Assembly: GCA_017935785.1 (NCBI GenBank) | Contig: JAGBGU010000003.1 | Span: forward strand, 1-64,000 | DNA from: Bacteroidaceae bacterium | Lineage (GTDB): Bacteria; Bacteroidota; Bacteroidia; Bacteroidales; Bacteroidaceae | Direction: 5' to 3' | Length of the DNA: 64,000 nt | Shown here: positions 1 to 64,000 of the stretch, one piece after another | Layout: every line of letters begins with the position of its first letter | Numbering within the stretch: the first letter of the stretch is position 1 | The notes under the pieces: model-generated | Told to the model about the DNA's origin: nothing | Databases searched by the model: none | Seen by the model: the letters and a program-made list of their open reading frames with translations, nothing else | Translations under genes and position numbers: made by a program

Positions 1-235
1 AAAACTTATGTCCTTATGTTCTTTTGTCGAAAAAACTCAAAGCCGATTGCTCATAATGTTCTTCTGTCAAAAAAACATAATCCGTATGCCATCAAAATTC
101 TTTACAAAACCGTATTTCCGTATAAATCCAGCTGGAAAGCCGGAAATGCCCAGTTGGAAAAATTTTGTTTCCCAACTGGAAAATTATTTTTTCTCAGTTG
201 GAAATTTATTTTTTTCCAGTAGGGCTGTTTTTTGA
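1..235. repeat. edge array of ~40-44 nt degenerate units
   Basis: No credible gene. Two copies of a unit beginning ATGTTCTT (positions 16 and 56) are 40 nt apart and each carries a run of A. They are followed from about 127 by units built on CCAGCTGG, CCAGTTGG and CCAACTGG, spaced 21-23 nt (42-44 nt per full unit), each followed by A/T tracts. The segment GGAAATGC before a palindrome and TTTCC-loop-GGAAA followed by T6 recur in the array at 28011-28184. Short open frames across it read only low-complexity sequence. Positions 236-378 show nothing recognisable. Confidence 0.55.
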
Positions 236-378
236 GGCGAATTAGGTTTGTTTTTGAACTGTTTTAAGCGGTTTTTTGTTCATAATAAAACCAACGTGTG
301 ATAGGTAGATGGTAGTAAAAATATTTTACACCACAATAAAGAGGAACAAAAGAATCCCTTCAAGCGACAGAAAGAATA

Positions 379-1086
379 TCAGTGGAAGTCCACTACACCA
401 CAGAAGGCTTCATATGACTTTTCTATACGCGAAAGTTCAAAAGGCTGCAAACGGAGCGAAAAGGTTCCTTTAAGTTCATCAAGACCATAAATGGATTTAA
501 TCAGACTGGCCACATTGAATGAAAAAGAATCGCCACGGGACATTATATAATACGCCACCTTAATAAGGAAAGCACGGTCCTGTTCTACATAATGCAGAGC
601 CTGAAGCAACACAAAGGATGTTACTTTATTGAATGATTTCAGAAGAAAAGGTATCCGAGAAGACATTTCATCATATCCCAGCATGGTAAAGAGAAAATGC
701 ACTTCATTGACTTGCCTTAGGGCCGGCAGTATGGTCTGAACCGTTTTCTGACGGTCAATTTGCGATGCCCTGAGCAGCATAGCCGCTTCTTTGAATCCAT
801 CGTCATAAAGCGACAGGCTACCCTGCTCCATTCCTTGTACAAAACACTTAAGCATGGTAACGAGGAACGCCTTTGAATTGTAACGGACAAGACAGACAAA
901 CAGTTGCCAAAAGGATGAGGACTGAACAGACAAGCCTATGCGTTCGCCAAATATATATCCTGCCGTTCTGAACTGTGAGTTGGAAAGACTGTTGAGAAAA
1001 GCAGTTAAAGCGTCATAATCCTTTTGTTCAACAAGAAAGGTCAACTTATTGAACAAGACTGAATTAAAATGACTGTCTTTTCCCAT
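379..1086 (-). CDS. hypothetical helical protein
   Basis: A 235-residue protein that I do not recognise. It has no signal peptide, lipobox or membrane segment, so it is probably cytoplasmic. The sequence is rich in Leu, Phe and Ser and reads as consecutive amphipathic helices, for example around residues 10-30, 60-90 and 150-190, which could form a HEAT- or TPR-like solenoid, but no repeat consensus is clear. It lies downstream of the SRP RNA/tRNA-Thr unit, separated from it by a strong terminator, so it needs its own promoter; none with TAnnTTTG is visible in the roughly 20 bases before the start. Even codon use over the full length supports real coding. Confidence 0.7.
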   Translation of the reverse strand: MGKDSHFNSVLFNKLTFLVEQKDYDALTAFLNSLSNSQFRTAGYIFGERIGLSVQSSSFWQLFVCLVRYNSKAFLVTMLKCFVQGMEQGSLSLYDDGFKEAAMLLRASQIDRQKTVQTILPALRQVNEVHFLFTMLGYDEMSSRIPFLLKSFNKVTSFVLLQALHYVEQDRAFLIKVAYYIMSRGDSFSFNVASLIKSIYGLDELKGTFSLRLQPFELSRIEKSYEAFCGVVDFH

Positions 1087-1107
1087 TATAGATATATGTT
1101 ATTTGCG

Positions 1108-1144
1108 ATAAAAAAAATAAAAGCGAAACACTGGTTTCGCTTTT
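1108..1144 (-). terminator. rho-independent terminator of the SRP RNA/tRNA-Thr unit
   Basis: Inverted repeat AAAAGCGAAAC/GTTTCGCTTTT (1119-1129 and 1134-1144) with a 4-nt loop. On the minus strand it is followed by a run of T (the A-run at 1109-1117). It begins 6 nt after the tRNA 3' end. Confidence 0.85.
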
Positions 1145-1149
1145 GCTTG

Positions 1150-1223
1150 AGCCTCTTGTCGGATTCGAACCAACGACCCCGAGATTACAAATCACGTGCT
1201 CTGGCCAACTGAGCTAAAGAGGC
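1150..1223 (-). tRNA. tRNA-Thr (anticodon TGT)
   Basis: Cloverleaf on the minus strand: acceptor GCCTCTT/AAGAGGC, D stem GCTC/GAGC, anticodon loop TTTGTAA giving anticodon UGU, T arm GTTGG-TTCGAAT-CCGAC, discriminator U. The anticodon stem CGTGA/TCTCG has a central T-T mismatch. CCA is not encoded. It lies 4 nt after the SRP RNA and is probably processed from the same transcript. Confidence 0.95.
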
Positions 1224-1227
1224 GGGT

Positions 1228-1323
1228 GGGAAAGCTACCTGCATCGCGCCGCTACAACCAAGTACCCTTGCTGCGATCAAGCCCTGGGGGATTCCAAGGG
1301 AGCATGCCGTGAAGGACTTTCCC
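1228..1323 (-). ncRNA. ffs: SRP RNA (4.5S-like, small bacterial type)
   Basis: About 96 nt, closed by GGGAAAG/CTTTCCC at the two ends (1317-1323 and 1228-1234). The apical region contains CAGG, 10 nt, then AGCA, which aligns with the Ffh-binding symmetric loop of SRP RNA (E. coli CAGG-N10-AGCA), flanked by pairing CCC/GGG. The apical 10 nt are GCTTGATCGC, not the usual GGAA-type tetraloop, so the tip is a short stem with a larger loop. A consensus promoter lies just upstream. The RNA partners with Ffh for membrane targeting of nascent proteins. The fold was judged by eye. Confidence 0.85.
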
Positions 1324-1335
1324 ATTTTTGCGGTG

Positions 1336-1367
1336 CAAAGGTAATACATTTCATTGACTCGGACAAA
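1336..1367 (-). promoter_or_regulatory. Bacteroidetes housekeeping promoter for SRP RNA/tRNA-Thr
   Basis: On the minus strand TTTG (1364-1367), 20-nt spacer, TACCTTTG (1336-1343): an exact match to TTTG-N20-TAnnTTTG. The RNA 5' end is expected about 7-13 nt downstream. Confidence 0.9.
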
Positions 1368-1413
1368 TATTTCCTTCATTTTTTTATCATGATCCATTTT
1401 ATTGCTCGCGAAC

Positions 1414-1445
1414 TTTATTTATATAGAAATAAAGACGTAAATTTG
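1414..1445 (+). promoter_or_regulatory. promoter of the DUF4199 operon
   Basis: TAAATTTG at 1438-1445 (the -7 element) with TTTA at 1414-1417 at the -33 position, 20-nt spacer. The start codon follows 21 nt after the -7 box. Confidence 0.75.
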
Positions 1446-1466
1446 CGTGAATTATAAATTACAGAG

Positions 1467-2021
1467 ATGAGCAACAACCCTTTTGATCGTAATCAGGCTC
1501 TGGCCACGGCCTCGCAAAACGGTATAAGACTGGGACTGATGTGGCTTGCCAGTTTTGGCTGTACCATGTATGCCATGGATATCCCTTTCCTGGGTACGGC
1601 CGGCAATTTCATCGGTCTGTTTTCCATATTGGCATGTACAAGAATGATACGCAGCTACCGTACACTGGTGTATAATCTGAACTGGCTGCAAAGCCTGTGG
1701 TTTGCCTTGACCTGCTTTCTCAACGCAGCGCTGATAACTACGCTGGGACAATACATTTACTTTGCCTTTCTGGATCAGGGACATTTCATAAACACCATCA
1801 GCACGATGTTCCAAGACCCGCTGTACGCAGAAACCATGAAGCATAACTTTCCAGACCTGGACATAAAGACACTGCTCGATGCACTGGCTTCAATGAGTAC
1901 GCGGACCATAATCGTGCAGTTGCTCTTCATGAACACCATGGCTACAGGATTCTGCGCACTGCTCAGTTCCCTTTTTGGAGGTTTGGGCAGAATTAACCCA
2001 CAACCCGAAGTAAAATCATAA
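1467..2021 (+). CDS. DUF4199 family membrane protein
   Basis: 184 residues with four likely transmembrane helices (about residues 22-38, 44-60, 75-98 and 148-170), matching the Bacteroidetes DUF4199 family, which has no assigned function. The family is usually found directly before a DPM1-like GT2 glycosyltransferase, as here with a 22-nt gap, which suggests a joint role in envelope lipid-linked sugar transfer; that is inference from position only. First gene of an operon running at least to the Crp/Fnr gene, with a consensus promoter just upstream. Confidence 0.8.
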   Translation: MSNNPFDRNQALATASQNGIRLGLMWLASFGCTMYAMDIPFLGTAGNFIGLFSILACTRMIRSYRTLVYNLNWLQSLWFALTCFLNAALITTLGQYIYFAFLDQGHFINTISTMFQDPLYAETMKHNFPDLDIKTLLDALASMSTRTIIVQLLFMNTMATGFCALLSSLFGGLGRINPQPEVKS

Positions 2022-2043
2022 AACAAACGACATAAGACAACCA

Positions 2044-3000
2044 ATGGACATTTCAGTTGTAATACCCCTTTACAATGAGGACGAATCGCTCCCCGAACTC
2101 TTTTCGTGGATAAAGCGGGTAATGGAAGAAAACAAATTCACATACGAGGTAATATTTGTAAACGACGGCAGTACAGACCGTTCATGGGATGTAATCAACG
2201 AACTGCACAACCAGAATCCCGACACGGTACACGGCATTAAATTCAGACGTAATTACGGAAAAAGCCCGGCACTGTATTGCGGATTTGACCGTGCCAAGGG
2301 AGATGTGGTAATAACCATGGACGCCGACCTGCAGGACTCGCCCGACGAGATACCCGAACTGTACAGGATGATTACCCAGGACGGCTATGATCTGGTAAGC
2401 GGATACAAGCAGAAGCGGTACGACCCGCTGTCCAAGACCATCCCCACCAAACTTTTCAACGCCACGGCAAGGAAGGTGAGCGGCATACACAATCTGCACG
2501 ACTTCAACTGCGGACTTAAAGCTTACAGAAACGAGGTGATCAAACACATTGAAGTGTATGGAGAGATGCACCGCTATATCCCCTATCTGGCCAAAAGCGC
2601 AGGATTCAGCAAAATTGGCGAAAAGACGGTACACCACCAGGCACGCAAGTTCGGCAAGTCAAAGTTTATGGGACTCAACCGTTTTGTCAACGGCTATCTT
2701 GACCTGCTTTCGCTATGGTTCCTTGACAGTTTCGGGCTGAAACCAATGCACGTGTTCGGATTCATAGGCACTCTGATGTTCATCGTAGGCCTGTTGAGCG
2801 TGATTGTAGTGGGTGCAACCAAACTTTATTACCTGAACAACGGATATGTACACCCACTGGTAACGGACAGTCCTTATTTCTATCTGGCCCTTACCATGAT
2901 GATTCTGGGCACACAACTATTCGTTGCAGGTTTTCTGGGCGAGCTTATCAGCCGCAACGCCCCTGAACGTAACAACTACCAAATAGAAAAAGAACTGTAA
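2044..3000 (+). CDS. GT2 glycosyltransferase, DPM1/GtrB-like
   Basis: 318 residues. The N-terminal GT-A domain has VVIPLYNEDESLPEL, FVNDGSTD and the metal-binding MDADLQD around residue 96, typical of polyprenyl-phosphate mannose/glucose synthases. The C-terminus has two transmembrane helices (about residues 233-258 and 277-303), as in GtrB-type enzymes that charge undecaprenyl phosphate at the inner face of the membrane. The sugar donor cannot be told from sequence. Its stop codon overlaps the next start (TAATG), so the genes are translationally coupled. The whole GtrB-like core is intact. Confidence 0.9.
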   Translation: MDISVVIPLYNEDESLPELFSWIKRVMEENKFTYEVIFVNDGSTDRSWDVINELHNQNPDTVHGIKFRRNYGKSPALYCGFDRAKGDVVITMDADLQDSPDEIPELYRMITQDGYDLVSGYKQKRYDPLSKTIPTKLFNATARKVSGIHNLHDFNCGLKAYRNEVIKHIEVYGEMHRYIPYLAKSAGFSKIGEKTVHHQARKFGKSKFMGLNRFVNGYLDLLSLWFLDSFGLKPMHVFGFIGTLMFIVGLLSVIVVGATKLYYLNNGYVHPLVTDSPYFYLALTMMILGTQLFVAGFLGELISRNAPERNNYQIEKEL

Positions 3001-3470
3001 TGCGCCGAATTCCAATACTTCTTTTATCATGCCTTGCCCTACTTGGCGCATGTGACCAAGCCGACTGCACACTTGACAACAGCGTAACCTACACCTGCAA
3101 TTTCTATGCAGAGGGAAGCAAAGTTACGCTTAACGACATTATCACTGTTACAGCCTGCGGTACTGACTCTGTGCTGGTAAACCAAAAGCAGGGAGCGACA
3201 GGAATAGAACTGCCCATGAGCTACTGGAACGAAGAGGACACACTGGTATTGCGCATTCAGGGTAGCGGATACACCATGGAGGATACCATTTGGATAAAGA
3301 AGAACAACATTCCCCATTTTGAATCGCCTGATTGTCCGACAAAAATGTTCCACCTCATCACAGACGTGAACAGCACACATACCTTCATTGATTCGCTGTC
3401 ACTGGTAAATCCTAATGTAAATTATGCCGATGTTGAAAATATACAGATACATTTCCACGCTGCTGATTAG
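3000..3470 (+). CDS. DUF6452 family lipoprotein
   Basis: 156 residues with a lipoprotein signal peptide ending in the lipobox LLGAC (Cys 18), so it is probably anchored to a periplasm-facing or outer membrane. The body matches the pattern I recall for DUF6452: short beta strands, a DCP segment and a C-terminal NVNYAD region close to the end. Function unknown. It overlaps the preceding stop by one base and the following DUF6048 gene by 47 nt, a fixed pairing in Bacteroidales genomes that suggests the two products work together. Family assignment is from memory of sequence patterns. Confidence 0.75.
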   Translation: MRRIPILLLSCLALLGACDQADCTLDNSVTYTCNFYAEGSKVTLNDIITVTACGTDSVLVNQKQGATGIELPMSYWNEEDTLVLRIQGSGYTMEDTIWIKKNNIPHFESPDCPTKMFHLITDVNSTHTFIDSLSLVNPNVNYADVENIQIHFHAAD

Positions 3471-4182
3471 TCTGACGGCAGCCACTGCCCTTTCACAAAC
3501 CACAGAAGAGAATATCGCTGAAAAGGCCAAGGCTCTCCCCGATACACTAACCGCCGCGCAAAAGGAGAAAAAGAGCGCCTTCATATCAGGCGCGGCCGTT
3601 TCTGTTGACATGTGCGGTCTGATGATGAAGCTCATGAATTCGCGTTTTGCCAACATGGAAGCATCGGCCCGTCTGAATTTCAAGGAAAAATACTTCCCTG
3701 TATTTGAACTCGGAATAGGCGACTGCACACGCGAAGGAGAAGAGAACAACAACGTATTCAGCACAACCGCACCCTACTTCAGAGTGGGAATGGACTACAA
3801 TTTCAATAAAAAACACAACGGAAACCGTTTCTTCGGCGGTGTCCGTTACGCTTTTTCCACGTTCAACTACGATTTTGAAAACCCCGACTTCATGGATGAA
3901 GCGTGGGGCGTACACACACCTCTTGTACTTGACGACGTAAAAGGCAAGGCACAATGGGCGGAGATTGTCATCGGTGTGGAGACCAAACTGTGGAGCATCA
4001 TACGTCTGGGATACAATGTGCGCTACAAAATGCGTATCAAACAGAGCGGCAATGAATGGGGCGACCCATGGTATATTCCGGGATTCGGACGAAACGGAGG
4101 ATCAGGATGGGGAGGCACGGTAAACCTGACATTTGACGTAGGCAAAACAGCACGTAAGAACAAAACAAATCTGAAAATATGA
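3424..4182 (+). CDS. DUF6048 family outer-membrane-type protein
   Basis: 252 residues starting with a signal peptide (cleavage probably after TALSQ, about residue 25). The rest alternates polar and aromatic residues in strands (for example PYFRVGMDYNFNKKH and VIGVETKLWSIIRLGYNVRYK), consistent with a small beta-barrel; it matches the Bacteroidetes DUF6048 family. Function unknown. The start lies 47 nt inside the upstream DUF6452 gene; a second ATG at 3430 would work equally well. The 3' end overlaps mntP by ATGA (4 nt), continuing the chain of translational coupling. Confidence 0.78.
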   Translation: MPMLKIYRYISTLLISLTAATALSQTTEENIAEKAKALPDTLTAAQKEKKSAFISGAAVSVDMCGLMMKLMNSRFANMEASARLNFKEKYFPVFELGIGDCTREGEENNNVFSTTAPYFRVGMDYNFNKKHNGNRFFGGVRYAFSTFNYDFENPDFMDEAWGVHTPLVLDDVKGKAQWAEIVIGVETKLWSIIRLGYNVRYKMRIKQSGNEWGDPWYIPGFGRNGGSGWGGTVNLTFDVGKTARKNKTNLKI

Positions 4183-4751
4183 GTTCCATAGAAGTTTGGT
4201 GGATAGGCATAGCGCTGGCTATGGACTGCTTTGCCATCAGCGTTGCCACAGGTATCAGTTCAAGAAAGTTGCTGCCGGGACTTATGACAACGGCCATCCT
4301 GGCTTTCGGTATCTTTCAGGGAGGGATGTTCATGGCAGGGTACGGAGGCACATCCTTCTTTTCCGAATACTTTACCATAATCGGCAAATGGATTTCCGTA
4401 CTGCTGCTTGTCTTCCTGGGCACTAAAATGATATGGGAAGACTTTCATCCCCAAGAAAAGAAGCATTCCGGCATGCTGACCTACAGAAACATTCCGCTAT
4501 TGGCCATTGCCACCAGCCTGGATGCCATGGCTGTGGGAATATCATTCTCATTCATACAAAATGCGGGATGGCATTACATGCTGTGCGTCTCGGCGGTTAT
4601 TGCGTTCTGTTCCTCTTTTCTTTCCATCATAGGAATGGGCATAGGAATTCTTGTGGGAGAAAAACTTCATTTCCCCACTTCATTCATAGGAGGAATCATA
4701 TTGATTTGCATAGCCATAAAGACGGTTGTGGAACATATTGCGAATATCTGA
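4179..4751 (+). CDS. mntP: putative manganese efflux pump MntP
   Basis: 190 residues with six predicted membrane helices. Two internal repeats carry the acidic motifs of the MntP family (LAMDCFAISV near residue 13 and ATSLDAMAVG near residue 110), where the Asp residues lie within the membrane and are needed for Mn2+ export in E. coli MntP. Length is normal for the family. The gene overlaps DUF6048 by ATGA and is followed 18 nt later by apbE. No yybP-ykoY manganese riboswitch is visible upstream, as expected for a gene inside an operon. Confidence 0.9.
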   Translation: MSSIEVWWIGIALAMDCFAISVATGISSRKLLPGLMTTAILAFGIFQGGMFMAGYGGTSFFSEYFTIIGKWISVLLLVFLGTKMIWEDFHPQEKKHSGMLTYRNIPLLAIATSLDAMAVGISFSFIQNAGWHYMLCVSAVIAFCSSFLSIIGMGIGILVGEKLHFPTSFIGGIILICIAIKTVVEHIANI

Positions 4752-4769
4752 AAAAAAATCATACAAGAA

Positions 4770-5807
4770 ATGACTGACAATAAGACAAAAACTCTAAAAA
4801 AATGGCATCTGCCGTTTCTCTTGTTCCTCATTATAGGAACCTATCTGGCCATAACACGTAAAGAAGAGGCAAAGGACATACCTTTCCAATACTGCGAGGG
4901 GGCTATTTTTGGCACAGTTTATCATGCCACATATCAATGCGACAGCAGCCTTAACGGTAAAATTCTGGAAGAGCTGCAGGCTGTTGACCAATCACTCTCC
5001 ATGTTCAACCCCAACAGCACAATCAGCCAGATCAATTCGGGCAAAAGCAACGAAACGGATTCATTATTAAGAACCATATTCCACATAGCCCGCGAAGTAA
5101 GCCAAGCCACAGACGGAGCTTTTGACATTACGGTGGCACCACTTGTGAATGCCTGGGGATTCGGTTTCAAACACGGAGCACTACCCGATTCGCTGCAGGT
5201 GGACAGTCTGAGACAATTGATTGGCTGGAACCGAATCAGTTTAAAGGACAACATATTCTTCCGTGAAGACCCACGCATGATAATAGACCTCAGTGCGGTG
5301 GCGAAAGGATTCGGATCAGATTGTGTGGCACAAATGTTCCGCAAGCATGGCATTAACAACTTCATGATTGAAATTGGCGGAGAAGTTGTAACAAGCGGAG
5401 TCAGTCCAAAGGCCAAAGCATGGCGAATAGGCGTAAACAAACCGCAAGAAGACTCCACATCAACCAGCAACGAACTGCAGACGATACTGCAGATGAACAA
5501 CTGCGCCATGGCTACAAGCGGAAACTACCGCAACTTTTATATTGACAACGGAAGAAAGATTGCCCATACCATTGACCCCAAGACAGGCTATCCGGTACAA
5601 CATTCAATACTGAGCAGCACAGTAATAGCGCCCACTTGCGCCATAGCTGACGCTTATGCCACAGCCTTCATGGTATTGGGGCTCGAAAAGTCACTACAGG
5701 TTCTGGACAAACATCCCGAGCTAATGGCCTATTTTATCCATACAGACAAAGAAGGTAACTACCAGGTATGGAAAAGCCCCGGAATAGAAGCCCTTATCGC
5801 ACAATAA
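4770..5807 (+). CDS. apbE: FAD:protein FMN transferase (ApbE)
   Basis: 345 residues. An N-terminal membrane anchor (about residues 13-29) places the enzyme on the periplasmic face. ApbE attaches FMN covalently to Thr in Na+-NQR (NqrB/C) and Rnf subunits, using Mg2+ and FAD. Family motifs are present: FGTVYHATYQCD, the FAD-binding DLSAVAKGFGSD near residue 172, MIEIGGEVVTSG, and the C-terminal HTIDPKTGYPV followed by a conserved ADAYATAFMVLG metal-site segment. No CxxC truncation or missing block is seen. It lies 7 nt before the Crp/Fnr gene. No flavinylation target is encoded in the window. Confidence 0.92.
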   Translation: MTDNKTKTLKKWHLPFLLFLIIGTYLAITRKEEAKDIPFQYCEGAIFGTVYHATYQCDSSLNGKILEELQAVDQSLSMFNPNSTISQINSGKSNETDSLLRTIFHIAREVSQATDGAFDITVAPLVNAWGFGFKHGALPDSLQVDSLRQLIGWNRISLKDNIFFREDPRMIIDLSAVAKGFGSDCVAQMFRKHGINNFMIEIGGEVVTSGVSPKAKAWRIGVNKPQEDSTSTSNELQTILQMNNCAMATSGNYRNFYIDNGRKIAHTIDPKTGYPVQHSILSSTVIAPTCAIADAYATAFMVLGLEKSLQVLDKHPELMAYFIHTDKEGNYQVWKSPGIEALIAQ

Positions 5808-5813
5808 ACCGAC

Positions 5814-6485
5814 ATGTATACCGAACTTACACAACTGCCTCTGCTACAAGGTATGAATGCCGCGGAAATTACACAGATCCAGAAACAGGCTTCCATATAT
5901 AACACAAACGGCACAAACATTCATATCTGCACACAAGGCGAAGTATGCAACAGACTCTACCTTTTACTGAAAGGAAGCGTGGTACGGCGCACATCGTCAG
6001 CACAGAAAGACTTTGAGTTTGAAGAAACCCTGTTTGCACCATGGGTTATAGAACCGGAGTCTCTGTATGGTCTGCATTGTATGTACAGGAGCGATTACAT
6101 TACCGCGGAAACCTGTACCCTGATGACACTTGAGAAACCCGAAATGGCAAAATTGTTTACACGTAATGACATTTTTCGGATGAATTATCTCAATCTGCTG
6201 TCTGCCAACATACAATACTTGAAAGAACAACAGATGCAACCTTATACATCATGTACAGCCAAGCGACTGATATATCTCATCCGCACACTCTCTTCCGTTT
6301 CATACGGAAGCAAGACTATGAGAATCAAAATGGAAGATCTGGCTGCCTATATGAACGAGACAAGACTGAACATATCGCGTCTGCTAAACCATTGGCAAGA
6401 CCAGAACCTGATAAAGTTGCAACGAAAAGAAATTCATATCCCACGGTTGGAAAACCTAATATCCCATGCGCTTGCTTCGCATTAA
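5814..6485 (+). CDS. Crp/Fnr family transcriptional regulator
   Basis: 223 residues: a cyclic-nucleotide-binding-like beta-roll (about residues 15-115, LLKGSVVRRTS and an acidic loop), a dimer helix (about 120-150) and a C-terminal winged helix (about 160-215) with AAYMNETRLNISRLLNHW as recognition region. There are no N-terminal Cys clusters, so it is not an oxygen-sensing FNR; ligand unknown. It is six bases after apbE, last but one in the operon. The following peptidase starts 36 nt later. Bacteroidetes members of this type commonly respond to redox or nitrosative stress, which cannot be confirmed here. Confidence 0.85.
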   Translation: MYTELTQLPLLQGMNAAEITQIQKQASIYNTNGTNIHICTQGEVCNRLYLLLKGSVVRRTSSAQKDFEFEETLFAPWVIEPESLYGLHCMYRSDYITAETCTLMTLEKPEMAKLFTRNDIFRMNYLNLLSANIQYLKEQQMQPYTSCTAKRLIYLIRTLSSVSYGSKTMRIKMEDLAAYMNETRLNISRLLNHWQDQNLIKLQRKEIHIPRLENLISHALASH

Positions 6486-6520
6486 CAGTAAACCGGCAAA
6501 CAAAACAGAAATTTGACTAC

Positions 6521-8563
<2,043 letters not shown>

Positions 8564-8595
8564 ATAATTAAGAACTACTAAAATTTCGCCATAAA

Positions 8596-9027
8596 ATGGA
8601 AAAGAAACAAGCAGAACTTGATAACAGATACCTTCGCATGGCCTGTATCTGGAGTGAGAACAGTTATTGCAAACGCAGACAGGTAGGCGCCCTGATTGTA
8701 AAAGACAACATGATTATCAGCGACGGCTACAACGGCACCCCTTCAGGATTTGAGAACATCTGTGAGGATGACAATGACGTAACGCTTCCCTATGTACTCC
8801 ATGCCGAAGCCAATGCCATCACAAAAATAGCACGGAGCGGAAACAACAGCCAGGACAGCACTTTGTATGTTACAGACTCTCCCTGTATCGAATGTGCCAA
8901 ACTAATCATTCAGGCCGGGATAAAACGTGTAGTCTACAAACGCGCCTATCGCTTGACAGACGGGGTAGACCTGTTGTTAAAGGCCGGTATTGAAGTGGAA
9001 CACCTGCCCATGGAAAACGAGCAATAG
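8596..9027 (+). CDS. dCMP deaminase family protein
   Basis: 143 residues. The zinc-dependent cytidine/deoxycytidylate deaminase signature is present as HAEANAI (about residue 68, His ligand and catalytic Glu) and PCIECAK (about 96-102, two Cys ligands). The protein converts dCMP to dUMP, supplying thymidylate synthesis. The upstream RRQVGALIVKDNMIISDGYNGTPSG segment is characteristic of the dCMP branch rather than the tRNA or guanine deaminases. A gap of 32 nt from the peptidase allows cotranscription. Confidence 0.92.
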   Translation: MEKKQAELDNRYLRMACIWSENSYCKRRQVGALIVKDNMIISDGYNGTPSGFENICEDDNDVTLPYVLHAEANAITKIARSGNNSQDSTLYVTDSPCIECAKLIIQAGIKRVVYKRAYRLTDGVDLLLKAGIEVEHLPMENEQ

Positions 9028-9112
9028 CATATTTCAATATCATCCTGACAACTCCTGTTATGGACTCCAGAAAGTTATAATAATAAACGTAATACTCATA
9101 TAATACCTTGAA

Positions 9113-10750
9113 ATGAATAACAAAAGACGGTTCACCCCACTGCTCATGTGTCTCTGTATCGTGGGAGGTATATTCATAGGTACACATTATGCCTATCGTT
9201 TCTCTGGTCACACCATAAACATTGCCAATAGCGGTTCAAACAAGCTGAACCATCTGCTGCAGCTGATTGACCAGAATTATGTGGACACAGTGGATTTGGC
9301 CAATCTTATTGAGGACGCCATGCCTCAGATATTAAATGAGCTTGACCCTCATAGCAGCTATATTGGCGCAAAAGATGCAGAAAAGGCATCAGAAGACCTG
9401 AAAGGTTCATTCTCGGGAATCGGTGTAAGTTTCACCATGCAACAAGACACCGTTAATGTCATGTCCGTTATCCGCGGCGGACCAGCGGAGAAAGTTGGTA
9501 TTCTGGCTGGCGACCGCATTGTAATGGCAGACACCTCGCTGTTGGTAGGAATAAAAGACACCGAGGTTATGAAGCGTCTGAAAGGCCCTAAAGACTCCAC
9601 GGTCAAGTTAGGTATTAAAAGACACGGCAGCGACAAGCTCACCTGGTTTACCGTGGTCAGAGGCGACATTCCCGTGCAAAGCATAGATGCGGCCTACATG
9701 ATTAACGAAAACACAGGATATATCCAAATCAACAAATTCGGAGAACAGACATACGCTGAAATGCTTGTTTCGCTTGCCGACCTGGCCATGAAGGGAATGC
9801 GCAGCATTATTATTGACCTGCGCGGAAACACCGGCGGATACATGCACATTGCCATTCAAATGGCCAACGAATTTCTGACACGCAACAGCCTCATTGTATA
9901 TACAGAGGGACGGAGTATTCCGCGTGAAGAATACCGCAGCGACGGTAAGGGAAGCTTTCAGCAGCTCCCAATAGTAGTACTCGTTGACGAGGGCAGCGCC
10001 AGTTCCAGCGAAATCTTCGCCGGAGCCATCCAGGACAATGACCGCGGTACCATCATCGGCCGCCGTACATTTGGAAAAGGACTGGTACAACAGCCTATGG
10101 AGTTCCGCGACGGCAGTCTGGTACGCCTGACCATTGCCCGCTATTATACCCCCAGCGGACGCTGTATCCAGAAGCCTTATACAAAAGGACACGACATGGA
10201 GTATGAAATGGACTTGATTGCACGCTATGAGCGAGGCGAATATTTTTCGCAGGACAGCATACATCTTGACGGCCCCGAATACAAGACCAAACTGGGACGT
10301 ACCGTGTATGGCGGCGGTGGCATTATGCCGGATGTATTCATCCCTGAAGACACCACACAATTCACCTCTTATTATAAGGAAGCCATTATGACCGGACTGT
10401 TGCGGCAGTTTGCATTTAAGTTCACCGACGAAAACCGCCAGGAACTTGACAAGTACGAAACCATGGAAGATGTTGTGAAATATCTGGACAAGCAGAATCT
10501 TCTGGACAAGTTCGCACGCTTCGCCGAGAAGAAAAAGTTGCGCAGACGCAATCTTATGCTTAACCGCAGCAGAAAGCTATTTGAACGCAACCTTTATGCA
10601 AACATCATCTACAATGCCAAGAATACCCAGGAATATGTGCAGTTCCTCAATCAGGACGACCCTGTGGTACTCAAGGCGCTGGAGATTATCAAGAATTCAG
10701 AAGCATTCCCTAAGGCTCCGTCAGATACCGAATCCGAAAAGAAGAAATAA
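9113..10750 (+). CDS. S41 family C-terminal processing peptidase
   Basis: 545 residues. An N-terminal membrane anchor (about residues 8-26) exports it to the periplasm. A PDZ domain (about 85-170; SGIGVSFTM, GGPAEKVGILAGD) is followed by the S41 serine protease core with the catalytic Ser in EGSASSSEIFAGA (near residue 300) and Lys in RRTFGKGLVQ. A C-terminal helical extension of about 130 residues is typical of Bacteroidetes CtpA-like proteins. Role: cleavage of C-termini of envelope proteins. The 3' neighbour nanA begins 30 nt later, which is probably coincidental tandem placement. Confidence 0.93.
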   Translation: MNNKRRFTPLLMCLCIVGGIFIGTHYAYRFSGHTINIANSGSNKLNHLLQLIDQNYVDTVDLANLIEDAMPQILNELDPHSSYIGAKDAEKASEDLKGSFSGIGVSFTMQQDTVNVMSVIRGGPAEKVGILAGDRIVMADTSLLVGIKDTEVMKRLKGPKDSTVKLGIKRHGSDKLTWFTVVRGDIPVQSIDAAYMINENTGYIQINKFGEQTYAEMLVSLADLAMKGMRSIIIDLRGNTGGYMHIAIQMANEFLTRNSLIVYTEGRSIPREEYRSDGKGSFQQLPIVVLVDEGSASSSEIFAGAIQDNDRGTIIGRRTFGKGLVQQPMEFRDGSLVRLTIARYYTPSGRCIQKPYTKGHDMEYEMDLIARYERGEYFSQDSIHLDGPEYKTKLGRTVYGGGGIMPDVFIPEDTTQFTSYYKEAIMTGLLRQFAFKFTDENRQELDKYETMEDVVKYLDKQNLLDKFARFAEKKKLRRRNLMLNRSRKLFERNLYANIIYNAKNTQEYVQFLNQDDPVVLKALEIIKNSEAFPKAPSDTESEKKK

Positions 10751-10780
10751 CTCATACATTATAATATATAATAACATATT

Positions 10781-11695
10781 ATGGAAAGAATTATCGGTCT
10801 CATAAATGCACCATTCACCCCCTTCACAAACGAAGGGAAAGTAAACACCGAACCTATCCCTGCTTATGCTGACATGCTGGTACGCAACGGTTTGAAAGGC
10901 GTATTCATCAACGGTTCTTCCGGGGAGGGCTACCTGCTTACCGAAGAAGAACGGATGATGCTAGCAGAAGCATGGATGAAAGCAGCGCCGTCGGGTTTCA
11001 AGGTTATAGTACACGTAGGAAGCACCTGTGTGGCCGCCAGCAAGCGACTGGCTGCTCATGCACAAACGATAGGCGCCTGGGGAATAGGCGCAATGGCTAC
11101 CCCCTTCCCCAAGATAGGACGTATTGAGGAACTGGTAAAATACTGCGAAGAAATAGCTTCCGGTGCTCCTGACCTTCCTTTTTACTATTACCATATTCCG
11201 GCATTTAACGGAGCATATCTATCCATGCTCGATTTTCTGAAGGCTGTAGACGGCCACATTCCGAACTTTGCCGGCATAAAGTATACTTTTGAGAGCCTTT
11301 ATGAATACAACCGTTGCAGACGCTACGCCAACGGAAAGTTCGACATGCTGCACGGACAAGACGAAACCATACTGCCCTGCCTGGCCATGGGCGGTGCACA
11401 AGGCGGTATCGGCGGTACAACCAACTATAACGGACGCAACCTTTGCGGTATAATAGAAGCATGGAAGGCCGGTGACTTGGATCGTGCACGGGAACTGCAG
11501 GAATTTTCCCAGGATGTAATAGACGTTATATGCCACTACAGAGGAAACATTGTAGGCGGAAAAAGAATAATGAAACTTATAGGACTGGATTTGGGACCAA
11601 ACCGCACACCATTCCAGAACATGACTGACGAAGAAGAAGCCTGTATGAAAAAGGAACTGGAGGCTATCAACTTCTTTGAAAGATGCAACAAATAA
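10781..11695 (+). CDS. nanA: N-acetylneuraminate lyase (DHDPS/NAL family)
   Basis: 304 residues. TIM-barrel family of Schiff-base lyases: GSSGEGYLLTEEER substrate loop (about residues 46-59), catalytic Tyr within PFYYYHIPA (about 134), and Lys of the Schiff base in GIKYTF (about 166). The YYYHIP form and following operon favour N-acetylneuraminate lyase (Neu5Ac to ManNAc plus pyruvate) over dihydrodipicolinate synthase. Eighteen nt separate it from the mutarotase-transporter gene and the epimerase follows, giving a complete uptake-to-GlcNAc route. Substrate assignment rests on the context as well as the motifs. Confidence 0.9.
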   Translation: MERIIGLINAPFTPFTNEGKVNTEPIPAYADMLVRNGLKGVFINGSSGEGYLLTEEERMMLAEAWMKAAPSGFKVIVHVGSTCVAASKRLAAHAQTIGAWGIGAMATPFPKIGRIEELVKYCEEIASGAPDLPFYYYHIPAFNGAYLSMLDFLKAVDGHIPNFAGIKYTFESLYEYNRCRRYANGKFDMLHGQDETILPCLAMGGAQGGIGGTTNYNGRNLCGIIEAWKAGDLDRARELQEFSQDVIDVICHYRGNIVGGKRIMKLIGLDLGPNRTPFQNMTDEEEACMKKELEAINFFERCNK

Positions 11696-11713
11696 TTAAC
11701 CTGAATCCATTGC

Positions 11714-14287
11714 ATGAAAAACGTAAGAACCCTATGTCTGCTTTGGGCGCTCATCCTGACGGTTATTGGGATGAAGGCCCAGAACGACAATAAATTCAAC
11801 AAAGTAACATACAGTAATATGCCCGGACTGGCCGTAAGTGCCGGTCAGGGCGTTTCCGCACCCTTTACCGGCATGATAAACGGAGAAACCGTAATTGCCG
11901 GCGGATGCAATTTCCCGGACACTCCGGCTGCAGAGGGCGGAACAAAAGTGTTTTACGGAAACATATACAGATTGACGGAAAAAGGCTGGAATGAAGAGCC
12001 GCTGAAGATAAGGCCTTCGGCATACGGTGTGAGCGTACAAGTTCCCGAAGGCATTGTGTGCATAGGCGGCCAGACTGCCGATTCCCTGAACCCAGTATTG
12101 TCCGATGTATTCCTTCTGTCATCCGAGAACGGAAAAATCAACAGCACCGAACTTCCTTCGCTGCCTGTATCCATACACAGTGCAGCTGGCGGATTTGACG
12201 GCAAGTACATCTATGTGGCAGGCGGAGAACACAACGCAGCCTACCGTCTTCCCTATCCCGAAGGCAGGAATTGGGAGGAACTGCCCTCCATTCCCGGCAG
12301 ACCACGTATCCAACCCGCAGGCGTGGTGCAGAATGCGGCTGTAGGAAACCACTTCTATCTGTTCGGAGGCTTTGCCCCGCGCACAGCCGCAGACACCGCT
12401 TATGTCCACACGGACGGCGTATATTTTGACGCTCGGAAAAACTGTTGGAAAAACACCTCGCCCATCGTGGCAGACGGTACGCAGCGTGCGGTAGTTGGTG
12501 CATCCGCCCTCAGTTCCGGTGTGGCACATGTAGTTATTGCCGGCGGTGTGAACCGCCAGGTATTCCTTGATGCGCTAAACCGTCCCCAGGCAGACTATCT
12601 GACACATCCTGCCGAATGGTACCGTTTCAATGACGAACTGCTGATTTACCAGACCATTACCGATGCTTGGGCAACTGAATCGAAACACGAAGGTCTGGCA
12701 CGTGCAGGTGGCGCATTTATAGACTGCGGAGACAAATGGCTGATGATAGGCGGTGAGACCAAGCCCGGCATTCGTTCGGACCGTGTGACTGCTGTCAGTC
12801 TGAGCACACGCGTATCCTTCGGTTGGCTCAATTGGACCGTACTGGGACTTTATCTCCTCGGCATGCTGGGGCTGGGATATTACTTTATGCTACGCGAAAG
12901 TTCATCTGAAGACTTCTTCAAGGGCGGAGGACGAATTCCATGGTGGGCGGCCGGAATATCCATCTATGCCACCATGCTAAGCGCCATCACCTATATGGCC
13001 ATACCTGCAAAGGCCTACGCCACAGACTGGACATACTATCCCATGCTCGTCACCATTCTGGTGGTATCGTTCCCAGTAATAAGATACTATCTGCCCTACT
13101 TCAGACGGCTGAATCTGACAAGCGCATACGAGTATCTGGAATACCGGTTCAACACACTGACCCGCCTTACCGCAAGCGCACTGTTCATCACATTCATGGT
13201 GGCCCGCACGGCACTTGTGCTTTACCTGCCCTCATTGGCACTGACCGCCGTTACGGGTATTGACATCTATCTGTGCATCGTTCTTATGGGCGCCATTACC
13301 ATAGTCTATTGTACCATGGGCGGTGTAGAAGCCGTGGTATGGGGCGATGTGGTACAGGGAATTATACTGGTGGGCGGAGCTATCATGGCGGCTGTATACC
13401 TGATGGTGAATACCGAAGGCGGAATGGCAGGCTTTACGGAACTGGCCGTTCAGAACGACAAGTTCAGGCTGTTCGACTGTGCCTTCGACCTCACCAGCGC
13501 CACCGTATGGGTAATCATACTGGGCGGACTGGCCAACAACCTGATTTCGTACACGTCTGACCAAACCGTGATACAACGCTACATGACCACAAAGGACGAG
13601 AAAGGAGCGGCACGCGGCATTCTCATGAACGGACTCATGTCTGTGTTCATCAGCGTATCTTTCTATTTTATCGGAACCGGACTTTATACGTTCTACAAAA
13701 CACATCCGGCAGAACTCGACTACACTATGGCTAAGTCTGACGCCATATTCCCCTTCTTCATGACCAGCCAAATGCCGGCAGGACTGGCAGGACTGCTGAT
13801 TGCGGCCATCTTTGCCGCCACCATGTCCACCATATCATCCAACATCAACTCCATCTCCACGGCATTCAGCGTAGACTTCTACAAGCGCTTCCGCAGTTCG
13901 GCATCGGACAAGAGCATGCTTTCTGTGGCACGGTGGTCGTGCATGATTGCCGGACTCACGGGCATGGCACTGGCTCTGCTCATGGCCACATGGGAAATTC
14001 TGTCACTGCTCGACTATTTCAACACGATTCTGGGACTGCTGTCCAGCGGCCTTGGCGGACTTTTCTTCATGGGCATATTCTGCCGCAGGATTGGCGGACG
14101 CGCCGCCATGGCCGGATTCGTTGCCGGCGAGGCTGTGGTGTTCTGGATGTACGCCTATACGCCCGTAAGCTTCCTGCTCTTCGGTTTCATCGGCATGGCG
14201 GTCAGTGTGGCAGTGGCACTGCTGCTGTCTTATCTGCCCGGGATGAAAGCTGACATAGAAATCACATTCAACAACCCCAACACATAA
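11714..14287 (+). CDS. kelch-type mutarotase fused to SSS sodium:solute symporter (sialic acid uptake)
   Basis: 857 residues in two halves. A signal peptide (about 1-22) is followed by a cyclically permuted mutarotase of the NanM type (about 30-365): repeated kelch blades with AGGCNFPD, IGGQTADS, AGGEHNAAY and FGGFAPR. From about residue 371 a sodium:solute symporter begins (WLNWTVLGLYLLGMLGLGYY), with the SSS hallmarks FFKGGGRIPWWAAGIS and a GGLANNLISYTSDQTVIQRY segment, about 12 helices in all. The fusion places the periplasmic anomerase directly on its transporter. Sialic acid is inferred from the neighbouring lyase and epimerase. No frame break between the halves. Confidence 0.88.
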   Translation: MKNVRTLCLLWALILTVIGMKAQNDNKFNKVTYSNMPGLAVSAGQGVSAPFTGMINGETVIAGGCNFPDTPAAEGGTKVFYGNIYRLTEKGWNEEPLKIRPSAYGVSVQVPEGIVCIGGQTADSLNPVLSDVFLLSSENGKINSTELPSLPVSIHSAAGGFDGKYIYVAGGEHNAAYRLPYPEGRNWEELPSIPGRPRIQPAGVVQNAAVGNHFYLFGGFAPRTAADTAYVHTDGVYFDARKNCWKNTSPIVADGTQRAVVGASALSSGVAHVVIAGGVNRQVFLDALNRPQADYLTHPAEWYRFNDELLIYQTITDAWATESKHEGLARAGGAFIDCGDKWLMIGGETKPGIRSDRVTAVSLSTRVSFGWLNWTVLGLYLLGMLGLGYYFMLRESSSEDFFKGGGRIPWWAAGISIYATMLSAITYMAIPAKAYATDWTYYPMLVTILVVSFPVIRYYLPYFRRLNLTSAYEYLEYRFNTLTRLTASALFITFMVARTALVLYLPSLALTAVTGIDIYLCIVLMGAITIVYCTMGGVEAVVWGDVVQGIILVGGAIMAAVYLMVNTEGGMAGFTELAVQNDKFRLFDCAFDLTSATVWVIILGGLANNLISYTSDQTVIQRYMTTKDEKGAARGILMNGLMSVFISVSFYFIGTGLYTFYKTHPAELDYTMAKSDAIFPFFMTSQMPAGLAGLLIAAIFAATMSTISSNINSISTAFSVDFYKRFRSSASDKSMLSVARWSCMIAGLTGMALALLMATWEILSLLDYFNTILGLLSSGLGGLFFMGIFCRRIGGRAAMAGFVAGEAVVFWMYAYTPVSFLLFGFIGMAVSVAVALLLSYLPGMKADIEITFNNPNT

Positions 14288-14301
14288 ATTATACGCACAA
14301 T

Positions 14302-15474
14302 ATGGATTTCAAGAAATTAGCACAACAGTACAAGTCGGAACTGCTGGACAAGGTAATCCCCTTCTGGTTAGAAAAATCTCAGGACACGGAATACGGCGGA
14401 TTCTTTACCTGCCTGGAACGAGACGGAGAAGTATTTGACACTGACAAGTTCATCTGGCTGCAGGGCCGCGAGGTATGGATGTTTGCCACATTATACAATA
14501 AGGTAGAGAAAAAGCAGGAGTGGTTAGACGCTGCCATACAGGGCGCCGAGTTCATGAAGAAGTATGCCCACGACGGCAACCTTAACTGGTACTTTGCCGT
14601 GGACAGAAAGGGACAGCCGCTGGTGGAGCCTTACAACATCTTCTCCTACACGTTTGCCGTAATCGCATTCGGACAGCTTGCCATCGCCACCGGCAGCCAG
14701 GAGTATGCCGAGATTGCCAAGAAGACCTTCGACATAGTACTGTCCAAGGTGGACAACCCCAAGGGACGGTGGTCAAAGGCATCGCCGGGCGCACGTTCGC
14801 TCAAGAGTTTTGCACTGCCGATGATCCTGTGCAACGTGGCGCTTGAGATTGAGCCGCTGCTGGACAAGGACTTTATGGAAAGGACTATACACACATGCAT
14901 TAACGAGGTAATGAACACCTTCTACCGTCCCGAGCTGGGACTCATCGTTGAGCATCTGAACACAGACAACACGCTTGCCGACTGCATGGACGGTCGTCTG
15001 CTAAACCCCGGACACGCCATAGAGGCCATGTGGTTCATCATGGATCTGGGCAAGCGGCTTAACGACAGAAAGCTTATCGAAAAGGCTGCCGAGATTGCAC
15101 TTGCCGAAGTGGAATACGGCTGGGACAAGGAATTTGGAGGCATATTCTACTTCATGGACCGTCTGGGCCGGCCGCTCCAGCAGCTGGAATGGGACCAGAA
15201 GCTGTGGTGGGTACACATTGAAACCCTCATTACCATGCTCAAGGGATACCGCCTGACCGGAAATCCCAAATGTCTTGAATGGTTTGAACGCGTACACGAA
15301 TACGTATGGTCCCACTTTGCCGACGCTGAACATCCCGAATGGTTCGGTTACCTTAACCGCCGCGGCGAGGTGTTGCTCACCCTGAAGGGAGGCAAGTGGA
15401 AAGGCTGTTTCCATGTGCCGCGCGGACTGTTCCAATGCTGGCAGCTGTTGGAGGAACTGGCCGCAGAAGACTGA
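14302..15474 (+). CDS. N-acylglucosamine 2-epimerase (AGE family)
   Basis: 390 residues, an alpha/alpha barrel. Conserved family features are visible: WLQGREVWMFA near residue 52, the His in LNPGHAIEAMWF (about 240), WWVHIETL (about 310) and the C-terminal GCFHVPRGLFQ. These His and Arg residues form the catalytic centre of renin-binding protein/AGE enzymes. It interconverts ManNAc and GlcNAc, doing the NanE step in Bacteroidetes sialic acid breakdown. It is the last gene of the nan cluster, 14 nt after the transporter. No kinase, nagA/nagB or sialidase is in the window. Confidence 0.92.
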   Translation: MDFKKLAQQYKSELLDKVIPFWLEKSQDTEYGGFFTCLERDGEVFDTDKFIWLQGREVWMFATLYNKVEKKQEWLDAAIQGAEFMKKYAHDGNLNWYFAVDRKGQPLVEPYNIFSYTFAVIAFGQLAIATGSQEYAEIAKKTFDIVLSKVDNPKGRWSKASPGARSLKSFALPMILCNVALEIEPLLDKDFMERTIHTCINEVMNTFYRPELGLIVEHLNTDNTLADCMDGRLLNPGHAIEAMWFIMDLGKRLNDRKLIEKAAEIALAEVEYGWDKEFGGIFYFMDRLGRPLQQLEWDQKLWWVHIETLITMLKGYRLTGNPKCLEWFERVHEYVWSHFADAEHPEWFGYLNRRGEVLLTLKGGKWKGCFHVPRGLFQCWQLLEELAAED

Positions 15475-15521
15475 TTAACACACATCGATTGCCTGCGGTA
15501 AAAGACAATCGTCAAACAAAA

Positions 15522-15577
15522 TTACAGCGCTGTATCTGTGTGCTGAAAATTTTTCAGTAAAAGATACAGCGCTGTAA
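15522..15577. repeat. nested palindrome between convergent genes
   Basis: Perfect 15-bp inverted repeat TTACAGCGCTGTATC (15522-15536) and its complement (15563-15577); each arm contains its own palindrome ACAGCGCTGT, and the spacer holds CTGAAAATTTTTCAG, a third palindrome. It lies between convergent transcripts with no following T-run, so it may stop both, or be a protein-binding site. Confidence 0.75.
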
Positions 15578-15615
15578 ATTTGTTCTGAAAACGCCCCATC
15601 CGGCGTAAAGACTTA

Positions 15616-17100
15616 TCAATCCCGCTTTACACGCTTGCGCAACAGGCGGAATGAAAAAGCGGCAGAAGCCAAGAACAGGGGAATGCCCACACATAGCTTC
15701 AGCCACAACAGGGGTTGCAGACAAACCGCCACATTGGCGGCAAGCAAAAGGAACTGTACCATAGACAGTCTGACCGTCCCTGAAGCCAAACGGCATCCGT
15801 ACAGACGGCCGTAGACAAGCAACACCACGGCCACATCGTAAAGCGCAGCCACCGAAAAGGCTATTCCCACTCCGGCAAGCTTGCCATAGTGCCATCCAAG
15901 CCATACCAAAAGACAGAACACGGCGTTGTATGCCAGTTCCACGCACAGATAAACCAGGCTCTTGCCTTTGGCCAGCGGCGTATAGGCCACAGGCAGCATG
16001 ATGGCACGGAAAAAAGTATAGAACGTGGCACAAAGCGCCATAACAGTCATGGACATGAACTCATCTGTATAAAGCAGTCGGATAACAAGGGGCAGGCACA
16101 GCGTAAGCAGGATAAGCAGCGGCGTAATGAGCAGCACGCACACGTCTATCTGCTGATTGATGCACTGGTTCATACGCTCGGGATGATTATGCGTGGCGGA
16201 CAGGCGCGGATAGTAATCCGCCTCGAGCGCTACGAACACCATTCCGGCATAGCCCACCATAAGGGCAAAGGCGGCGCGGTACAGGCCCACATCGTCCATA
16301 TTTCCACTGCTCAGGATAACGATGGGCACGGCCATGGCTGCGGCGCTGGTGGAAATACCGGACACCACATAAGGCAGGCCGCGGCGCACAAAGGGCCAAC
16401 CGCTACGCAATACGCGCAGGCTGAAGGGCTTTATGCGGTAAGGCACCAGGCGCACACTGAACCACAGATGCACGAAGGCCGAAATGCAGGTACTGGCAAT
16501 CAGGGCGATAATGATACCGTTCAGCCCAAGCCAGTAATAGAACGGCACGGTACTGAGCAGGGTTGTCACCGCCACAATGCTCTCTATGGTGGCCACGGAA
16601 CGTACCTTGCGCATTCCTTTCAGCAGACTGCATTCGCCCTCGGCTACAAGAAAGGCAATCACCATGGGCGTAAGCAGGATTACCTCCAGACAGTGGTCCC
16701 ACTGGTGTTCAAAGAAGAAATAGGACAGCACGGGCGAAAGGGCCACACTGAGCAGGGCGGCTGCCACGGCGGTCCACACCACCCAGGTACGCACGGTGCA
16801 TACAAAATCGTGCATCTGCTCCTGCGTACCGTCTTCGTACAGCTCACTGGTCTTTTGCGTGGTATTGATGGGGATGCCACAGTTGCAGCAGTTGGTTACA
16901 AACTCGGTTATGCTGGAATACACGGCAAGCAGTCCGAACCCTGTCGTACCAAGCAGATAGGACGAAAGCTTGTTGCGGATTACGGACACAATCAGCTTCA
17001 GGCTCTGCACTCCGCCAAAGATGCCGGTAAACATCAGCACATGGCTGTATGTGGCAGTCTTCTTTGCCGGCATATTATTCTGTTCCTTATTATCTTGCAT
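15616..17100 (-). CDS. polysaccharide flippase (Wzx/MATE-like)
   Basis: 494 residues with 12-14 transmembrane helices, matching the polysaccharide transporter/O-antigen flippase families (Wzx; MOP superfamily). The early block FTGIFGGVQSLKLIVSVIRN, followed by a LLGTTGFGLLAVYSSI segment, is characteristic. It would move a lipid-linked glycan across the inner membrane. The start may also be the second Met (MPAKKTA), nine residues later. It is divergent from a glycosyltransferase with a shared 145-bp promoter region, so the pair probably belongs to a small surface-glycan locus. It lacks adjacent polymerase or chain-length genes. Confidence 0.85.
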   Translation of the reverse strand: MQDNKEQNNMPAKKTATYSHVLMFTGIFGGVQSLKLIVSVIRNKLSSYLLGTTGFGLLAVYSSITEFVTNCCNCGIPINTTQKTSELYEDGTQEQMHDFVCTVRTWVVWTAVAAALLSVALSPVLSYFFFEHQWDHCLEVILLTPMVIAFLVAEGECSLLKGMRKVRSVATIESIVAVTTLLSTVPFYYWLGLNGIIIALIASTCISAFVHLWFSVRLVPYRIKPFSLRVLRSGWPFVRRGLPYVVSGISTSAAAMAVPIVILSSGNMDDVGLYRAAFALMVGYAGMVFVALEADYYPRLSATHNHPERMNQCINQQIDVCVLLITPLLILLTLCLPLVIRLLYTDEFMSMTVMALCATFYTFFRAIMLPVAYTPLAKGKSLVYLCVELAYNAVFCLLVWLGWHYGKLAGVGIAFSVAALYDVAVVLLVYGRLYGCRLASGTVRLSMVQFLLLAANVAVCLQPLLWLKLCVGIPLFLASAAFSFRLLRKRVKRD

Positions 17101-17121
17101 AATTATGTTGTTTTAGGCAGG

Positions 17122-17129
17122 CAAAGATA
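17122..17129 (-). promoter_or_regulatory. -7 element of the flippase gene
   Basis: TATCTTTG on the minus strand, 21 nt before the flippase start. No TTTG at the -33 spacing, so only the -7 box is supported. Confidence 0.6.
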
Positions 17130-17179
17130 CTATAAATTTTATTTTTACCTTAGTGTAGAACTAAAATTTATGGCTATTA

Positions 17180-17210
17180 TTGTACAAACAAAGGAAAATA
17201 TGTACTTTTG
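17180..17210 (+). promoter_or_regulatory. promoter of the glycosyltransferase gene
   Basis: TTG (17180-17182), 20-nt spacer, TACTTTTG (17203-17210). It supports a start at 17246 rather than an upstream Met that would lie at the -33 element. Confidence 0.8.
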
Positions 17211-17245
17211 CGAGGCAAAACAAACGGCCTCACCAGCAAAAAAGC

Positions 17246-18346
17246 ATGAAGATATTACTCCTTGGCGAATACAGCAACGTACACCACAGTCTGGCCACCG
17301 GACTAAGGGCGCTCGGACACAGCGTTACCGTGGTGTCTGACGGCGACGGATGGAAGGACTATCCGCGCGACGTGGACATCAGCCGCCAGTCTACCGGTGT
17401 ATGGCACACCATTCGCTATCTGTTCCGGCTGCACCGACTGTGGCCCCGCCTGCGTGGCTACGATGTGGTGCAGCTAATCAACCCCGTATTCCTGGAACTG
17501 AAGGCCGAACGCATTCTTCCGTACTACAAGAGTCTGCGCCGCCGCAACAAGAGCCTGTTCATGGGCGCATACGGCATGGACTACTATTGGGCAAAGGCCG
17601 GCTGCGACTGCACCACGTTCCGCTACAGCGACTTCAATCTGGGCGGCGAACTGCGCAATACGCCCGACACGGAATGCTTCAAGGCCGAATGGCTCAGGGG
17701 CGGAAAGGGAGAGCTGAACAGATACATTGCCGAGGACTGCGACGGCATTGTGTGCGGCCTGTACGAATATTACGCCAGCTATACCGCACATTTCGCACAC
17801 CCGGAAAAGCTGGCCTACATACCCTTCCCCATCATCATTGAACCGCACACACCGGACGGCCGCACACCGCAGCCCGTCAGGTTCTTCATAGGCATACAGC
17901 GCAGCCGCAATGCCTACAAGGGGACAGACATCATGCTGGCCGCGCTGGAACGCCTGCACGCACGCTATCCGGAAAGCACGGAAATCGTAAAGGCCGAAAA
18001 CGTGCCCTTTGAGCAATACAAGCGGATGATGCTGGGCTGCGACGTAATCCTGGACCAGCTCTACAGCTACACACCGGCAATGAACGCCTTGCAGGCCATG
18101 AGCCAGGGACTGGTATTGGTGGGCGGAGGCGAACCGGAGCATTACGACCTGATAAACGAAAGCAGGCTTAGGCCGATAATAAACGTAGAGCCGTCGGAGG
18201 AGAGCGTTTACAGCCAGCTGGAACAGCTTGTGCTACACCCCGAACGTATCCCGCAGCTTAAACGCGACAGTGTGGAATATATACAGAAGCACCACGACCA
18301 TGTGGCCGTGGCGCAATCCTATCTCCGTTTCTGGAAACAGCAGTAA
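17246..18346 (+). CDS. glycosyltransferase family protein (GT-B fold)
   Basis: 366 residues starting at MKILLLGEYSNVHHSL; an upstream in-frame Met would begin before the promoter. The N-terminal Rossmann domain carries GLRALGHSVTVVSDG, and the C-terminal half has the GT-B donor site style DQLYSYTPAMNALQAMSQG with GGGEPEHY. The donor and acceptor are not evident. It is divergent to a Wzx-like flippase, suggesting a role in surface glycan assembly. A cytoplasmic location is expected, as there is no signal peptide. Confidence 0.82.
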   Translation: MKILLLGEYSNVHHSLATGLRALGHSVTVVSDGDGWKDYPRDVDISRQSTGVWHTIRYLFRLHRLWPRLRGYDVVQLINPVFLELKAERILPYYKSLRRRNKSLFMGAYGMDYYWAKAGCDCTTFRYSDFNLGGELRNTPDTECFKAEWLRGGKGELNRYIAEDCDGIVCGLYEYYASYTAHFAHPEKLAYIPFPIIIEPHTPDGRTPQPVRFFIGIQRSRNAYKGTDIMLAALERLHARYPESTEIVKAENVPFEQYKRMMLGCDVILDQLYSYTPAMNALQAMSQGLVLVGGGEPEHYDLINESRLRPIINVEPSEESVYSQLEQLVLHPERIPQLKRDSVEYIQKHHDHVAVAQSYLRFWKQQ

Positions 18347-18496
18347 TTTTGAAAAGTGCCCACCGGATTCCCGCGGACGTTTGGCAGACGTAAAAAAAGT
18401 GCCCGCAACTGAGTCGCCGGCCTATTTCTGCCGTCCCGAAAGGCGGGAAAGAGCTCTACGTTACCCTACATTATATATTATAATATACGAGCGCGC
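18347..18496. other. intergenic, two loosely repeated AAAAGTGCCC segments
   Basis: AAGTGCCC occurs at 18354 and 18397, 43 nt apart, each followed by GC-rich sequence; CCCGAAAGGCGGG at about 18436 can form a hairpin. This may be a decayed pair of the ~41-nt units seen elsewhere. No gene. Confidence 0.35.
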
Positions 18497-18949
18497 TTAT
18501 TTGCATCGTCTCTGCAAGACAAGCTTTACGGGAATGCCATGGCCTTCTTCGCCCTTTATGTGATGGAGATAGAAATCGTCATAAGAGCCGAAGAGAAGGA
18601 GGGATGCCTCTTTACCGTCCACCACTGCATCGCTGATGTAATAAGTGTTCTCCGTATAGGTGTGCAGCGTAATGGAAAGCGCCCCCTGAAGATTGCGGAC
18701 CTGTTCGTATGTGAAGATTACCTTATAGCGGTCTTTCTCGTCCGTTCCAATCCATCCCTGGGACGATTTCTCGCTGAAAGCTATGCAGCGTCCGGGCTCA
18801 TAAGTGAAATAATCCTGCAGGGGCAGCGGCGTAGTGAGTTGCCATACACCGCCCTTCAGCGTTGTGGGAGCGGCCCACTCTTCCTCGGAACATCCGCACA
18901 GGGAGAAGAGGGAAAGCACGGAAATCAGTATCAGATACAAGCGTTTCAT
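18497..18949 (-). CDS. small lipoprotein, unknown function
   Basis: 150 residues starting at MKRLYLILISVLSLFSLCGC. The signal peptide ends in a lipobox (LCGC, Cys 20), so it is a membrane-anchored lipoprotein. The mature part is short beta strands with no family I recognise; it resembles small lipocalin-sized envelope proteins in length and strand pattern (GGVWQLTTPL, RYKVIFTYEQV, SITLHTYTENTYYI), but that is weak. It follows fhs by 70 nt on the same strand and may share its transcript, although the functions seem unrelated. Confidence 0.7.
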   Translation of the reverse strand: MKRLYLILISVLSLFSLCGCSEEEWAAPTTLKGGVWQLTTPLPLQDYFTYEPGRCIAFSEKSSQGWIGTDEKDRYKVIFTYEQVRNLQGALSITLHTYTENTYYISDAVVDGKEASLLLFGSYDDFYLHHIKGEEGHGIPVKLVLQRRCK

Positions 18950-19019
18950 TTTCAGCTCTTGTTTTGAGGGTTGGTAAAGAGGTGAATGAACAGGGGAAAA
19001 GGCGGAATTGCGGGTCCGT

Positions 19020-20687
19020 TCAGGACAGACCCACAATTTCACCATCAACAAGGTCTATGCGTTCGGCCTGCGGGCTGCGGGGCAATCCGGGCATTCGCAT
19101 GATGTCTCCGGCTATAAGCACAAGCATCTCGGCACCGCAGTTCACCACAATGTCGCGAATGTGGATATTGAAGCCGGTGGGGCAACCGTACGCTTTGGCA
19201 TCGGCGCTGAAGGAATACTGTGTCTTGGCTATGCAGATGGGATAATGGGTTACTCCCAGCTCTTTTATGCGTTCAATCATCTTCTTGGCCTGCGGACTGA
19301 AGGTTACGCCGTCTGCTCCGTAAATGGTACGGCAAACGGCCAGTGCCTTCTCCTCCACACCGGCCTCATCGGGGTAAGTAAAGTGCAGAGGGGCACTGGG
19401 CTTGGTGTCGATGGTCTCAACCACAAGCCGTGCCAGTTCCTCCGCACCGCTTCCGCCTTCGTTAAAAGCATTGTTAACTGCAAAACCCACGCCGATATCG
19501 TTACAATGCTGTCGGCAGAAGCTTATTTCCTCATCAGTATCTGTGGCAAAACGGTTGAAGCATACCACTACGGTCTGCCCGAATGACTGAAGGTTGGCAA
19601 TGTGACGGTCAAGATTGCGCAGTCCTTCCTTCAGTCCCTGCGGATTAGGCTGCTTTATCTCTTCCACGGGCACGCCTCCGTGCATCTTCAATCCCTGTGT
19701 GGTGGCCACAAGCACGGTCAGTGCCGGCTGCAGTCCGCTCTTGCGGCACTTTATGTTATAGAATTTCTCCGCTCCAAGGTCGGCGCCGAATCCGGCTTCG
19801 GTAATCACATAGTCGCCATAGGTAAGGGCGAGCCTTGTGGCCAATACACTGTTGCATCCGTGCGCAATGTTGGCAAACGGCCCTCCATGCACCAGAGCGG
19901 GCGTATTCTCCGTGGTCTGCACCAGATTGGGCTGCAGCGCATCCTGCAACAGCACGCATATGGCGCCGGCCACGCCCATGTCCTTTACACGGAAAGGCTT
20001 GCCGTCAACGGTAGTGCCCAACAATATGTTCTCTATGCGGCGGCGCAGGTCGTCGGCATCTGTGGCCAGGCACAGGATGGCCATAATCTCGCTGGCCGGG
20101 GTTATGTCAAAGCCGCTTTCCATCATCACGCCGTTGGTCTTGGCCCCCAGTCCGGTAATAATCTGGCGCAGATTGCGGTCGTTCACGTCGAGCACGCGTT
20201 TCCAAAGCACCTCCTTCATGGCAAAGCCCTCTTCGCGATGCTGATAGATATAGTTGTCCAGCATGGCTGCAATCATGTTGTGTGCACTGGTGATGGCATG
20301 GAAATCGCCTGTAAAATGCAGATTTATCTTGTCCATCGGCAACACCTGGGCATAACCGCCTCCGGCCGCACCGCCCTTCATGCCGAAACAGGGTCCTAAC
20401 GAAGGTTCGCGCAAAGCCACAACCGCCTTTTTGCCTATACGGCTCATGCCCAAGGCCAGCCCAACGCTGACGGTGGTCTTGCCGATACCGGCCTTTGTGG
20501 GGGTTATTGCCGTAACAAGAATCAGCTTGTTCTGTGCAATCTTTTCCTTGTCTGAAAGGGTGGCTGGCACTTTTGCCACGTATCTGCCGTAATGTTCAAG
20601 CGCATCCTGGGGTATACCCACTTGTTCAGCCACTTCTGAGATGGGAGTCAAAGTGGTACTGCGAGCAATTTCAATGTCTGTTTTCAT
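19020..20687 (-). CDS. fhs: formate-tetrahydrofolate ligase
   Basis: 555 residues. It makes 10-formyl-THF from formate, THF and ATP, feeding purine and fMet synthesis. The P-loop is [17 protein letters not shown] (about residues 56-72), a form usual in Bacteroidetes, and the family blocks [23 protein letters not shown] (given as two parts, about residues 96-118: [14 protein letters not shown] and AAGGGYAQV) and [13 protein letters not shown] are intact. The C-terminal [19 protein letters not shown] block is present. Length is typical. The promoter region is shared divergently with the aldose epimerase gene. Confidence 0.96.
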
Positions 20688-20719
20688 GCTGATGATATTA
20701 GTTTGATATTATCTTTTCA

Positions 20720-20727
20720 CAAAAGTA
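20720..20727 (-). promoter_or_regulatory. -7 element of fhs
   Basis: TACTTTTG on the minus strand, 32 nt before the fhs start. A -33 TTG is not evident. Confidence 0.55.
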
Positions 20728-20737
20728 TGATAAAACA

Positions 20738-20767
20738 TTGATATATTAAAAAAAAATCTTACATTTG
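20738..20767 (+). promoter_or_regulatory. promoter of the aldose epimerase gene
   Basis: TTG (20738-20740), 19-nt spacer, TACATTTG (20760-20767), 35 nt before the ATG. Confidence 0.8.
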
Positions 20768-20802
20768 TGTGGAAAACAATCATTTTTTAAATCATTTTGA
20801 TT

Positions 20803-21675
20803 ATGATATACGAAATTAAGGCAGACCGACTAAGTATTAAGGTCAGCTCCAAGGGAGCGGAACTTCAGAGTATGAAAAGGCAGGACGGAACGGAACTGCT
20901 CTGGCAGGGCGACGCCAAGTATTGGGACGGGCAGTCTCCGCTGCTTTTCCCATTCCCCGGCAAATCCTGGGACAATAAACTCCGCATTGACGGCGCAGAA
21001 TACACCATGCCAAAGCACGGATTTGCCAGCAATATGGAGTTTGAAATGACTCAGCAGGAAGGAAACAGCATAACCTTCAGACTGACCGACACAAAGGAAA
21101 CATACGAGATGTACCCCTACCACTTTGTATTGGAAGTTACCTATACAATTGTGGGAAGTTCGCTAAACGTAAGCTGGAAGGTTACCAACAGGAATACAGG
21201 GATGATGTATTTCATGATTGGCGCACATCCTGCGTTCAATCTGCCGGACTTCAGGGAAAAGGACAAAATCCACGGATATATCTGCACAATGGATGCTCCC
21301 GATATGCAAAGTAATGTGGTTCTGCCGGACGGATACTGCCACGACGAAGTGGAAACGGTGGTATTGGAAGACGGACTGCTGCCCATCACGAACACCACGT
21401 TCGACTGCGACACCATCCTGGACCAGACCGGACGCTTCAGGGAGGTCATTCTGACAGGAAAACACAAGGAACCGCTCGTGCGCGTAAACTTCCGCATGCC
21501 TGTACTGGCCATCTGGGCGCCCAACGGCGGAAACGCTCCCTTTGTCTGCATTGAACCTTGGCATGGTATCTGCGACCGCTTCAACGACCCGCGCGAACTG
21601 AAGGACCGCAACCACATCATCAGCCTTACAGCCGGGGATACATGGAGCCATACATATACAATCACTGCGATATAA
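20803..21675 (+). CDS. aldose 1-epimerase family protein (LacX-like)
   Basis: 290 residues from the ATG at 20803 (a TTG six bases earlier is less likely). It belongs to the galactose mutarotase-like superfamily, in the LacX/YeaD-like branch: SKGAELQSM, WQGDAKYWDGQSPLLFPFPG, KHGFASNMEF, GAHPAFNLP and the C-terminal CIEPWHG with Glu as probable catalytic base. It would equilibrate anomers of a sugar or sugar phosphate. No signal peptide. It precedes a GH43 gene by 25 nt, consistent with handling pentoses released by that enzyme. Confidence 0.88.
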   Translation: MIYEIKADRLSIKVSSKGAELQSMKRQDGTELLWQGDAKYWDGQSPLLFPFPGKSWDNKLRIDGAEYTMPKHGFASNMEFEMTQQEGNSITFRLTDTKETYEMYPYHFVLEVTYTIVGSSLNVSWKVTNRNTGMMYFMIGAHPAFNLPDFREKDKIHGYICTMDAPDMQSNVVLPDGYCHDEVETVVLEDGLLPITNTTFDCDTILDQTGRFREVILTGKHKEPLVRVNFRMPVLAIWAPNGGNAPFVCIEPWHGICDRFNDPRELKDRNHIISLTAGDTWSHTYTITAI

Positions 21676-21700
21676 TACAATGTTATAATGCAATAAGACC

Positions 21701-23260
21701 ATGAAGAAAACCCTTGTTTTTCTCTTCTGTGCCCTTACAGGAACCGGGCAGCTACATGCACAGAAACCTTTGGCAACATGGGGCGACCAGAAGAACGGCA
21801 CATACATAAACCCCGTACTGAATTCAGACTATTCCGACCCTGACGTTATTCGTGTGGACAGCTGCTACTATATGGTAGCGTCTGACTTTCATTTCATGGG
21901 AATGCAGATTCTGAAATCAGAAGATATGGTAAACTGGAGACTGCTGGCGCAGATATATGACCGTTTAGACTTTCCTGGATGGGACACCAACAGCCACTAT
22001 TCCGGCGGTTCCTGGGCACCGGCCATACGTTACCACGACGGAAAATTCTGGGTTTACTTCTGTACGCCTGACGAGGGTTTGTTCATGACCAATGCTGAGA
22101 ACCCCGAAGGCCCATGGGCTCCGCTGACGCATGTGGCCAAAGTGCCCAAATGGGAAGACCCCTGCCCATTCTGGGACGAAGACGGTAAGGCCTATCTGGG
22201 CCGAAGCATATACGGTGCAGGACCAATCATCATTCACCGCATGAGCGCCGACGGAACAAAACTTCTGGACGAGGGGCGTACCGTCTATACGGGTCCGGTT
22301 GCGGAAGGAACAAAGATTCATAAGCACGAGGGATATTATTACCTGAGCATCCCCGAGGGCGGCGTGTACGGCGGATGGCAAACCGTGCTGCGCTCAAAGA
22401 ACATCTACGGACCATACGAAAAGAAAGTGGTTCTGGAACAGGGAATGACCCGCATAAACGGCCCCCACCAAGGCTCCATAGTGGATACGCCCCAAGGCGA
22501 ATGGTGGTTCTATCATTTCCAGCAGTTCAATCCGCTGGGCAGAGTGGTACATCTGCAACCCATGCACTGGAAGGACGGATGGCCGGTAATTGGAGTGGAC
22601 ATGGACATGAACGGCATAGGCGAACCTGTAGAGTCGTGGCGCAAGCCCAATGTGGGGAAGCACACTCAGATTGTCACCCCCGCTGCGTCAGACAATTTCA
22701 ACGGCGAAAAACTGGGTCTGCAATGGCAGTTCAACCACAATCCCGTAAACGAAGCATGGAGCCTGACAGCACAAAAGGGCAAGCTTACCTTCCATGCCAT
22801 AAAGGCCGACAATTTCAGAAACGCTCGGAACACGCTTACACAGAAGACCATCGGCTATACAGGCGAGGCAACAGTGAAGATGGAGTGGAACAACAAGGAA
22901 ATGGCCGACGGACAGCGTTGCGGCATTGTCTGCATGGGCAGACAGAACTGGACGCTGGGCATTATGCAAGAAGAAGGGAAACGATACATCTATCTGGAAA
23001 AGGACAACCAGATTATTCGGCAGGAACCATACAAGGGAAATGCCGTCTACCTGCGTATGAACGCCAATGCCACGGATAACGCATACCAGTTGCTCTACAG
23101 CACGGATGCAAAAATGTTCACTGCGCCGGAAAGTTCATTCCCCATGCACTTCGGAAATTGGAAGGGTGTACGCGTAGGTCTTTATTGCTACAACACAAAA
23201 GAGAATGCCGGAAAAGTCTGCTTTGACGATTTTGTTTACCGGCACGACGGACCAAAATAA
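21701..23260 (+). CDS. glycoside hydrolase family 43 protein
   Basis: 519 residues with signal peptide (cleavage near HAQ, residue 21). GH43 five-bladed propeller about residues 30-320 with the three acidic residues in expected positions: Asp in NSDYSDPDVIRV (base), Asp in WEDPCPFWDEDG (pKa modulator) and Glu in GPVAEGTKIHKH (acid). A C-terminal beta-sandwich (about 330-515) is of the kind often seen behind GH43 xylosidases/arabinofuranosidases. Likely periplasmic or surface action on arabinose- or xylose-containing oligosaccharides; exact linkage unknown. No SusCD pair nearby, so it is not in a classic polysaccharide utilisation locus. Confidence 0.9.
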   Translation: MKKTLVFLFCALTGTGQLHAQKPLATWGDQKNGTYINPVLNSDYSDPDVIRVDSCYYMVASDFHFMGMQILKSEDMVNWRLLAQIYDRLDFPGWDTNSHYSGGSWAPAIRYHDGKFWVYFCTPDEGLFMTNAENPEGPWAPLTHVAKVPKWEDPCPFWDEDGKAYLGRSIYGAGPIIIHRMSADGTKLLDEGRTVYTGPVAEGTKIHKHEGYYYLSIPEGGVYGGWQTVLRSKNIYGPYEKKVVLEQGMTRINGPHQGSIVDTPQGEWWFYHFQQFNPLGRVVHLQPMHWKDGWPVIGVDMDMNGIGEPVESWRKPNVGKHTQIVTPAASDNFNGEKLGLQWQFNHNPVNEAWSLTAQKGKLTFHAIKADNFRNARNTLTQKTIGYTGEATVKMEWNNKEMADGQRCGIVCMGRQNWTLGIMQEEGKRYIYLEKDNQIIRQEPYKGNAVYLRMNANATDNAYQLLYSTDAKMFTAPESSFPMHFGNWKGVRVGLYCYNTKENAGKVCFDDFVYRHDGPK

Positions 23261-23292
23261 TATTCTAATAACAAATCAAAACAATTCAAGGT

Positions 23293-23670
23293 ATGAAAAT
23301 CATCGGCAACATCATCTGGTGGATCTTCGGCGGTCTGGAAGCCGCCATCGGTTACTTTACTGGCAGTCTGGCCATGTTCGTGACAATTATCGGCATCCCC
23401 GTAGCACTACAGACATTCAAACTTGGCCTGCTCTGCCTGTGGCCTTTCGGCTCTAAGGTGGAAAAGTGCGAAAGTTCAATCGGCTGTATCCGTATTCCTC
23501 TCAACATCCTTTGGATAATCTTCGGCGGACTTTGGGCCTGTCTGATGCACATTCTGTTCGGAACGCTGCTTTGCATTACCATCATTGGCATCCCCTTCGG
23601 CAAACAGCATTTCAAGATGGCAGGACTCTCTCTTGCACCCTTCGGCAAGAAAATCACATTGGGACTATAA
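23293..23670 (+). CDS. YccF domain membrane protein
   Basis: 125 residues consisting of two repeats of the YccF domain: NIIWWIFGGLEAAIGYF followed by IIGIPVALQTFKLGLL, and again NILWIIFGGLWACLMHIL with IIGIPFGKQHFKMAGL; each ends in PFG. Four short membrane helices. The family is widespread but without an assigned function. It is 32 nt after GH43 and may share the transcript, but a functional link is not evident. Confidence 0.9.
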   Translation: MKIIGNIIWWIFGGLEAAIGYFTGSLAMFVTIIGIPVALQTFKLGLLCLWPFGSKVEKCESSIGCIRIPLNILWIIFGGLWACLMHILFGTLLCITIIGIPFGKQHFKMAGLSLAPFGKKITLGL

Positions 23671-23689
23671 TAAAAGACACTACAAGACA

Positions 23690-23727
23690 CCGGCCTGGCG
23701 CAATGGCAAACATCTGCGCCAAGCCGG
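23690..23727. terminator. hairpin after yccF, possible terminator
   Basis: Inverted repeat CCGGC-TGGCGCA/TGCGCCA-GCCGG with one mismatch in each arm and a 12-nt loop. No T-run follows, so termination is unproven. Confidence 0.5.
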
Positions 23728-23821
23728 TGCAAATCAGGCAAAAAGGAACGCATATTCGTTAAAAAACTTTAACGCGTTATTATTTTCGGAAAGGATTCTT
23801 TAGAAAAAGAAATAAAAATCA

Positions 23822-23829
23822 TAAATTTG
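23822..23829 (+). promoter_or_regulatory. -7 element of the 1323-residue surface protein gene
   Basis: TAAATTTG, 38 nt before the ATG. The -33 region is TTCTTT at 23796-23801, a partial match. Confidence 0.6.
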
Positions 23830-23867
23830 TCACGTATTTATTGTCAAATTTTAAAATCTAAACGACT

Positions 23868-26800
23868 ATGTTAAAAAGAATTTCCATCTTCGCAATGCTC
23901 CAGGCAATTGCAATCAGCATGTTCATTTACGGACAGAACGCAAAAATTAAGGCTATTGTGGTGGACGATGTAACAGGCGAGCCGCTGCCCTATGCCAGTG
24001 TGTACGCTACCCCGGAAAAGGGCACCATGACAAATGATGAAGGGGAATTCAGTCTGGATCTGGATGCCGGACAGCAGATCCGAATTTCCTACGTAGGCTA
24101 TGAAACGCTGAACGCTACAACCGAACCAGGGAAACGGACTTTCCGGCTGAAACGCCTGTCCACGCAGATGCAGGAAGTGACGGTATTGCCCACTGAAAAG
24201 ATTCTGACAGAAGTGACCAAACGGCTCTACAAGGACTACAAACGTAAAAAGAGAAAGGAATCAAACTATTTTTACCGCCTTACCAACAACTATTCCGGCA
24301 CAACGGAAATGACAGAAGCATTTCTGCGCGGACAATCAGCGGTGAACCTTCGCGACATTGCCTTTTACAGCGGCAGACGCGTAAGGCAGACCAGATACAG
24401 CCGCACAGAATCGAACATTGCGTACAGCAATCTGCAACATCTTGTAGACCTGGGCCCGATGACCGTTGACGTGCCCTTCTGGAAAAGCGCCGTGCTGCCG
24501 ATGTATATTAAGGACAAGGTGTCGTGGCAGGCTTATCACATCATTGACCCCGGAATCGGATTCAGGCAGCACCCCTATGCCTACTGCATGTTTGCCTTTA
24601 ACACAAAGGTAAGGGAGGTAAAGACCGACAATGGCAGCCACATCTATAGCATAGACATGAAGATGAAGGATGGACTGACCTACCCTGCCTTGGAAGGAAC
24701 CATGTACGTGGATGCAAAGAGCTATCGTCTTTTAAGCTTTGAGGGAAAGGTACGCAACATGCTGCTTGACGTGGGTGTGGATTTCCACAGCAAGAGCAAT
24801 GCAGCAAGCCCTACGGTAAAGATTATCTACACACACGACAACGGGTTCACCGAGGTGGAGAGCGTTGTGGCCACAATGGAGGTGGGCAAACTGAAGACCC
24901 GCTCGGTGCTGTACAATATGCGCGACTACAGCCTTCCCTTTGATAAAGTGCATGTCATGAAGTCGGACCTGCTCAGCGCAATTGACGAGGCCGGTTACGA
25001 CTCTACGCTATGGAGCAACGAGGTGGTACGCCGCACCGTTGAGGAGCAGCAACTGGCCTGGTTTGCCAACCTGACTCCAGAGGAACAGGAAGAATGGATA
25101 CTGGCTCATTTGGACACTACCTTCAGCCAAAGCGGAAAGTTCCGCCCGCTGGTGAGCAGACTTGACAAGTTCGGACGTGTGATACCCCAGGAAAAAGTGT
25201 ATCTGCACATGGACAACACATCCTACATGCTCGGCGACACCATCTGGTTCAAGGCATATACCCGCCAGACCAATACGGACAAGCCCTCTGACGTGAGCGG
25301 TGTGCTGTATGCAGAGCTGTGGAACCACGACGGCTATATGCTCCAGCGCAAACAGATTGAGATAAAAAACGGAAGCGGACACGGTTTCTTTGCCCTGGAC
25401 AAGGACGGAATGTACGCCGGATTCTACGAACTGCGCGCCTACACCCGCTGGCAGCTTAACTGGGGCGTCTTCGAGCACAAGCATTCGCGCGTATCGGGAG
25501 AATGGTTTCCAAACAAGGAATTTGAGGAAAGGTTCTATCGCGACTATGACAAACTCTACAGCAGGACATTCCCCGTATACGATGCCCCGGCCACACCGGA
25601 AAGTTTTGACCACACCATGACATTGCGTACACCGCGCAGAGCGTTCAAGAACGACCCCGACAAGCGCAAGCTGGTACTTTCCCTTTTCCCCGAAGGCGGA
25701 AATCTGGTTAAGGGCGTACCATGCCGAGTGGCTTTTGAAGCGTCATGGAACGACGGACAATGGGTGGAAGGATGGCTTATGGTAGATGAAGACTCCATTC
25801 CTGTCTTTCACCGGGGAAGAGGACATTTCGTCATTACACCGACAGACAAACGCCCTAAAATAGAATTCAGAACGGCAGAGGGCAAAAAGGTCAGTGCCAA
25901 ACTGCCAAAGACAGAAGATGACGGAGTGGCTCTGCAGGTACTAAGGCAAGGCGACAAATGGACAATCCTGACAACAGTAGCCGGAAAGTTAAGCCCGGGC
26001 GACCTTGCCATGACTGTCATGAACCAAGGTCGTATTGTACGCGTTCACCATGCTGTGGGCCAGCCTCTTGTCATCCCCGCAGATTCGCTCGACGCCGGTG
26101 TGTATCAGGCAACTGTATTTGACAGTATGGGACGTGTCTACGCTGACCGTCTGTTCTTTACATACCGCAAGACAGACATGCAGGCCAATATCCGGATTGA
26201 AGGAATTGAAGAGCAGTATGTGCCATACGCCCCTGTCAGTCTGAAGATTAAATCTGCCGCTAAGGACGCCGACATATCACTGGCGGTAAGAGACGCAAAC
26301 CGTACGGACATTTCCTTTGACAACGGCAGTATAATGACAGAAATGCTGCTTGCCAGCGAAATCAAAGGTTTCGTTCCGGATCCCGGCTGGTATTTCCAAA
26401 AGGACGACGACGAACACCGCCAGGCCTTAGACTTACTGATGATGACACAGGGATGGCGGCGCTTCGACTGGCGCAGCATGGCTGTACGGGGCGTGTGGGA
26501 CCTTACACAACCCGATGAAAAAGCGCCCATCCTCATCGGAAAGGTGTACCCTTATGACACTTTCAGACACTATGCCCGCCTGGAGCGGAAAGGAGCATTT
26601 GTAAGAGACGGACTTCCCCAGCCCATCAACACCCGTATTCCGCGAGAAGTTAAGGTTCATACGGAACTGCTGCCTTTCACTGGGACGGGGATGAATGACA
26701 CCGTAATGCTGGAGAATATCTATGTACAGGAAAAGATGACCCGAGAAGGTATGTTCCGTATACAGCTGCCACGCTTGTACGACCGTTCAATACTTTATCT

Positions 26801-27839
26801 GGATGCGTCGGACACCACAAAATGGACGCGCAGGAAGAGATATACCTGGGTACAGCAATACGACGACTGGGAAGACTGGCCCGACGTGGTTAGAAGAAAA
26901 AGGTTTTACGTACAGCCGCCCGAGTTCTATGTGATTGTAGACTTCCCCTACCCCCGTTTTGTCAAGCCCTACACTTTCCATCAGAAGCATCTGATGCAAG
27001 TGGGCGGCAATGACCCCGAAGCCAGAATGCTGCTCTCGGACGGAACAACCATGATGAGCCAGGTTACGGTTGAATCAAAGCGAGACATCATGAGAAAGTT
27101 CAGCGACGAATACCCCATTTTCCAGATGGACGCTTACGAGGCATTCAACATGGCGCACGATGCCGGCATACGTTTTGTGCGCACTCAGGTAAGCGATTAC
27201 GGACTGGATTTCCCATACGTTCAACACGTCCGCCACATAGATCCGGGTATGATCCATTTTGGAAAAATCACAGAATACCGCGAATGGGACGACCGCATTT
27301 ACAGCAGATATTCGTGGTCAAATGTTAGAAGAAGCGTAAAGGGATTGAGTACTGATCCAGACTCAGTATACCTGCGCAAACAACTGCGCTCGCACCACGA
27401 AAGCTACATGGGCAACATGAGCGACTGGGACAGAAGAAGGTATATGCTGCCTGCCTACGCAGACAAATATATATTCTACAGCGACTACGCACCCCGACTT
27501 GAAGGCAGCAGACGCTATTACGGCTCCAACCTGCCCGAAACCGATGTAGTACAGAGCAGTCTGCCCAACGAAGGCAGGCGTGCCATCTACCGCAACCGGC
27601 GCTTTGTACTGCCCGGATTTGCCGCCTGCGGAGAGTTTTACAATCCCGACTATTCGCAACGCAAGCCCGACGCGCAACCGACCGACTATCGCCGCACGCT
27701 TTACTGGAACCCAAACGTAAAACTGGATGAGAACGGCAATGCCGAGGTGAAGTTCTACAACAACGCCCGCACCACACAGATTGCGGTGGACGCGGCCGGA
27801 CAAGGCAAAAACGGCAGTCTGCTGTGGAATAATAAATAA
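23868..27839 (+). CDS. large exported protein with carboxypeptidase-regulatory and MG2-like domains
   Basis: 1323 residues. After a signal peptide (about 1-23) comes a CarboxypepD-regulatory-like beta-sandwich (about 27-95; VVDDVTGEPLPYASVYATPEKG), then a basic helical stretch KRLYKDYKRKKRKES and a long unassigned region. From about residue 440 an alpha-2-macroglobulin MG2-like domain follows (QEKVYLHMDNTSYMLGDTIW, FKAYTRQT), then a tail with strands and Tyr/Arg-rich segments. There is no TonB box, plug or beta-barrel, and no thioester motif. This architecture is common in Bacteroidetes as a surface or periplasmic protein of unknown role. It has its own promoter and stands alone. Confidence 0.85.
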   Translation: MLKRISIFAMLQAIAISMFIYGQNAKIKAIVVDDVTGEPLPYASVYATPEKGTMTNDEGEFSLDLDAGQQIRISYVGYETLNATTEPGKRTFRLKRLSTQMQEVTVLPTEKILTEVTKRLYKDYKRKKRKESNYFYRLTNNYSGTTEMTEAFLRGQSAVNLRDIAFYSGRRVRQTRYSRTESNIAYSNLQHLVDLGPMTVDVPFWKSAVLPMYIKDKVSWQAYHIIDPGIGFRQHPYAYCMFAFNTKVREVKTDNGSHIYSIDMKMKDGLTYPALEGTMYVDAKSYRLLSFEGKVRNMLLDVGVDFHSKSNAASPTVKIIYTHDNGFTEVESVVATMEVGKLKTRSVLYNMRDYSLPFDKVHVMKSDLLSAIDEAGYDSTLWSNEVVRRTVEEQQLAWFANLTPEEQEEWILAHLDTTFSQSGKFRPLVSRLDKFGRVIPQEKVYLHMDNTSYMLGDTIWFKAYTRQTNTDKPSDVSGVLYAELWNHDGYMLQRKQIEIKNGSGHGFFALDKDGMYAGFYELRAYTRWQLNWGVFEHKHSRVSGEWFPNKEFEERFYRDYDKLYSRTFPVYDAPATPESFDHTMTLRTPRRAFKNDPDKRKLVLSLFPEGGNLVKGVPCRVAFEASWNDGQWVEGWLMVDEDSIPVFHRGRGHFVITPTDKRPKIEFRTAEGKKVSAKLPKTEDDGVALQVLRQGDKWTILTTVAGKLSPGDLAMTVMNQGRIVRVHHAVGQPLVIPADSLDAGVYQATVFDSMGRVYADRLFFTYRKTDMQANIRIEGIEEQYVPYAPVSLKIKSAAKDADISLAVRDANRTDISFDNGSIMTEMLLASEIKGFVPDPGWYFQKDDDEHRQALDLLMMTQGWRRFDWRSMAVRGVWDLTQPDEKAPILIGKVYPYDTFRHYARLERKGAFVRDGLPQPINTRIPREVKVHTELLPFTGTGMNDTVMLENIYVQEKMTREGMFRIQLPRLYDRSILYLDASDTTKWTRRKRYTWVQQYDDWEDWPDVVRRKRFYVQPPEFYVIVDFPYPRFVKPYTFHQKHLMQVGGNDPEARMLLSDGTTMMSQVTVESKRDIMRKFSDEYPIFQMDAYEAFNMAHDAGIRFVRTQVSDYGLDFPYVQHVRHIDPGMIHFGKITEYREWDDRIYSRYSWSNVRRSVKGLSTDPDSVYLRKQLRSHHESYMGNMSDWDRRRYMLPAYADKYIFYSDYAPRLEGSRRYYGSNLPETDVVQSSLPNEGRRAIYRNRRFVLPGFAACGEFYNPDYSQRKPDAQPTDYRRTLYWNPNVKLDENGNAEVKFYNNARTTQIAVDAAGQGKNGSLLWNNK

Positions 27840-27898
27840 TCCAACTATCAGATGTTGATTAACTTCAAGCATGACACATGGTTATGGACACACGCCAT

Positions 27899-27924
27899 GT
27901 CATCCTGAACATGTTTCAGGATCT
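27899..27924. repeat. REP-like palindrome, single copy
   Basis: Palindrome with arms ATCCTGAA/TTCAGGAT flanked by GTC and CT, the same element found 11 more times at 59565-63863. It is followed at 27963 by CTGAAATTTGCGGTTGAGCG, which resembles the sequence at 63607. Confidence 0.85.
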
Positions 27925-28010
27925 GTCTGCGGAGAATGGAAGGATAAGGCGCGCGGTGAGAAACTGAAATTTGCGGTTGAGCGAGCGCATAGCCCGCTAT
28001 GCTCCCGACT

Positions 28011-28184
28011 CGGGAAAGCGTTCTTAACGCCAGGAAATGCTTTCCCGCCTCGGGAAACCGTTTTTTGGTCTCAGAAAATGCTTTCCCAAATCAGGAAACC
28101 GTTTTTTAGCCTCAGAAAATGGCTTCCCGCATCGGGAAACCATTTTTTGGCCTCAGGAAAGGTTGTCCCGCATCGGGAGGCAGG
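28011..28184 (+). repeat. tandem array of 41-nt hairpin/T6 units
   Basis: Four units (40, 41, 41, 41 nt) plus a partial. Each has a hairpin such as TTTCCCG-CCT-CGGGAAA, then CCG or CCA, then TTTTTT, then a tail containing CTCAG and AAATGC or a variant. Read on the plus strand each unit looks like an intrinsic terminator, so the array may terminate the 1323-residue gene. It ends just before the promoter of the next gene. A frame open through it is not a gene. Confidence 0.85.
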
Positions 28185-28189
28185 CAGAG

Positions 28190-28221
28190 TTTGGTCATTT
28201 GGGATTTTAATAGTATCTTTG
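28190..28221 (+). promoter_or_regulatory. promoter of the TlpA-like/GH5/SDR operon
   Basis: TTTG (28190-28193), 20-nt spacer, TATCTTTG (28214-28221): an exact consensus match, 37 nt before the ATG. Confidence 0.9.
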
Positions 28222-28258
28222 CGGAAGTTTTTTACAAACATATTATAATAAATAGATT

Positions 28259-28816
28259 ATGAACAAGAAATTTATGATTCTCTGCCTTTTGGCAGCCGGT
28301 TTGCAAAGTTGTGGAACGGACAAACAAAAGAACACGGCAGAAAACGAAGCCGAAGCGCCTGCACAGGAGGCCGAAGCCCCCAAGACAGAAGAAGGAATCG
28401 TAGCCGGCGCCCAGGCACCCGATTTCAGTTACAAGACCATCAACGGAAAGGATGTCAGCCTAAAGACTTTTGAAGGCAAGTATGTGGTACTGGATTTCTG
28501 GGGCATCTGGTGCAAATGGTGCGTGAAGGGTATTCCCGAAATGAAGAAATACTACGACCAGTATAAGGAGAAGATGGAAATCGTCAGCATTGACCATGGA
28601 GACGAAATGGACAAGCTTATGCCCTTTATCCAGGAAAACGACATGAACTGGACCCACATCATGAACGATGCCAAGGGCAATACCGACCTGTGCAAACTTT
28701 ACCAGGTTCAGGGTTTCCCCACAAAGGTGCTCATTGACCCCCAGGGAAAGATTGTTGAAGTATATGTAGGCGAAGTTCCTGAATTTTATCAGAAACTGGA
28801 CGAGCTTCTGAAATAA
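28259..28816 (+). CDS. thioredoxin-like (TlpA/ResA-type) lipoprotein
   Basis: 185 residues. Lipoprotein signal with lipobox LQSC (Cys 18), then an acidic low-complexity linker (about 20-45, many Glu/Ala/Pro), then an AhpC/TSA-like thioredoxin fold (about 48-185) with the redox motif WCKWC (Cys pair near residues 82-85) and the cis-Pro in VQGFPTKVLID. Such proteins reduce disulfides in the periplasm, for cytochrome maturation or stress defence; partner unknown. Consensus promoter upstream; the GH5 gene starts 4 nt after its stop, so they are cotranscribed. Confidence 0.9.
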   Translation: MNKKFMILCLLAAGLQSCGTDKQKNTAENEAEAPAQEAEAPKTEEGIVAGAQAPDFSYKTINGKDVSLKTFEGKYVVLDFWGIWCKWCVKGIPEMKKYYDQYKEKMEIVSIDHGDEMDKLMPFIQENDMNWTHIMNDAKGNTDLCKLYQVQGFPTKVLIDPQGKIVEVYVGEVPEFYQKLDELLK

Positions 28817-28820
28817 TAAA

Positions 28821-29894
28821 ATGGACAGAAGGCAATTCATCCAATACTCCACAAGCGCCGCGGCCATGCTTGCAATGCCAATCCATTGGACACAGGCAAA
28901 GCCGCGGCCCGACGTGGAAAAATGGCGAGGTTTCAACCTTCTTAACTATTTCAGCCATTGGGGGCCGTTCCCGTTCCGCGAGGAAGAATTCAAATGGATA
29001 AGGGATTGGGGGTTCAACTATATCCGCATTCCGCTGTCTTACTGGTGCTGGACCAAGCCCGGCGAATATTACAAGACCGACGAACGGATTATGGCCGACC
29101 TTGACAAATGTGTGGAATGGGGACAAAAATACAATCTGCACGTAAGCCTCAATCTTCACCGTGCGCCCGGATATTGCATAAACAAACCGGAAGAACCGCA
29201 AAACATCTTCCGTGACAAAGAGGCGCTGGAAGGATGCGCTTACCAATGGCGGATGCTTGCCAAGCGCTACAGGCACGTATCGCACAAAGACCTTAGCATG
29301 AACCTGCTCAACGAAGTTTCGGGTTGCAACGAGGAGCAATACGACCATGTTGCACGCCGTCTCATCCGGGAAATCCGCGAAGAAAACCCCAAACGCCTGA
29401 TTCTGCTCGACGGACTGGATGTGGGCAGCCGCCCGCTGATGACCGTCACCGACGTTCCCCGCATTGCACAATGCGGCCGCGGATACCAGCCCATGCTCAT
29501 AAGCCATTACGCCGCATCGTGGGTCTATGGAGAAGGGCCGATGTATTTTCCGGCAGACAAACTTGCATGGCCTCTCGAGGCGGACGGAAGAAAATATGAC
29601 CGCGACTTTCTGCTGCAAACCCTGAAAGACACATGGAAACCCTGGACTGACAAGGGCGGACTGCTGTTCGTGGGTGAATTCGGAGCGCATAACCAGACAC
29701 CTCATCATATCGCACTAAGCTGGCTGACAGACCTGCTCAGTGTGTTCAAGGAATTGGGCATAGGCTGGGCGCTGTGGAACATGAGCGGTTCTTTCGGCAT
29801 AATGGACAGCGGACGCAAAGACGTGGAATACGAGGACTTCCACGGACACAAGCTGGACCGCAAGATGCTCGACATACTGCAACGATACGGATAA
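28821..29894 (+). CDS. glycoside hydrolase family 5 protein
   Basis: 357 residues. A twin-arginine-like signal (MDRRQFIQYSTSAAAMLAMP) indicates export. TIM barrel with GH5 catalytic pair: acid/base Glu in NLLNEVSG (about residue 160) and nucleophile Glu in GGLLFVGEFGAHN (about 278), plus YIRIPLSYW and NLHRAPGY. The likely action is on beta-1,4 or beta-1,3 linked glucans or mannans; substrate cannot be fixed. It is part of a short operon with a TlpA-like lipoprotein and an SDR gene, and it is not next to SusC/SusD genes. Confidence 0.9.
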   Translation: MDRRQFIQYSTSAAAMLAMPIHWTQAKPRPDVEKWRGFNLLNYFSHWGPFPFREEEFKWIRDWGFNYIRIPLSYWCWTKPGEYYKTDERIMADLDKCVEWGQKYNLHVSLNLHRAPGYCINKPEEPQNIFRDKEALEGCAYQWRMLAKRYRHVSHKDLSMNLLNEVSGCNEEQYDHVARRLIREIREENPKRLILLDGLDVGSRPLMTVTDVPRIAQCGRGYQPMLISHYAASWVYGEGPMYFPADKLAWPLEADGRKYDRDFLLQTLKDTWKPWTDKGGLLFVGEFGAHNQTPHHIALSWLTDLLSVFKELGIGWALWNMSGSFGIMDSGRKDVEYEDFHGHKLDRKMLDILQRYG

Positions 29895-29922
29895 TTCAAA
29901 AAAATCAAGGACTCTAAGAGAC

Positions 29923-30663
29923 ATGACACAAAAAAGGGCAATCGTTATGGGAGCCACCTCTGGAATAGGCCTGAGAGTGGCTTTGGAACTTGCTGAGCGA
30001 GGATGGCTTGTAGGAATTGCAGGCCGCCGTACACAACTGCTTGAGGAAACTGCGGCAAAACACCCCAACATCATAGCCACACAGTGTATAGACGTTACCA
30101 GTGAAGACGCTCCGGAAAAGCTGATGTCGCTGGTGGAAATGACAGGCGGAATGAACCTGTATTTCCACAGTTCCGGCATAGGATACCAGAATCCGTCACT
30201 CGATGTGCAGAAAGAACTGGCCACGCTGCAGACAAACGTGGTTGGCTTCAGCCGAATGCTCATCGCGGCCTTTGAATATTTCTGCAGCCGCCCCGACCAG
30301 CCGTGCCGGATTGCCGCAATCAGCAGTATCGCCGGCACAAAGGGGCTCGGAGCAGCGCCGGCATATTCCTCGTCAAAGCGTTTCTGCAACCATTATCTGG
30401 AATGCCTTGCCCAGCTGTGCGCCATCCGGGGCGTAAAGCACATACGCATCCACGACATACGTCCCGGCTTTGTGCGGACGGCATTGCTGGCCGAAGGCAA
30501 ATATCCGCTGCAACTGGACCCCGACAAAGTGGCACGCAACATTGTCAGGCGCATGCTTTCCGGCGAAAGCATCATTACGGTGGATTGGCGCTACCGTCTG
30601 CTGGTGGCGCTGTGGCGGCTCGTACCGCGCTGGGTATGGATAAGGATGAAAATCAGGTCCTGA
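29923..30663 (+). CDS. short-chain dehydrogenase/reductase
   Basis: 246 residues, classical SDR: nucleotide-binding GATSGIGLRVAL at the N-terminus, NVVG-type core, active-site Ser in AAISSIAGTKG and YSSSK (Tyr and Lys about residues 148-152). The C-terminus has a hydrophobic stretch (RYRLLVALWRLVPRWVW) that may rest on the membrane, as in SDRs acting on lipids or quinols. Substrate unknown. It is 28 nt after the GH5 gene, probably the last gene of that operon. Confidence 0.9.
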   Translation: MTQKRAIVMGATSGIGLRVALELAERGWLVGIAGRRTQLLEETAAKHPNIIATQCIDVTSEDAPEKLMSLVEMTGGMNLYFHSSGIGYQNPSLDVQKELATLQTNVVGFSRMLIAAFEYFCSRPDQPCRIAAISSIAGTKGLGAAPAYSSSKRFCNHYLECLAQLCAIRGVKHIRIHDIRPGFVRTALLAEGKYPLQLDPDKVARNIVRRMLSGESIITVDWRYRLLVALWRLVPRWVWIRMKIRS

Positions 30664-30742
30664 CAGGCGGCGCTTTCGTACACATCTTATAAACAAAGAA
30701 ACTTATTTGGCCTTAAAATTAGACAAATTGAAATAAAAGCAC

Positions 30743-30750
30743 TATCTTTG
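30743..30750 (+). promoter_or_regulatory. -7 element of asnA
   Basis: TATCTTTG 40 nt before the asnA ATG; the -33 region is TTAG at about 30719, a weak match. Confidence 0.6.
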
Positions 30751-30790
30751 CAGACAAATTGACAGCAAAACCAATAAAATTCAAGACAAA

Positions 30791-31828
30791 ATGAGCAAAC
30801 TCATAAAACCAACAGACTATCGTGCCCTGTTGGATTTGAAGCAGACAGAACTTGCCATAAAAAAAATAAAGGATTTCTTTTTGAGCAGCCTCAGTACCGA
30901 ACTGAGACTGCGCAGAGTAACAGCCCCGCTCTTCGTACTCAGAGGATTGGGCCTCAACGATGACCTCAGCGGCATTGAACGTCCCGTGTCGTTCCCCATC
31001 AAGGACATGGACGAGGCCGTGGCCGAAGTGGTGCACAGTCTGGCAAAATGGAAGCGCATAACGCTGGCCGAATACCAGGTGGAGCCCGGATTCGGCATCA
31101 TTACGGACATGAACGCCATCAGAAGCGACGAAGAGCTGGACAACCTTCACAGTCTGTACGTAGACCAGTGGGACTGGGAACGTGTAATGACAGACGCGCA
31201 AAGAAACGTGGCCTATCTGAAAAAGACCGTTGAGAAAATCTACGGCGCCATACTGCGCACCGAATTCTATATATGCGAAACCTATCCGCAGCTCAAGCCC
31301 TTCCTGCCCGAAGAGATATTCTTCATCCACAGCGAGGAACTGCGCGCCATGTATCCCGGCCTTTCCGCCAAGGAACGCGAAGACCGCATCTGCAAGGAAC
31401 ACGGCGCCGTATTCATCATGGGCATAGGAAACATGCTCGGCGACGGCGAACCGCACGACCTGCGCGCGCCCGACTATGACGACTGGTCCACTCCCAACGA
31501 AGACGGGTTTACCGGACTGAACGGCGACCTGCTGGTGTGGTATCCCGTTCTGGGGCGTTCCATTGAGCTGAGCAGCATGGGCATACGCGTAAACCAGGAA
31601 GCGCTGCAAAGACAGCTGCAGCTGCAGCACAAGGAAGACCGCAGCAAGCTTTATTTCCACAAAAGGCTGCTCGAGGGCAGTCTGCCGCTTAGCATCGGCG
31701 GCGGTATCGGACAAAGCCGCCTGTGCATGATTCTGCTGCAAAAGGCACACATCGGCGAAACGCAAAGCAGCATCTGGCCATGTGCCATGAGAGAGGAATG
31801 CCAGGCGGCCGGAATGCACCTAATCTGA
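30791..31828 (+). CDS. asnA: aspartate-ammonia ligase (asparagine synthetase A)
   Basis: 345 residues, normal length for AsnA. It is an aminoacyl-tRNA-synthetase-like enzyme that makes asparagine from aspartate, ammonia and ATP. Visible markers: RRVTAPLFV, GLGLNDDLSG, LAKWKR, the QVEPGFGIITDMNAIR segment, YVDQWDWE, AVFIMGIG and the motif-3-like SIGGGIGQSRLCMILLQKAH. No amino-acid leader peptide is visible upstream. The following DUF5009 gene starts 28 nt later. Confidence 0.96.
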   Translation: MSKLIKPTDYRALLDLKQTELAIKKIKDFFLSSLSTELRLRRVTAPLFVLRGLGLNDDLSGIERPVSFPIKDMDEAVAEVVHSLAKWKRITLAEYQVEPGFGIITDMNAIRSDEELDNLHSLYVDQWDWERVMTDAQRNVAYLKKTVEKIYGAILRTEFYICETYPQLKPFLPEEIFFIHSEELRAMYPGLSAKEREDRICKEHGAVFIMGIGNMLGDGEPHDLRAPDYDDWSTPNEDGFTGLNGDLLVWYPVLGRSIELSSMGIRVNQEALQRQLQLQHKEDRSKLYFHKRLLEGSLPLSIGGGIGQSRLCMILLQKAHIGETQSSIWPCAMREECQAAGMHLI

Positions 31829-31856
31829 AAATCAACCAATTTAACACCAACAGAAT

Positions 31857-32966
31857 ATGAAGAATCAACGTCTGATGTCGCTTGATGCCCTGCGAGGCTT
31901 CGACATGTTTTTCATTATGGGACTTTCCGGTCTCGTGGTTTCCCTCTGCAATCTGTGGCCTGGCGCCGTAACAGATGAAATAGCACACCAGATGGGCCAT
32001 GTGGAGTGGAACGGACTGGCTCACCACGACACCATTTTCCCCCTGTTCCTGTTCCTTGCAGGCGTATCTTTCCCCTTCTCCTATGCCAACCAGACGGCCA
32101 AGGGAATGACACGCCCCCAGATCTATGCAAAGATCTTCCGCAGGGCGGCCATGCTCATCTTTTTGGGGCTCATCTATAACGGACTGCTGAACTTCGACTT
32201 CGAGAACCTGCGCTGTGCCAGCGTGCTGGCCCGTATCGGTATCGCCTGGATGGGAGCGGCACTGCTTTTCATCAACTTCGGCATAAAGACACGCGCAGCC
32301 GTTTGCGCAGCCATACTTATAGGATACGGACTGCTGAGCGCACTTGTGGGCGCGCCCGATGTGGCCGACGCAGACCCCCTGAGCCGCGAAGGCTGTCTGG
32401 TGGGATACATAGACCGCCTGTTCCTGCCCGGACGCCTTATCTATGACGACAACCGTTTCGACCCCGAAGGCCTCCTCTCGGCCGTTCCGGCCGTTGTTAC
32501 CGCCATGCTGGGCATGTTCGCCGGCGAGCTCATCCGCCTGCCCAAGGAACGGATGTCCGGACAGAAGAAGACGCTCGTGATGCTGGGTGCAGGCGCCGCC
32601 CTCATCGTCATCACCCTGCTGGCAAAGGGATTCGTACCCGTCAACAAGATGCTGTGGTCAAGCACCTTTGTGACAGCCGTAGGCGCATACTCTTTCATCA
32701 TGATGGCTGTCTTCTATTATATTATAGATGTACGCGGATGGCAGAAATGGACACTTGTGTTCCGCGTTGTCGGCATGAACTCCATTACCATCTATCTGGC
32801 ACAGCGCATGGTCAGCTTCTCCAGCACCAACAAGTTCCTCTTCTCCGGCCTTGCCGGCCTGTTCCCCGAAAACATGGAACGCGTGGTTATGAACCTGGGC
32901 TATATCGTGGTGTGCTGGCTGTTCCTGTACTTCCTGTACCGCAAGAACACATTCCTGAAGGTTTAA
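31857..32966 (+). CDS. DUF5009/HGSNAT-type membrane acyltransferase
   Basis: 369 residues, about ten membrane helices. The N-terminus RLMSLDALRGFDMFFIMG and the following segment GLAHHDTIFPLFLFLAG carry the conserved His and Asp of the heparan-alpha-glucosaminide acetyltransferase-like family (NagX/DUF5009). Members are proposed to transfer acyl groups to sugars across the membrane; substrate unknown here. A good terminator follows 31 nt after the stop. Confidence 0.85.
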   Translation: MKNQRLMSLDALRGFDMFFIMGLSGLVVSLCNLWPGAVTDEIAHQMGHVEWNGLAHHDTIFPLFLFLAGVSFPFSYANQTAKGMTRPQIYAKIFRRAAMLIFLGLIYNGLLNFDFENLRCASVLARIGIAWMGAALLFINFGIKTRAAVCAAILIGYGLLSALVGAPDVADADPLSREGCLVGYIDRLFLPGRLIYDDNRFDPEGLLSAVPAVVTAMLGMFAGELIRLPKERMSGQKKTLVMLGAGAALIVITLLAKGFVPVNKMLWSSTFVTAVGAYSFIMMAVFYYIIDVRGWQKWTLVFRVVGMNSITIYLAQRMVSFSSTNKFLFSGLAGLFPENMERVVMNLGYIVVCWLFLYFLYRKNTFLKV

Positions 32967-32996
32967 GCAAACCGGTTTAAAGTACAAAACAAACGG

Positions 32997-33028
32997 GTAG
33001 GAGGAAAACGCAATGGTTTTCCTCCTAC
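32997..33028 (+). terminator. rho-independent terminator of the asnA/DUF5009 unit
   Basis: Perfect 13-bp stem GTAGGAGGAAAAC/GTTTTCCTCCTAC with a 6-nt loop, followed by TTGCTTTCT. Confidence 0.8.
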
Positions 33029-33069
33029 TTGCTTTCTAAGCACATTCCGAAATCTGATTTCCATTGGCC

Positions 33070-33547
33070 GAAACATACGTGATTCAAATTTCCGGACCGC
33101 GCACAAAAACTGAAACAAAATTGTAAAGCCCTACTAACAGTGTTTTTAACGCGAAACAAAATTGTAAAGCCCTACAAACAGTGTTTTTAACGCGAAACAA
33201 AATTGTAAAGCCCTACAAACAGTGTTTTTAACGTGAAACAAAATTGTAAAGCCCTACAAACAGTGTTTGTAACGCGAAACAAAATTGTAAAGCCCTACTA
33301 ACAGTGTTTGTAACGCGAAACAAAATTGTAAAGCCCTACAAACAGCGTTTTTTTCATGAAACATGCGTGATTGGCGCTACAAATGGCATTTTTTCCGTGA
33401 AACATGCGTGATTGGCGCTACAAATGGCATTTTTTCCGTGAAACATACGTGATTGGCGCTACAAATGGCATTTTTTCCGTGAAACATACGTGATTGAAAT
33501 TTCCGAACCGCCCCAAAAAACTGAAACATGCGTGTTTCAAGCCAAAA
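33070..33547. repeat. mosaic tandem array of 41/42-nt units, each starting GAAACA
   Basis: Eleven consecutive units and one partial: a 42-nt type a unit (33070), six 41-nt type b units (33112-33357, containing TTGTAAAGCCCTAC), three 41-nt type c units (33358-33480, containing TTGGCGCTACAAATGGC), a second 42-nt type a unit (33481), and a partial at 33523. All begin GAAACA, but the interiors differ by type. Type b holds the inverted repeat TTGTA/TACAA in most copies. It lies between convergent genes. Confidence 0.9.
33515..33539 (-). terminator. terminator of uvrA, formed by the last array unit
   Basis: On the minus strand hairpin TGAAAC/GTTTCA (loop 6) followed by G/TTTTTT (A-run at 33515-33520), starting 9 nt after the uvrA stop. 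Confidence 0.75.
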
Positions 33548-36373
33548 TCACATTTTCAGCGCTTCGGCCAGAAAGCCCGAAGTGTGCCCCACTCCGCTCT
33601 TCGCCAAATCCTCGGGCGTGCCGGAGAAAAGAAGCTGTCCGCCACCGCGGCCGCCGTCGGGACCCATGTCTATAATCCAGTCGGCACACTTTATCACGTC
33701 CAGGTTGTGCTCTATGACAATAACCGTGTTGCCCTTCTCAACCAATCGGTTCAGCACTTCCAGCAACACGCGGATGTCCTCAAAGTGAAGTCCGGTTGTG
33801 GGTTCGTCCAGGATATAGACGGTCTTGCCCGTATCGCGCTTGCCCAGTTCCGTAGCCAGCTTGACGCGCTGACTTTCGCCGCCGGAAAGCGTGGTGCTGG
33901 GCTGCCCCAGCTTTATGTAGCCGAGCCCCACATCCTGCAACACCTTAATCTTGTGCAGAATATTGGGCTGGTACTGGAAAAACTCCACGGCCTGATTGAT
34001 GGTCATGTCCAGCACGTCGGCAATGCTTTTTCCGCGGAAGCGCACCTCGAGCGTCTCGCGTTCATATCGCTTGCCGTGGCATTTTTCACAGGGCACGTAC
34101 ACATCGGGCAGGAAGTTCATCTCTATGGTCTTGTATCCGTTTCCTGAACAGGTTTCGCACCGGCCTCCCTTCACGTTGAATGAGAAGCGGCCCGGCTTGT
34201 AGCCGCGGATCTTGGCTTCGGGCAGTTCCACAAACAGATTGCGAATATCATTGAACACGCCCGTATAGGTGGCCGGATTGCTGCGGGGAGTTCTGCCCAG
34301 GGGAGACTGGTCCACATCCACCACCTTATCCACAAGCTCCAGCCCCTCTATCGAGCCGTATGGCAGCGGTTCTTTCAGCGAACGGTAGAAATGACGGCTC
34401 AGGATGGGATGGAGCGTATCGTTGACGAGCGTACTCTTGCCGCTGCCGCTTACGCCGGTTACGCAAATGAGCTTGCCGAGCGGAAATTCCACGTCGCATC
34501 CCTTCAGATTATTGCCTCTGGCGCCCAGAACGCGAATGCTCCCCCCGGTACCTTTTCTGCGTTCTTCGGGCACGGCAATGCGCAGGCAGCCGTTCAGATA
34601 GCGGCTCGTGAGCGTATCCTGCTGCAGCATCTGCCGATAGCTGCCCTGGTACACCACGTTTCCTCCCCTTCTGCCCGCCAAGGGGCCTATGTCCACTATG
34701 TAGTCTGCGTGCTCCATCATTTCCTGGTCGTGCTCCACCACAATGACAGAGTTGCCGAGGTCGCGCAACGACTTGAGCGAACTGATCAGCCTGCGGTTGT
34801 CGCGCTGGTGCAGCCCGATGCTGGGTTCGTCCAGAATGTACAGCACGTTCACCAGCTGGCTTCCTATCTGCGTGGCAAGGCGGATGCGCTGGCTTTCGCC
34901 GCCGGACAGACTGACGGACGAGCGCGAAAGGGAAAGATAGTCGAGCCCCACATCCAGGAGGAAGCGCAGACGGGTTCGTATCTCCTTTAGTATTTCGCTG
35001 GCAATGCGCAGCTGTCGCGGGCTCAGTCTTTCGTCGAGCCGGAGCAGCCAGTCGTACAGTTCGTTCAGGTCCATGGCCGCCAGTTCGGCAATGTTCTTTC
35101 CGTCAATGAGGAAGTGGAGCGCCTGCTTGTTGAGGCGCTGTCCGTTGCATTGCGGACACGTGGACGTACGGCTGAAAGAGTCGGCCCACTTCTGCGCCGC
35201 CGCGCTCATATCGGCATCCTGCATCTGACGGATGTACTTTACCAGTCCTTCATAGTCGCAATAGAAATCGTTGGATGTCTTGGTTATTTCCGAAGGGATG
35301 CGCAGGCGTTCCGACGTGCCGTTCAGAATCTCTTCCAACAGTTCGTCATCCATATCCGCCAACGGAGTGTCCAGGGTAAAACCTCCGCTTTCAACCAGAG
35401 CCTGTATCTGCCAAAATATCATTGTATTGCGCACCTTTCCCAAAGGAGCTATCCCGCCTTCGCGGATGCTCAGGCTACGGTTGGGGAACACCTTTTCAAT
35501 ATCCACCAGGTTTACGTAGCCCAGTCCCTTACATTTGGGGCAGGCGCCCATCGGGCTGTTGAAGGAGAAATCGTGCGGAGCGGGGTCGCGGTACGAAATG
35601 CCGCTCACGGGACACATAAGCCTTTTGCTGAAATGGCCCACCTGGCCCGAGTCCACATCATAGACCATCATCATGCCGTCGCCCTGTGCCATGGCATCCG
35701 CCACGCTTTGGGTCAGACGCTTGTCATCCTTGCTCTGCACCACCAGGCGGTCCACCACCAGTTCAATATCGTGGTTGCGGTAGCGGTCCAGTCTCATTCC
35801 CTGGACAACTTCCTGAATCTCGCCGTCAACCCTTACATAAAGGAATCCCTTACGGCGGACCGACTCGAACAGTTCCTTATAATGTCCCTTTCGGTTCTTC
35901 ACCTTGGGGGCAAGCAGATAAACCTTGCGGCCCCGGTAGTTCTTCAGCAGAAGGTCGAGAATCTGGTCCTCGGTATATTTTACCATCCTTTCGCCCGAGA
36001 CGTAGGAAAAGGCCTCGCCGGCACGGGCGAAAAGCAGGCGCAGAAAGTCGTAAATCTCCGTAGTGGTACCCACGGTACTGCGCGGATTCTTGTTGGTGGT
36101 CTTCTGTTCAATGCTGATAACCGGACTCAATCCCGTAATCTTATCCACGTCGGGGCGTTCAAGATTACCGAGAAAATTGCGTGCATAGGCGCTGAAAGTC
36201 TCTATATAGCGGCGCTGTCCCTCGGCATAAATCGTATCAAAGGCCAGTGACGACTTTCCGCTTCCGCTCAATCCCGTAATAACCGTCAGGCTATTGCGCG
36301 GAATCTCCACGTCGATATTCTTGAGATTGTGTACCCTGGCGCCCAGAACAACTATTTTCTGTTGTTCACTCAT
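33548..36373 (-). CDS. uvrA: excinuclease ABC subunit A
   Basis: 941 residues from MSEQQKIVV; a Met six codons upstream is possible but less usual. DNA damage recognition in nucleotide excision repair with UvrB and UvrC. Two ABC ATPase modules: Walker [10 protein letters not shown] (about residues 34-42) and GVSGSGKST (about residue 640), signatures LSGGESQR twice, and zinc-binding Cys pairs (CPKCKG; CPQCNG; CETCSG with CEKCHG). All elements are intact. The start overlaps the stop of the upstream gene by 8 nt (ATGAGTGA), so the two are coupled. A terminator and repeat array follow its stop. Confidence 0.96.
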
Positions 36374-37085
36374 CGGTTCCTTCTCCTCCACCGTTTTCTT
36401 GGTTGTAGCCGGTAAGCACGCTTATGGTCTTACGCAGATTGTATTTGCGTCCGTCTGCGCCTCTTGCGTTTACAACAAGGAAGTAAACGCCGTCGCGCAC
36501 GGTCTTTCCGTTCATCTTGCCGTCCCATCCGCCGTCAAGCCTGTTCCACGAATATATCTTCGTTCCCCAGCGGTTAAACACAGCAGCCTCGAACTTAACG
36601 ATGCTCTGATATCCGTCCTTGGCCTTCAGTATGTCATTATAACCGTCGCCGTTGGGCGTAAAGGCGTTGGGAAATTCAAGTTTGCTTTCGCTGATGGCCA
36701 CACGCAGGGCATTGTCCTCTCCCTCGGCCGGATACGAAATGGTGTCAGTGCCCAGCACAAAGGTGGCATAAAGCTGAATGCAGAAGGAACCGCTCTTGGT
36801 AAAGGTGTATTCCAGCTCTTCATCAAAACGGTGGACAAGAATGTTTTCCTTGTCGCCCTCTTCCCATATTTTCCATTCGTAACGCGCAGTATATTCTCCC
36901 ACATTCTCGGGATTTGCAAAGAAATGCGCCTTCAGAGGTGCATCGGCGCTGCCGCCTACATCAGTGGTTTCTTCTCCGTCAGGAGTTGTGTAGACAGCCG
37001 AAGGATTTACGGAGGGCAACTCGTCCTGCGCACCCAGAAACAGGGGCCACAGACACATAAAAAAACAAATCAATCTCATTCTCAT
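36366..37085 (-). CDS. secreted protein with gliding-motility-type C-terminal domain (CHU_C, T9SS type B)
   Basis: 239 residues from [10 protein letters not shown] (an alternative start is two residues later). A signal peptide ends near LGAQ. The middle part is a PKD-like beta domain (about 45-145). The C-terminus (about 150-235) matches the gliding motility-associated domain: [25 protein letters not shown] and [13 protein letters not shown], a type B sorting signal for the type 9 secretion system. Its own function is unknown. It is divergent from the LysM gene and overlaps uvrA by 8 nt. Confidence 0.88.
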
Positions 37086-37100
37086 TTGACAAACTTTCTG

Positions 37101-37108
37101 CAAAAATA
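37101..37108 (-). promoter_or_regulatory. -7 element of the CHU_C gene
   Basis: TATTTTTG on the minus strand, 15 nt before the start, fitting a short leader. Confidence 0.5.
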
Positions 37109-37139
37109 ACACTTTTCCGGGAGATAGTAAATATATCTG

Positions 37140-37170
37140 TTGCAAAATTCGCAAAAAAAGAATAACTTTG
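37140..37170 (+). promoter_or_regulatory. promoter of the LysM/PorT-like operon
   Basis: TTG (37140-37142), 20-nt spacer, TAACTTTG (37163-37170), with the ATG 5 nt downstream, implying a nearly leaderless or very short-leader mRNA if this start is used. Confidence 0.8.
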
Positions 37171-37175
37171 CGGCC

Positions 37176-38531
37176 ATGAAATACGCTATCATATCACTCT
37201 TATTTCTGTTTCCGGCCTTCCTGTCCGCCCAGGGCACGTTAGAAAGCCTCCAAAACATCTATCAGGTTAAGAAAGGCGATACAGCTTACGGCATCGCCAC
37301 ATCCCACGGCATAAGTCTTGAAGAACTCTACCGCGCCAACCCCGAAATCATCGGCGGAAAGGTTAAGAAAGGCATGTTCATCGTGATACCAACCAAGACC
37401 GAAGCCGCCAAACAGCAACAGGCCGAACCGCAGACGAGACCCGTAACGGCACAGCCCGTCATAAACACATCTTTCGCATCCCTGCGGGTGGCCGTGCTTC
37501 TTCCCTTTGAGGAGAAGAGCCCCCGGGCCGCCAAGTTCCTTGAGTTCTACCAAGGTTTTCTTATGGCGGTGGACAGCCTGAGCGCCCAGGGCAAAAACGT
37601 GTCGGTATACGCACTGAACACAGGCTCTACAGCCGCCCACATACAGCAAGTACTGGAAGAACCCGAGTTGCAGAGCATGCAGCTGATTATCGGCCCGGCA
37701 GACCAGTCACAGGTGCCCGCACTTTCCGACTTCTGCCAGCAGTACGGCATCAAGCTCGTGCTCCCATTCGCCAATCTGAAGTCAGCCTCTGGCATCCATT
37801 CCACCGTCTATAACGCCACTTCGCAGAGCGCCGCCGTACAGCAGCGCGCAAGCAGCCTGTTCGCTGGCAGATTCGCCAATAAGAACTATGTGGTACTGAA
37901 CACTGACGAACCCGATGACAAAGGCCGCGGACTGCTAGACCTGATGCGCACAAAACTGGGCGAACAGGGCATCTCCATGCGCCAAATGCACATTCAGGGC
38001 GACGACGAGGCATACAAGTCCGCCCTGAACCAGTTCCGCGAGAACTGCATTATCCCCGACAACGTGAGCATTAAGACGCTCAACATCTTCTTTGCCAGAC
38101 TGAAGACCTTTGCCGAACAGCACCCCGAATACAAGATTTCGCTCATCGGCTACCCCGAATGGCAGACTTACACATCAAGCCTGCTGAACGAATTCTACAA
38201 GTTCGACACGTACATCTACAGTTCATACTACCGCAACCCCATGCTCGAACGCACAACCGAATTTGAACGCAGTTTTGTCCATCATTTCGGCTACGGCATG
38301 GCCCCCACCTTCCCACGGTACGGCATGCTCGGATTCGACCTCGGATACTATTTCATGCACGGAATGGCCATGCTTGGCGACCGCTTCGACCAGGAACAGC
38401 ACACGCTCAGATACCAGCCCGTACAGCATCCGTTCAAATTCGTGAAAGACCCCGACACACAGGGTTTCGCCAACGAATCCACACTGATTATCCATTATTC
38501 GCCCGAGCAAACAATCGACGTAATACAATGA
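37176..38531 (+). CDS. LysM domain protein with periplasmic-binding-protein-like region
   Basis: 451 residues from MKYAIISLLFL. Signal peptide to about residue 19 (LSAQG), then a LysM peptidoglycan-binding domain (about 27-72; YQVKKGDTAYGIATSHGISL and a VIPT end). From about 105 the fold reads as a type 1 periplasmic ligand-binding protein (VAVLLPFEEKSPRAAKFLEF; LIIGPADQSQ; NYVVLNTDEPDDKG). This architecture is common in Bacteroidetes and its ligand is unknown. It overlaps the next gene by ATGA (4 nt), so it is coupled to the beta-barrel gene. Confidence 0.87.
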   Translation: MKYAIISLLFLFPAFLSAQGTLESLQNIYQVKKGDTAYGIATSHGISLEELYRANPEIIGGKVKKGMFIVIPTKTEAAKQQQAEPQTRPVTAQPVINTSFASLRVAVLLPFEEKSPRAAKFLEFYQGFLMAVDSLSAQGKNVSVYALNTGSTAAHIQQVLEEPELQSMQLIIGPADQSQVPALSDFCQQYGIKLVLPFANLKSASGIHSTVYNATSQSAAVQQRASSLFAGRFANKNYVVLNTDEPDDKGRGLLDLMRTKLGEQGISMRQMHIQGDDEAYKSALNQFRENCIIPDNVSIKTLNIFFARLKTFAEQHPEYKISLIGYPEWQTYTSSLLNEFYKFDTYIYSSYYRNPMLERTTEFERSFVHHFGYGMAPTFPRYGMLGFDLGYYFMHGMAMLGDRFDQEQHTLRYQPVQHPFKFVKDPDTQGFANESTLIIHYSPEQTIDVIQ

Positions 38532-39235
38532 AACTGCTAAGAACAGCCTTTGCAGCGGCCGCCATACTGCTCTGCACCAGTCTTTCCGCACAAGTGGGCG
38601 AACACCGCAGCGATTTTGCCGTGGGCGTTAACGGCGGCTACACACTGAACAAGGTTACGTTCAACCCCACCATCAAGCAAACGCTGCACGGAGGGCCCAC
38701 AATGGGCGTAACCCTGCGCTACACCTGCGAAAAGTACTTTGCCGTCTACTGTGCCCTGCAGGCCGAAATCAACTATGCACGCCTGGGATGGAAGGAACTG
38801 ATTGAAACCAGCACAGACACCTATTCGCGCGAGATGGACTACATACAGGTCCCCTTCTTTGCCCGACTGGCTCTTGGAAAGGAACGCGGCGGATTCCAAG
38901 GATTCCTGCTGCTCGGACCCCAAATAGGCTTCTGTATCGGCGACAAAGAGCGCAAGGGCGGCGAATGGAGCAACTATACACTCAGCCGCAGACCCAACGG
39001 AATCATCCAGCAGTACGGACTCGAGATAGACAACCGCTTCGAGTACGGCATTGCCGGCGGTCTAGGCGCAGAAGTCAGCACCAAGAGCGGCCACCGCTTT
39101 GCCATAGAAGGACGCTACTTTTACGGACTGAGCGACATTTTCGCCAACAGCAAGAAAGACCCCTTCGGCCGCAGCAACAACGGCACCATCTTTGCCAAAG
39201 TGGCCTATCTGTTCGATATAATCAAGACCAAGTAA
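38528..39235 (+). CDS. PorT-family outer-membrane beta-barrel protein
   Basis: 235 residues with signal peptide (LSAQV near residue 22). Amphipathic strands with aromatic girdles (VGVNGGYTLNKVTFNP; FFARLALGKERGGFQGFLLLGP; FEYGIAGGLGAEV) and a terminal FAKVAYLFDII strand are typical of the PorT/outer-membrane beta-barrel family of Bacteroidetes. Some members are components of type 9 secretion, but this one is not clearly PorT itself. Translationally coupled to the LysM gene. Confidence 0.85.
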   Translation: MKLLRTAFAAAAILLCTSLSAQVGEHRSDFAVGVNGGYTLNKVTFNPTIKQTLHGGPTMGVTLRYTCEKYFAVYCALQAEINYARLGWKELIETSTDTYSREMDYIQVPFFARLALGKERGGFQGFLLLGPQIGFCIGDKERKGGEWSNYTLSRRPNGIIQQYGLEIDNRFEYGIAGGLGAEVSTKSGHRFAIEGRYFYGLSDIFANSKKDPFGRSNNGTIFAKVAYLFDIIKTK

Positions 39236-39336
39236 CTTTTGTTGGGGGATACGGGAAGCGCCCAACAGTCATCTTTTTATCCGCTAATAGCCGATTCGCG
39301 TCTTCCAGACGCCCTCAATATGCGGTCGCATTATAA

Positions 39337-39362
39337 AGCCGGAGGCTTAAAAGCCCCCGGCT
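39337..39362 (+). terminator. hairpin between convergent genes, probable terminator
   Basis: AAGCCGG-AGGCTT and AAGCC-CCCGGCT form a stem with small internal mismatches. Followed by ATTCATTTT, so U-rich but not a clean run. Confidence 0.5.
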
Positions 39363-39452
39363 ATTCATTTTCCCGCCTTCCAGACGGTTTTTCGTTCATC
39401 ATTCCACGTTACGCCATACCGTGTCCCTACCATGAATTAAAAATGTTGTCCG

Positions 39453-39824
39453 CTACTTTCCTTTGCGGCGTGTGAGCAGGAAGGTGGTGCCGTCGTGCAG
39501 CAAGATTACAAGCAGCGTGGTAAGGAATATGTACAGCGCCTGGCGCATGAGGATGCGGGGGAAATAGGCGATGCGGGCCTCGTAGACCTGATCGCCTGTG
39601 GCTCCGCCACGTATGGAGTCGGCCACGGCGGGGCAATGGGTTGCCATGTCCTCGTCGTACCGCCATCCGCCCAGGGGCTCTTCCATAGTTATCTCTATGC
39701 CTTCCTTGGCGCGCGTGTCCACCGGCTTCTGCGTAAGGCCTATGGCGGCCGCCCACAGCAGGGGCAGCACCAACAGGAGTATCAGGCGGCGGGTAAGGCT
39801 CTTTCGGTTGTAGAACTGTTTCAT
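39453..39824 (-). CDS. small two-helix membrane protein in the sulfonation cluster
   Basis: 123 residues, not recognised. One helix near the N-terminus (about 14-32, LILLLVLPLLWAAAIGL) and one near the C-terminus (about 95-113, QALYIFLTTLLVILLH) bracket a soluble segment of about 60 residues that contains Cys and several acidic residues. It ends in a basic LTRRKGK tail. It lies 18 nt downstream of the sulfotransferase gene, as the last gene of the sulfonation operon, and could anchor or assist that enzyme; that is inference from position. Confidence 0.65.
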   Translation of the reverse strand: MKQFYNRKSLTRRLILLLVLPLLWAAAIGLTQKPVDTRAKEGIEITMEEPLGGWRYDEDMATHCPAVADSIRGGATGDQVYEARIAYFPRILMRQALYIFLTTLLVILLHDGTTFLLTRRKGK

Positions 39825-39842
39825 TGTGCTTACCGTTATGCG

Positions 39843-40952
39843 TTACAGGCGTTCGTATCCCCACTCGTCCAGCACCTGACCCCAGTGTTCGTTGACGAGG
39901 CTTACGGTACGGGGGTCGTAGGCGTACTTGTTCTTCTTGTATCCCTTCTTTCCGCCAATGTAGCCCGAGATGGCAGGGTGCGCCTCTTCCCATCCGGGCA
40001 GCTCCAGGTCGCGGTACATGCGCTTGGTCATGCCCAGCGCGTCCTGTTCAATGTCCTCGAACTTAACCTCGAACAGGTGTCCCTCGGGGATATGCTTCTT
40101 CTGCTCCTGATAGGCGCGGTACAGGTCCATGTAGATGCGCAGGATGTTCTGCTCCATCTGTTCCACGCTGATGGTGTGGAGTTGCAGGGGCTTTATGGTG
40201 TTGAGGAAGAAGTTGCGCGTGCTCTCGAAAACGGTGTAGGGATTGCGCATCAGATAGATGAAGCGTGCCTGGGGATACATCTCGAGCAGCGCCTTTATGC
40301 GTCCGGTGTGCGGAGGGTTCTTGCTCAGATACTGTGTGCCGCCGGTGTTCCACAGGGAGAGTTTCACCACGCGGTCGAAGGCATCCTTGAAGGCCTGCAA
40401 TTCCTCGGGGGTGATGTCCTTGAAGGTGAGATAGCGGTCGGCATACTCCTGCATACGTTCGGGGAAGAACCAGAAGTTGTAGTAGTTGAAGGGGCAGGAG
40501 TTGTTAATGGCGAACTCCTCCTCCTGCGGCAGGTCGGGCGCCAGTTCCATGTTGTCCGTGGGGCGCTTGTCCGGCATAAGCCATCCCATGGTGGGCTTGA
40601 AGAGACTCTGCATGGACATCATGAAATGGGGGAACACGGTCTGATAGGTGGTGGTGTAGCCAAAGTGCTTGTCCTGTGCAAAGATGTTGTGCAGGAACGT
40701 AGTTCCGCTGCGCCAGTGGCCCAGGATAAAGAGGGGGTCGTGCTCGAGCGGCTTTCCGGCCAGTTCCTTACGATACTTGCTTTCCTGCAGTCCGGCGCAG
40801 GTGCTGAGCAGGCGGCAGATACACTTGGTAAGGATATATTTTGTACGTTTCTGGGGGGCGATGTGCTGTCCGCGCACAACGGTCTTGAACGTTCTCCAGT
40901 CGGCCCCGACCAGTGTGTTTACGGGGAGTTTGCTAAATTCTAATAATCCCAT
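39843..40952 (-). CDS. PAPS-dependent sulfotransferase
   Basis: 369 residues, Sulfotransfer_1/3 type. The 5'-phosphosulfate-binding loop is GHWRSGTTFLHN (residues 78-89), and the 3'-phosphate-binding block is YLMRNPYTVFESTRNFF (about 230-246), with a later basic GGKKGYKKNKY near the C-terminus. The enzyme transfers a sulfonate from PAPS to an acceptor. From memory, a related Bacteroides cluster of sulfate activation genes with a sulfotransferase sulfonates steroids and cholesterol; the acceptor here is not shown by sequence. It follows cysN by 14 nt. Confidence 0.88.
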   Translation of the reverse strand: MGLLEFSKLPVNTLVGADWRTFKTVVRGQHIAPQKRTKYILTKCICRLLSTCAGLQESKYRKELAGKPLEHDPLFILGHWRSGTTFLHNIFAQDKHFGYTTTYQTVFPHFMMSMQSLFKPTMGWLMPDKRPTDNMELAPDLPQEEEFAINNSCPFNYYNFWFFPERMQEYADRYLTFKDITPEELQAFKDAFDRVVKLSLWNTGGTQYLSKNPPHTGRIKALLEMYPQARFIYLMRNPYTVFESTRNFFLNTIKPLQLHTISVEQMEQNILRIYMDLYRAYQEQKKHIPEGHLFEVKFEDIEQDALGMTKRMYRDLELPGWEEAHPAISGYIGGKKGYKKNKYAYDPRTVSLVNEHWGQVLDEWGYERL

Positions 40953-40966
40953 GGATATATAATCTG

Positions 40967-42397
40967 TTATTTGACAATCTTAATTTCCAGACCCTGGCGC
41001 GAGAGTTCCCTCACCACTTTCTCCACCACGTGCTGCTGCTCGGCGGTAATGCCCAGTTTGGAAAGTTCGAGCACGGGCAGCGCATCATAAGCCTCGTCAT
41101 CGGACTCGATGGGGCGGACAATCATGCCCACCGCACTGGTGTTGTTGGTAATGGGGTCGATGAGCACGAAGTTGCCGGTGGCCCTGTTCTGCGCATAGGA
41201 GTCGAAGAAGAGGGTCTTGGCCGTGGTGATGCGCACGCTGGCAATCTCGTTAAGACGGAGGTCGGCTCCCTCGAGGTGCTCCATTGTATTCACATCCACA
41301 CGGTAGTCTACGGCATCCACCGTTGCACGGGTGGTATTGGTATTGTGCTTCAGGAAGAACTGCTTTCCGCGGTTCATGGGTTCCTCGTCCATCCACACCA
41401 GCATGGTCTCGAACTGGCGGCCAATGTGTGGCAGATTGTCCGGATGAACCAGCATCTCGCCGCGCGAAATGTCTATCTCGTCCTCCAGCGTAATCGTTAC
41501 GCACTGGGGACAGAAGGCTTCCTGCAGTTCGCCCTCATAGGTAACGATGCTCTTCACGTGGCTTCGCTTCATGCTGGGCAGGGCCACAATCTCGTCGCCC
41601 TTGCGCACCATGCCGCTGGCAACCTTGGCACAGAAGCCGCGGAAGTCCAGATTGGGACGCAGCACATACTGCACAGGATAGCGGAAATCCTGCATGTTAC
41701 GGTCGAGATGGATGGGCACGGTCTCCAGAAAATCGAGCAGCGACGGGCCCTTGTACCAGGGAGTGCGGTTGCTCTTCTCCACGACATTGTCGCCGTCAAG
41801 TGCACTCAGGGGGAAGCAGGTAACGTCCTCTATGCCCAGGCGCGAGGTCAGTTCCAGATACTCATCGGTAATGGCTCTGAACACCTTTTCATCGAACTGT
41901 ACCAGGTCCATCTTGTTTACGGCCAGTACGATGTGCTTGATGCCGAGAAGGCTTACCAGATAGGTGTGGCGGCGGGTCTGGGTGATTACTCCAGTACGCG
42001 CATCGACCAAAATGATGGCCAGATTGGCGGTAGAGCCTCCGGTAATCATGTTGCGGGTGTACTGTTCGTGCCCCGGCGTGTCTGCAATGATAAACTTTCG
42101 TGCATTGGTACTGAAATAGCGGTACGCCACGTCAATGGTTATACCCTCTTCGCGCTCGGCCTTTAGTCCGTCCAGCAACAGGGCATAGTCAATCTGTCCC
42201 GCACCGGCATTGCCCACACGCTTGCTATCGCGCTCCAAGGCGGTGAGCTGGTCCTCGTAAAGTTTCTTGCTGTCAAAAAGCAGACGGCCAATCAGCGTAC
42301 TCTTTCCGTCGTCCACGCTTCCGGCAGTGAGCAGGCGGAGCAGGTCCTTTTTCTCATCGGCATCGAGAAATGCCTTTATATCCAATGATTTGTCCAT
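40967..42397 (-). CDS. cysN: sulfate adenylyltransferase subunit 1 (GTPase)
   Basis: 476 residues. An EF-Tu-like GTPase: [18 protein letters not shown] (G1), [12 protein letters not shown] (G3), NKMDL (G4), with domains II and III after about residue 240. It drives the CysD reaction (ATP plus sulfate to APS) by GTP hydrolysis. No APS kinase is fused to it; CysC is encoded separately. It is 21 nt downstream of cysD and the sulfotransferase follows. Confidence 0.95.
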
Positions 42398-42418
42398 AAT
42401 CTATCCTAATGTCAAGTT

Positions 42419-43327
42419 TTAAAAATAGCCCTCGCGTTTCTTCTGCTCCATACTAGCCTCCTGGTCGAAGTCGATAACGCGTGTGGTGCGCTCGCTTTTG
42501 GTGGTGGTCATCATATCCTCCACAATCTCCTCAATGGTGGCGGCAGAACTTTCCACCGCACCGGTCAGCGGCCAGCATCCCAATGTACGGAAACGCACCA
42601 GACGGTTGTGAACCTGGGGCAAAAGTTCCTTGGGCAGACGTTCATCATCGGCCATAATCAGATTGCCGTCGATTTCCACTACGGGACGCTCCTTGGCATA
42701 ATAAAGGGGAACGATGGGAATGTTCTCCAGGCGGATATACTGCCAGATGTCAAGTTCGGTCCAGTTACTCAGGGGGAACACACGTATGCTCTCTCCCTTA
42801 TGCACACGGCTATTATAGATGTCCCACAGTTCGGGGCGCTGGTTCTTGGGGTCCCACTGCTGGAACTGGTCGCGGAAGGAGAAAATACGCTCCTTGGCGC
42901 GTGATTTTTCCTCATCGCGGCGCGCACCGCCGAACGCAGCGTCAAACTTATATTTATTGAGCGCATCCAACAGGGCCTTTGTCTTCATCAGGTCGGTGTG
43001 TACCTTGCTGCCGTGTGTGAAAGGTCCCACCCCGGCATTGAAAGCCTCTTCATTGCTTTCCACAATGAGGTTCCATCCGTGCTGTCTGGCATAATTGTCG
43101 CGGAATTCTATCATCTCGCGGAATTTCCACCGGGAATCAATGTGCATCAGCGGAAAGGGTACTTTGCCCGGCGCAAACGCCTTTTCGGCCAGACGCACCA
43201 TTACGCTGCTGTCCTTGCCGATACTGTAAAGCATCACCGGATTTTCAAATTCGGCAGCCACCTCGCGTATAATATGTATACTCTCTGCCTCAAGTTCTTG
43301 AAGATGTGATATGTTATATGTTGACAT
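42419..43327 (-). CDS. cysD: sulfate adenylyltransferase subunit 2
   Basis: 302 residues. PP-loop ATP pyrophosphatase fold with [17 protein letters not shown], the [13 protein letters not shown] segment and the C-terminal EGYF ending usual for CysD. It catalyses adenylyl transfer to sulfate with CysN. Length is normal. A 68-nt gap separates it from cysC upstream. Confidence 0.95.
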
Positions 43328-43395
43328 AATGATAAATATTTTCTTAAACGACTAAACGCGGCGCCAGCCAAACTGCCGTGCCACAGAAAAGGCCT

Positions 43396-43992
43396 TTAAA
43401 GCCCGGATTTTGCCAATATAAGCTGCAACACTTTGTCCACACTTTCCTGAAGGGACAAGGCGCTGGTGTCTATATCCAGATCGGGAGACAAGGGAGCCTC
43501 GAAAGGCGCACTGACGCCGGTAAAGTCCTTAACCTCGCCACGACGGGCACGGGCATAAAGTCCCTTCACATCCCTACGCTCGCATTCTTCAATGGGAGTA
43601 CTCACAAAGACTTCCAGAAAATCTTCCGTCCCTACAATCTCTCTCGCCATCCTGCGGATGTCCCGGGTGGGGCTTACAAAACATGCCAGCGTTACCACAC
43701 CGGTCTGTACAAACAGTTTTCCGATTTCAGCAATGCGCCGGATATTCTCTGTGCGGTCTTCGGCTGAAAAGCCAAGATTGTTATTGATACCGGCACGGAT
43801 ATTGTCTCCGTCCAATATGCGGCAAAGGATACCCCTGGAATGTAACTCGCGTTCAACTCCAAGCGCAACTGTACTTTTTCCGCTTCCGCTCAAACCCGTA
43901 AACCAGACTAACACACCACGCTGACGAAGGAGGTTTTCCTTATCAGAACGACTCATCATTTTATCGTATATGGGATATATGTTCTCTGCCAT
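43396..43992 (-). CDS. cysC: adenylylsulfate kinase
   Basis: 198 residues. P-loop [13 protein letters not shown] (about residues 34-46), DGDNIRAGINNNLGFS, and the ISPTRDIRRMA-type region with ECERRDVKGLYARARRGEVKDFTG. It phosphorylates APS to PAPS. In the absence of cysH, cysI or cysJ nearby, the PAPS is most simply used by the sulfotransferase two genes downstream. Confidence 0.95.
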   Translation of the reverse strand: MAENIYPIYDKMMSRSDKENLLRQRGVLVWFTGLSGSGKSTVALGVERELHSRGILCRILDGDNIRAGINNNLGFSAEDRTENIRRIAEIGKLFVQTGVVTLACFVSPTRDIRRMAREIVGTEDFLEVFVSTPIEECERRDVKGLYARARRGEVKDFTGVSAPFEAPLSPDLDIDTSALSLQESVDKVLQLILAKSGL

Positions 43993-44020
43993 AATTGTGC
44001 TTACTTTCTATAATTAGCTG

Positions 44021-44028
44021 CAAAATTA
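44021..44028 (-). promoter_or_regulatory. -7 element before cysC
   Basis: TAATTTTG on the minus strand, 29 nt before cysC. No -33 TTG is present. cysC may therefore have its own promoter in addition to read-through from the permease gene. Confidence 0.5.
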
Positions 44029-44100
44029 GCTAAAAATATTGACTTTATCACTCATAGCGATAAAAAAGACCAAAAAGAGAGACAATAACACGCTGTCTCT

Positions 44101-45663
44101 CTAATTGTAGAACAAAGGTATCAGAAATACGCTGATGAAGAATACAATCAGATTGAGCGGCAGGCCCACACGCACAAAGTCGACAAACTTGTATCCTCCC
44201 ACACCCTGGACTATCAGATTGGTCTGGTACCCTATTGGGGTACTAAACGACGCACTTGCCGCAAAACAGATGCAAATGAAGAAGGGCATGGGATCACAAC
44301 CGAGTTGGTTGCTTAATCCCACGGCAAGGGGAAAGGCAAGTGCAGCAGCCGCATTGTTGGTGATAAGTTCCGTAAACAGATTGGTGATAATGTACATGGC
44401 GGCCAACATAATGTAAATCCCGTTATCGGAATTCCGTGCGTGCTCGGCCAGTGCGATGATATAGCCTGCGACCATATCGGCAAAACCGCTGTTTATCATT
44501 CCCTTGCTTATTCCGAAAGCGCAAGCGATGGTAATCAGTACATCCCATGAAATGAACTTGGTATACTTGCGAGTATTGAACATTCCCGTCCATGCCATTA
44601 TCACAGTGGTAATGCAGGCAAAAAAGAACATGTCCAACTTTACATTAGGAAAGACATTCTTCACAAACGGCAGTTCGCCGAAAGTGGCTCCCAAAATCAT
44701 CAGCGCCAAAAGTATCAGGGCAAAATACTTCTTCCGGTTTCCCATTGGAGGCTCAGCATCGCCCACCTTGTTTATCATCCAAAAGACGCGACTGTCCCCC
44801 CATGTTGGCAGAAAGGTGTCATCGGCGTCCACAATAAGAGTGTCTTCTTTTGTAAGAGGCATATTCATCCAGTCACCCCGAAGCGTGGTACCGCTTCTTC
44901 TGATGGCACGGACATGAGCACCATAATGGCGATAAAAATCGAACTTGTGCAAAGTCTTACCAAGACCCGGGAAACGGGTGCTCAGCATCACTTCAAGGCG
45001 TTGCATACCGGGTTGCTGGTCTCCTTCCTCGGTTTCCTGTTCACTTTTCCTGGTATTAGGGAGCAGACGCGGGGCTACCAATATCAGATAAGACAGACCG
45101 GCAATCAATACGAAAATCCCAATCTTGCTAAGTTCAAACATGGACAGGCCATTAAATCCAGCATCCTGAATCATTCCATCCACAACCAGATTGGTGCTTG
45201 TGCCAATCAGCGTACACATACCGCCTAAGATGGTTGCATAACTCAACGGTATGAGAAATTTGGTGGGTGACAAATGCATCTTTTGCGCCCAGTTCTTAAT
45301 CATCGGCGCAAAAATAACCACAACGGGTGTGTTATTCAGAAAAGCAGAAAGAAACGAGATGGCCGGCAAAAAACGAAAGTTGGCCTTTGAGACCGTACAG
45401 TTCTTTAGCGGCAGCAACGCATATATTATTCTCTCCAGTATTCCGCTTTTGCGTACTCCCTCGCTCACAAGGTAAAGAAGCGCCACTGTTATCATACCTT
45501 TGTTGGCAAATCCTTCGAGGGCTTCTTTGGGTTCTAATATATTGCCGCACAACATCAGTACTACGGCAGAGAACATTATCAATCCTGGGCGGAGCTTGTC
45601 GGCTATTAGCGCGGCAAGCATCAGCACCAGGATGAAAAAGACATACAGTATTGAAAAGTTCAT
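44101..45663 (-). CDS. SLC13-type sulfate/anion permease with RCK_C domain
   Basis: 520 residues with about 11 membrane helices. The halves carry SFLSAFLNNTPVVVIFAPM and the second NNAAAALAFPLAVGL (NNT-type motifs of the ArsB/NhaD and SLC13 superfamily). Between them, at about residues 225-285, a soluble RCK_C-like (TrkA-C) domain with RFPGLGKTLHKFDF and DTLIVDADD is inserted. These proteins commonly import sulfate. It lies upstream of cysC in the same direction, 108 nt away, suggesting sulfate uptake for the pathway. Confidence 0.85.
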   Translation of the reverse strand: MNFSILYVFFILVLMLAALIADKLRPGLIMFSAVVLMLCGNILEPKEALEGFANKGMITVALLYLVSEGVRKSGILERIIYALLPLKNCTVSKANFRFLPAISFLSAFLNNTPVVVIFAPMIKNWAQKMHLSPTKFLIPLSYATILGGMCTLIGTSTNLVVDGMIQDAGFNGLSMFELSKIGIFVLIAGLSYLILVAPRLLPNTRKSEQETEEGDQQPGMQRLEVMLSTRFPGLGKTLHKFDFYRHYGAHVRAIRRSGTTLRGDWMNMPLTKEDTLIVDADDTFLPTWGDSRVFWMINKVGDAEPPMGNRKKYFALILLALMILGATFGELPFVKNVFPNVKLDMFFFACITTVIMAWTGMFNTRKYTKFISWDVLITIACAFGISKGMINSGFADMVAGYIIALAEHARNSDNGIYIMLAAMYIITNLFTELITNNAAAALAFPLAVGLSNQLGCDPMPFFICICFAASASFSTPIGYQTNLIVQGVGGYKFVDFVRVGLPLNLIVFFISVFLIPLFYN

Positions 45664-45714
45664 CGTTTCAAATCGGAAACCGGATTACGTATTTCCACAC
45701 ATATTTCATTTATA

Positions 45715-48513
45715 TCAGAGAACCACCTTGACACCATTCACAACATAAATGCCATGAGGAAGTCCGTAAAGGGCTCTGTTAGAGGGCACGGACTTACGTA
45801 CAAGACGACCACTGATATCATACACATCCACCATGAGGCTGGATTCGGGCACGATTTCCTCAATTGAATTTCCGTCAAGATTTGTATATTCACCATTCTT
45901 ATAGCTAACGATTCCGTGTGATTCGTCAAGCAAGGGGAATTTGTCTTCTCCCAAATGCTGGAACCATGTGGGTGTGGTTGATGTATTGTCATTCAACAAC
46001 CAGCAGACGCTACCAGTGGCAAACAAATCTGCAGAACGCTCCATACAAAGAGAGGTCACACCTTTTTTAGTTCCAACCAGATTATCCAGACCTTCCAGAC
46101 TGAAACAACGGAACATCTGGCTACCGGAATGCAGATATCCTGCCAAGGCTCCGCGGTTGGCGGCATTTCCTGAGGTCTTTACGATAGAGCTTGAAACATA
46201 ACAGTGATCCACACTTGCAGGCTTGCTTGCCGATACGCTACTTCCGATCAAACCGCCAACAGTTCCTGACACACGGATGATTCCGGAATAATAGGAGTCA
46301 GAAAGGGTTCCGTAAAGTTTGCCGACAAGTCCTCCGGCATCATTTGAAGCGCTGGAAAGATTAACCTTACTGTAACAATTGCTGATGGTTGTGGGAGTAT
46401 TTCCCTGACAACTACCCACCAAGGTTCCCGTATGTTCTGCATAAGAAACATTCTGAACGATGGTTCCGCTCTCCAGTCCGATATTCTTGATAGTGGCGCC
46501 TTCTGTTGTTCCGAACATCATACAGCCTACGTTCTTGAGCACATGGCCTTGACCGTCGAACGTACCTCTATAGGGGAATACAACAGAACCGATTGGCACA
46601 AGACGTGAACGGTATGCAAGCAGATTCAGGTCGGCTGTCAGTTTGGCGTTTGCGAATACCATACCATTGCTGACATTCTTTGCAAAATCTACCAAATCCG
46701 CAGCAGAAGCAATTTCAAACGTCTTTCCGTATCCGTCATCTATCGGACCTTCCTTATACATCAGTTTTTCATCTATCCATTCAATGCGCTTTCCTATATA
46801 GTCCTTTAAAAACTTTATTTCCTCTGCGTAGGTTGCAGGCACACGGGGATTCTGATGAACGACCTTGCTCAATATTTTCCAGCGGGTGAAATTCAATTGC
46901 TGAGACTGGTCTAATACCTGTGCAGTGCTGTCCACATAAGCAAACAAGGACTCTTTGCTGAATGATCCGTTATCACGCAACTTTTTCCACATTGTCCGCA
47001 AATCCTGGAATGCTTTGGGGTCATTCAGAATACGGGTAACAAATGACTTCATCTGCCCGGCTGCTGATCCGCTGTTGTATATCCAATTGCTGTGACCATT
47101 GATTGGATAAATACGCTGGTCGTTTTCAAAAGCCAAATCAAAGTCCCAACATGGGGCAACATGGAAGATATTCTCATTTCGGTCCTTATACATATACACA
47201 CTCCAATAAGTGTCCATATTACCGGAAAATTCACCCACAACAAAATGCTTCAGGAAACTCTCCAAATCAAGCATGCTTCTATAGCCATTCACTTCGTCTG
47301 TATAGTCACTGGCAAAGACTTTGTTTTCCATTTGACTGAAGAAGTTCTTGATGTAATTATACTGTGCGGGGACAATGCCATCTTCATCCGGTTCCTTAAT
47401 GGTTACCGGAGTACCCCTGCTACTGGTAAACCAGGATTGTGATGGTTCATTATGGGCATAGGCATCCACCTCAATAAGATATCCACCGGTAATCAGAGGA
47501 TCTTCAGTATCAGAAGGTTCCATTTCTGTGATGGGGACACGGTTCGGATCAATGGTAATCTGGTCGCACAATTGATAACAGCCTTGGTACTCTCCGTTCA
47601 TTATCACATCCACAGGTTGGCACCATACGGTATAGGGGGCTTGCAGTCGACGGCTCAATTCAAATGCCATTATATTACGCATCAGGGATTTGTCGCCGTA
47701 ATTGTTAATCAAAGTCCATTTCTTAGCCTTGGCGGGACTTTCCAGCTTACCGTCCTTCATCATGCGATGACTCTTACCGTCGTTAAACTTAATTCTATAA
47801 GGTTTTTTTTCAAAACCGGCCGAAGCATTACCACGTACTCGGGTCAGGACGGGATATTCTTGGATAAGTGTACCTTCATCGTAAATGATGCAAACGTTTG
47901 ATTCAAAATCCTGTCCTTTGCTTTGAGGGTTCCTTCCATTATAAGTATGTATGCTTACCGTGGGAAGATTGGTTATCTGATAGAACTTTGAATCGTCTCC
48001 TACACCTTCATAGCCATAGAATTCCAACTCGGCCAAATAACAGCGTGAGTCATTTGTTCCGACATAACGTACATAACGGAATCCGCGGCTCACGTTTACA
48101 TCGGCATAATGCATCTTGTTTATGGCAGAAGCTTCAGTATTCATGAACAAAGGCACGGCATCCAGGAAATTTGGGTCATTGGCTCCTTCAAAAAGAGCAA
48201 GCACACTACGTCCAGGACCTTGGTCATGGGCACGGGGCGACCATCCTACCTTGGTAATGACGTGAGGCGTACCCAAATCCAGACCGACCCACGTATTGCT
48301 TCTGTCGTAAGAGGCAAAAAACGTATTGAAATCCCCATCAAAGACGTTAGCCTTGTTATTGACGGTGGTAGACTGGTTGCCTGTTGAATAATCCACACTA
48401 TATTTTGTTCCGATAATGCTTCCGGACAACTTTACAGAACTCTGTGCCAACAAGTTAGAAGACAAAAGGCTCAAACAAACCAATGTGGCTATTTTCAGGT
48501 ATGAATGTTTCAT
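45715..48513 (-). CDS. secreted CotH-domain protein with discoidin-like and GLUG regions
   Basis: 932 residues. Signal peptide (about 1-24), F5/8C discoidin-like sandwich (about 30-170; ANVFDGDFNTFFASYDRSN, WVGLDLGTPHVITKVGW), CotH kinase fold (about 190-580; TRVRGNASAGFEKKPYRIKF, LINNYGDKSLMRN, CWDFDLAFEND), GLUG-repeat region (about 640-830; AGGLVGKLYGTLSDSYYSG) and a C-terminal sorting domain of the type 9 secretion kind (about 885-932; VDVYDISGRLVRKSV). Surface export is expected; the substrate of the CotH kinase is unknown. It precedes the permease gene by 51 nt. Confidence 0.88.
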   Translation of the reverse strand: MKHSYLKIATLVCLSLLSSNLLAQSSVKLSGSIIGTKYSVDYSTGNQSTTVNNKANVFDGDFNTFFASYDRSNTWVGLDLGTPHVITKVGWSPRAHDQGPGRSVLALFEGANDPNFLDAVPLFMNTEASAINKMHYADVNVSRGFRYVRYVGTNDSRCYLAELEFYGYEGVGDDSKFYQITNLPTVSIHTYNGRNPQSKGQDFESNVCIIYDEGTLIQEYPVLTRVRGNASAGFEKKPYRIKFNDGKSHRMMKDGKLESPAKAKKWTLINNYGDKSLMRNIMAFELSRRLQAPYTVWCQPVDVIMNGEYQGCYQLCDQITIDPNRVPITEMEPSDTEDPLITGGYLIEVDAYAHNEPSQSWFTSSRGTPVTIKEPDEDGIVPAQYNYIKNFFSQMENKVFASDYTDEVNGYRSMLDLESFLKHFVVGEFSGNMDTYWSVYMYKDRNENIFHVAPCWDFDLAFENDQRIYPINGHSNWIYNSGSAAGQMKSFVTRILNDPKAFQDLRTMWKKLRDNGSFSKESLFAYVDSTAQVLDQSQQLNFTRWKILSKVVHQNPRVPATYAEEIKFLKDYIGKRIEWIDEKLMYKEGPIDDGYGKTFEIASAADLVDFAKNVSNGMVFANAKLTADLNLLAYRSRLVPIGSVVFPYRGTFDGQGHVLKNVGCMMFGTTEGATIKNIGLESGTIVQNVSYAEHTGTLVGSCQGNTPTTISNCYSKVNLSSASNDAGGLVGKLYGTLSDSYYSGIIRVSGTVGGLIGSSVSASKPASVDHCYVSSSIVKTSGNAANRGALAGYLHSGSQMFRCFSLEGLDNLVGTKKGVTSLCMERSADLFATGSVCWLLNDNTSTTPTWFQHLGEDKFPLLDESHGIVSYKNGEYTNLDGNSIEEIVPESSLMVDVYDISGRLVRKSVPSNRALYGLPHGIYVVNGVKVVL

Positions 48514-48541
48514 TTTATTGAGTTTATTATGTTAATCTGTG

Positions 48542-48549
48542 CAAAGATA
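48542..48549 (-). promoter_or_regulatory. -7 element of the CotH gene
   Basis: TATCTTTG on the minus strand, 28 nt before the start codon; no clear -33 element. Confidence 0.55.
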
Positions 48550-48618
48550 TATCAAATAATGCAAACCTAAGTGCTGAAAAATGTGAAAAAAAACTAATTG
48601 AAGGTTTTCGGAAAAATA

Positions 48619-49167
48619 TTACTCATCAAGAACACGCTTTACCTGATCTATCTTTTCATCGGTATAAGTAAGGAAAATACGCATTATCCCTGATTCGGGA
48701 TTTGCACGTTTGCCCTCTTCATCGACACAATCAATGTGGCAGAACACTCCTGTAAATCCGTCATGAATACGCAAGCCTTCATCCAAGTTGTAAAGCATAT
48801 TGTCTTTGTATCGCCTTGCAAAATTGGCGCGCATTTCCGCGTATGCCGACTTCATTTCGGCACGTTTCTTCTGCGTGTCATCACTGGTAAATGATATGGT
48901 ATAGAACTGATTGTCAAAAAAGTTAAGACAGACGTAATTCCAGGTTACGCCATTATAGGTTATAGGCTTTTTGGCGGCATCTATTACCAAAGCATCCTTG
49001 CAGGCAACCACTTTTATGCCGCGAGATTGGAGACTGTCCAGCACAACCTCCATCTTATCACCAAAGGAACATCCCATGAACATTCTCTGCACTTGTTGCG
49101 ACCGCATAACAAGGCACTGCATCAGTAAGGCAAACAAGATTGTTGCTTTTCTGGTTTTATTCATCAT
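48619..49167 (-). CDS. exported hypothetical protein
   Basis: 182 residues. Probable signal peptide (about 1-23, TILFALLMQCLVMRSQ). The mature part begins FMGCSFGDKMEVVLDSLQSRG and has alternating helix and strand, with four Cys in all. I recognise no family with confidence. It lies 26 nt after luxS on the same strand and may be cotranscribed, but no tie to quorum sensing can be argued from the sequence. Confidence 0.65.
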   Translation of the reverse strand: MMNKTRKATILFALLMQCLVMRSQQVQRMFMGCSFGDKMEVVLDSLQSRGIKVVACKDALVIDAAKKPITYNGVTWNYVCLNFFDNQFYTISFTSDDTQKKRAEMKSAYAEMRANFARRYKDNMLYNLDEGLRIHDGFTGVFCHIDCVDEEGKRANPESGIMRIFLTYTDEKIDQVKRVLDE

Positions 49168-49193
49168 TTGTATTAATATTGTTTTATTAGGGT

Positions 49194-49676
49194 TTACCTT
49201 TCCGGATAAACCAGATTCTCTTCTTTTGCATTTAAAAGGACTTCTTCCAGATACTTACGCGATTCCCATTTTGCCATTGGAAGATCGTGCAGAAGCCAGT
49301 TGCCGCAATCTATGGGTGCAGCGCCGGGGATGTCTCCTTCAAAATCAGCTACAAAACGGAAAGTTTCCTGCATCAGTTCCAATATGTCTGAGGGTTCCAG
49401 ATGTCCGCGCATAAGCAGATAATTTCCCGTAAGACAGCCCATAGGCCCCCAATATACGATACGGTCCATCCACTGCGGATGATTGCGCAAATAGGTAGCT
49501 GCAAGATGTTCTATCGTATGCAGGGCACCAGGATGCATTACCGGCTCACGGTTAGGTTCCTTCATACGAATGTCAAATGTGGTCACTTCCTCACCGCCGA
49601 CCATATCACGGCGGCTCACATAAATTCCTCTCAAGAGTTTTACATGATCTATGGTAAAACTGGGTATTTTCTTCAT
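49194..49676 (-). CDS. luxS: S-ribosylhomocysteine lyase
   Basis: 160 residues. Converts S-ribosylhomocysteine to homocysteine and DPD, the precursor of autoinducer-2. The metal site is HTIEHLAATYLRNH (HxxEH), with a third ligand Cys in APIDCGNW, and the substrate Cys in GPMGCLTGNYLL. Its start overlaps the stop of mtnN by ATGA, so both are made from one message and form the complete two-step AI-2/activated methyl recycling route. Confidence 0.96.
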   Translation of the reverse strand: MKKIPSFTIDHVKLLRGIYVSRRDMVGGEEVTTFDIRMKEPNREPVMHPGALHTIEHLAATYLRNHPQWMDRIVYWGPMGCLTGNYLLMRGHLEPSDILELMQETFRFVADFEGDIPGAAPIDCGNWLLHDLPMAKWESRKYLEEVLLNAKEENLVYPER

Positions 49677-50356
49677 AAACTATTCAGGAATGACTGGGTT
49701 ACGCGGAAGCTTTTGTCTGCCATCGTGTCCCAAAAATTAAGATATTGTTCAAAATGCGCTTCTGCGCCTGGAGTATCACTGATAATACGGAAACTGACAA
49801 ATGGTATTCCAAACAAATGGCATACTTGGGAAATGGCTGCACTTTCCATATCGACAGCCAAACCGTCAGGATAGTTGCCCTTAATCTCATTCAGTTCAGC
49901 ACGGGCAGTAATGAACCGGTCGCCGGTGCAAATCAGGCCGGGAACAACTCTGACACCGGTATGAATTTGCAAAGCCTTGTCTACGAGTTCTTTGTCACAT
50001 GGAAAAAATGTGGGTAATCCCTGAACCTGTCCTGGATCACAGCCTTCGCCACACCACACGTCATGATAGCATACGCGGTCACTGACCACCACATCCATCA
50101 CTTGCAGCCGGGAATCGATACCACCGGCCACACCAGTACTGATAACACAATCCGGTTTGTATTGAATTATCATTTGGGTAACTCCGCAAGCCGCATTGAC
50201 TTTGCCGATACCACATTGCTGTAAAATCACATTATGTTTTCCGAGAGTACCCAACAAATAGGTTTGTGGTCCCTTTTGTTCTTCATGAGTTGAGGATAGC
50301 ATGGCTGCCACCTGCTTAAACTCCACGGACATTGCAGTAAGTATTCCTATCGTCAT
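49673..50356 (-). CDS. mtnN: 5'-methylthioadenosine/S-adenosylhomocysteine nucleosidase
   Basis: 227 residues. The N-terminus GILTAMSVEFKQVAAML has the catalytic Glu of Pfs, and the C-terminal block VDMESAAISQVCHLFGIPFVSFRIISD carries the substrate-binding MES and Asp of the family. It cleaves adenine from SAH and MTA, supplying S-ribosylhomocysteine to LuxS, with which it overlaps. Promoter TTTG-N19-TAACTTTG upstream. Confidence 0.95.
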   Translation of the reverse strand: MTIGILTAMSVEFKQVAAMLSSTHEEQKGPQTYLLGTLGKHNVILQQCGIGKVNAACGVTQMIIQYKPDCVISTGVAGGIDSRLQVMDVVVSDRVCYHDVWCGEGCDPGQVQGLPTFFPCDKELVDKALQIHTGVRVVPGLICTGDRFITARAELNEIKGNYPDGLAVDMESAAISQVCHLFGIPFVSFRIISDTPGAEAHFEQYLNFWDTMADKSFRVTQSFLNSL

Positions 50357-50364
50357 AAGTTTTG

Positions 50365-50395
50365 CAAAGTTACTTCATTTTGATAAATTAACAAA
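50365..50395 (-). promoter_or_regulatory. promoter of mtnN-luxS
   Basis: On the minus strand TTTG (50392-50395), 19-nt spacer, TAACTTTG (50365-50372), ending 9 nt before the mtnN start. Confidence 0.8.
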
Positions 50396-50426
50396 ATTAT
50401 GCCACCCAGTTGCGAGAAAAACTTCA

Positions 50427-50434
50427 TAACTTTG
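50427..50434 (+). promoter_or_regulatory. -7 element of the permease gene
   Basis: TAACTTTG 29 nt before the ATG at 50464. A -33 TTG at the expected distance is not seen. Confidence 0.55.
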
Positions 50435-50463
50435 CACTGTTTTTCAATATTCAATCAGAAAAC

Positions 50464-51750
50464 ATGAGTTTTATATCTTCTATTCTCACCGATATGTGGC
50501 ATTTGTGCAACAGCATGTCACCATACATACTTTTGGGATTTTTATTATCCGGATTACTGCACGAATTTATGCCAGGCCGGTTCTACACCCGATACCTGTC
50601 GGGAAACGGGTTCCGTAGCGTGCTGTTTTCCGCACTGTTTGGAATACCTCTCCCACTCTGCTCTTGTGGCGTCATCCCGACGGCGATGGGACTGCGTCGC
50701 GAGGGAGCGTCACGAGGAGCCACCGTATCATTCCTTATAGCCACGCCACAAACAGGCATAGACAGCATTATCGCCACATACAGTCTAATGGGTCTGCCTT
50801 TCGCTATTGCACGTCCGTTGGTGGCACTTTTCACCTCTGTTTTCGGCGGACTGCTCATCAATCGGTTTGTTCCTGAAGAAACAAGTCTGCCTACAAATGT
50901 CAAAGCAGAAAAGTCTGTAGAAAAAAAACAAAATATTCTTCACAGACTACTCGGAGCGCTACGATACGGAATGGTGGACATGATTGCCGACATCGGGAAA
51001 TGGCTTATGATAGGATTGTTTATGGCAGGAATTATCACCACCCTGGTTCCTGAAGAATGGTTCTCACTATTCCAGGAGAACAGCTTATACAGCATGCTTG
51101 TCGTGCTGCTTTTCAGCATACCCATGTATCTTTGCGCCACAGGAAGCATCCCCATTGCCGTAGCGCTTATGCTTAAAGGTCTGACACCGGGAGCGGCACT
51201 TGTGCTTCTGATGGCTGGGCCGGCCAGCAATATGGCCAGCATACTGGTTATTCGTAAGGTATTGGGAATGCGCACACTAGTTATCTATATCTTGTCCATC
51301 ATCATCGGAGCCTTTTGTTTTGGTTTGGGTATCGACAGCTTATTGCCAAGAGAATGGTTCACACAAGGTCTTGTCAATCTTCAGACCTGCTGCCAGGAAG
51401 GCAACCATCTTTTCAGTACCCTCTGCACAATACTTTTGGCAGCCTTGCTTTTCTATGCACTTGTGATAGAAAAGATAAAGAAGAAAAAAGGCGGCTGCCA
51501 CTGCGATACTTGTTCTTGCGCTGCAACACAGGAAAACAAAAACACACTGAAGATTAATGGAATGCACTGCAACCATTGTGCGGCCAATGTACAAAAGGCT
51601 ATTGAATCAATTCCGGGCATAGCACATGCCGATGTCAGCCTGGAACTTTCACAGGCTACAATTCAGGGAGATGGCTTCAATCCCGACAACGTAATTCAGG
51701 CAGTCAAGTCGCTTGGTTTTGAGGCCGAATGGATGAACGACAATGCATAA
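50464..51750 (+). CDS. SO_0444-type Cu/Zn permease with C-terminal HMA domain
   Basis: 428 residues from MSFISSIL. Two permease (DUF318-like) halves with about 8-10 helices; each has the family turn GIPLPLCSCGVIP (first) and SIPMYLCATGSIP (second). A cytoplasmic His/Cys-rich linker (CHCDTCSCAA) leads to a heavy-metal-associated domain (about 362-428) with GMHCNHCAANVQKAI (CxxC). This is consistent with metal efflux, probably Cu or Zn; direction and metal are unproven. The Cys-rich linker adds a likely second metal-binding site. Confidence 0.87.
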   Translation: MSFISSILTDMWHLCNSMSPYILLGFLLSGLLHEFMPGRFYTRYLSGNGFRSVLFSALFGIPLPLCSCGVIPTAMGLRREGASRGATVSFLIATPQTGIDSIIATYSLMGLPFAIARPLVALFTSVFGGLLINRFVPEETSLPTNVKAEKSVEKKQNILHRLLGALRYGMVDMIADIGKWLMIGLFMAGIITTLVPEEWFSLFQENSLYSMLVVLLFSIPMYLCATGSIPIAVALMLKGLTPGAALVLLMAGPASNMASILVIRKVLGMRTLVIYILSIIIGAFCFGLGIDSLLPREWFTQGLVNLQTCCQEGNHLFSTLCTILLAALLFYALVIEKIKKKKGGCHCDTCSCAATQENKNTLKINGMHCNHCAANVQKAIESIPGIAHADVSLELSQATIQGDGFNPDNVIQAVKSLGFEAEWMNDNA

Positions 51751-51776
51751 CCACACATTTAAACTACAGACACTAT

Positions 51777-51980
51777 ATGGACAAAAATATTTTACAAGCG
51801 GGAATAGACGCAATTACACAAGCTATTTCAGAGAACCCCACTGCTATTTTATATAAGGAGCGCGGAAGACTGCGCATGCTTTCCGGTGACAGCGAAGGTG
51901 CAATGGAGGATATTCAAAAAGCAGCCGAATTGGATTCGAGTTTCCTTGAAGAACTCAACGGCAGATTCGACATAAAGTAA
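51777..51980 (+). CDS. small TPR-like protein
   Basis: 67 residues starting at MDKNILQAG. One TPR-like helix pair is visible: AITQAISENPTAILYKERGR, then LSGDSEGAMEDIQKAAELDSS. It lacks a signal peptide and enzymatic motifs. It lies 26 nt after the permease stop on the same strand and probably shares its message. A partner-binding role is plausible but untested. Confidence 0.65.
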   Translation: MDKNILQAGIDAITQAISENPTAILYKERGRLRMLSGDSEGAMEDIQKAAELDSSFLEELNGRFDIK

Positions 51981-52017
51981 CTTTTTTCTTTGTTTTCAAA
52001 AAAAATGTCACAATTTT

Positions 52018-52049
52018 CTTGCACATTTTACAAAAAGCACATAATTTTG
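52018..52049 (+). promoter_or_regulatory. promoter of the phe/tyr attenuator and operon
   Basis: CTTG (TTG at 52019-52021), 20-nt spacer, TAATTTTG (52042-52049). Transcription should begin near 52056, leaving about 20 nt before the leader ATG. Confidence 0.8.
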
Positions 52050-52077
52050 CGCTGATTTAAAACAAAAAGACAAAAAA

Positions 52078-52143
52078 ATGTACTTAGGAAATTCTTTCTT
52101 TTACGGCTTTTATTTTTACTTTTACTTTAGCAAACTGAAGTGA
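52078..52143 (+). CDS. Phe/Tyr-rich leader peptide of the attenuator
   Basis: A 21-codon open frame, too short for usual gene calling: ATG TAC TTA GGA AAT ... TGA. It encodes six Phe and five Tyr, 11 of 21 residues, mostly in an alternating block (FFYGFYFYFYF) just before a short SKLK end. Such codon clustering is the hallmark of leader peptides that sense charged tRNA-Phe and tRNA-Tyr. Its stop TGA (52141-52143) overlaps the first bases of GAAGCGGG (52142-52149), which matches an arm of the downstream terminator. It is followed by pheA, exactly the pathway predicted from the codons. Confidence 0.85.
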   Translation: MYLGNSFFYGFYFYFYFSKLK

Positions 52144-52239
52144 AGCGGGTCGTTACGTACATAAATCAAGATAGAATAAAAAACAGAATCACAAACAATA
52201 GAAAATGTCCCGCTTCCGCAAGAAGCGGGATTTTTTTTT
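52142..52239 (+). promoter_or_regulatory. transcription attenuator of the phe/tyr operon (antiterminator and terminator)
   Basis: Terminator: stem TCCCGCTTC (52208-52216)/GAAGCGGGA (52222-52230), 5-nt loop, nine or more T (52231-52240). Antiterminator: GAAGCGGG at 52142-52149, adjoining the leader stop, is identical to the 3' arm and can instead pair with CCCGCTTC (52209-52216). A ribosome stalled on the Phe/Tyr codons (last at 52126-52128) leaves 52142-52149 free; one reaching the stop covers it and lets the terminator form. Confidence 0.85.
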
Positions 52240-52266
52240 GAGGCAATAACAAAACAAGCAAAGAAA

Positions 52267-53109
52267 ATGATTAACGTAGCCATTCAAGGATTCAAGGGAA
52301 GTTTCCACGACATTGCCGCCCATCATTATTTCGAGAATGAAGAGGTTGAACTTTCGTGCTACAGCACATTCGAACAGGTCTTCAATCATGTAAATGAAAA
52401 TCCCGACTCTGTGGCCATGGTTGCCATAGAAAACACCATAGCCGGCAGCCTGCTGCATAATTACGAGTTATTACGCGACAGCGGACTGACTATTGTCGGC
52501 GAACACAAACTGCGCATCAGCCACAGTATCATGTGTCTGACAGAAGATAATTGGGACGACATTAAGGAAGTGAATTCGCATCCTGTCGCACTGATGCAAT
52601 GCCGCGAATTTCTGGAAAAGCACGGTTCTTACAAGGTTGTGGAAGTGGCGGATACAGCCGGAGCCGCACAGGAAATCAGCAACAAAAATCTTCGCGGCCA
52701 TGCCGCCATCTGCCACCATGACGTAGCCTCCATCTACGGAATGAAGATTCTGCAGGATGGTATTGAGACCAACAAACACAATTTCACGCGTTTTCTGGTT
52801 CTTGCCAACAAGGAAAAGGCCGTAGAATTGCGCAATCTGGACAAAACTAACAAGGCCAGTCTGGAGTTTACCCTTCCGCACGAAGAGGGAAGCCTCAGCG
52901 CCATATTGAGCATATTGTCCTTCTACAAACTCAATCTTACGAAAATCCAGTCGCTTCCCATCATCGGAAAGGAATGGCAGTATATGTTCTATATCGACCT
53001 CAGTTACAACAGCCTCACCAATTACAGACAGGCTATCAATGCCATCTCACCGCTTACACAAGAACTCAACATGTTAGGAGAATACATCAATGGAAGACAA
53101 AGCATTTAA
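52267..53109 (+). CDS. pheA: prephenate dehydratase
   Basis: 280 residues: dehydratase domain (about 1-185; QGFKGSFHDIAAHHYF, AIENTIAGSLLHNYELL, NFTRFLVL) and ACT regulatory domain (about 195-275; LPHEEGSLSAILSILSFYKL, then NLTKIQSLP). Converts prephenate to phenylpyruvate, with probable Phe feedback inhibition through ACT. No chorismate mutase domain is fused to it; that activity is carried by the DAHP synthase gene two positions downstream. First gene after the attenuator; the 3' end overlaps the aminotransferase by 20 nt. Confidence 0.95.
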   Translation: MINVAIQGFKGSFHDIAAHHYFENEEVELSCYSTFEQVFNHVNENPDSVAMVAIENTIAGSLLHNYELLRDSGLTIVGEHKLRISHSIMCLTEDNWDDIKEVNSHPVALMQCREFLEKHGSYKVVEVADTAGAAQEISNKNLRGHAAICHHDVASIYGMKILQDGIETNKHNFTRFLVLANKEKAVELRNLDKTNKASLEFTLPHEEGSLSAILSILSFYKLNLTKIQSLPIIGKEWQYMFYIDLSYNSLTNYRQAINAISPLTQELNMLGEYINGRQSI

Positions 53110-54277
53110 CATACAGCCGGCCGAACGCCTCGGTTCTGTAAAGGAATACTATTTCAGCAGAAAGCTAAAGGAAGTGGCGCAAATGAATGCACAGGGAAAA
53201 GACATCATCAGCCTTGCCATCGGAAGTCCAGACCTTCCGCCCAGTGCCCCCACCATCGAAACCCTTTGCCGTGAAGCCGCCAAACCCAATGCGCACGGCT
53301 ACCAGCCCACAGCCGGAACACCCGAATTGCGGACAGCCATGGCCAGGTTCTACAAACGCTGGTATGGAGTGGACCTGGATGCAGCCGGGGAAGTGTTGCC
53401 ACTCATCGGTTCAAAGGAAGGCATACTCCACGTCACACTGGCTTTTGTGAATCCCGGCGATAGCGTGCTTGTCCCTAATCCCGGATACCCCACCTACACG
53501 AGCCTCAGCAAACTGCTCGGTGCAGAGGTTGTACCCTATGACCTGCATCAGGAGAACGGCTGGCAGCCAAACTTCGAAGCATTGGAGCAAATGGACCTGA
53601 GCCGTGTAAAAATAATGTGGACCAACTATCCGCATATGCCAACCGGCGCCAAGGCCATGCGCCAGACCTACGAACGCCTGGTCGATTTTGCCCGCCGCCA
53701 CAACATCATCATCGTCAATGACAATCCCTACAGCTTTATCCTGAACAAGGATGAAAAGCTGAGCATTCTGCAAGTGCCCGGTGCCAAGGACTGCTGTATA
53801 GAATTCAACTCCATGTCCAAGAGCCACAATATGCCGGGATGGCGTGTGGGAATGCTTTCCACCAACGCACAGTTTATCCAATGGATCATGAAGGTGAAGA
53901 GCAACATAGACAGCGGAACCTTCCGCGCCATACAGCTTGCAGCCGCCCAGGCGTTTGACAACGAAGACGAATGGCATATTCGGGCCAATGTGGAAGTGTA
54001 CGCCGCACGCCGGGCACGTGCCGAAGAAATCATGCGTGTTCTGGGCTGCACATTCGACACCAGCCAGGTAGGCATGTTCCTGTGGGGGCGTATCCCCGAC
54101 AGTTATGCCGAGGCGGAACAGCTCACGGAGAAAGTCCTTCACGAGGCACGCGTATTCATCACACCGGGATTTATCTTCGGAAGCGCCGGAAAACGCTATG
54201 TCCGCATAAGCCTTTGCGCAGGAACAGACAAGCTGGACGAAGCGCTGGACAGAATCAAAGCCATGCAAACCGCATAA
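53090..54277 (+). CDS. class I/II PLP-dependent aminotransferase
   Basis: 395 residues. PLP-Lys in EFNSMSKSHNMPGWRVGM (about residue 245), the fold-type I NPGYPTY and NYPHMPTGA (usual NPTG replaced by MPTG) and the Arg of the C-terminal RISLCAG block. In this operon it probably transaminates phenylpyruvate and 4-hydroxyphenylpyruvate, or prephenate, to aromatic amino acids. Paralogues with LL-diaminopimelate or aspartate specificity look similar. Overlap with pheA by 20 nt indicates coupling. Confidence 0.9.
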   Translation: MEDKAFNIQPAERLGSVKEYYFSRKLKEVAQMNAQGKDIISLAIGSPDLPPSAPTIETLCREAAKPNAHGYQPTAGTPELRTAMARFYKRWYGVDLDAAGEVLPLIGSKEGILHVTLAFVNPGDSVLVPNPGYPTYTSLSKLLGAEVVPYDLHQENGWQPNFEALEQMDLSRVKIMWTNYPHMPTGAKAMRQTYERLVDFARRHNIIIVNDNPYSFILNKDEKLSILQVPGAKDCCIEFNSMSKSHNMPGWRVGMLSTNAQFIQWIMKVKSNIDSGTFRAIQLAAAQAFDNEDEWHIRANVEVYAARRARAEEIMRVLGCTFDTSQVGMFLWGRIPDSYAEAEQLTEKVLHEARVFITPGFIFGSAGKRYVRISLCAGTDKLDEALDRIKAMQTA

Positions 54278-54333
54278 TACATTATATATATACTATAATA
54301 CAGAAAAGAATAACATTAAAATAATCTACAGAA

Positions 54334-55401
54334 ATGGAACTGAATATAGAAAAACTGGGACTTAACGGACTGGACGAAGTTCGCCCCATCGTCATCTCCG
54401 GACCTTGCAGTGCCGAGAGTGAAGAACAAGTAATGAACACAGCCAGACAGCTTGCCAAGAAAGGCGTCAAGATTTTCCGGGCCGGTGTGTGGAAACCCCG
54501 TACCAAACCCGGCGGTTTCGAGGGACATGGCGAGCCGGCACTGCCCTGGATGAAGCGCGTGAAGGAAGAAACCGGCATGCTCATCACTACAGAAGTAGCC
54601 ACGCCCAAACATGTGGAAGCCGCATTGGAAGCCGGCATGGACATGCTGTGGATTGGCGCACGCACAACGGCAAACCCCTTTGCCATACAGGAGCTTGCAG
54701 ACAGTCTGCGCGGAGTGGACATCCCCGTGCTTGTGAAAAACCCCGTCAATCCGGACATTGAGCTGTGGATTGGCGCCCTGCTGCGCATAAACGGAGCGGG
54801 AATCAAGCGGTTGGGAGCCATCCACCGCGGATTCAGCAGTATAGACCAGAAGATCTACCGCAACACTCCTCTCTGGCATATTCCCATAGAGCTTCACCGC
54901 CGTTACCCCACCCTGCCCATCATTTGCGACCCCAGCCACATTGGCGGACGCAGAGAGCTGGTGGCATCCCTTTGCCAGCAAGCCATGGACATGGGCTTTG
55001 AGGGTCTCATTGTGGAGAGCCACTGCTGCCCTGACAGCGCCTGGAGCGATGCCAAGCAACAGATTACGCCAGACGTGCTCGATTTCATTCTCGACCGCCT
55101 TGTCGTGCGTAACAACCAGGAATTTACAGAGTCGCTGGGAGGCCTGCGCAAACAGATTGACGAAATGGACGACCAGCTGCTCAACCTCCTCACCAAGCGA
55201 ATGCGCGTAAGCCGCGAGATTGCCCTTTACAAGAAAGACCACAACATGGGCGTGGTGCAGACCGCCCGTTACAACGAGATTCTGGACAAGCGCTGTGCAC
55301 AGGGAAGCCTTTGCGGAATGAGTCCCGAATTCGTGCGCCGCATCTACGAGTCAATCCACGAAGAGAGTGTCCGTCAGCAGATGGAAATTATCAACAAGTA
55401 A
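54334..55401 (+). CDS. aroF: bifunctional DAHP synthase/chorismate mutase
   Basis: 355 residues. N-terminal type I beta-like DAHP synthase (about 1-260): VISGPCSAESEEQV, FRAGVWKPRTKPGGF, CDPSHIGGRRELV with Cys and metal residues. C-terminal AroQ-type chorismate mutase (about 268-350): RKQIDEMDDQLLNLLTKRMR, then VSREIALYKKDHNM. It makes the first intermediate of the shikimate pathway and prephenate from chorismate; fusion suggests allosteric control by prephenate/Phe/Tyr. It is the third gene of the operon, 56 nt after the aminotransferase. Confidence 0.94.
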   Translation: MELNIEKLGLNGLDEVRPIVISGPCSAESEEQVMNTARQLAKKGVKIFRAGVWKPRTKPGGFEGHGEPALPWMKRVKEETGMLITTEVATPKHVEAALEAGMDMLWIGARTTANPFAIQELADSLRGVDIPVLVKNPVNPDIELWIGALLRINGAGIKRLGAIHRGFSSIDQKIYRNTPLWHIPIELHRRYPTLPIICDPSHIGGRRELVASLCQQAMDMGFEGLIVESHCCPDSAWSDAKQQITPDVLDFILDRLVVRNNQEFTESLGGLRKQIDEMDDQLLNLLTKRMRVSREIALYKKDHNMGVVQTARYNEILDKRCAQGSLCGMSPEFVRRIYESIHEESVRQQMEIINK

Positions 55402-55422
55402 TCTTCAGACGACCTAAGCCCT

Positions 55423-56196
55423 ATGCGAATACTCATTCTTGGCGCAGGAAAGATGGGCAGTTTCTTCACAGACCTGCTGTCCTTCAAGCACGAATGCGCG
55501 GTCTACGAGATAGACCCCAAGCGGATGCGCTTTCTATACAACACACAACGGTTCACCACGCTCGAGGAAGTGTCCGCCTTCCGTCCCGAGCTGGTCATCA
55601 ATGCCGTAACGCTGAAATACACCCTTTCCGTGTTCGAGGAAATCATCCCCCACCTGCCGTCGGACTGTATCATCAGCGACATCAGTTCCGTAAAGACAGG
55701 CTTTCTGGATTTCTATGAGAAGACAGGCATGCGCTACGTGAGCACACACCCCATGTTCGGCCCCACATTTGCCAATCTGGGGGCGCTCAGCTCCGAGAAC
55801 GCCATTGTCATTACCGAGGGCGACTACATGGGACGGCTCTTTTTCCTCGACCTCTACAACCACCTCGGACTGCACGTTCACGAATACTCCTTCAGCGAGC
55901 ACGACGAGGCCATGGCCTACTCGCTCTCCGTTCCTTTTGTAAGCACGTTTGTATTCAGCGCCGTTATGAAGAAACAGGATGCGCCCGGAACCACCTTCAA
56001 GCGCCATCTGAACATAGCCAAAGGCGTACTCTCCGAGGACGACACCCTGCTGCGCGAAATATTGTTCAATCCCCGCACAAAATCGCACGTAGAAGGCATC
56101 CGCGCCGAACTGAAAGAACTGATAGAAATCATTGACCGCCACGACGAGGAAGCCCTGAACAGCTATCTGAAGAAGATAAGGAAGAATATTTCTTAG
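55423..56196 (+). CDS. tyrA: prephenate dehydrogenase
   Basis: 257 residues, a short TyrA. Rossmann domain with ILGAGKMGSFFTDLL at the N-terminus and the acidic residue after strand 2 in YEIDPKRM (NAD preference). The STHPMFGPTFANL segment is the substrate region (HPMFGP). Oxidative decarboxylation of prephenate to hydroxyphenylpyruvate. No ACT domain or chorismate mutase. A 9-nt CTAG-containing repeat follows its stop codon directly and the operon terminator follows that. Confidence 0.93.
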   Translation: MRILILGAGKMGSFFTDLLSFKHECAVYEIDPKRMRFLYNTQRFTTLEEVSAFRPELVINAVTLKYTLSVFEEIIPHLPSDCIISDISSVKTGFLDFYEKTGMRYVSTHPMFGPTFANLGALSSENAIVITEGDYMGRLFFLDLYNHLGLHVHEYSFSEHDEAMAYSLSVPFVSTFVFSAVMKKQDAPGTTFKRHLNIAKGVLSEDDTLLREILFNPRTKSHVEGIRAELKELIEIIDRHDEEALNSYLKKIRKNIS

Positions 56197-56201
56197 AAGA
56201 G

Positions 56202-56264
56202 CTAGAAATTCTAGAAATACTAGAGGAACTAGAAATACTAGAAGAACTAGAAATACTAGAATAA
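56202..56264 (+). repeat. seven 9-nt repeats CTAGAAATA-like
   Basis: CTAGA begins at 56202, 56211, 56220, 56229, 56238, 56247 and 56256, exactly every 9 nt, with units alternating CTAGAAATA and CTAGAAGAA-type. CTAG is usually rare in bacterial DNA. In the frame one base back from tyrA, this reads as Leu/Glu/Ile repeats to a TAA. Confidence 0.9.
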
Positions 56265-56316
56265 AAAAACTGTAAAAGAATCATACACCCGCTGTATGAT
56301 TCTTTTACAGTTTTTT
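56264..56316. terminator. long perfect bidirectional hairpin after tyrA
   Basis: A 24-bp perfect stem (AAAAAACTGTAAAAGAATCA and so on, with its complement at 56293-56316) and a 5-nt CCCGC loop. The U-run comes from the stem on both strands, so it can terminate both ways. Confidence 0.85.
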
Positions 56317-56362
56317 ATTTTACGCAGAAAGGGCGTTTACTGAAAACCAGCCACTTAGCGTT

Positions 56363-56380
56363 TTGGCACGGTTTTGGCAT
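56363..56380 (+). promoter_or_regulatory. sigma-54-type promoter of the efflux operon
   Basis: TTGGCACGGTTTTGGCAT: GG (56365-56366), ten bases, GC (56377-56378), one mismatch from TGGCACG-N4-TTGC. It lies 34 nt before the tolC ATG. No TAnnTTTG promoter is visible here. It requires RpoN and an enhancer-binding protein, which are not in the window. Confidence 0.7.
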
Positions 56381-56413
56381 ATATAATTGTAGCAAAACGT
56401 AACAAAACGAATA

Positions 56414-57745
56414 ATGAAAGTGAAAAGAAATCTGAAAGCAATTCTGCTCATGGGCATGTGCGCCGTTCCGGGCTTCCGTGCCACGGCACAGGAACTATGG
56501 AACATGGACCGCTGCATACACTATGCCGTGCAACACGCCCACCGCGTACAGAAGAGCCGTGTGGAAGCAGAGAACGCCGAACTGAACGCCAGGCGGGCCG
56601 CGGGCGCCTTCATCCCCAATCTCAACGCCGGAGTGGGCGGACAAGTGTCGTGGGGACGCAACGTTGACCCCGAGACAAACACCTACAACACCATTACCAC
56701 CCTGAACAACAGCTACCAGCTGAGTACCGGAGTGACGGTATGGGACGGAATGCAGAGCATCAATTCGCTGAAACAGGCGCGCCTGCAGATGAGACAGAGC
56801 CGCAACGACCTGCAGGAAACGTGCGACCAGATTGCCATTGAGACTATGCGCTGCTTCATTGACGCGCTTTACTCCGCACAAAGCGCCGAACTGGCGGCAA
56901 TCAAGCGCGAAGACAGCAGACGTATGCTGGAGAAGACGCGCCGGATGGCGGATTTGGGCACAAAGGGAATGCCCGACGTGGCGCAGATGGAGGCACAGAT
57001 GGCCAACGACGCCTACGAAGCCGTGCGGCAGCAGAACGCGGCGCAGAAAGCCCTTCACCAGCTGAAGCTTGTCATGAACTTTCCGGCGGAAGACACGCTG
57101 GCGCTGGCCGTACTGCCACAGGACACCCTGCCCACGCTGCCGCACCATGCAAAGGGGCTGTTCCGCATTCCGGCACTGGTCACGGCCGACAACAACCTGC
57201 AACTCATGCGCTACAACCAGCGGATGGCGCGCGGAAGATTCTCGCCCACCCTCTCCCTGGGCGCCGGCGTGGGAACCAGCTACTACCGCAACCTCTCAAC
57301 CGGCATTGCCGTGAACGGATTCGGCAAGCAGTGGAAGAACAACATGGGCGAATACGTAAGCGCAAGCCTTTCCGTGCCGCTCTTCAACTTCGGCACGCTC
57401 AAGGACGTGCGCCGCGCCCGCAACCAGGTGAGGCTGGCCGAAATCTCGCGCAACGAGACACAGCACCAGATACAAGAGAACTACCGCCAGGCGCTCAACG
57501 ACGCCAAGGGGAGCCGCAAGGAAATGCTCCTGATGCGGAGCAAGAAGGAAAGCGACTCCATTGCCCACCGGCTGAACTGCCGCAGATACGAGGAAGGACT
57601 GCTCTCGGCCCTCGACCTCCAGACCACGGCACAGACGCTCCACCAGAGCCGCATCCGCCTGCTGCAGGTTATGCTCACCCTGGCCATGCAGCAGCGCATT
57701 GTACAATATTACGAGACCGGACAAATTTACAAAGAAGAACTATAA
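56414..57745 (+). CDS. TolC family outer-membrane efflux protein
   Basis: 443 residues. Signal peptide to about residue 26 (ATAQE). Two OEP repeats with long coiled coils and beta-strand insertions; markers ELWNMDRCIHYAVQHAHRVQ near the N-terminus, and the long helices around LAAIKREDSRRMLEKTRRMA and EGLLSALDLQTTAQTLHQSR. Trimeric outer-membrane channel for a tripartite pump. First gene behind a sigma-54-type promoter; the HlyD gene starts 4 nt after its stop, so they are coupled. Confidence 0.93.
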   Translation: MKVKRNLKAILLMGMCAVPGFRATAQELWNMDRCIHYAVQHAHRVQKSRVEAENAELNARRAAGAFIPNLNAGVGGQVSWGRNVDPETNTYNTITTLNNSYQLSTGVTVWDGMQSINSLKQARLQMRQSRNDLQETCDQIAIETMRCFIDALYSAQSAELAAIKREDSRRMLEKTRRMADLGTKGMPDVAQMEAQMANDAYEAVRQQNAAQKALHQLKLVMNFPAEDTLALAVLPQDTLPTLPHHAKGLFRIPALVTADNNLQLMRYNQRMARGRFSPTLSLGAGVGTSYYRNLSTGIAVNGFGKQWKNNMGEYVSASLSVPLFNFGTLKDVRRARNQVRLAEISRNETQHQIQENYRQALNDAKGSRKEMLLMRSKKESDSIAHRLNCRRYEEGLLSALDLQTTAQTLHQSRIRLLQVMLTLAMQQRIVQYYETGQIYKEEL

Positions 57746-57749
57746 AGAT

Positions 57750-59006
57750 ATGGACAGAAAGATTGAACGCAAACAGTTTCTCATCCCCACGCGCTACTGG
57801 CTGTGGATTGCCGCAGCCGCCGTGTTCCTGGGGCTGATCGTATGGCTTGCCGCGGGCAGCTATACAACCGTGATGAAGGTGGACCGCGCCGACCTCCACA
57901 TCAGGCCGGTTGCCAAAGGGGAATTTAACGACTACATTGCCCTGGACGCACACGTGGCGCCCATCCAGGTGGTGCAGATAAGCCCCGAGGAGGGCGGAAT
58001 TGTGCAGGAGCGCGTGGTGGAGGAAGGCGCACGCGTAAGGAAAGGCGATGTGCTGGTGCGCCTGAGCAACGCCAACCTCAACCTGCAGATTCTCAATGCC
58101 GAGAGCGAACTGGCGGAGAAGCAGAACATGCTGCGCAACACGCAGATAAGCATGGAGCAGGACCGTCTGAACAACAGCTACGAGGAGCTGCAGCTCTCGC
58201 AGGACGTGGTGGCCAAGCGCCGCCACTGGATGCGCCAGGAGAAGCTCTTTGCCGAACGCCTCATCCCCCAGGAAGACTGGCTGCGGGCCAGGGAAGACTA
58301 CGAACTGGCCGTAAAGAAGCACCAGCTCGTAAGGGAGCGGCTGCACAAGGACTCGCTGCTGCGGCAGAGCCAGACCGAGCAGATGGAGGACAACCTGGCG
58401 GCCATGCAGCGCAACGTGCTGCTGGTGCGCGAACGCAAGGAACGGCTGGAGGTTAGGGCGCAGATTGACGGCGAGGTGGGACTGCTCGACGTGGAGCTGG
58501 GACAGAGCGTGGCCGCCGGCGGAAAGATTGGCGTGGTGAACGACCTGAGCGACTTCAAGGTGGAGGCCATGGTGGACGAACATTACATAGACCGTGTGGT
58601 GAGCGGACTCACTGCCCGTTTCCAACAGGGCGGATCGGTCTTCGGGCTGCGCCTGCGCAAGGTGTTCCCCGAGGTGCGCAACGGACGCTTCCGTGTAGAC
58701 TTCACCTTCGACGGCAACAAGCCCGCAAACATACGGACGGGCCAGACCTACTACATTGACCTGCAGCTGGGCGAACCCAAGCAGGCCGTCATCATCCCCA
58801 AGGGCACCTTCTACAGCGCCACGGGCGGAAACTGGATCTTCGTGCTGGACAAGGAGGGCAAGAAGGCCTACCGCCGACAGATCCGCATTGGACGCCAGAA
58901 TCCCGAGCACTACGAGGTGACGGAGGGACTGGAACCCGGCGAGCAGGTTATCGTTAGCGGCTACGAGGCGTTCAAGGAGATGGAAACCATTGTCATTAAG
59001 GACTGA
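57750..59006 (+). CDS. HlyD/MacA-like periplasmic adaptor
   Basis: 418 residues from MDRKIERKQF. Single membrane helix about residues 16-36, beta-barrel/lipoyl halves (VVQISPEEGGIVQERVVEEG and the returning LEVRAQIDGEVGLLDVELGQ) on either side of a long coiled coil (about 95-225; ELAEKQNMLRNTQISMEQDR). The C-terminal part contains a beta-barrel segment (about 265-350). Adaptor linking the ABC permease to TolC. It is coupled to tolC. A repeat array separates it from the permease gene by 782 nt. Confidence 0.93.
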   Translation: MDRKIERKQFLIPTRYWLWIAAAAVFLGLIVWLAAGSYTTVMKVDRADLHIRPVAKGEFNDYIALDAHVAPIQVVQISPEEGGIVQERVVEEGARVRKGDVLVRLSNANLNLQILNAESELAEKQNMLRNTQISMEQDRLNNSYEELQLSQDVVAKRRHWMRQEKLFAERLIPQEDWLRAREDYELAVKKHQLVRERLHKDSLLRQSQTEQMEDNLAAMQRNVLLVRERKERLEVRAQIDGEVGLLDVELGQSVAAGGKIGVVNDLSDFKVEAMVDEHYIDRVVSGLTARFQQGGSVFGLRLRKVFPEVRNGRFRVDFTFDGNKPANIRTGQTYYIDLQLGEPKQAVIIPKGTFYSATGGNWIFVLDKEGKKAYRRQIRIGRQNPEHYEVTEGLEPGEQVIVSGYEAFKEMETIVIKD

Positions 59007-59032
59007 CGACGATTCCCCCGCTCGCATACCTG

Positions 59033-59543
59033 TCCGCGAGGGGTCGCGGAGCATTCCAACGCTGAAAAAATGGTCCGCGAGGGGTCGCGGAGCATTCCAA
59101 CGCTGAAAAAATGGTCCGCGAGGGGTCGCGAAGCATTTCCACGCCGAAAAAATGGTCCGCGAGGGGTCGCGGAGCATTCCAACGCCGAAAAAACGGTCCG
59201 CGAGGGGTCGCGGAGCATTTCCACGCTGAAAAAATGGTCCGCGAGGGGTCGCGGAGCATTTCCACGCTGAAAAAATGGTTCGCGAGGGGTCGCGGAGCAT
59301 TCCAACGCTGAAAAAACGGCCGGCGAGGGGTCGCCGAGCATTCCAACGCTGAAAAAACGGCCGGCGAGGGGTCGCCGAGCATTTCCACGCTGAAAAAATG
59401 GCCGGCGAGGGGTCGCCGAGCATTCCAACGCTGAAAAAACGGCCGGCGAGGGGTCGCCGAGCATTCCAACGCTGAAAAAATGGCCGGCGAGGGGTCGCCG
59501 AGCATTTCCACGCTGAAAAAATGGCCGGCGAGGGGTCGCCGAG
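59033..59543. repeat. tandem array of 12.5 exactly 41-nt units with conserved hairpin
   Basis: Twelve complete units and a partial, beginning at 59033. Units 1-7 carry TCCGCGA-GGGG-TCGCGGA (unit 7 TTCGCGA); units 8-13 carry CGGCGA-GGGG-TCGCCG, a paired C-G to G-C exchange that keeps the stem. Between hairpins: GCATTCCAACGC or GCATTTCCACGC, then (T/C)GAAAAAA(T/C)GG. Read on the minus strand each unit is hairpin, CCA/CCG, T6, tail ending AATGC. All three minus frames stay open through it, producing a repetitive but meaningless reading. Confidence 0.95.
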
Positions 59544-59564
59544 GGTTTAGAAACACAACCTAGC

Positions 59565-59748
59565 GTCATCCTGAACTTGTTTCAGGATCTCACAGCGAGC
59601 CTTTGGAAACCCCTCACCGCGGACAGATGCTGAACTAAATTCAGCATGACAATACACCAAACGTCATCCTGAACTTGTTTCAGGATCTCAACGCGAGCCT
59701 TTGCCACCCCCTCACCGCGGACAGATGCTGAAACAAGTTCAGCATGAC
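59565..59748. repeat. two inverted pairs of REP-like palindromes
   Basis: Elements at 59565-59590 and 59663-59688 read GTC-ATCCTGAA-loop-TTCAGGAT-CT; elements at 59625-59650 and 59723-59748 are in the reverse orientation, with arms ATGCTGAA/TTCAGCAT. Starts are 60 nt apart within each pair, with a CCGCGGAC-type spacer. They precede the permease gene; 59749-59788 contains only AT-rich sequence with no promoter found. Confidence 0.85.
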
Positions 59749-59788
59749 AATACAAAAAGTATAACAACAAAATAAAACAAAAAACAAA

Positions 59789-62152
59789 ATGAAAATCAAT
59801 TCCTACCTGACGTTCCTCTCCAGGAACAAGGCCTACACCGCCATCAACGTGTTCGGACTGTCGGTGTCGCTGATGTTTGTCATCCTCATAGGCCTGTATT
59901 ACGAACACGAGACGGGCGTAGACCAGCAGATTCCGGACAAGGAGCGCGTGGTGCTGGTGCATCCCGCGAAGACGGAAAACTTCAAGATGAGCGGCACCTC
60001 GCGCGAGATTATCCCCCTGCTGCGCAAACAGCTGCCGCAGATTCAGTCGGCCTGCGCCCTGGTCAGCATGACCAACCGCCACGTGCAGTTTGCGCAGGAC
60101 GACTATGCCAAGTGCGACATGCTCTATGTGGACAGCACCTATTACGACGTGTTCGGCTTCACGCTCCTTGAGGGCGACCCGCACACCGCGCTGGCCGACG
60201 AGCAGAGCGTGGTGCTGGAGGAAGGGATGGCACGCAAACTCTTCCCACAGGGCGACGCCATGGGCAAGCCCCTCACGCTGAACGACAAGTACAAGGTGTT
60301 TGTGCGCGGCATCTACCGCCGAACCGAGAACTCCAGCATTCCGCAGGACGACATTGTGGGACGCTATGAGCTGTTGCGCGAGGAACTGCCCTACAACTTC
60401 AATATCATGGGCAACTTCGGCGGCTCCGACGTCTATCTGAAACTGAACGAGGGAACAGACTACAAGGAGCTTATCCCGCAAGTGAACAAGATTCTTACCG
60501 AGGCCTATGCCCAAATCGGAGCGGGCCTGGAGAAACTGACATTCTCGCTCAGCCCCGTGGCTGAGAACTATTTCTCCGACTACAGCAGCAACGTGTGCCG
60601 CCGCGGCGAGCCCACGCAGGTGATGCTCATTGCCATCATCGGACTCATCATCCTGGCGTTTGCCGTGATGAACTACATCAACCTGACCGTGGCGCAGGCC
60701 GGCCGCCGGGCAAAGGAGATGGCCACACGCCGTCTGCTGGGCAGCCAGAAGCGCGACATCATGGTGCGCATGGTGCTGGAGAGCACGGCGCTGTGCGCCT
60801 TCTCCGTGGCGCTGGCTCTGGTGCTGACGGCGGCGGCCGTGCCCTATACCAACCAGCTGCTGGAGACCCACATCGGCCTGGGGCAGCTGGCCGCTCCGCT
60901 CAACCTGCTCATCCTCCTGGGCGGCACTGCCGTGCTGGGCGCGGTGGCCGGACTGATTCCCGCACGGCTGATGGCTACGGTGCAGCCCATAGACGTGGTG
61001 CGCGGCACCTTCCGTCTGAAGAGCAAGACCACGCTGGGCCGCGCGTTCATGACGGTGCAGCATTTCATCACCATTGTGCTGGTGGCGGTAACGGCCATCT
61101 TCTCCCACCACACCCTGCACATGATCCATGCCCCCCTGGGCTATAAGACGGACAGCCTGATGGCCTTCCGCACACAGCGGAACGCGCAGAAGGCCATGCT
61201 CTTCAAGCAGAAGCTGAAGGCGCTGCCGGGCGTGGAGAACGCATCGGTGTGCATGGACGTGCCCCTGAACCACGGATTCAACCAGATGGGCGCAACCGAG
61301 AGCGGAAAGACCGTCCGCTTCCAGCGCCTCTATGGCGACGAGGACTATCTGGCCACCCTGGGCATCGAGCTGAAGGAGAAATGGGGCAACGGAGAATACA
61401 TGAACACCTATGTTTCCACCGACTTCCACTCCACCCTGGGCATTGCGCCCAACGTGCGTACCTTCAAATGGAGGCCAGTCGATCAGGAGTTGATGGACAT
61501 CCACGGCATGCTGGCCGACTTCAACCTGGGCACCAGCCGCCACAAGGAACACGAGGAAAGTCCCGAGGTGACCATCGTCTACGAAATAAAGAACGAGGTG
61601 ATGGCCAAAAATGACTTCGGCTGCATCCTCATCCGCGTCAGGGGCGACAAAAAGGAAACGCTGGAGGCGGTGAAGCAGATTTACAAGGAGGTGTACCGCG
61701 AGGACTTCACGGACAGCATGCCCTGGATGCAGCAGAGCGTGGCATCGGCGTTCCAGGCCGAGAGCCGCCTGCTCACCATACTGTCTTGCTTTGCCGGCGT
61801 GGCGCTGCTCATCAGCGTGCTCGGCCTGGTGGCCATGAGCACCTACCACATCCAGCAGCGGCGCAAGGAGATTGCCGTGCGCAAGGTGTTCGGCTCCAGC
61901 GTGGCACAGGTGCGCCGCCGGCTCATAGGCCAGTTCCTCGCCCATGTGGCAGTGGCGGCCCTGCCCGCCGTTCCGCTGGTGTGGTGGCTGGCGCGCGAGT
62001 ACATGAGCACCCAGGTGGTGCGCATCGTGTGGTGGCCCTGGATCATCATTGCCGTGGCCGTGGTGCTGCTCATCAGCTGGCTGGCCGTGGCGGTGCAGAG
62101 CCGCATGGCTGCCGCGGAAAAGCCCGTAAAGCACATCAAGGATAATGAATAA
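59789..62152 (+). CDS. ABC transporter permease, MacB-like with two FtsX units
   Basis: 787 residues. N-terminal helix (about 14-34), periplasmic MacB_PCD domain (about 35-270), FtsX block (about 280-420; helices AIIGLIILAFAVMNYINLTV and so on, with ARRAKEMATRRLLGSQK coupling-helix segment), a second periplasmic domain and a second FtsX block (about 660-770; RRKEIAVRKVFGSS). This Bacteroidetes form has eight helices in total. Partner ATPase is encoded 553 nt downstream. The stop lies within a 50-nt tandem duplication. The gene and its neighbours are more GC-rich than the left half of the window. Confidence 0.93.
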   Translation: MKINSYLTFLSRNKAYTAINVFGLSVSLMFVILIGLYYEHETGVDQQIPDKERVVLVHPAKTENFKMSGTSREIIPLLRKQLPQIQSACALVSMTNRHVQFAQDDYAKCDMLYVDSTYYDVFGFTLLEGDPHTALADEQSVVLEEGMARKLFPQGDAMGKPLTLNDKYKVFVRGIYRRTENSSIPQDDIVGRYELLREELPYNFNIMGNFGGSDVYLKLNEGTDYKELIPQVNKILTEAYAQIGAGLEKLTFSLSPVAENYFSDYSSNVCRRGEPTQVMLIAIIGLIILAFAVMNYINLTVAQAGRRAKEMATRRLLGSQKRDIMVRMVLESTALCAFSVALALVLTAAAVPYTNQLLETHIGLGQLAAPLNLLILLGGTAVLGAVAGLIPARLMATVQPIDVVRGTFRLKSKTTLGRAFMTVQHFITIVLVAVTAIFSHHTLHMIHAPLGYKTDSLMAFRTQRNAQKAMLFKQKLKALPGVENASVCMDVPLNHGFNQMGATESGKTVRFQRLYGDEDYLATLGIELKEKWGNGEYMNTYVSTDFHSTLGIAPNVRTFKWRPVDQELMDIHGMLADFNLGTSRHKEHEESPEVTIVYEIKNEVMAKNDFGCILIRVRGDKKETLEAVKQIYKEVYREDFTDSMPWMQQSVASAFQAESRLLTILSCFAGVALLISVLGLVAMSTYHIQQRRKEIAVRKVFGSSVAQVRRRLIGQFLAHVAVAALPAVPLVWWLAREYMSTQVVRIVWWPWIIIAVAVVLLISWLAVAVQSRMAAAEKPVKHIKDNE

Positions 62153-62246
62153 GATGAGGGTTGCCGGTTCACCCGTCCAATATCCAACGTCATCCTGAAT
62201 AAGATGAAGGTTGCCGGTTCACCCGTCCAACATTCAACGTCATCCT
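62147..62246 (+). repeat. 50-nt tandem duplication starting in the permease stop region
   Basis: Units 62147-62196 and 62197-62246, beginning GAATAAGATGA and ending GTCATCCT; three or so mismatches. The first copy contains the permease stop (TAA at 62150-62152). Each unit ends with the first eight bases of the REP-like palindrome. Confidence 0.85.
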
Positions 62247-62479
62247 GAACTTGTTTCAGGATCTGTCCGCGGAGAAGAACAAGAAAAGGCACGAGGAAAT
62301 AGTTAATCAAGGCTCGCGGTGAGATGCTGAACTAAATTCAGCATGACAATACACTTAGGGTTATCGTGTTTTCGTATATAGAAATACACCAAACGTCATC
62401 CTGAACTTGTTTCAGGATCTGTCCGCGGAGAAGAACAAGAAAGGCTCGCGGTGAGATGCTGAAACAAGTTCAGCATGAC
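62239..62479. repeat. REP-like palindromes, two inverted pairs
   Basis: Forward copies at 62239-62264 and 62395-62420; reverse copies at 62322-62347 and 62454-62479. Same arms and spacer style as at 59565-59748. Between permease and ATPase genes. Confidence 0.85.
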
Positions 62480-62593
62480 GAAATGATGCTGTGAAATATG
62501 AAAGACGCGGAACGGCAACGAAAATAAACATTAAACAACAAACCATCCCCACCAGCATATCCCCAAAATCTCCCCATAGAGGGGCGAACAAGA

Positions 62594-62686
62594 CCTTCAG
62601 AGGATTGACTAAATGTCAATCTGTGTCGCAGTGAGGGGAGCGCAGTCCCCTGCGCGACGGAGGGTCTTTAGAGGGGGTGCTGAAGG
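62594..62686. repeat. nested inverted repeat before the ABC ATPase gene
   Basis: CCTTCAG (62594-62600) and CTGAAGG (62680-62686) enclose TCGCAGTGAGGGGAGCGCAG, then TCCCCTGCGCGA, which itself folds as AGGGG/CCCCT and TCGC/GCGA. Function unknown; no promoter consensus found. The ATPase start is 20 nt downstream, so the structure could affect translation. Confidence 0.6.
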
Positions 62687-62705
62687 GAACAAAAATAAAA
62701 CAATT

Positions 62706-63371
62706 ATGATAAAAGTAACAGACCTGTGCAAGACATTCCGCACAGAAGACGTAGAGACCATTGCCCTGGACAACGTATCGTTCCAGGTGAAAGAAGGAGA
62801 GTTTGTAGCCATAATGGGCCCCAGCGGATGCGGCAAGAGTACGCTGCTGAACATACTGGGCCTGCTGGACGAGGCCGGCGGCGGAAGCTATCAGCTGGAC
62901 GGCCGCGAAATGCTTTCGCTCCCCGAGGAAGAGATGACCCGCGTACGCAAGGGACAGATTGGCTTTGTGTTCCAGAGCTTCAACCTCATTGACGAACTTA
63001 CCGTGGAGGAAAACATAGAGCTGCCCCTCACCTATCATCCCTTGAGCAAGCAGGAACGCCGCCAGCGCGTGCAGGACATCATGAAACGCATGGGAATTGG
63101 CCACCGCGCACAACACTTCCCCCACCAGCTGAGCGGCGGACAGCAGCAGCGTGTGGCCATTGCCCGCGCCGTGGTGTTCGGCCCCAAGATAATCCTGGCC
63201 GACGAGCCTACGGGAAACCTTGACTCCAAAAACGGACTGGAGGTGATGAGCCTGCTTACCGAACTGAACCGCGAGGGCACCACCGTGGTGATGGTTACGC
63301 ACAGCGACCGCGACGCCAAGATTGCCCACCGCATCATCCACCTCTTCGACGGACATATCGTGACGGAATAA
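62706..63371 (+). CDS. ABC transporter ATP-binding protein, MacB/LolD type
   Basis: 221 residues from MIKVTDLCKTF; an upstream in-frame Met extends into the repeat and lacks support. Walker A GPSGCGKST (about residues 38-46), Q-loop VFQSFNLIDELTVEENIELP, signature LSGGQQQRVAIARA, Walker B IILADEPTGNLDS and His in VTHSDRD. Energises the MacB-like permease encoded upstream, completing a tripartite pump with HlyD and TolC. A terminator follows 96 nt after the stop, so the operon ends here. Confidence 0.95.
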   Translation: MIKVTDLCKTFRTEDVETIALDNVSFQVKEGEFVAIMGPSGCGKSTLLNILGLLDEAGGGSYQLDGREMLSLPEEEMTRVRKGQIGFVFQSFNLIDELTVEENIELPLTYHPLSKQERRQRVQDIMKRMGIGHRAQHFPHQLSGGQQQRVAIARAVVFGPKIILADEPTGNLDSKNGLEVMSLLTELNREGTTVVMVTHSDRDAKIAHRIIHLFDGHIVTE

Positions 63372-63466
63372 GGAAACCTGCCGCAAGGGCACGTATCCGA
63401 TTGGGCATTCCCTCCCCAAAAGAAGAAGAGATGTAATGTTGATTGGTTAGGGGGATGCCGCAGCAG

Positions 63467-63501
63467 ACGGGAGGAAACGCCATTCCTCCCGTTTTTTTTT
63501 T
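63467..63501 (+). terminator. rho-independent terminator of the efflux operon
   Basis: Stem ACGGGAGGAA/TTCCTCCCGT with a 6-nt loop followed by ten T (63492-63501). Confidence 0.9.
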
Positions 63502-63542
63502 AGCGATGAGCGATGAGCGGTGAGCGAAGAATCCTTCCAAAC

Positions 63543-63863
63543 GTCATGCTGAACTTGTTTCAGCATCTCACCGCGAGCCCCTGCTTCCCTTCTCCGCGGA
63601 CAGACCCTGAAATTTGCGATTAAGCGAGAGCAAAGCCAAGCTTGCTTGAGCTATGCCGAGCGTGAGCAAATTGAACGAAGTTAAACAAGTTATTCGCCTT
63701 CGCTCATCGAAAACATCTTTTATTTTTAGAATGAGGTATGGTCAGGATGACGTTTGAAAGAGACACGGCTCATTGTTATGTCATGCTGAACTTGTTTCAG
63801 CATCTCACTGCGAGCCCCTGCTTCCTTCTCCGCGGACAGATCCTGAAACAAGTTCAGGATGAC
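63543..63863. repeat. REP-like palindromes, forward 63543 and 63780, reverse 63838
   Basis: Copies at 63543-63568 and 63780-63805 have arms ATGCTGAA/TTCAGCAT; 63838-63863 has ATCCTGAA-type arms in reverse. After 63543 the expected reverse partner is replaced by CCCTGAAATTTGCGATTAAG (63605), which resembles 27963. A GCTTGC-rich hairpin block (63607-63700) follows. No gene in 63372-64000. Confidence 0.8.
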
Positions 63864-63872
63864 GAGGAAAAA

Positions 63873-64000
63873 GCCGTCCGAGGGGTCAGGAACCGCAAAA
63901 ACCACGGTTTTAATGCCGTCCGAGGGGTCGGGAATCGCCAAAAAGCCGATTTTGATGAAAACGACAGGCGTCGGAGCCGCAAAAAGACGTTTTTGATGAA
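63873..64000. repeat. right-edge array of ~42-nt units, cut by the window end
   Basis: GCCGTCCGAGGGGTC at 63873 and 63915, 42 nt apart, each followed by CG-rich bases and an A-run; a third, diverged GGCGTCGGAG copy starts at 63967. The CCGA-GGGG-TCGG core recalls the hairpin with GGGG loop of the 59033-59543 array. It continues past the window. Confidence 0.6.

Follow-up and report, generated by a model that had tools for sequence, protein, structure and literature searches.

The operon that begins with pheA in a Bacteroidaceae bacterium is preceded by a short reading frame rich in Phe and Tyr codons and by an intrinsic terminator, which raises the question of whether translation of a leader peptide controls transcription of the operon and, if so, which amino acids the leader senses. 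The window analyzed is the whole stretch of 64,000 nucleotides at positions 1 to 64,000 of contig JAGBGU010000003.1 (assembly GCA_017935785.1), and the features of the leader and operon described below lie on its forward strand. The anatomy of an attenuator, its conservation and covariation, and a codon content matching the regulated genes were observed in this analysis, and the locus is very probably a classical ribosome-mediated transcription attenuator that senses both Phe and Tyr.

The trinucleotide TTG at 52019 to 52021, which we take to be the -33 element of the Bacteroidota promoter consensus, is followed after a 20-nucleotide spacer by the -7 element TAATTTTG (52042 to 52049), and a base-by-base check showed a Bacteroidota-type fit. 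The -7 element has the form TAnnTTTG, named as the consensus in PMC9723704. It is conserved in relatives, with a TAnnTTTG box no more than 90 nucleotides upstream of the leader start in 86 of 89, compared with 3 expected. The leader peptide reading frame MYLGNSFFYGFYFYFYFSKLK (52078 to 52143) runs from the ATG at 52078 to 52080 to the TGA at 52141 to 52143. Six Phe and five Tyr codons make up 11 of its 21 codons; the class of the aromatic codons is conserved, and translation of the leader is predicted. The fold of the leader RNA has a z score of -3.15. Directly upstream of the leader is the gene of a small TPR-like protein (51778 to 51980); a similar reading frame was seen upstream of pheA in three relatives without a leader (L056, L057, and L062).

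Downstream of the promoter, four regions can pair in alternative ways. Region 1 (52120 to 52130) comprises the leader codons Phe15-Tyr16-Phe17-Ser18. Region 2 contains the antiterminator arm GAAGCGGG (52142 to 52149), which overlaps the leader stop codon and is separated by 13 nucleotides from the last Phe codon, ending at 52128. Regions 3 and 4, the terminator arms TCCCGCTTC (52208 to 52216) and GAAGCGGGA (52222 to 52230), were recovered by a terminator scan and by folding. Together they form the terminator 52208 to 52230, TCCCGCTTC-CGCAA-GAAGCGGGA, with 9 bp, or 10 bp when a G-T pair is counted, followed by a T9 tract (52231 to 52239); the complete intrinsic terminator (52208 to 52239) thus sits between the leader and pheA. 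The antiterminator arm is complementary over 8 bp to 52209 to 52216, so that region 3 has region 2 as its alternative partner. Compared with shuffled sequences, the antiterminator hairpin had a z score of -4.5 and the terminator -6.0. The original prediction had given the promoter, the leader, the 9-bp terminator, and the T9 tract correctly to the base; the second copy of the terminator 3' arm that it placed at the leader stop was present, and its 13-nucleotide spacing was confirmed.

A further hairpin, absent from that prediction, was found in the minimum free energy (MFE) fold, in which region 1 pairs with the 5' part of region 2 (52135 to 52145). In the folding model, this 1:2 hairpin completes the 1:2, 2:3, and 3:4 layout of trp-type attenuators, and 92.8% of its cells are paired in relatives. 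It coexists with most of the 2:3 pairing in folds of the nascent RNA, indicating that exclusivity is partial, and the 2:3 pairing still forms in constrained folds of nascent RNA without any ribosome. The constrained folds did not uphold the view that this hairpin serves strictly as an anti-antiterminator.

The genes downstream were assigned by Pfam. Prephenate dehydratase (pheA; 52267 to 53109; PF00800, E value of 2.5e-54) is followed by a class I/II aminotransferase (53090 to 54277; PF00155, E value of 2.7e-62), an aroF-like fused DAHP synthase/chorismate mutase (54334 to 55401; PF00793 and PF01817), and a tyrA-like prephenate dehydrogenase (55423 to 56196; PF02153, E value of 5.5e-10), in agreement with the full pheA-aroF-tyrA operon predicted earlier. 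The terminator scan also detected a 20-bp inverted repeat flanked on each side by a T tract (56267 to 56313), which is probably a strong operon-end terminator acting in both directions. Farther downstream, the window contains an array in which a 41-bp unit with a GC-rich hairpin is repeated 12.5 times (59032 to 59543; 93% matches), adjoined by a 98-bp repeat at 59564 to 59754.

From the sequence and its predicted folds, we infer stalling, termination, and read-through at the leader as follows. RNA polymerase would start near 52055, and a ribosome would translate the 21-codon leader. With Phe-tRNA and Tyr-tRNA plentiful, the ribosome would reach the stop at 52141 and cover GAAGCGGG; the terminator at 52208 to 52230 with its T9 tract would then form, and transcription would end before pheA. 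A shortage of charged Phe-tRNA or Tyr-tRNA would stall the ribosome in the FYFYFYF tract; GAAGCGGG, left free, would pair with 52209 to 52216 ahead of synthesis of the terminator 3' arm, and the four-gene operon would be transcribed. The 1:2 hairpin, in which the arm pairs with the last aromatic codons, probably favors termination when the leader is untranslated.

Folding constrained by a ribosome mask gave results in line with the stalled-ribosome switch of the original prediction. With the mask on the Phe/Tyr codons, the probability of the antiterminator in the nascent RNA was at least 0.95; with the mask at the leader stop, it was 0.00 and the terminator formed. In thermodynamic folds of the full-length RNA the terminator always won, indicating that the switch, like known attenuators, would need kinetic coupling. 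The leader continues through the antiterminator arm in 35 of 89 relatives, with its stop 7 to 43 nucleotides past the start of the arm, and masking must therefore proceed somewhat differently in these. In the 35 loci (L043, L061, L070, L073, and L094 among them), the arm encodes VKRE or VERE in frame with the leader. Judged from the sequences, leaders that run through the arm represent another architecture for this switch, in which the 1:2 hairpin behind the ribosome may be needed.

The family set comprised 99 related pheA loci, from 80 named contigs and others, and for the leader counts the terminator criterion was relaxed to admit stems with large loops. An aromatic leader that ends in FYF-type codons, with an arm after them able to pair with the terminator, was present in 89 of these Bacteroidaceae-type loci and missing from 10 (among them L037, L039, L040, L055, L056, L057, L062, L066, and L103). 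Several of the leaderless relatives have a promoter box directly in front of the pheA start codon or have pheA close behind another gene, which indicates that the attenuator can be lost.

The codons of the leader showed two patterns of conservation. Counting back from the conserved Phe-Tyr-Phe, Phe and Tyr were exchanged freely at codons -4 to -2, and the third bases were T or C. Nearly all of the 89 loci have TAC TTT TAC TTT as their last four aromatic codons, and the Tyr codon directly before these, where present, is TAT. These near-invariant codons, together with the 1:2 pairing, point to selection on the RNA itself besides the peptide.

In an alignment of 54 diverse members (A1), both alternative helices covaried. 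The 3:4 helix had 92.9% of cells paired, with 49 double-change cells compared with 10.8 in shuffles, and the 2:3 helix had 88.5% of cells paired, with 19 double-change cells compared with 6.8. At columns 42:122, the change from GC to AU affects regions 2 and 3 jointly, and in most cases region 4 is altered to match. All three arms are altered in L007 and L021 (GAAACGGG/CCCGTTTC/GAGACGGG) and in L077 (GAGCGAG/CTCGCTC/GAGCGGG). The expectations that related pheA upstream regions would keep the codon class over varying DNA and would show compensatory arm changes were thus both borne out.

Whether Tyr is sensed along with Phe was addressed by comparing the leader codons with the genes under control. 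The attenuator could answer to Phe alone or to the general speed of translation, with the Tyr codons serving as passive spacers; the known enterobacterial pheA leaders are Phe-only, and sequence does not tell single codons apart. In the leaders compared here, however, Tyr followed the regulated genes. Where pheA shares the operon with the other genes, Tyr made up a fraction of 0.45 of the aromatic control codons and was present in 48 of 48 leaders. The leaders of aminotransferase-aroF-tyrA operons without pheA were Tyr-rich (0.54), whereas the fraction was 0.00 in all three stand-alone pheA leaders, which come from two lineages, one with G228 and G435 and the other with G238.

The operon is split in the genus g58. 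Two of its genomes, G228 (L215/L279) and G435 (L216/L276), have a lone pheA with the leader control region FRFFFFFAFFF, and the leader of their aminotransferase-aroF-tyrA operon keeps FAYFYYYFYF. In G238 (L280/L332), from an unrelated family, pheA stands before ilvD with the leader NNSFFFFFF, and tyrA is located elsewhere with YYAWSFFFFYF. The probability of two independent all-Phe tracts at the general Phe/Tyr frequency is near 2e-4, for a comparison that comprises two lineages and hence a small number of independent events. In five further g58 genomes, pheA has no leader. This match of codons to genes is a natural experiment and, as a comparison of sequences, the strongest evidence for codon sensing. 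Since lone pheA leaders are Phe-only and operons with shared or tyrosine genes have both codons, the comparison supports the view that the leader in the window reads both Phe and Tyr, as originally predicted, and a response to Phe alone or to translation speed is unlikely.

It is considerably less likely that another sensor, such as a riboswitch, a T-box, or an RNA-binding protein, drives the same terminator and that the peptide is secondary. Such systems likewise switch between a terminator and an antiterminator, and a contribution of a protein is possible. However, no Rfam covariance model, including T-box and riboswitch models, reached its gathering threshold at the locus or in the element at 13 related loci. 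In addition, the approximately 57 nucleotides from the arm to the terminator show poor conservation of both sequence and length, and a conserved aptamer would have little space there. The best subthreshold Rfam match at the locus was Thr_leader (RF00506), at 33.8 bits, and Phe_leader (RF01859) reached 19.5 bits; the gathering score is 55 for both models.

These scores are those of attenuators which a leader peptide sensing both Phe and Tyr resembles in layout. Enterobacterial pheL (RF01859) likewise has a leader rich in the end product, the 1:2, 2:3, and 3:4 pairings, and an intrinsic terminator upstream of pheA. Unlike pheL, the Bacteroidaceae leader would sense Phe and Tyr and precedes one operon with pheA, an aminotransferase, DAHP synthase/chorismate mutase, and tyrA. 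In thrABC (Thr/Ile; RF00506) and ilvGMEDA of Proteobacteria, one leader likewise senses several amino acids for an operon with several end products, but the amino acids and genes are different, and the RF00506 score reflects likeness of layout and not membership.

The distribution of the element was determined with a covariance model, which matched 88 of 295 Bacteroidales genomes and a single place in the window's own genome. Among the best 30 matches, all those with readable downstream genes were located before pheA or, in three cases, before aminotransferase-aroF genes. Weak matches of the R1 model at L218, L222, and L224 were attributed to chance or to unrelated terminators. In Bacteroidia outside Bacteroidales, an aromatic leader and terminator were present in 20 of 24 loci; in the four leaderless loci, pheA is directly downstream of another reading frame. 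The arm sequences outside Bacteroidales are unrelated (for example, AGGATTGT/ACAATCCT and GAGGCTTTGTA/TATAAAGCCTC), and most of these loci have an arm complementary to the terminator approximately 4 to 14 nucleotides past the control codons. In other classes of the phylum, a leader-like reading frame was found in 2 of 46 pheA loci (L202 and L204), with weak arms, and the claim of a phylum-wide attenuator was dropped.

In approximately 17 of the 88 Bacteroidales genomes matched by the model, pheA or the aminotransferase is preceded by two successive aromatic leaders. Most of the leaders at the serial loci (L334 to L340, L217, L223, L284, L298, L309, L312, L316, L318, L328, and L139) have their own arm and terminator. 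In ten tandem loci that were checked, the arm was better than in shuffles (P up to 0.05) in 16 of 20 attenuators, and at least one of the four failing attenuators had a mis-chosen terminator. The second copy often has AAGGTGGGA/TCCCACCTT, and the first copy has ACGGGA/TCCCGT.

Ile/Leu-rich leaders with a GAAGTGA-type arm and a terminator were observed upstream of a leuA-like gene in G403 (L220; MRNTINNIINISIIILLWERDRK) and upstream of an ilvD-like gene in G238 (L230; MRHMLTSIIFIILTCHGKK). By their sequences, these two are likely attenuators for branched-chain amino acids built on the same plan. No His or branched-chain leader was found at hisG, the two leuA-type genes, or ilvD of the window's own genome.

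An AT-rich region easily yields TTT and TAT/TAC codons, but the idea that the short reading frame arose by accident in a T-rich, A-rich region before an ordinary terminator has a negligible probability and is already refuted by the comparative sequences, unless unrelated RNA explained all of the conservation: a chance origin is implausible because the leader recurs at 89 of 99 loci and across Bacteroidia, Phe and Tyr codons are swapped within their class while the DNA varies, the arms covary, and a strict scan for an aromatic leader plus terminator, over both strands of 1.35 Mb of related loci, gave 43 of 43 matches upstream of pheA and none away from it. Overall, it is probable, though with less confidence than for the locus itself, that the Phe/Tyr attenuator is ancestral and class-wide in Bacteroidia, with codons retuned to the genes (Phe-only for lone pheA and Phe plus Tyr for shared or tyrosine genes), was serially duplicated in many Bacteroidales, and has its design also on leuA/ilvD operons in some.

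Attenuation by leader peptides is a textbook mechanism that has been described mainly in Proteobacteria and Actinobacteria. A comparative study of attenuation by Vitreschak et al. in 2004 is said to include some cases from Bacteroidetes/Chlorobi. Among the papers covered by the literature search, none dealt with Phe/Tyr leader codons. The original statement that leader peptides of amino acid operons have little documentation in Bacteroidetes is reasonable but does not hold without exception. PMC9723704 (2021) describes strong clues for leader-peptide attenuation before amino acid biosynthesis operons in Flavobacteriaceae, and one of the conserved 5' elements that it lists as matching no Rfam family lies upstream of pheA in Flavobacterium psychrophilum and other Flavobacteriaceae. 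That pheA element concerns the same gene and phylum as the leader described here but was reported for Flavobacteriaceae only. Long 5' untranslated regions with small open reading frames reminiscent of attenuation leader peptides were reported for Bacteroides thetaiotaomicron (PMC7366714, 2020), with pheA unmentioned in the main text.

The mechanism is classical; of interest to the specialist are its range across the class, the retuning of its codon content, and its tandem copies. The short terminated transcripts of the attenuator could be mistaken for small RNAs, with no Rfam model matching at threshold. The split-operon cases make codon specificity testable by comparison inside one genome. 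As a conserved and easily recognized element in the dominant gut and rumen phylum, the attenuator would provide a ready native amino acid sensor for tractable hosts such as Bacteroides.
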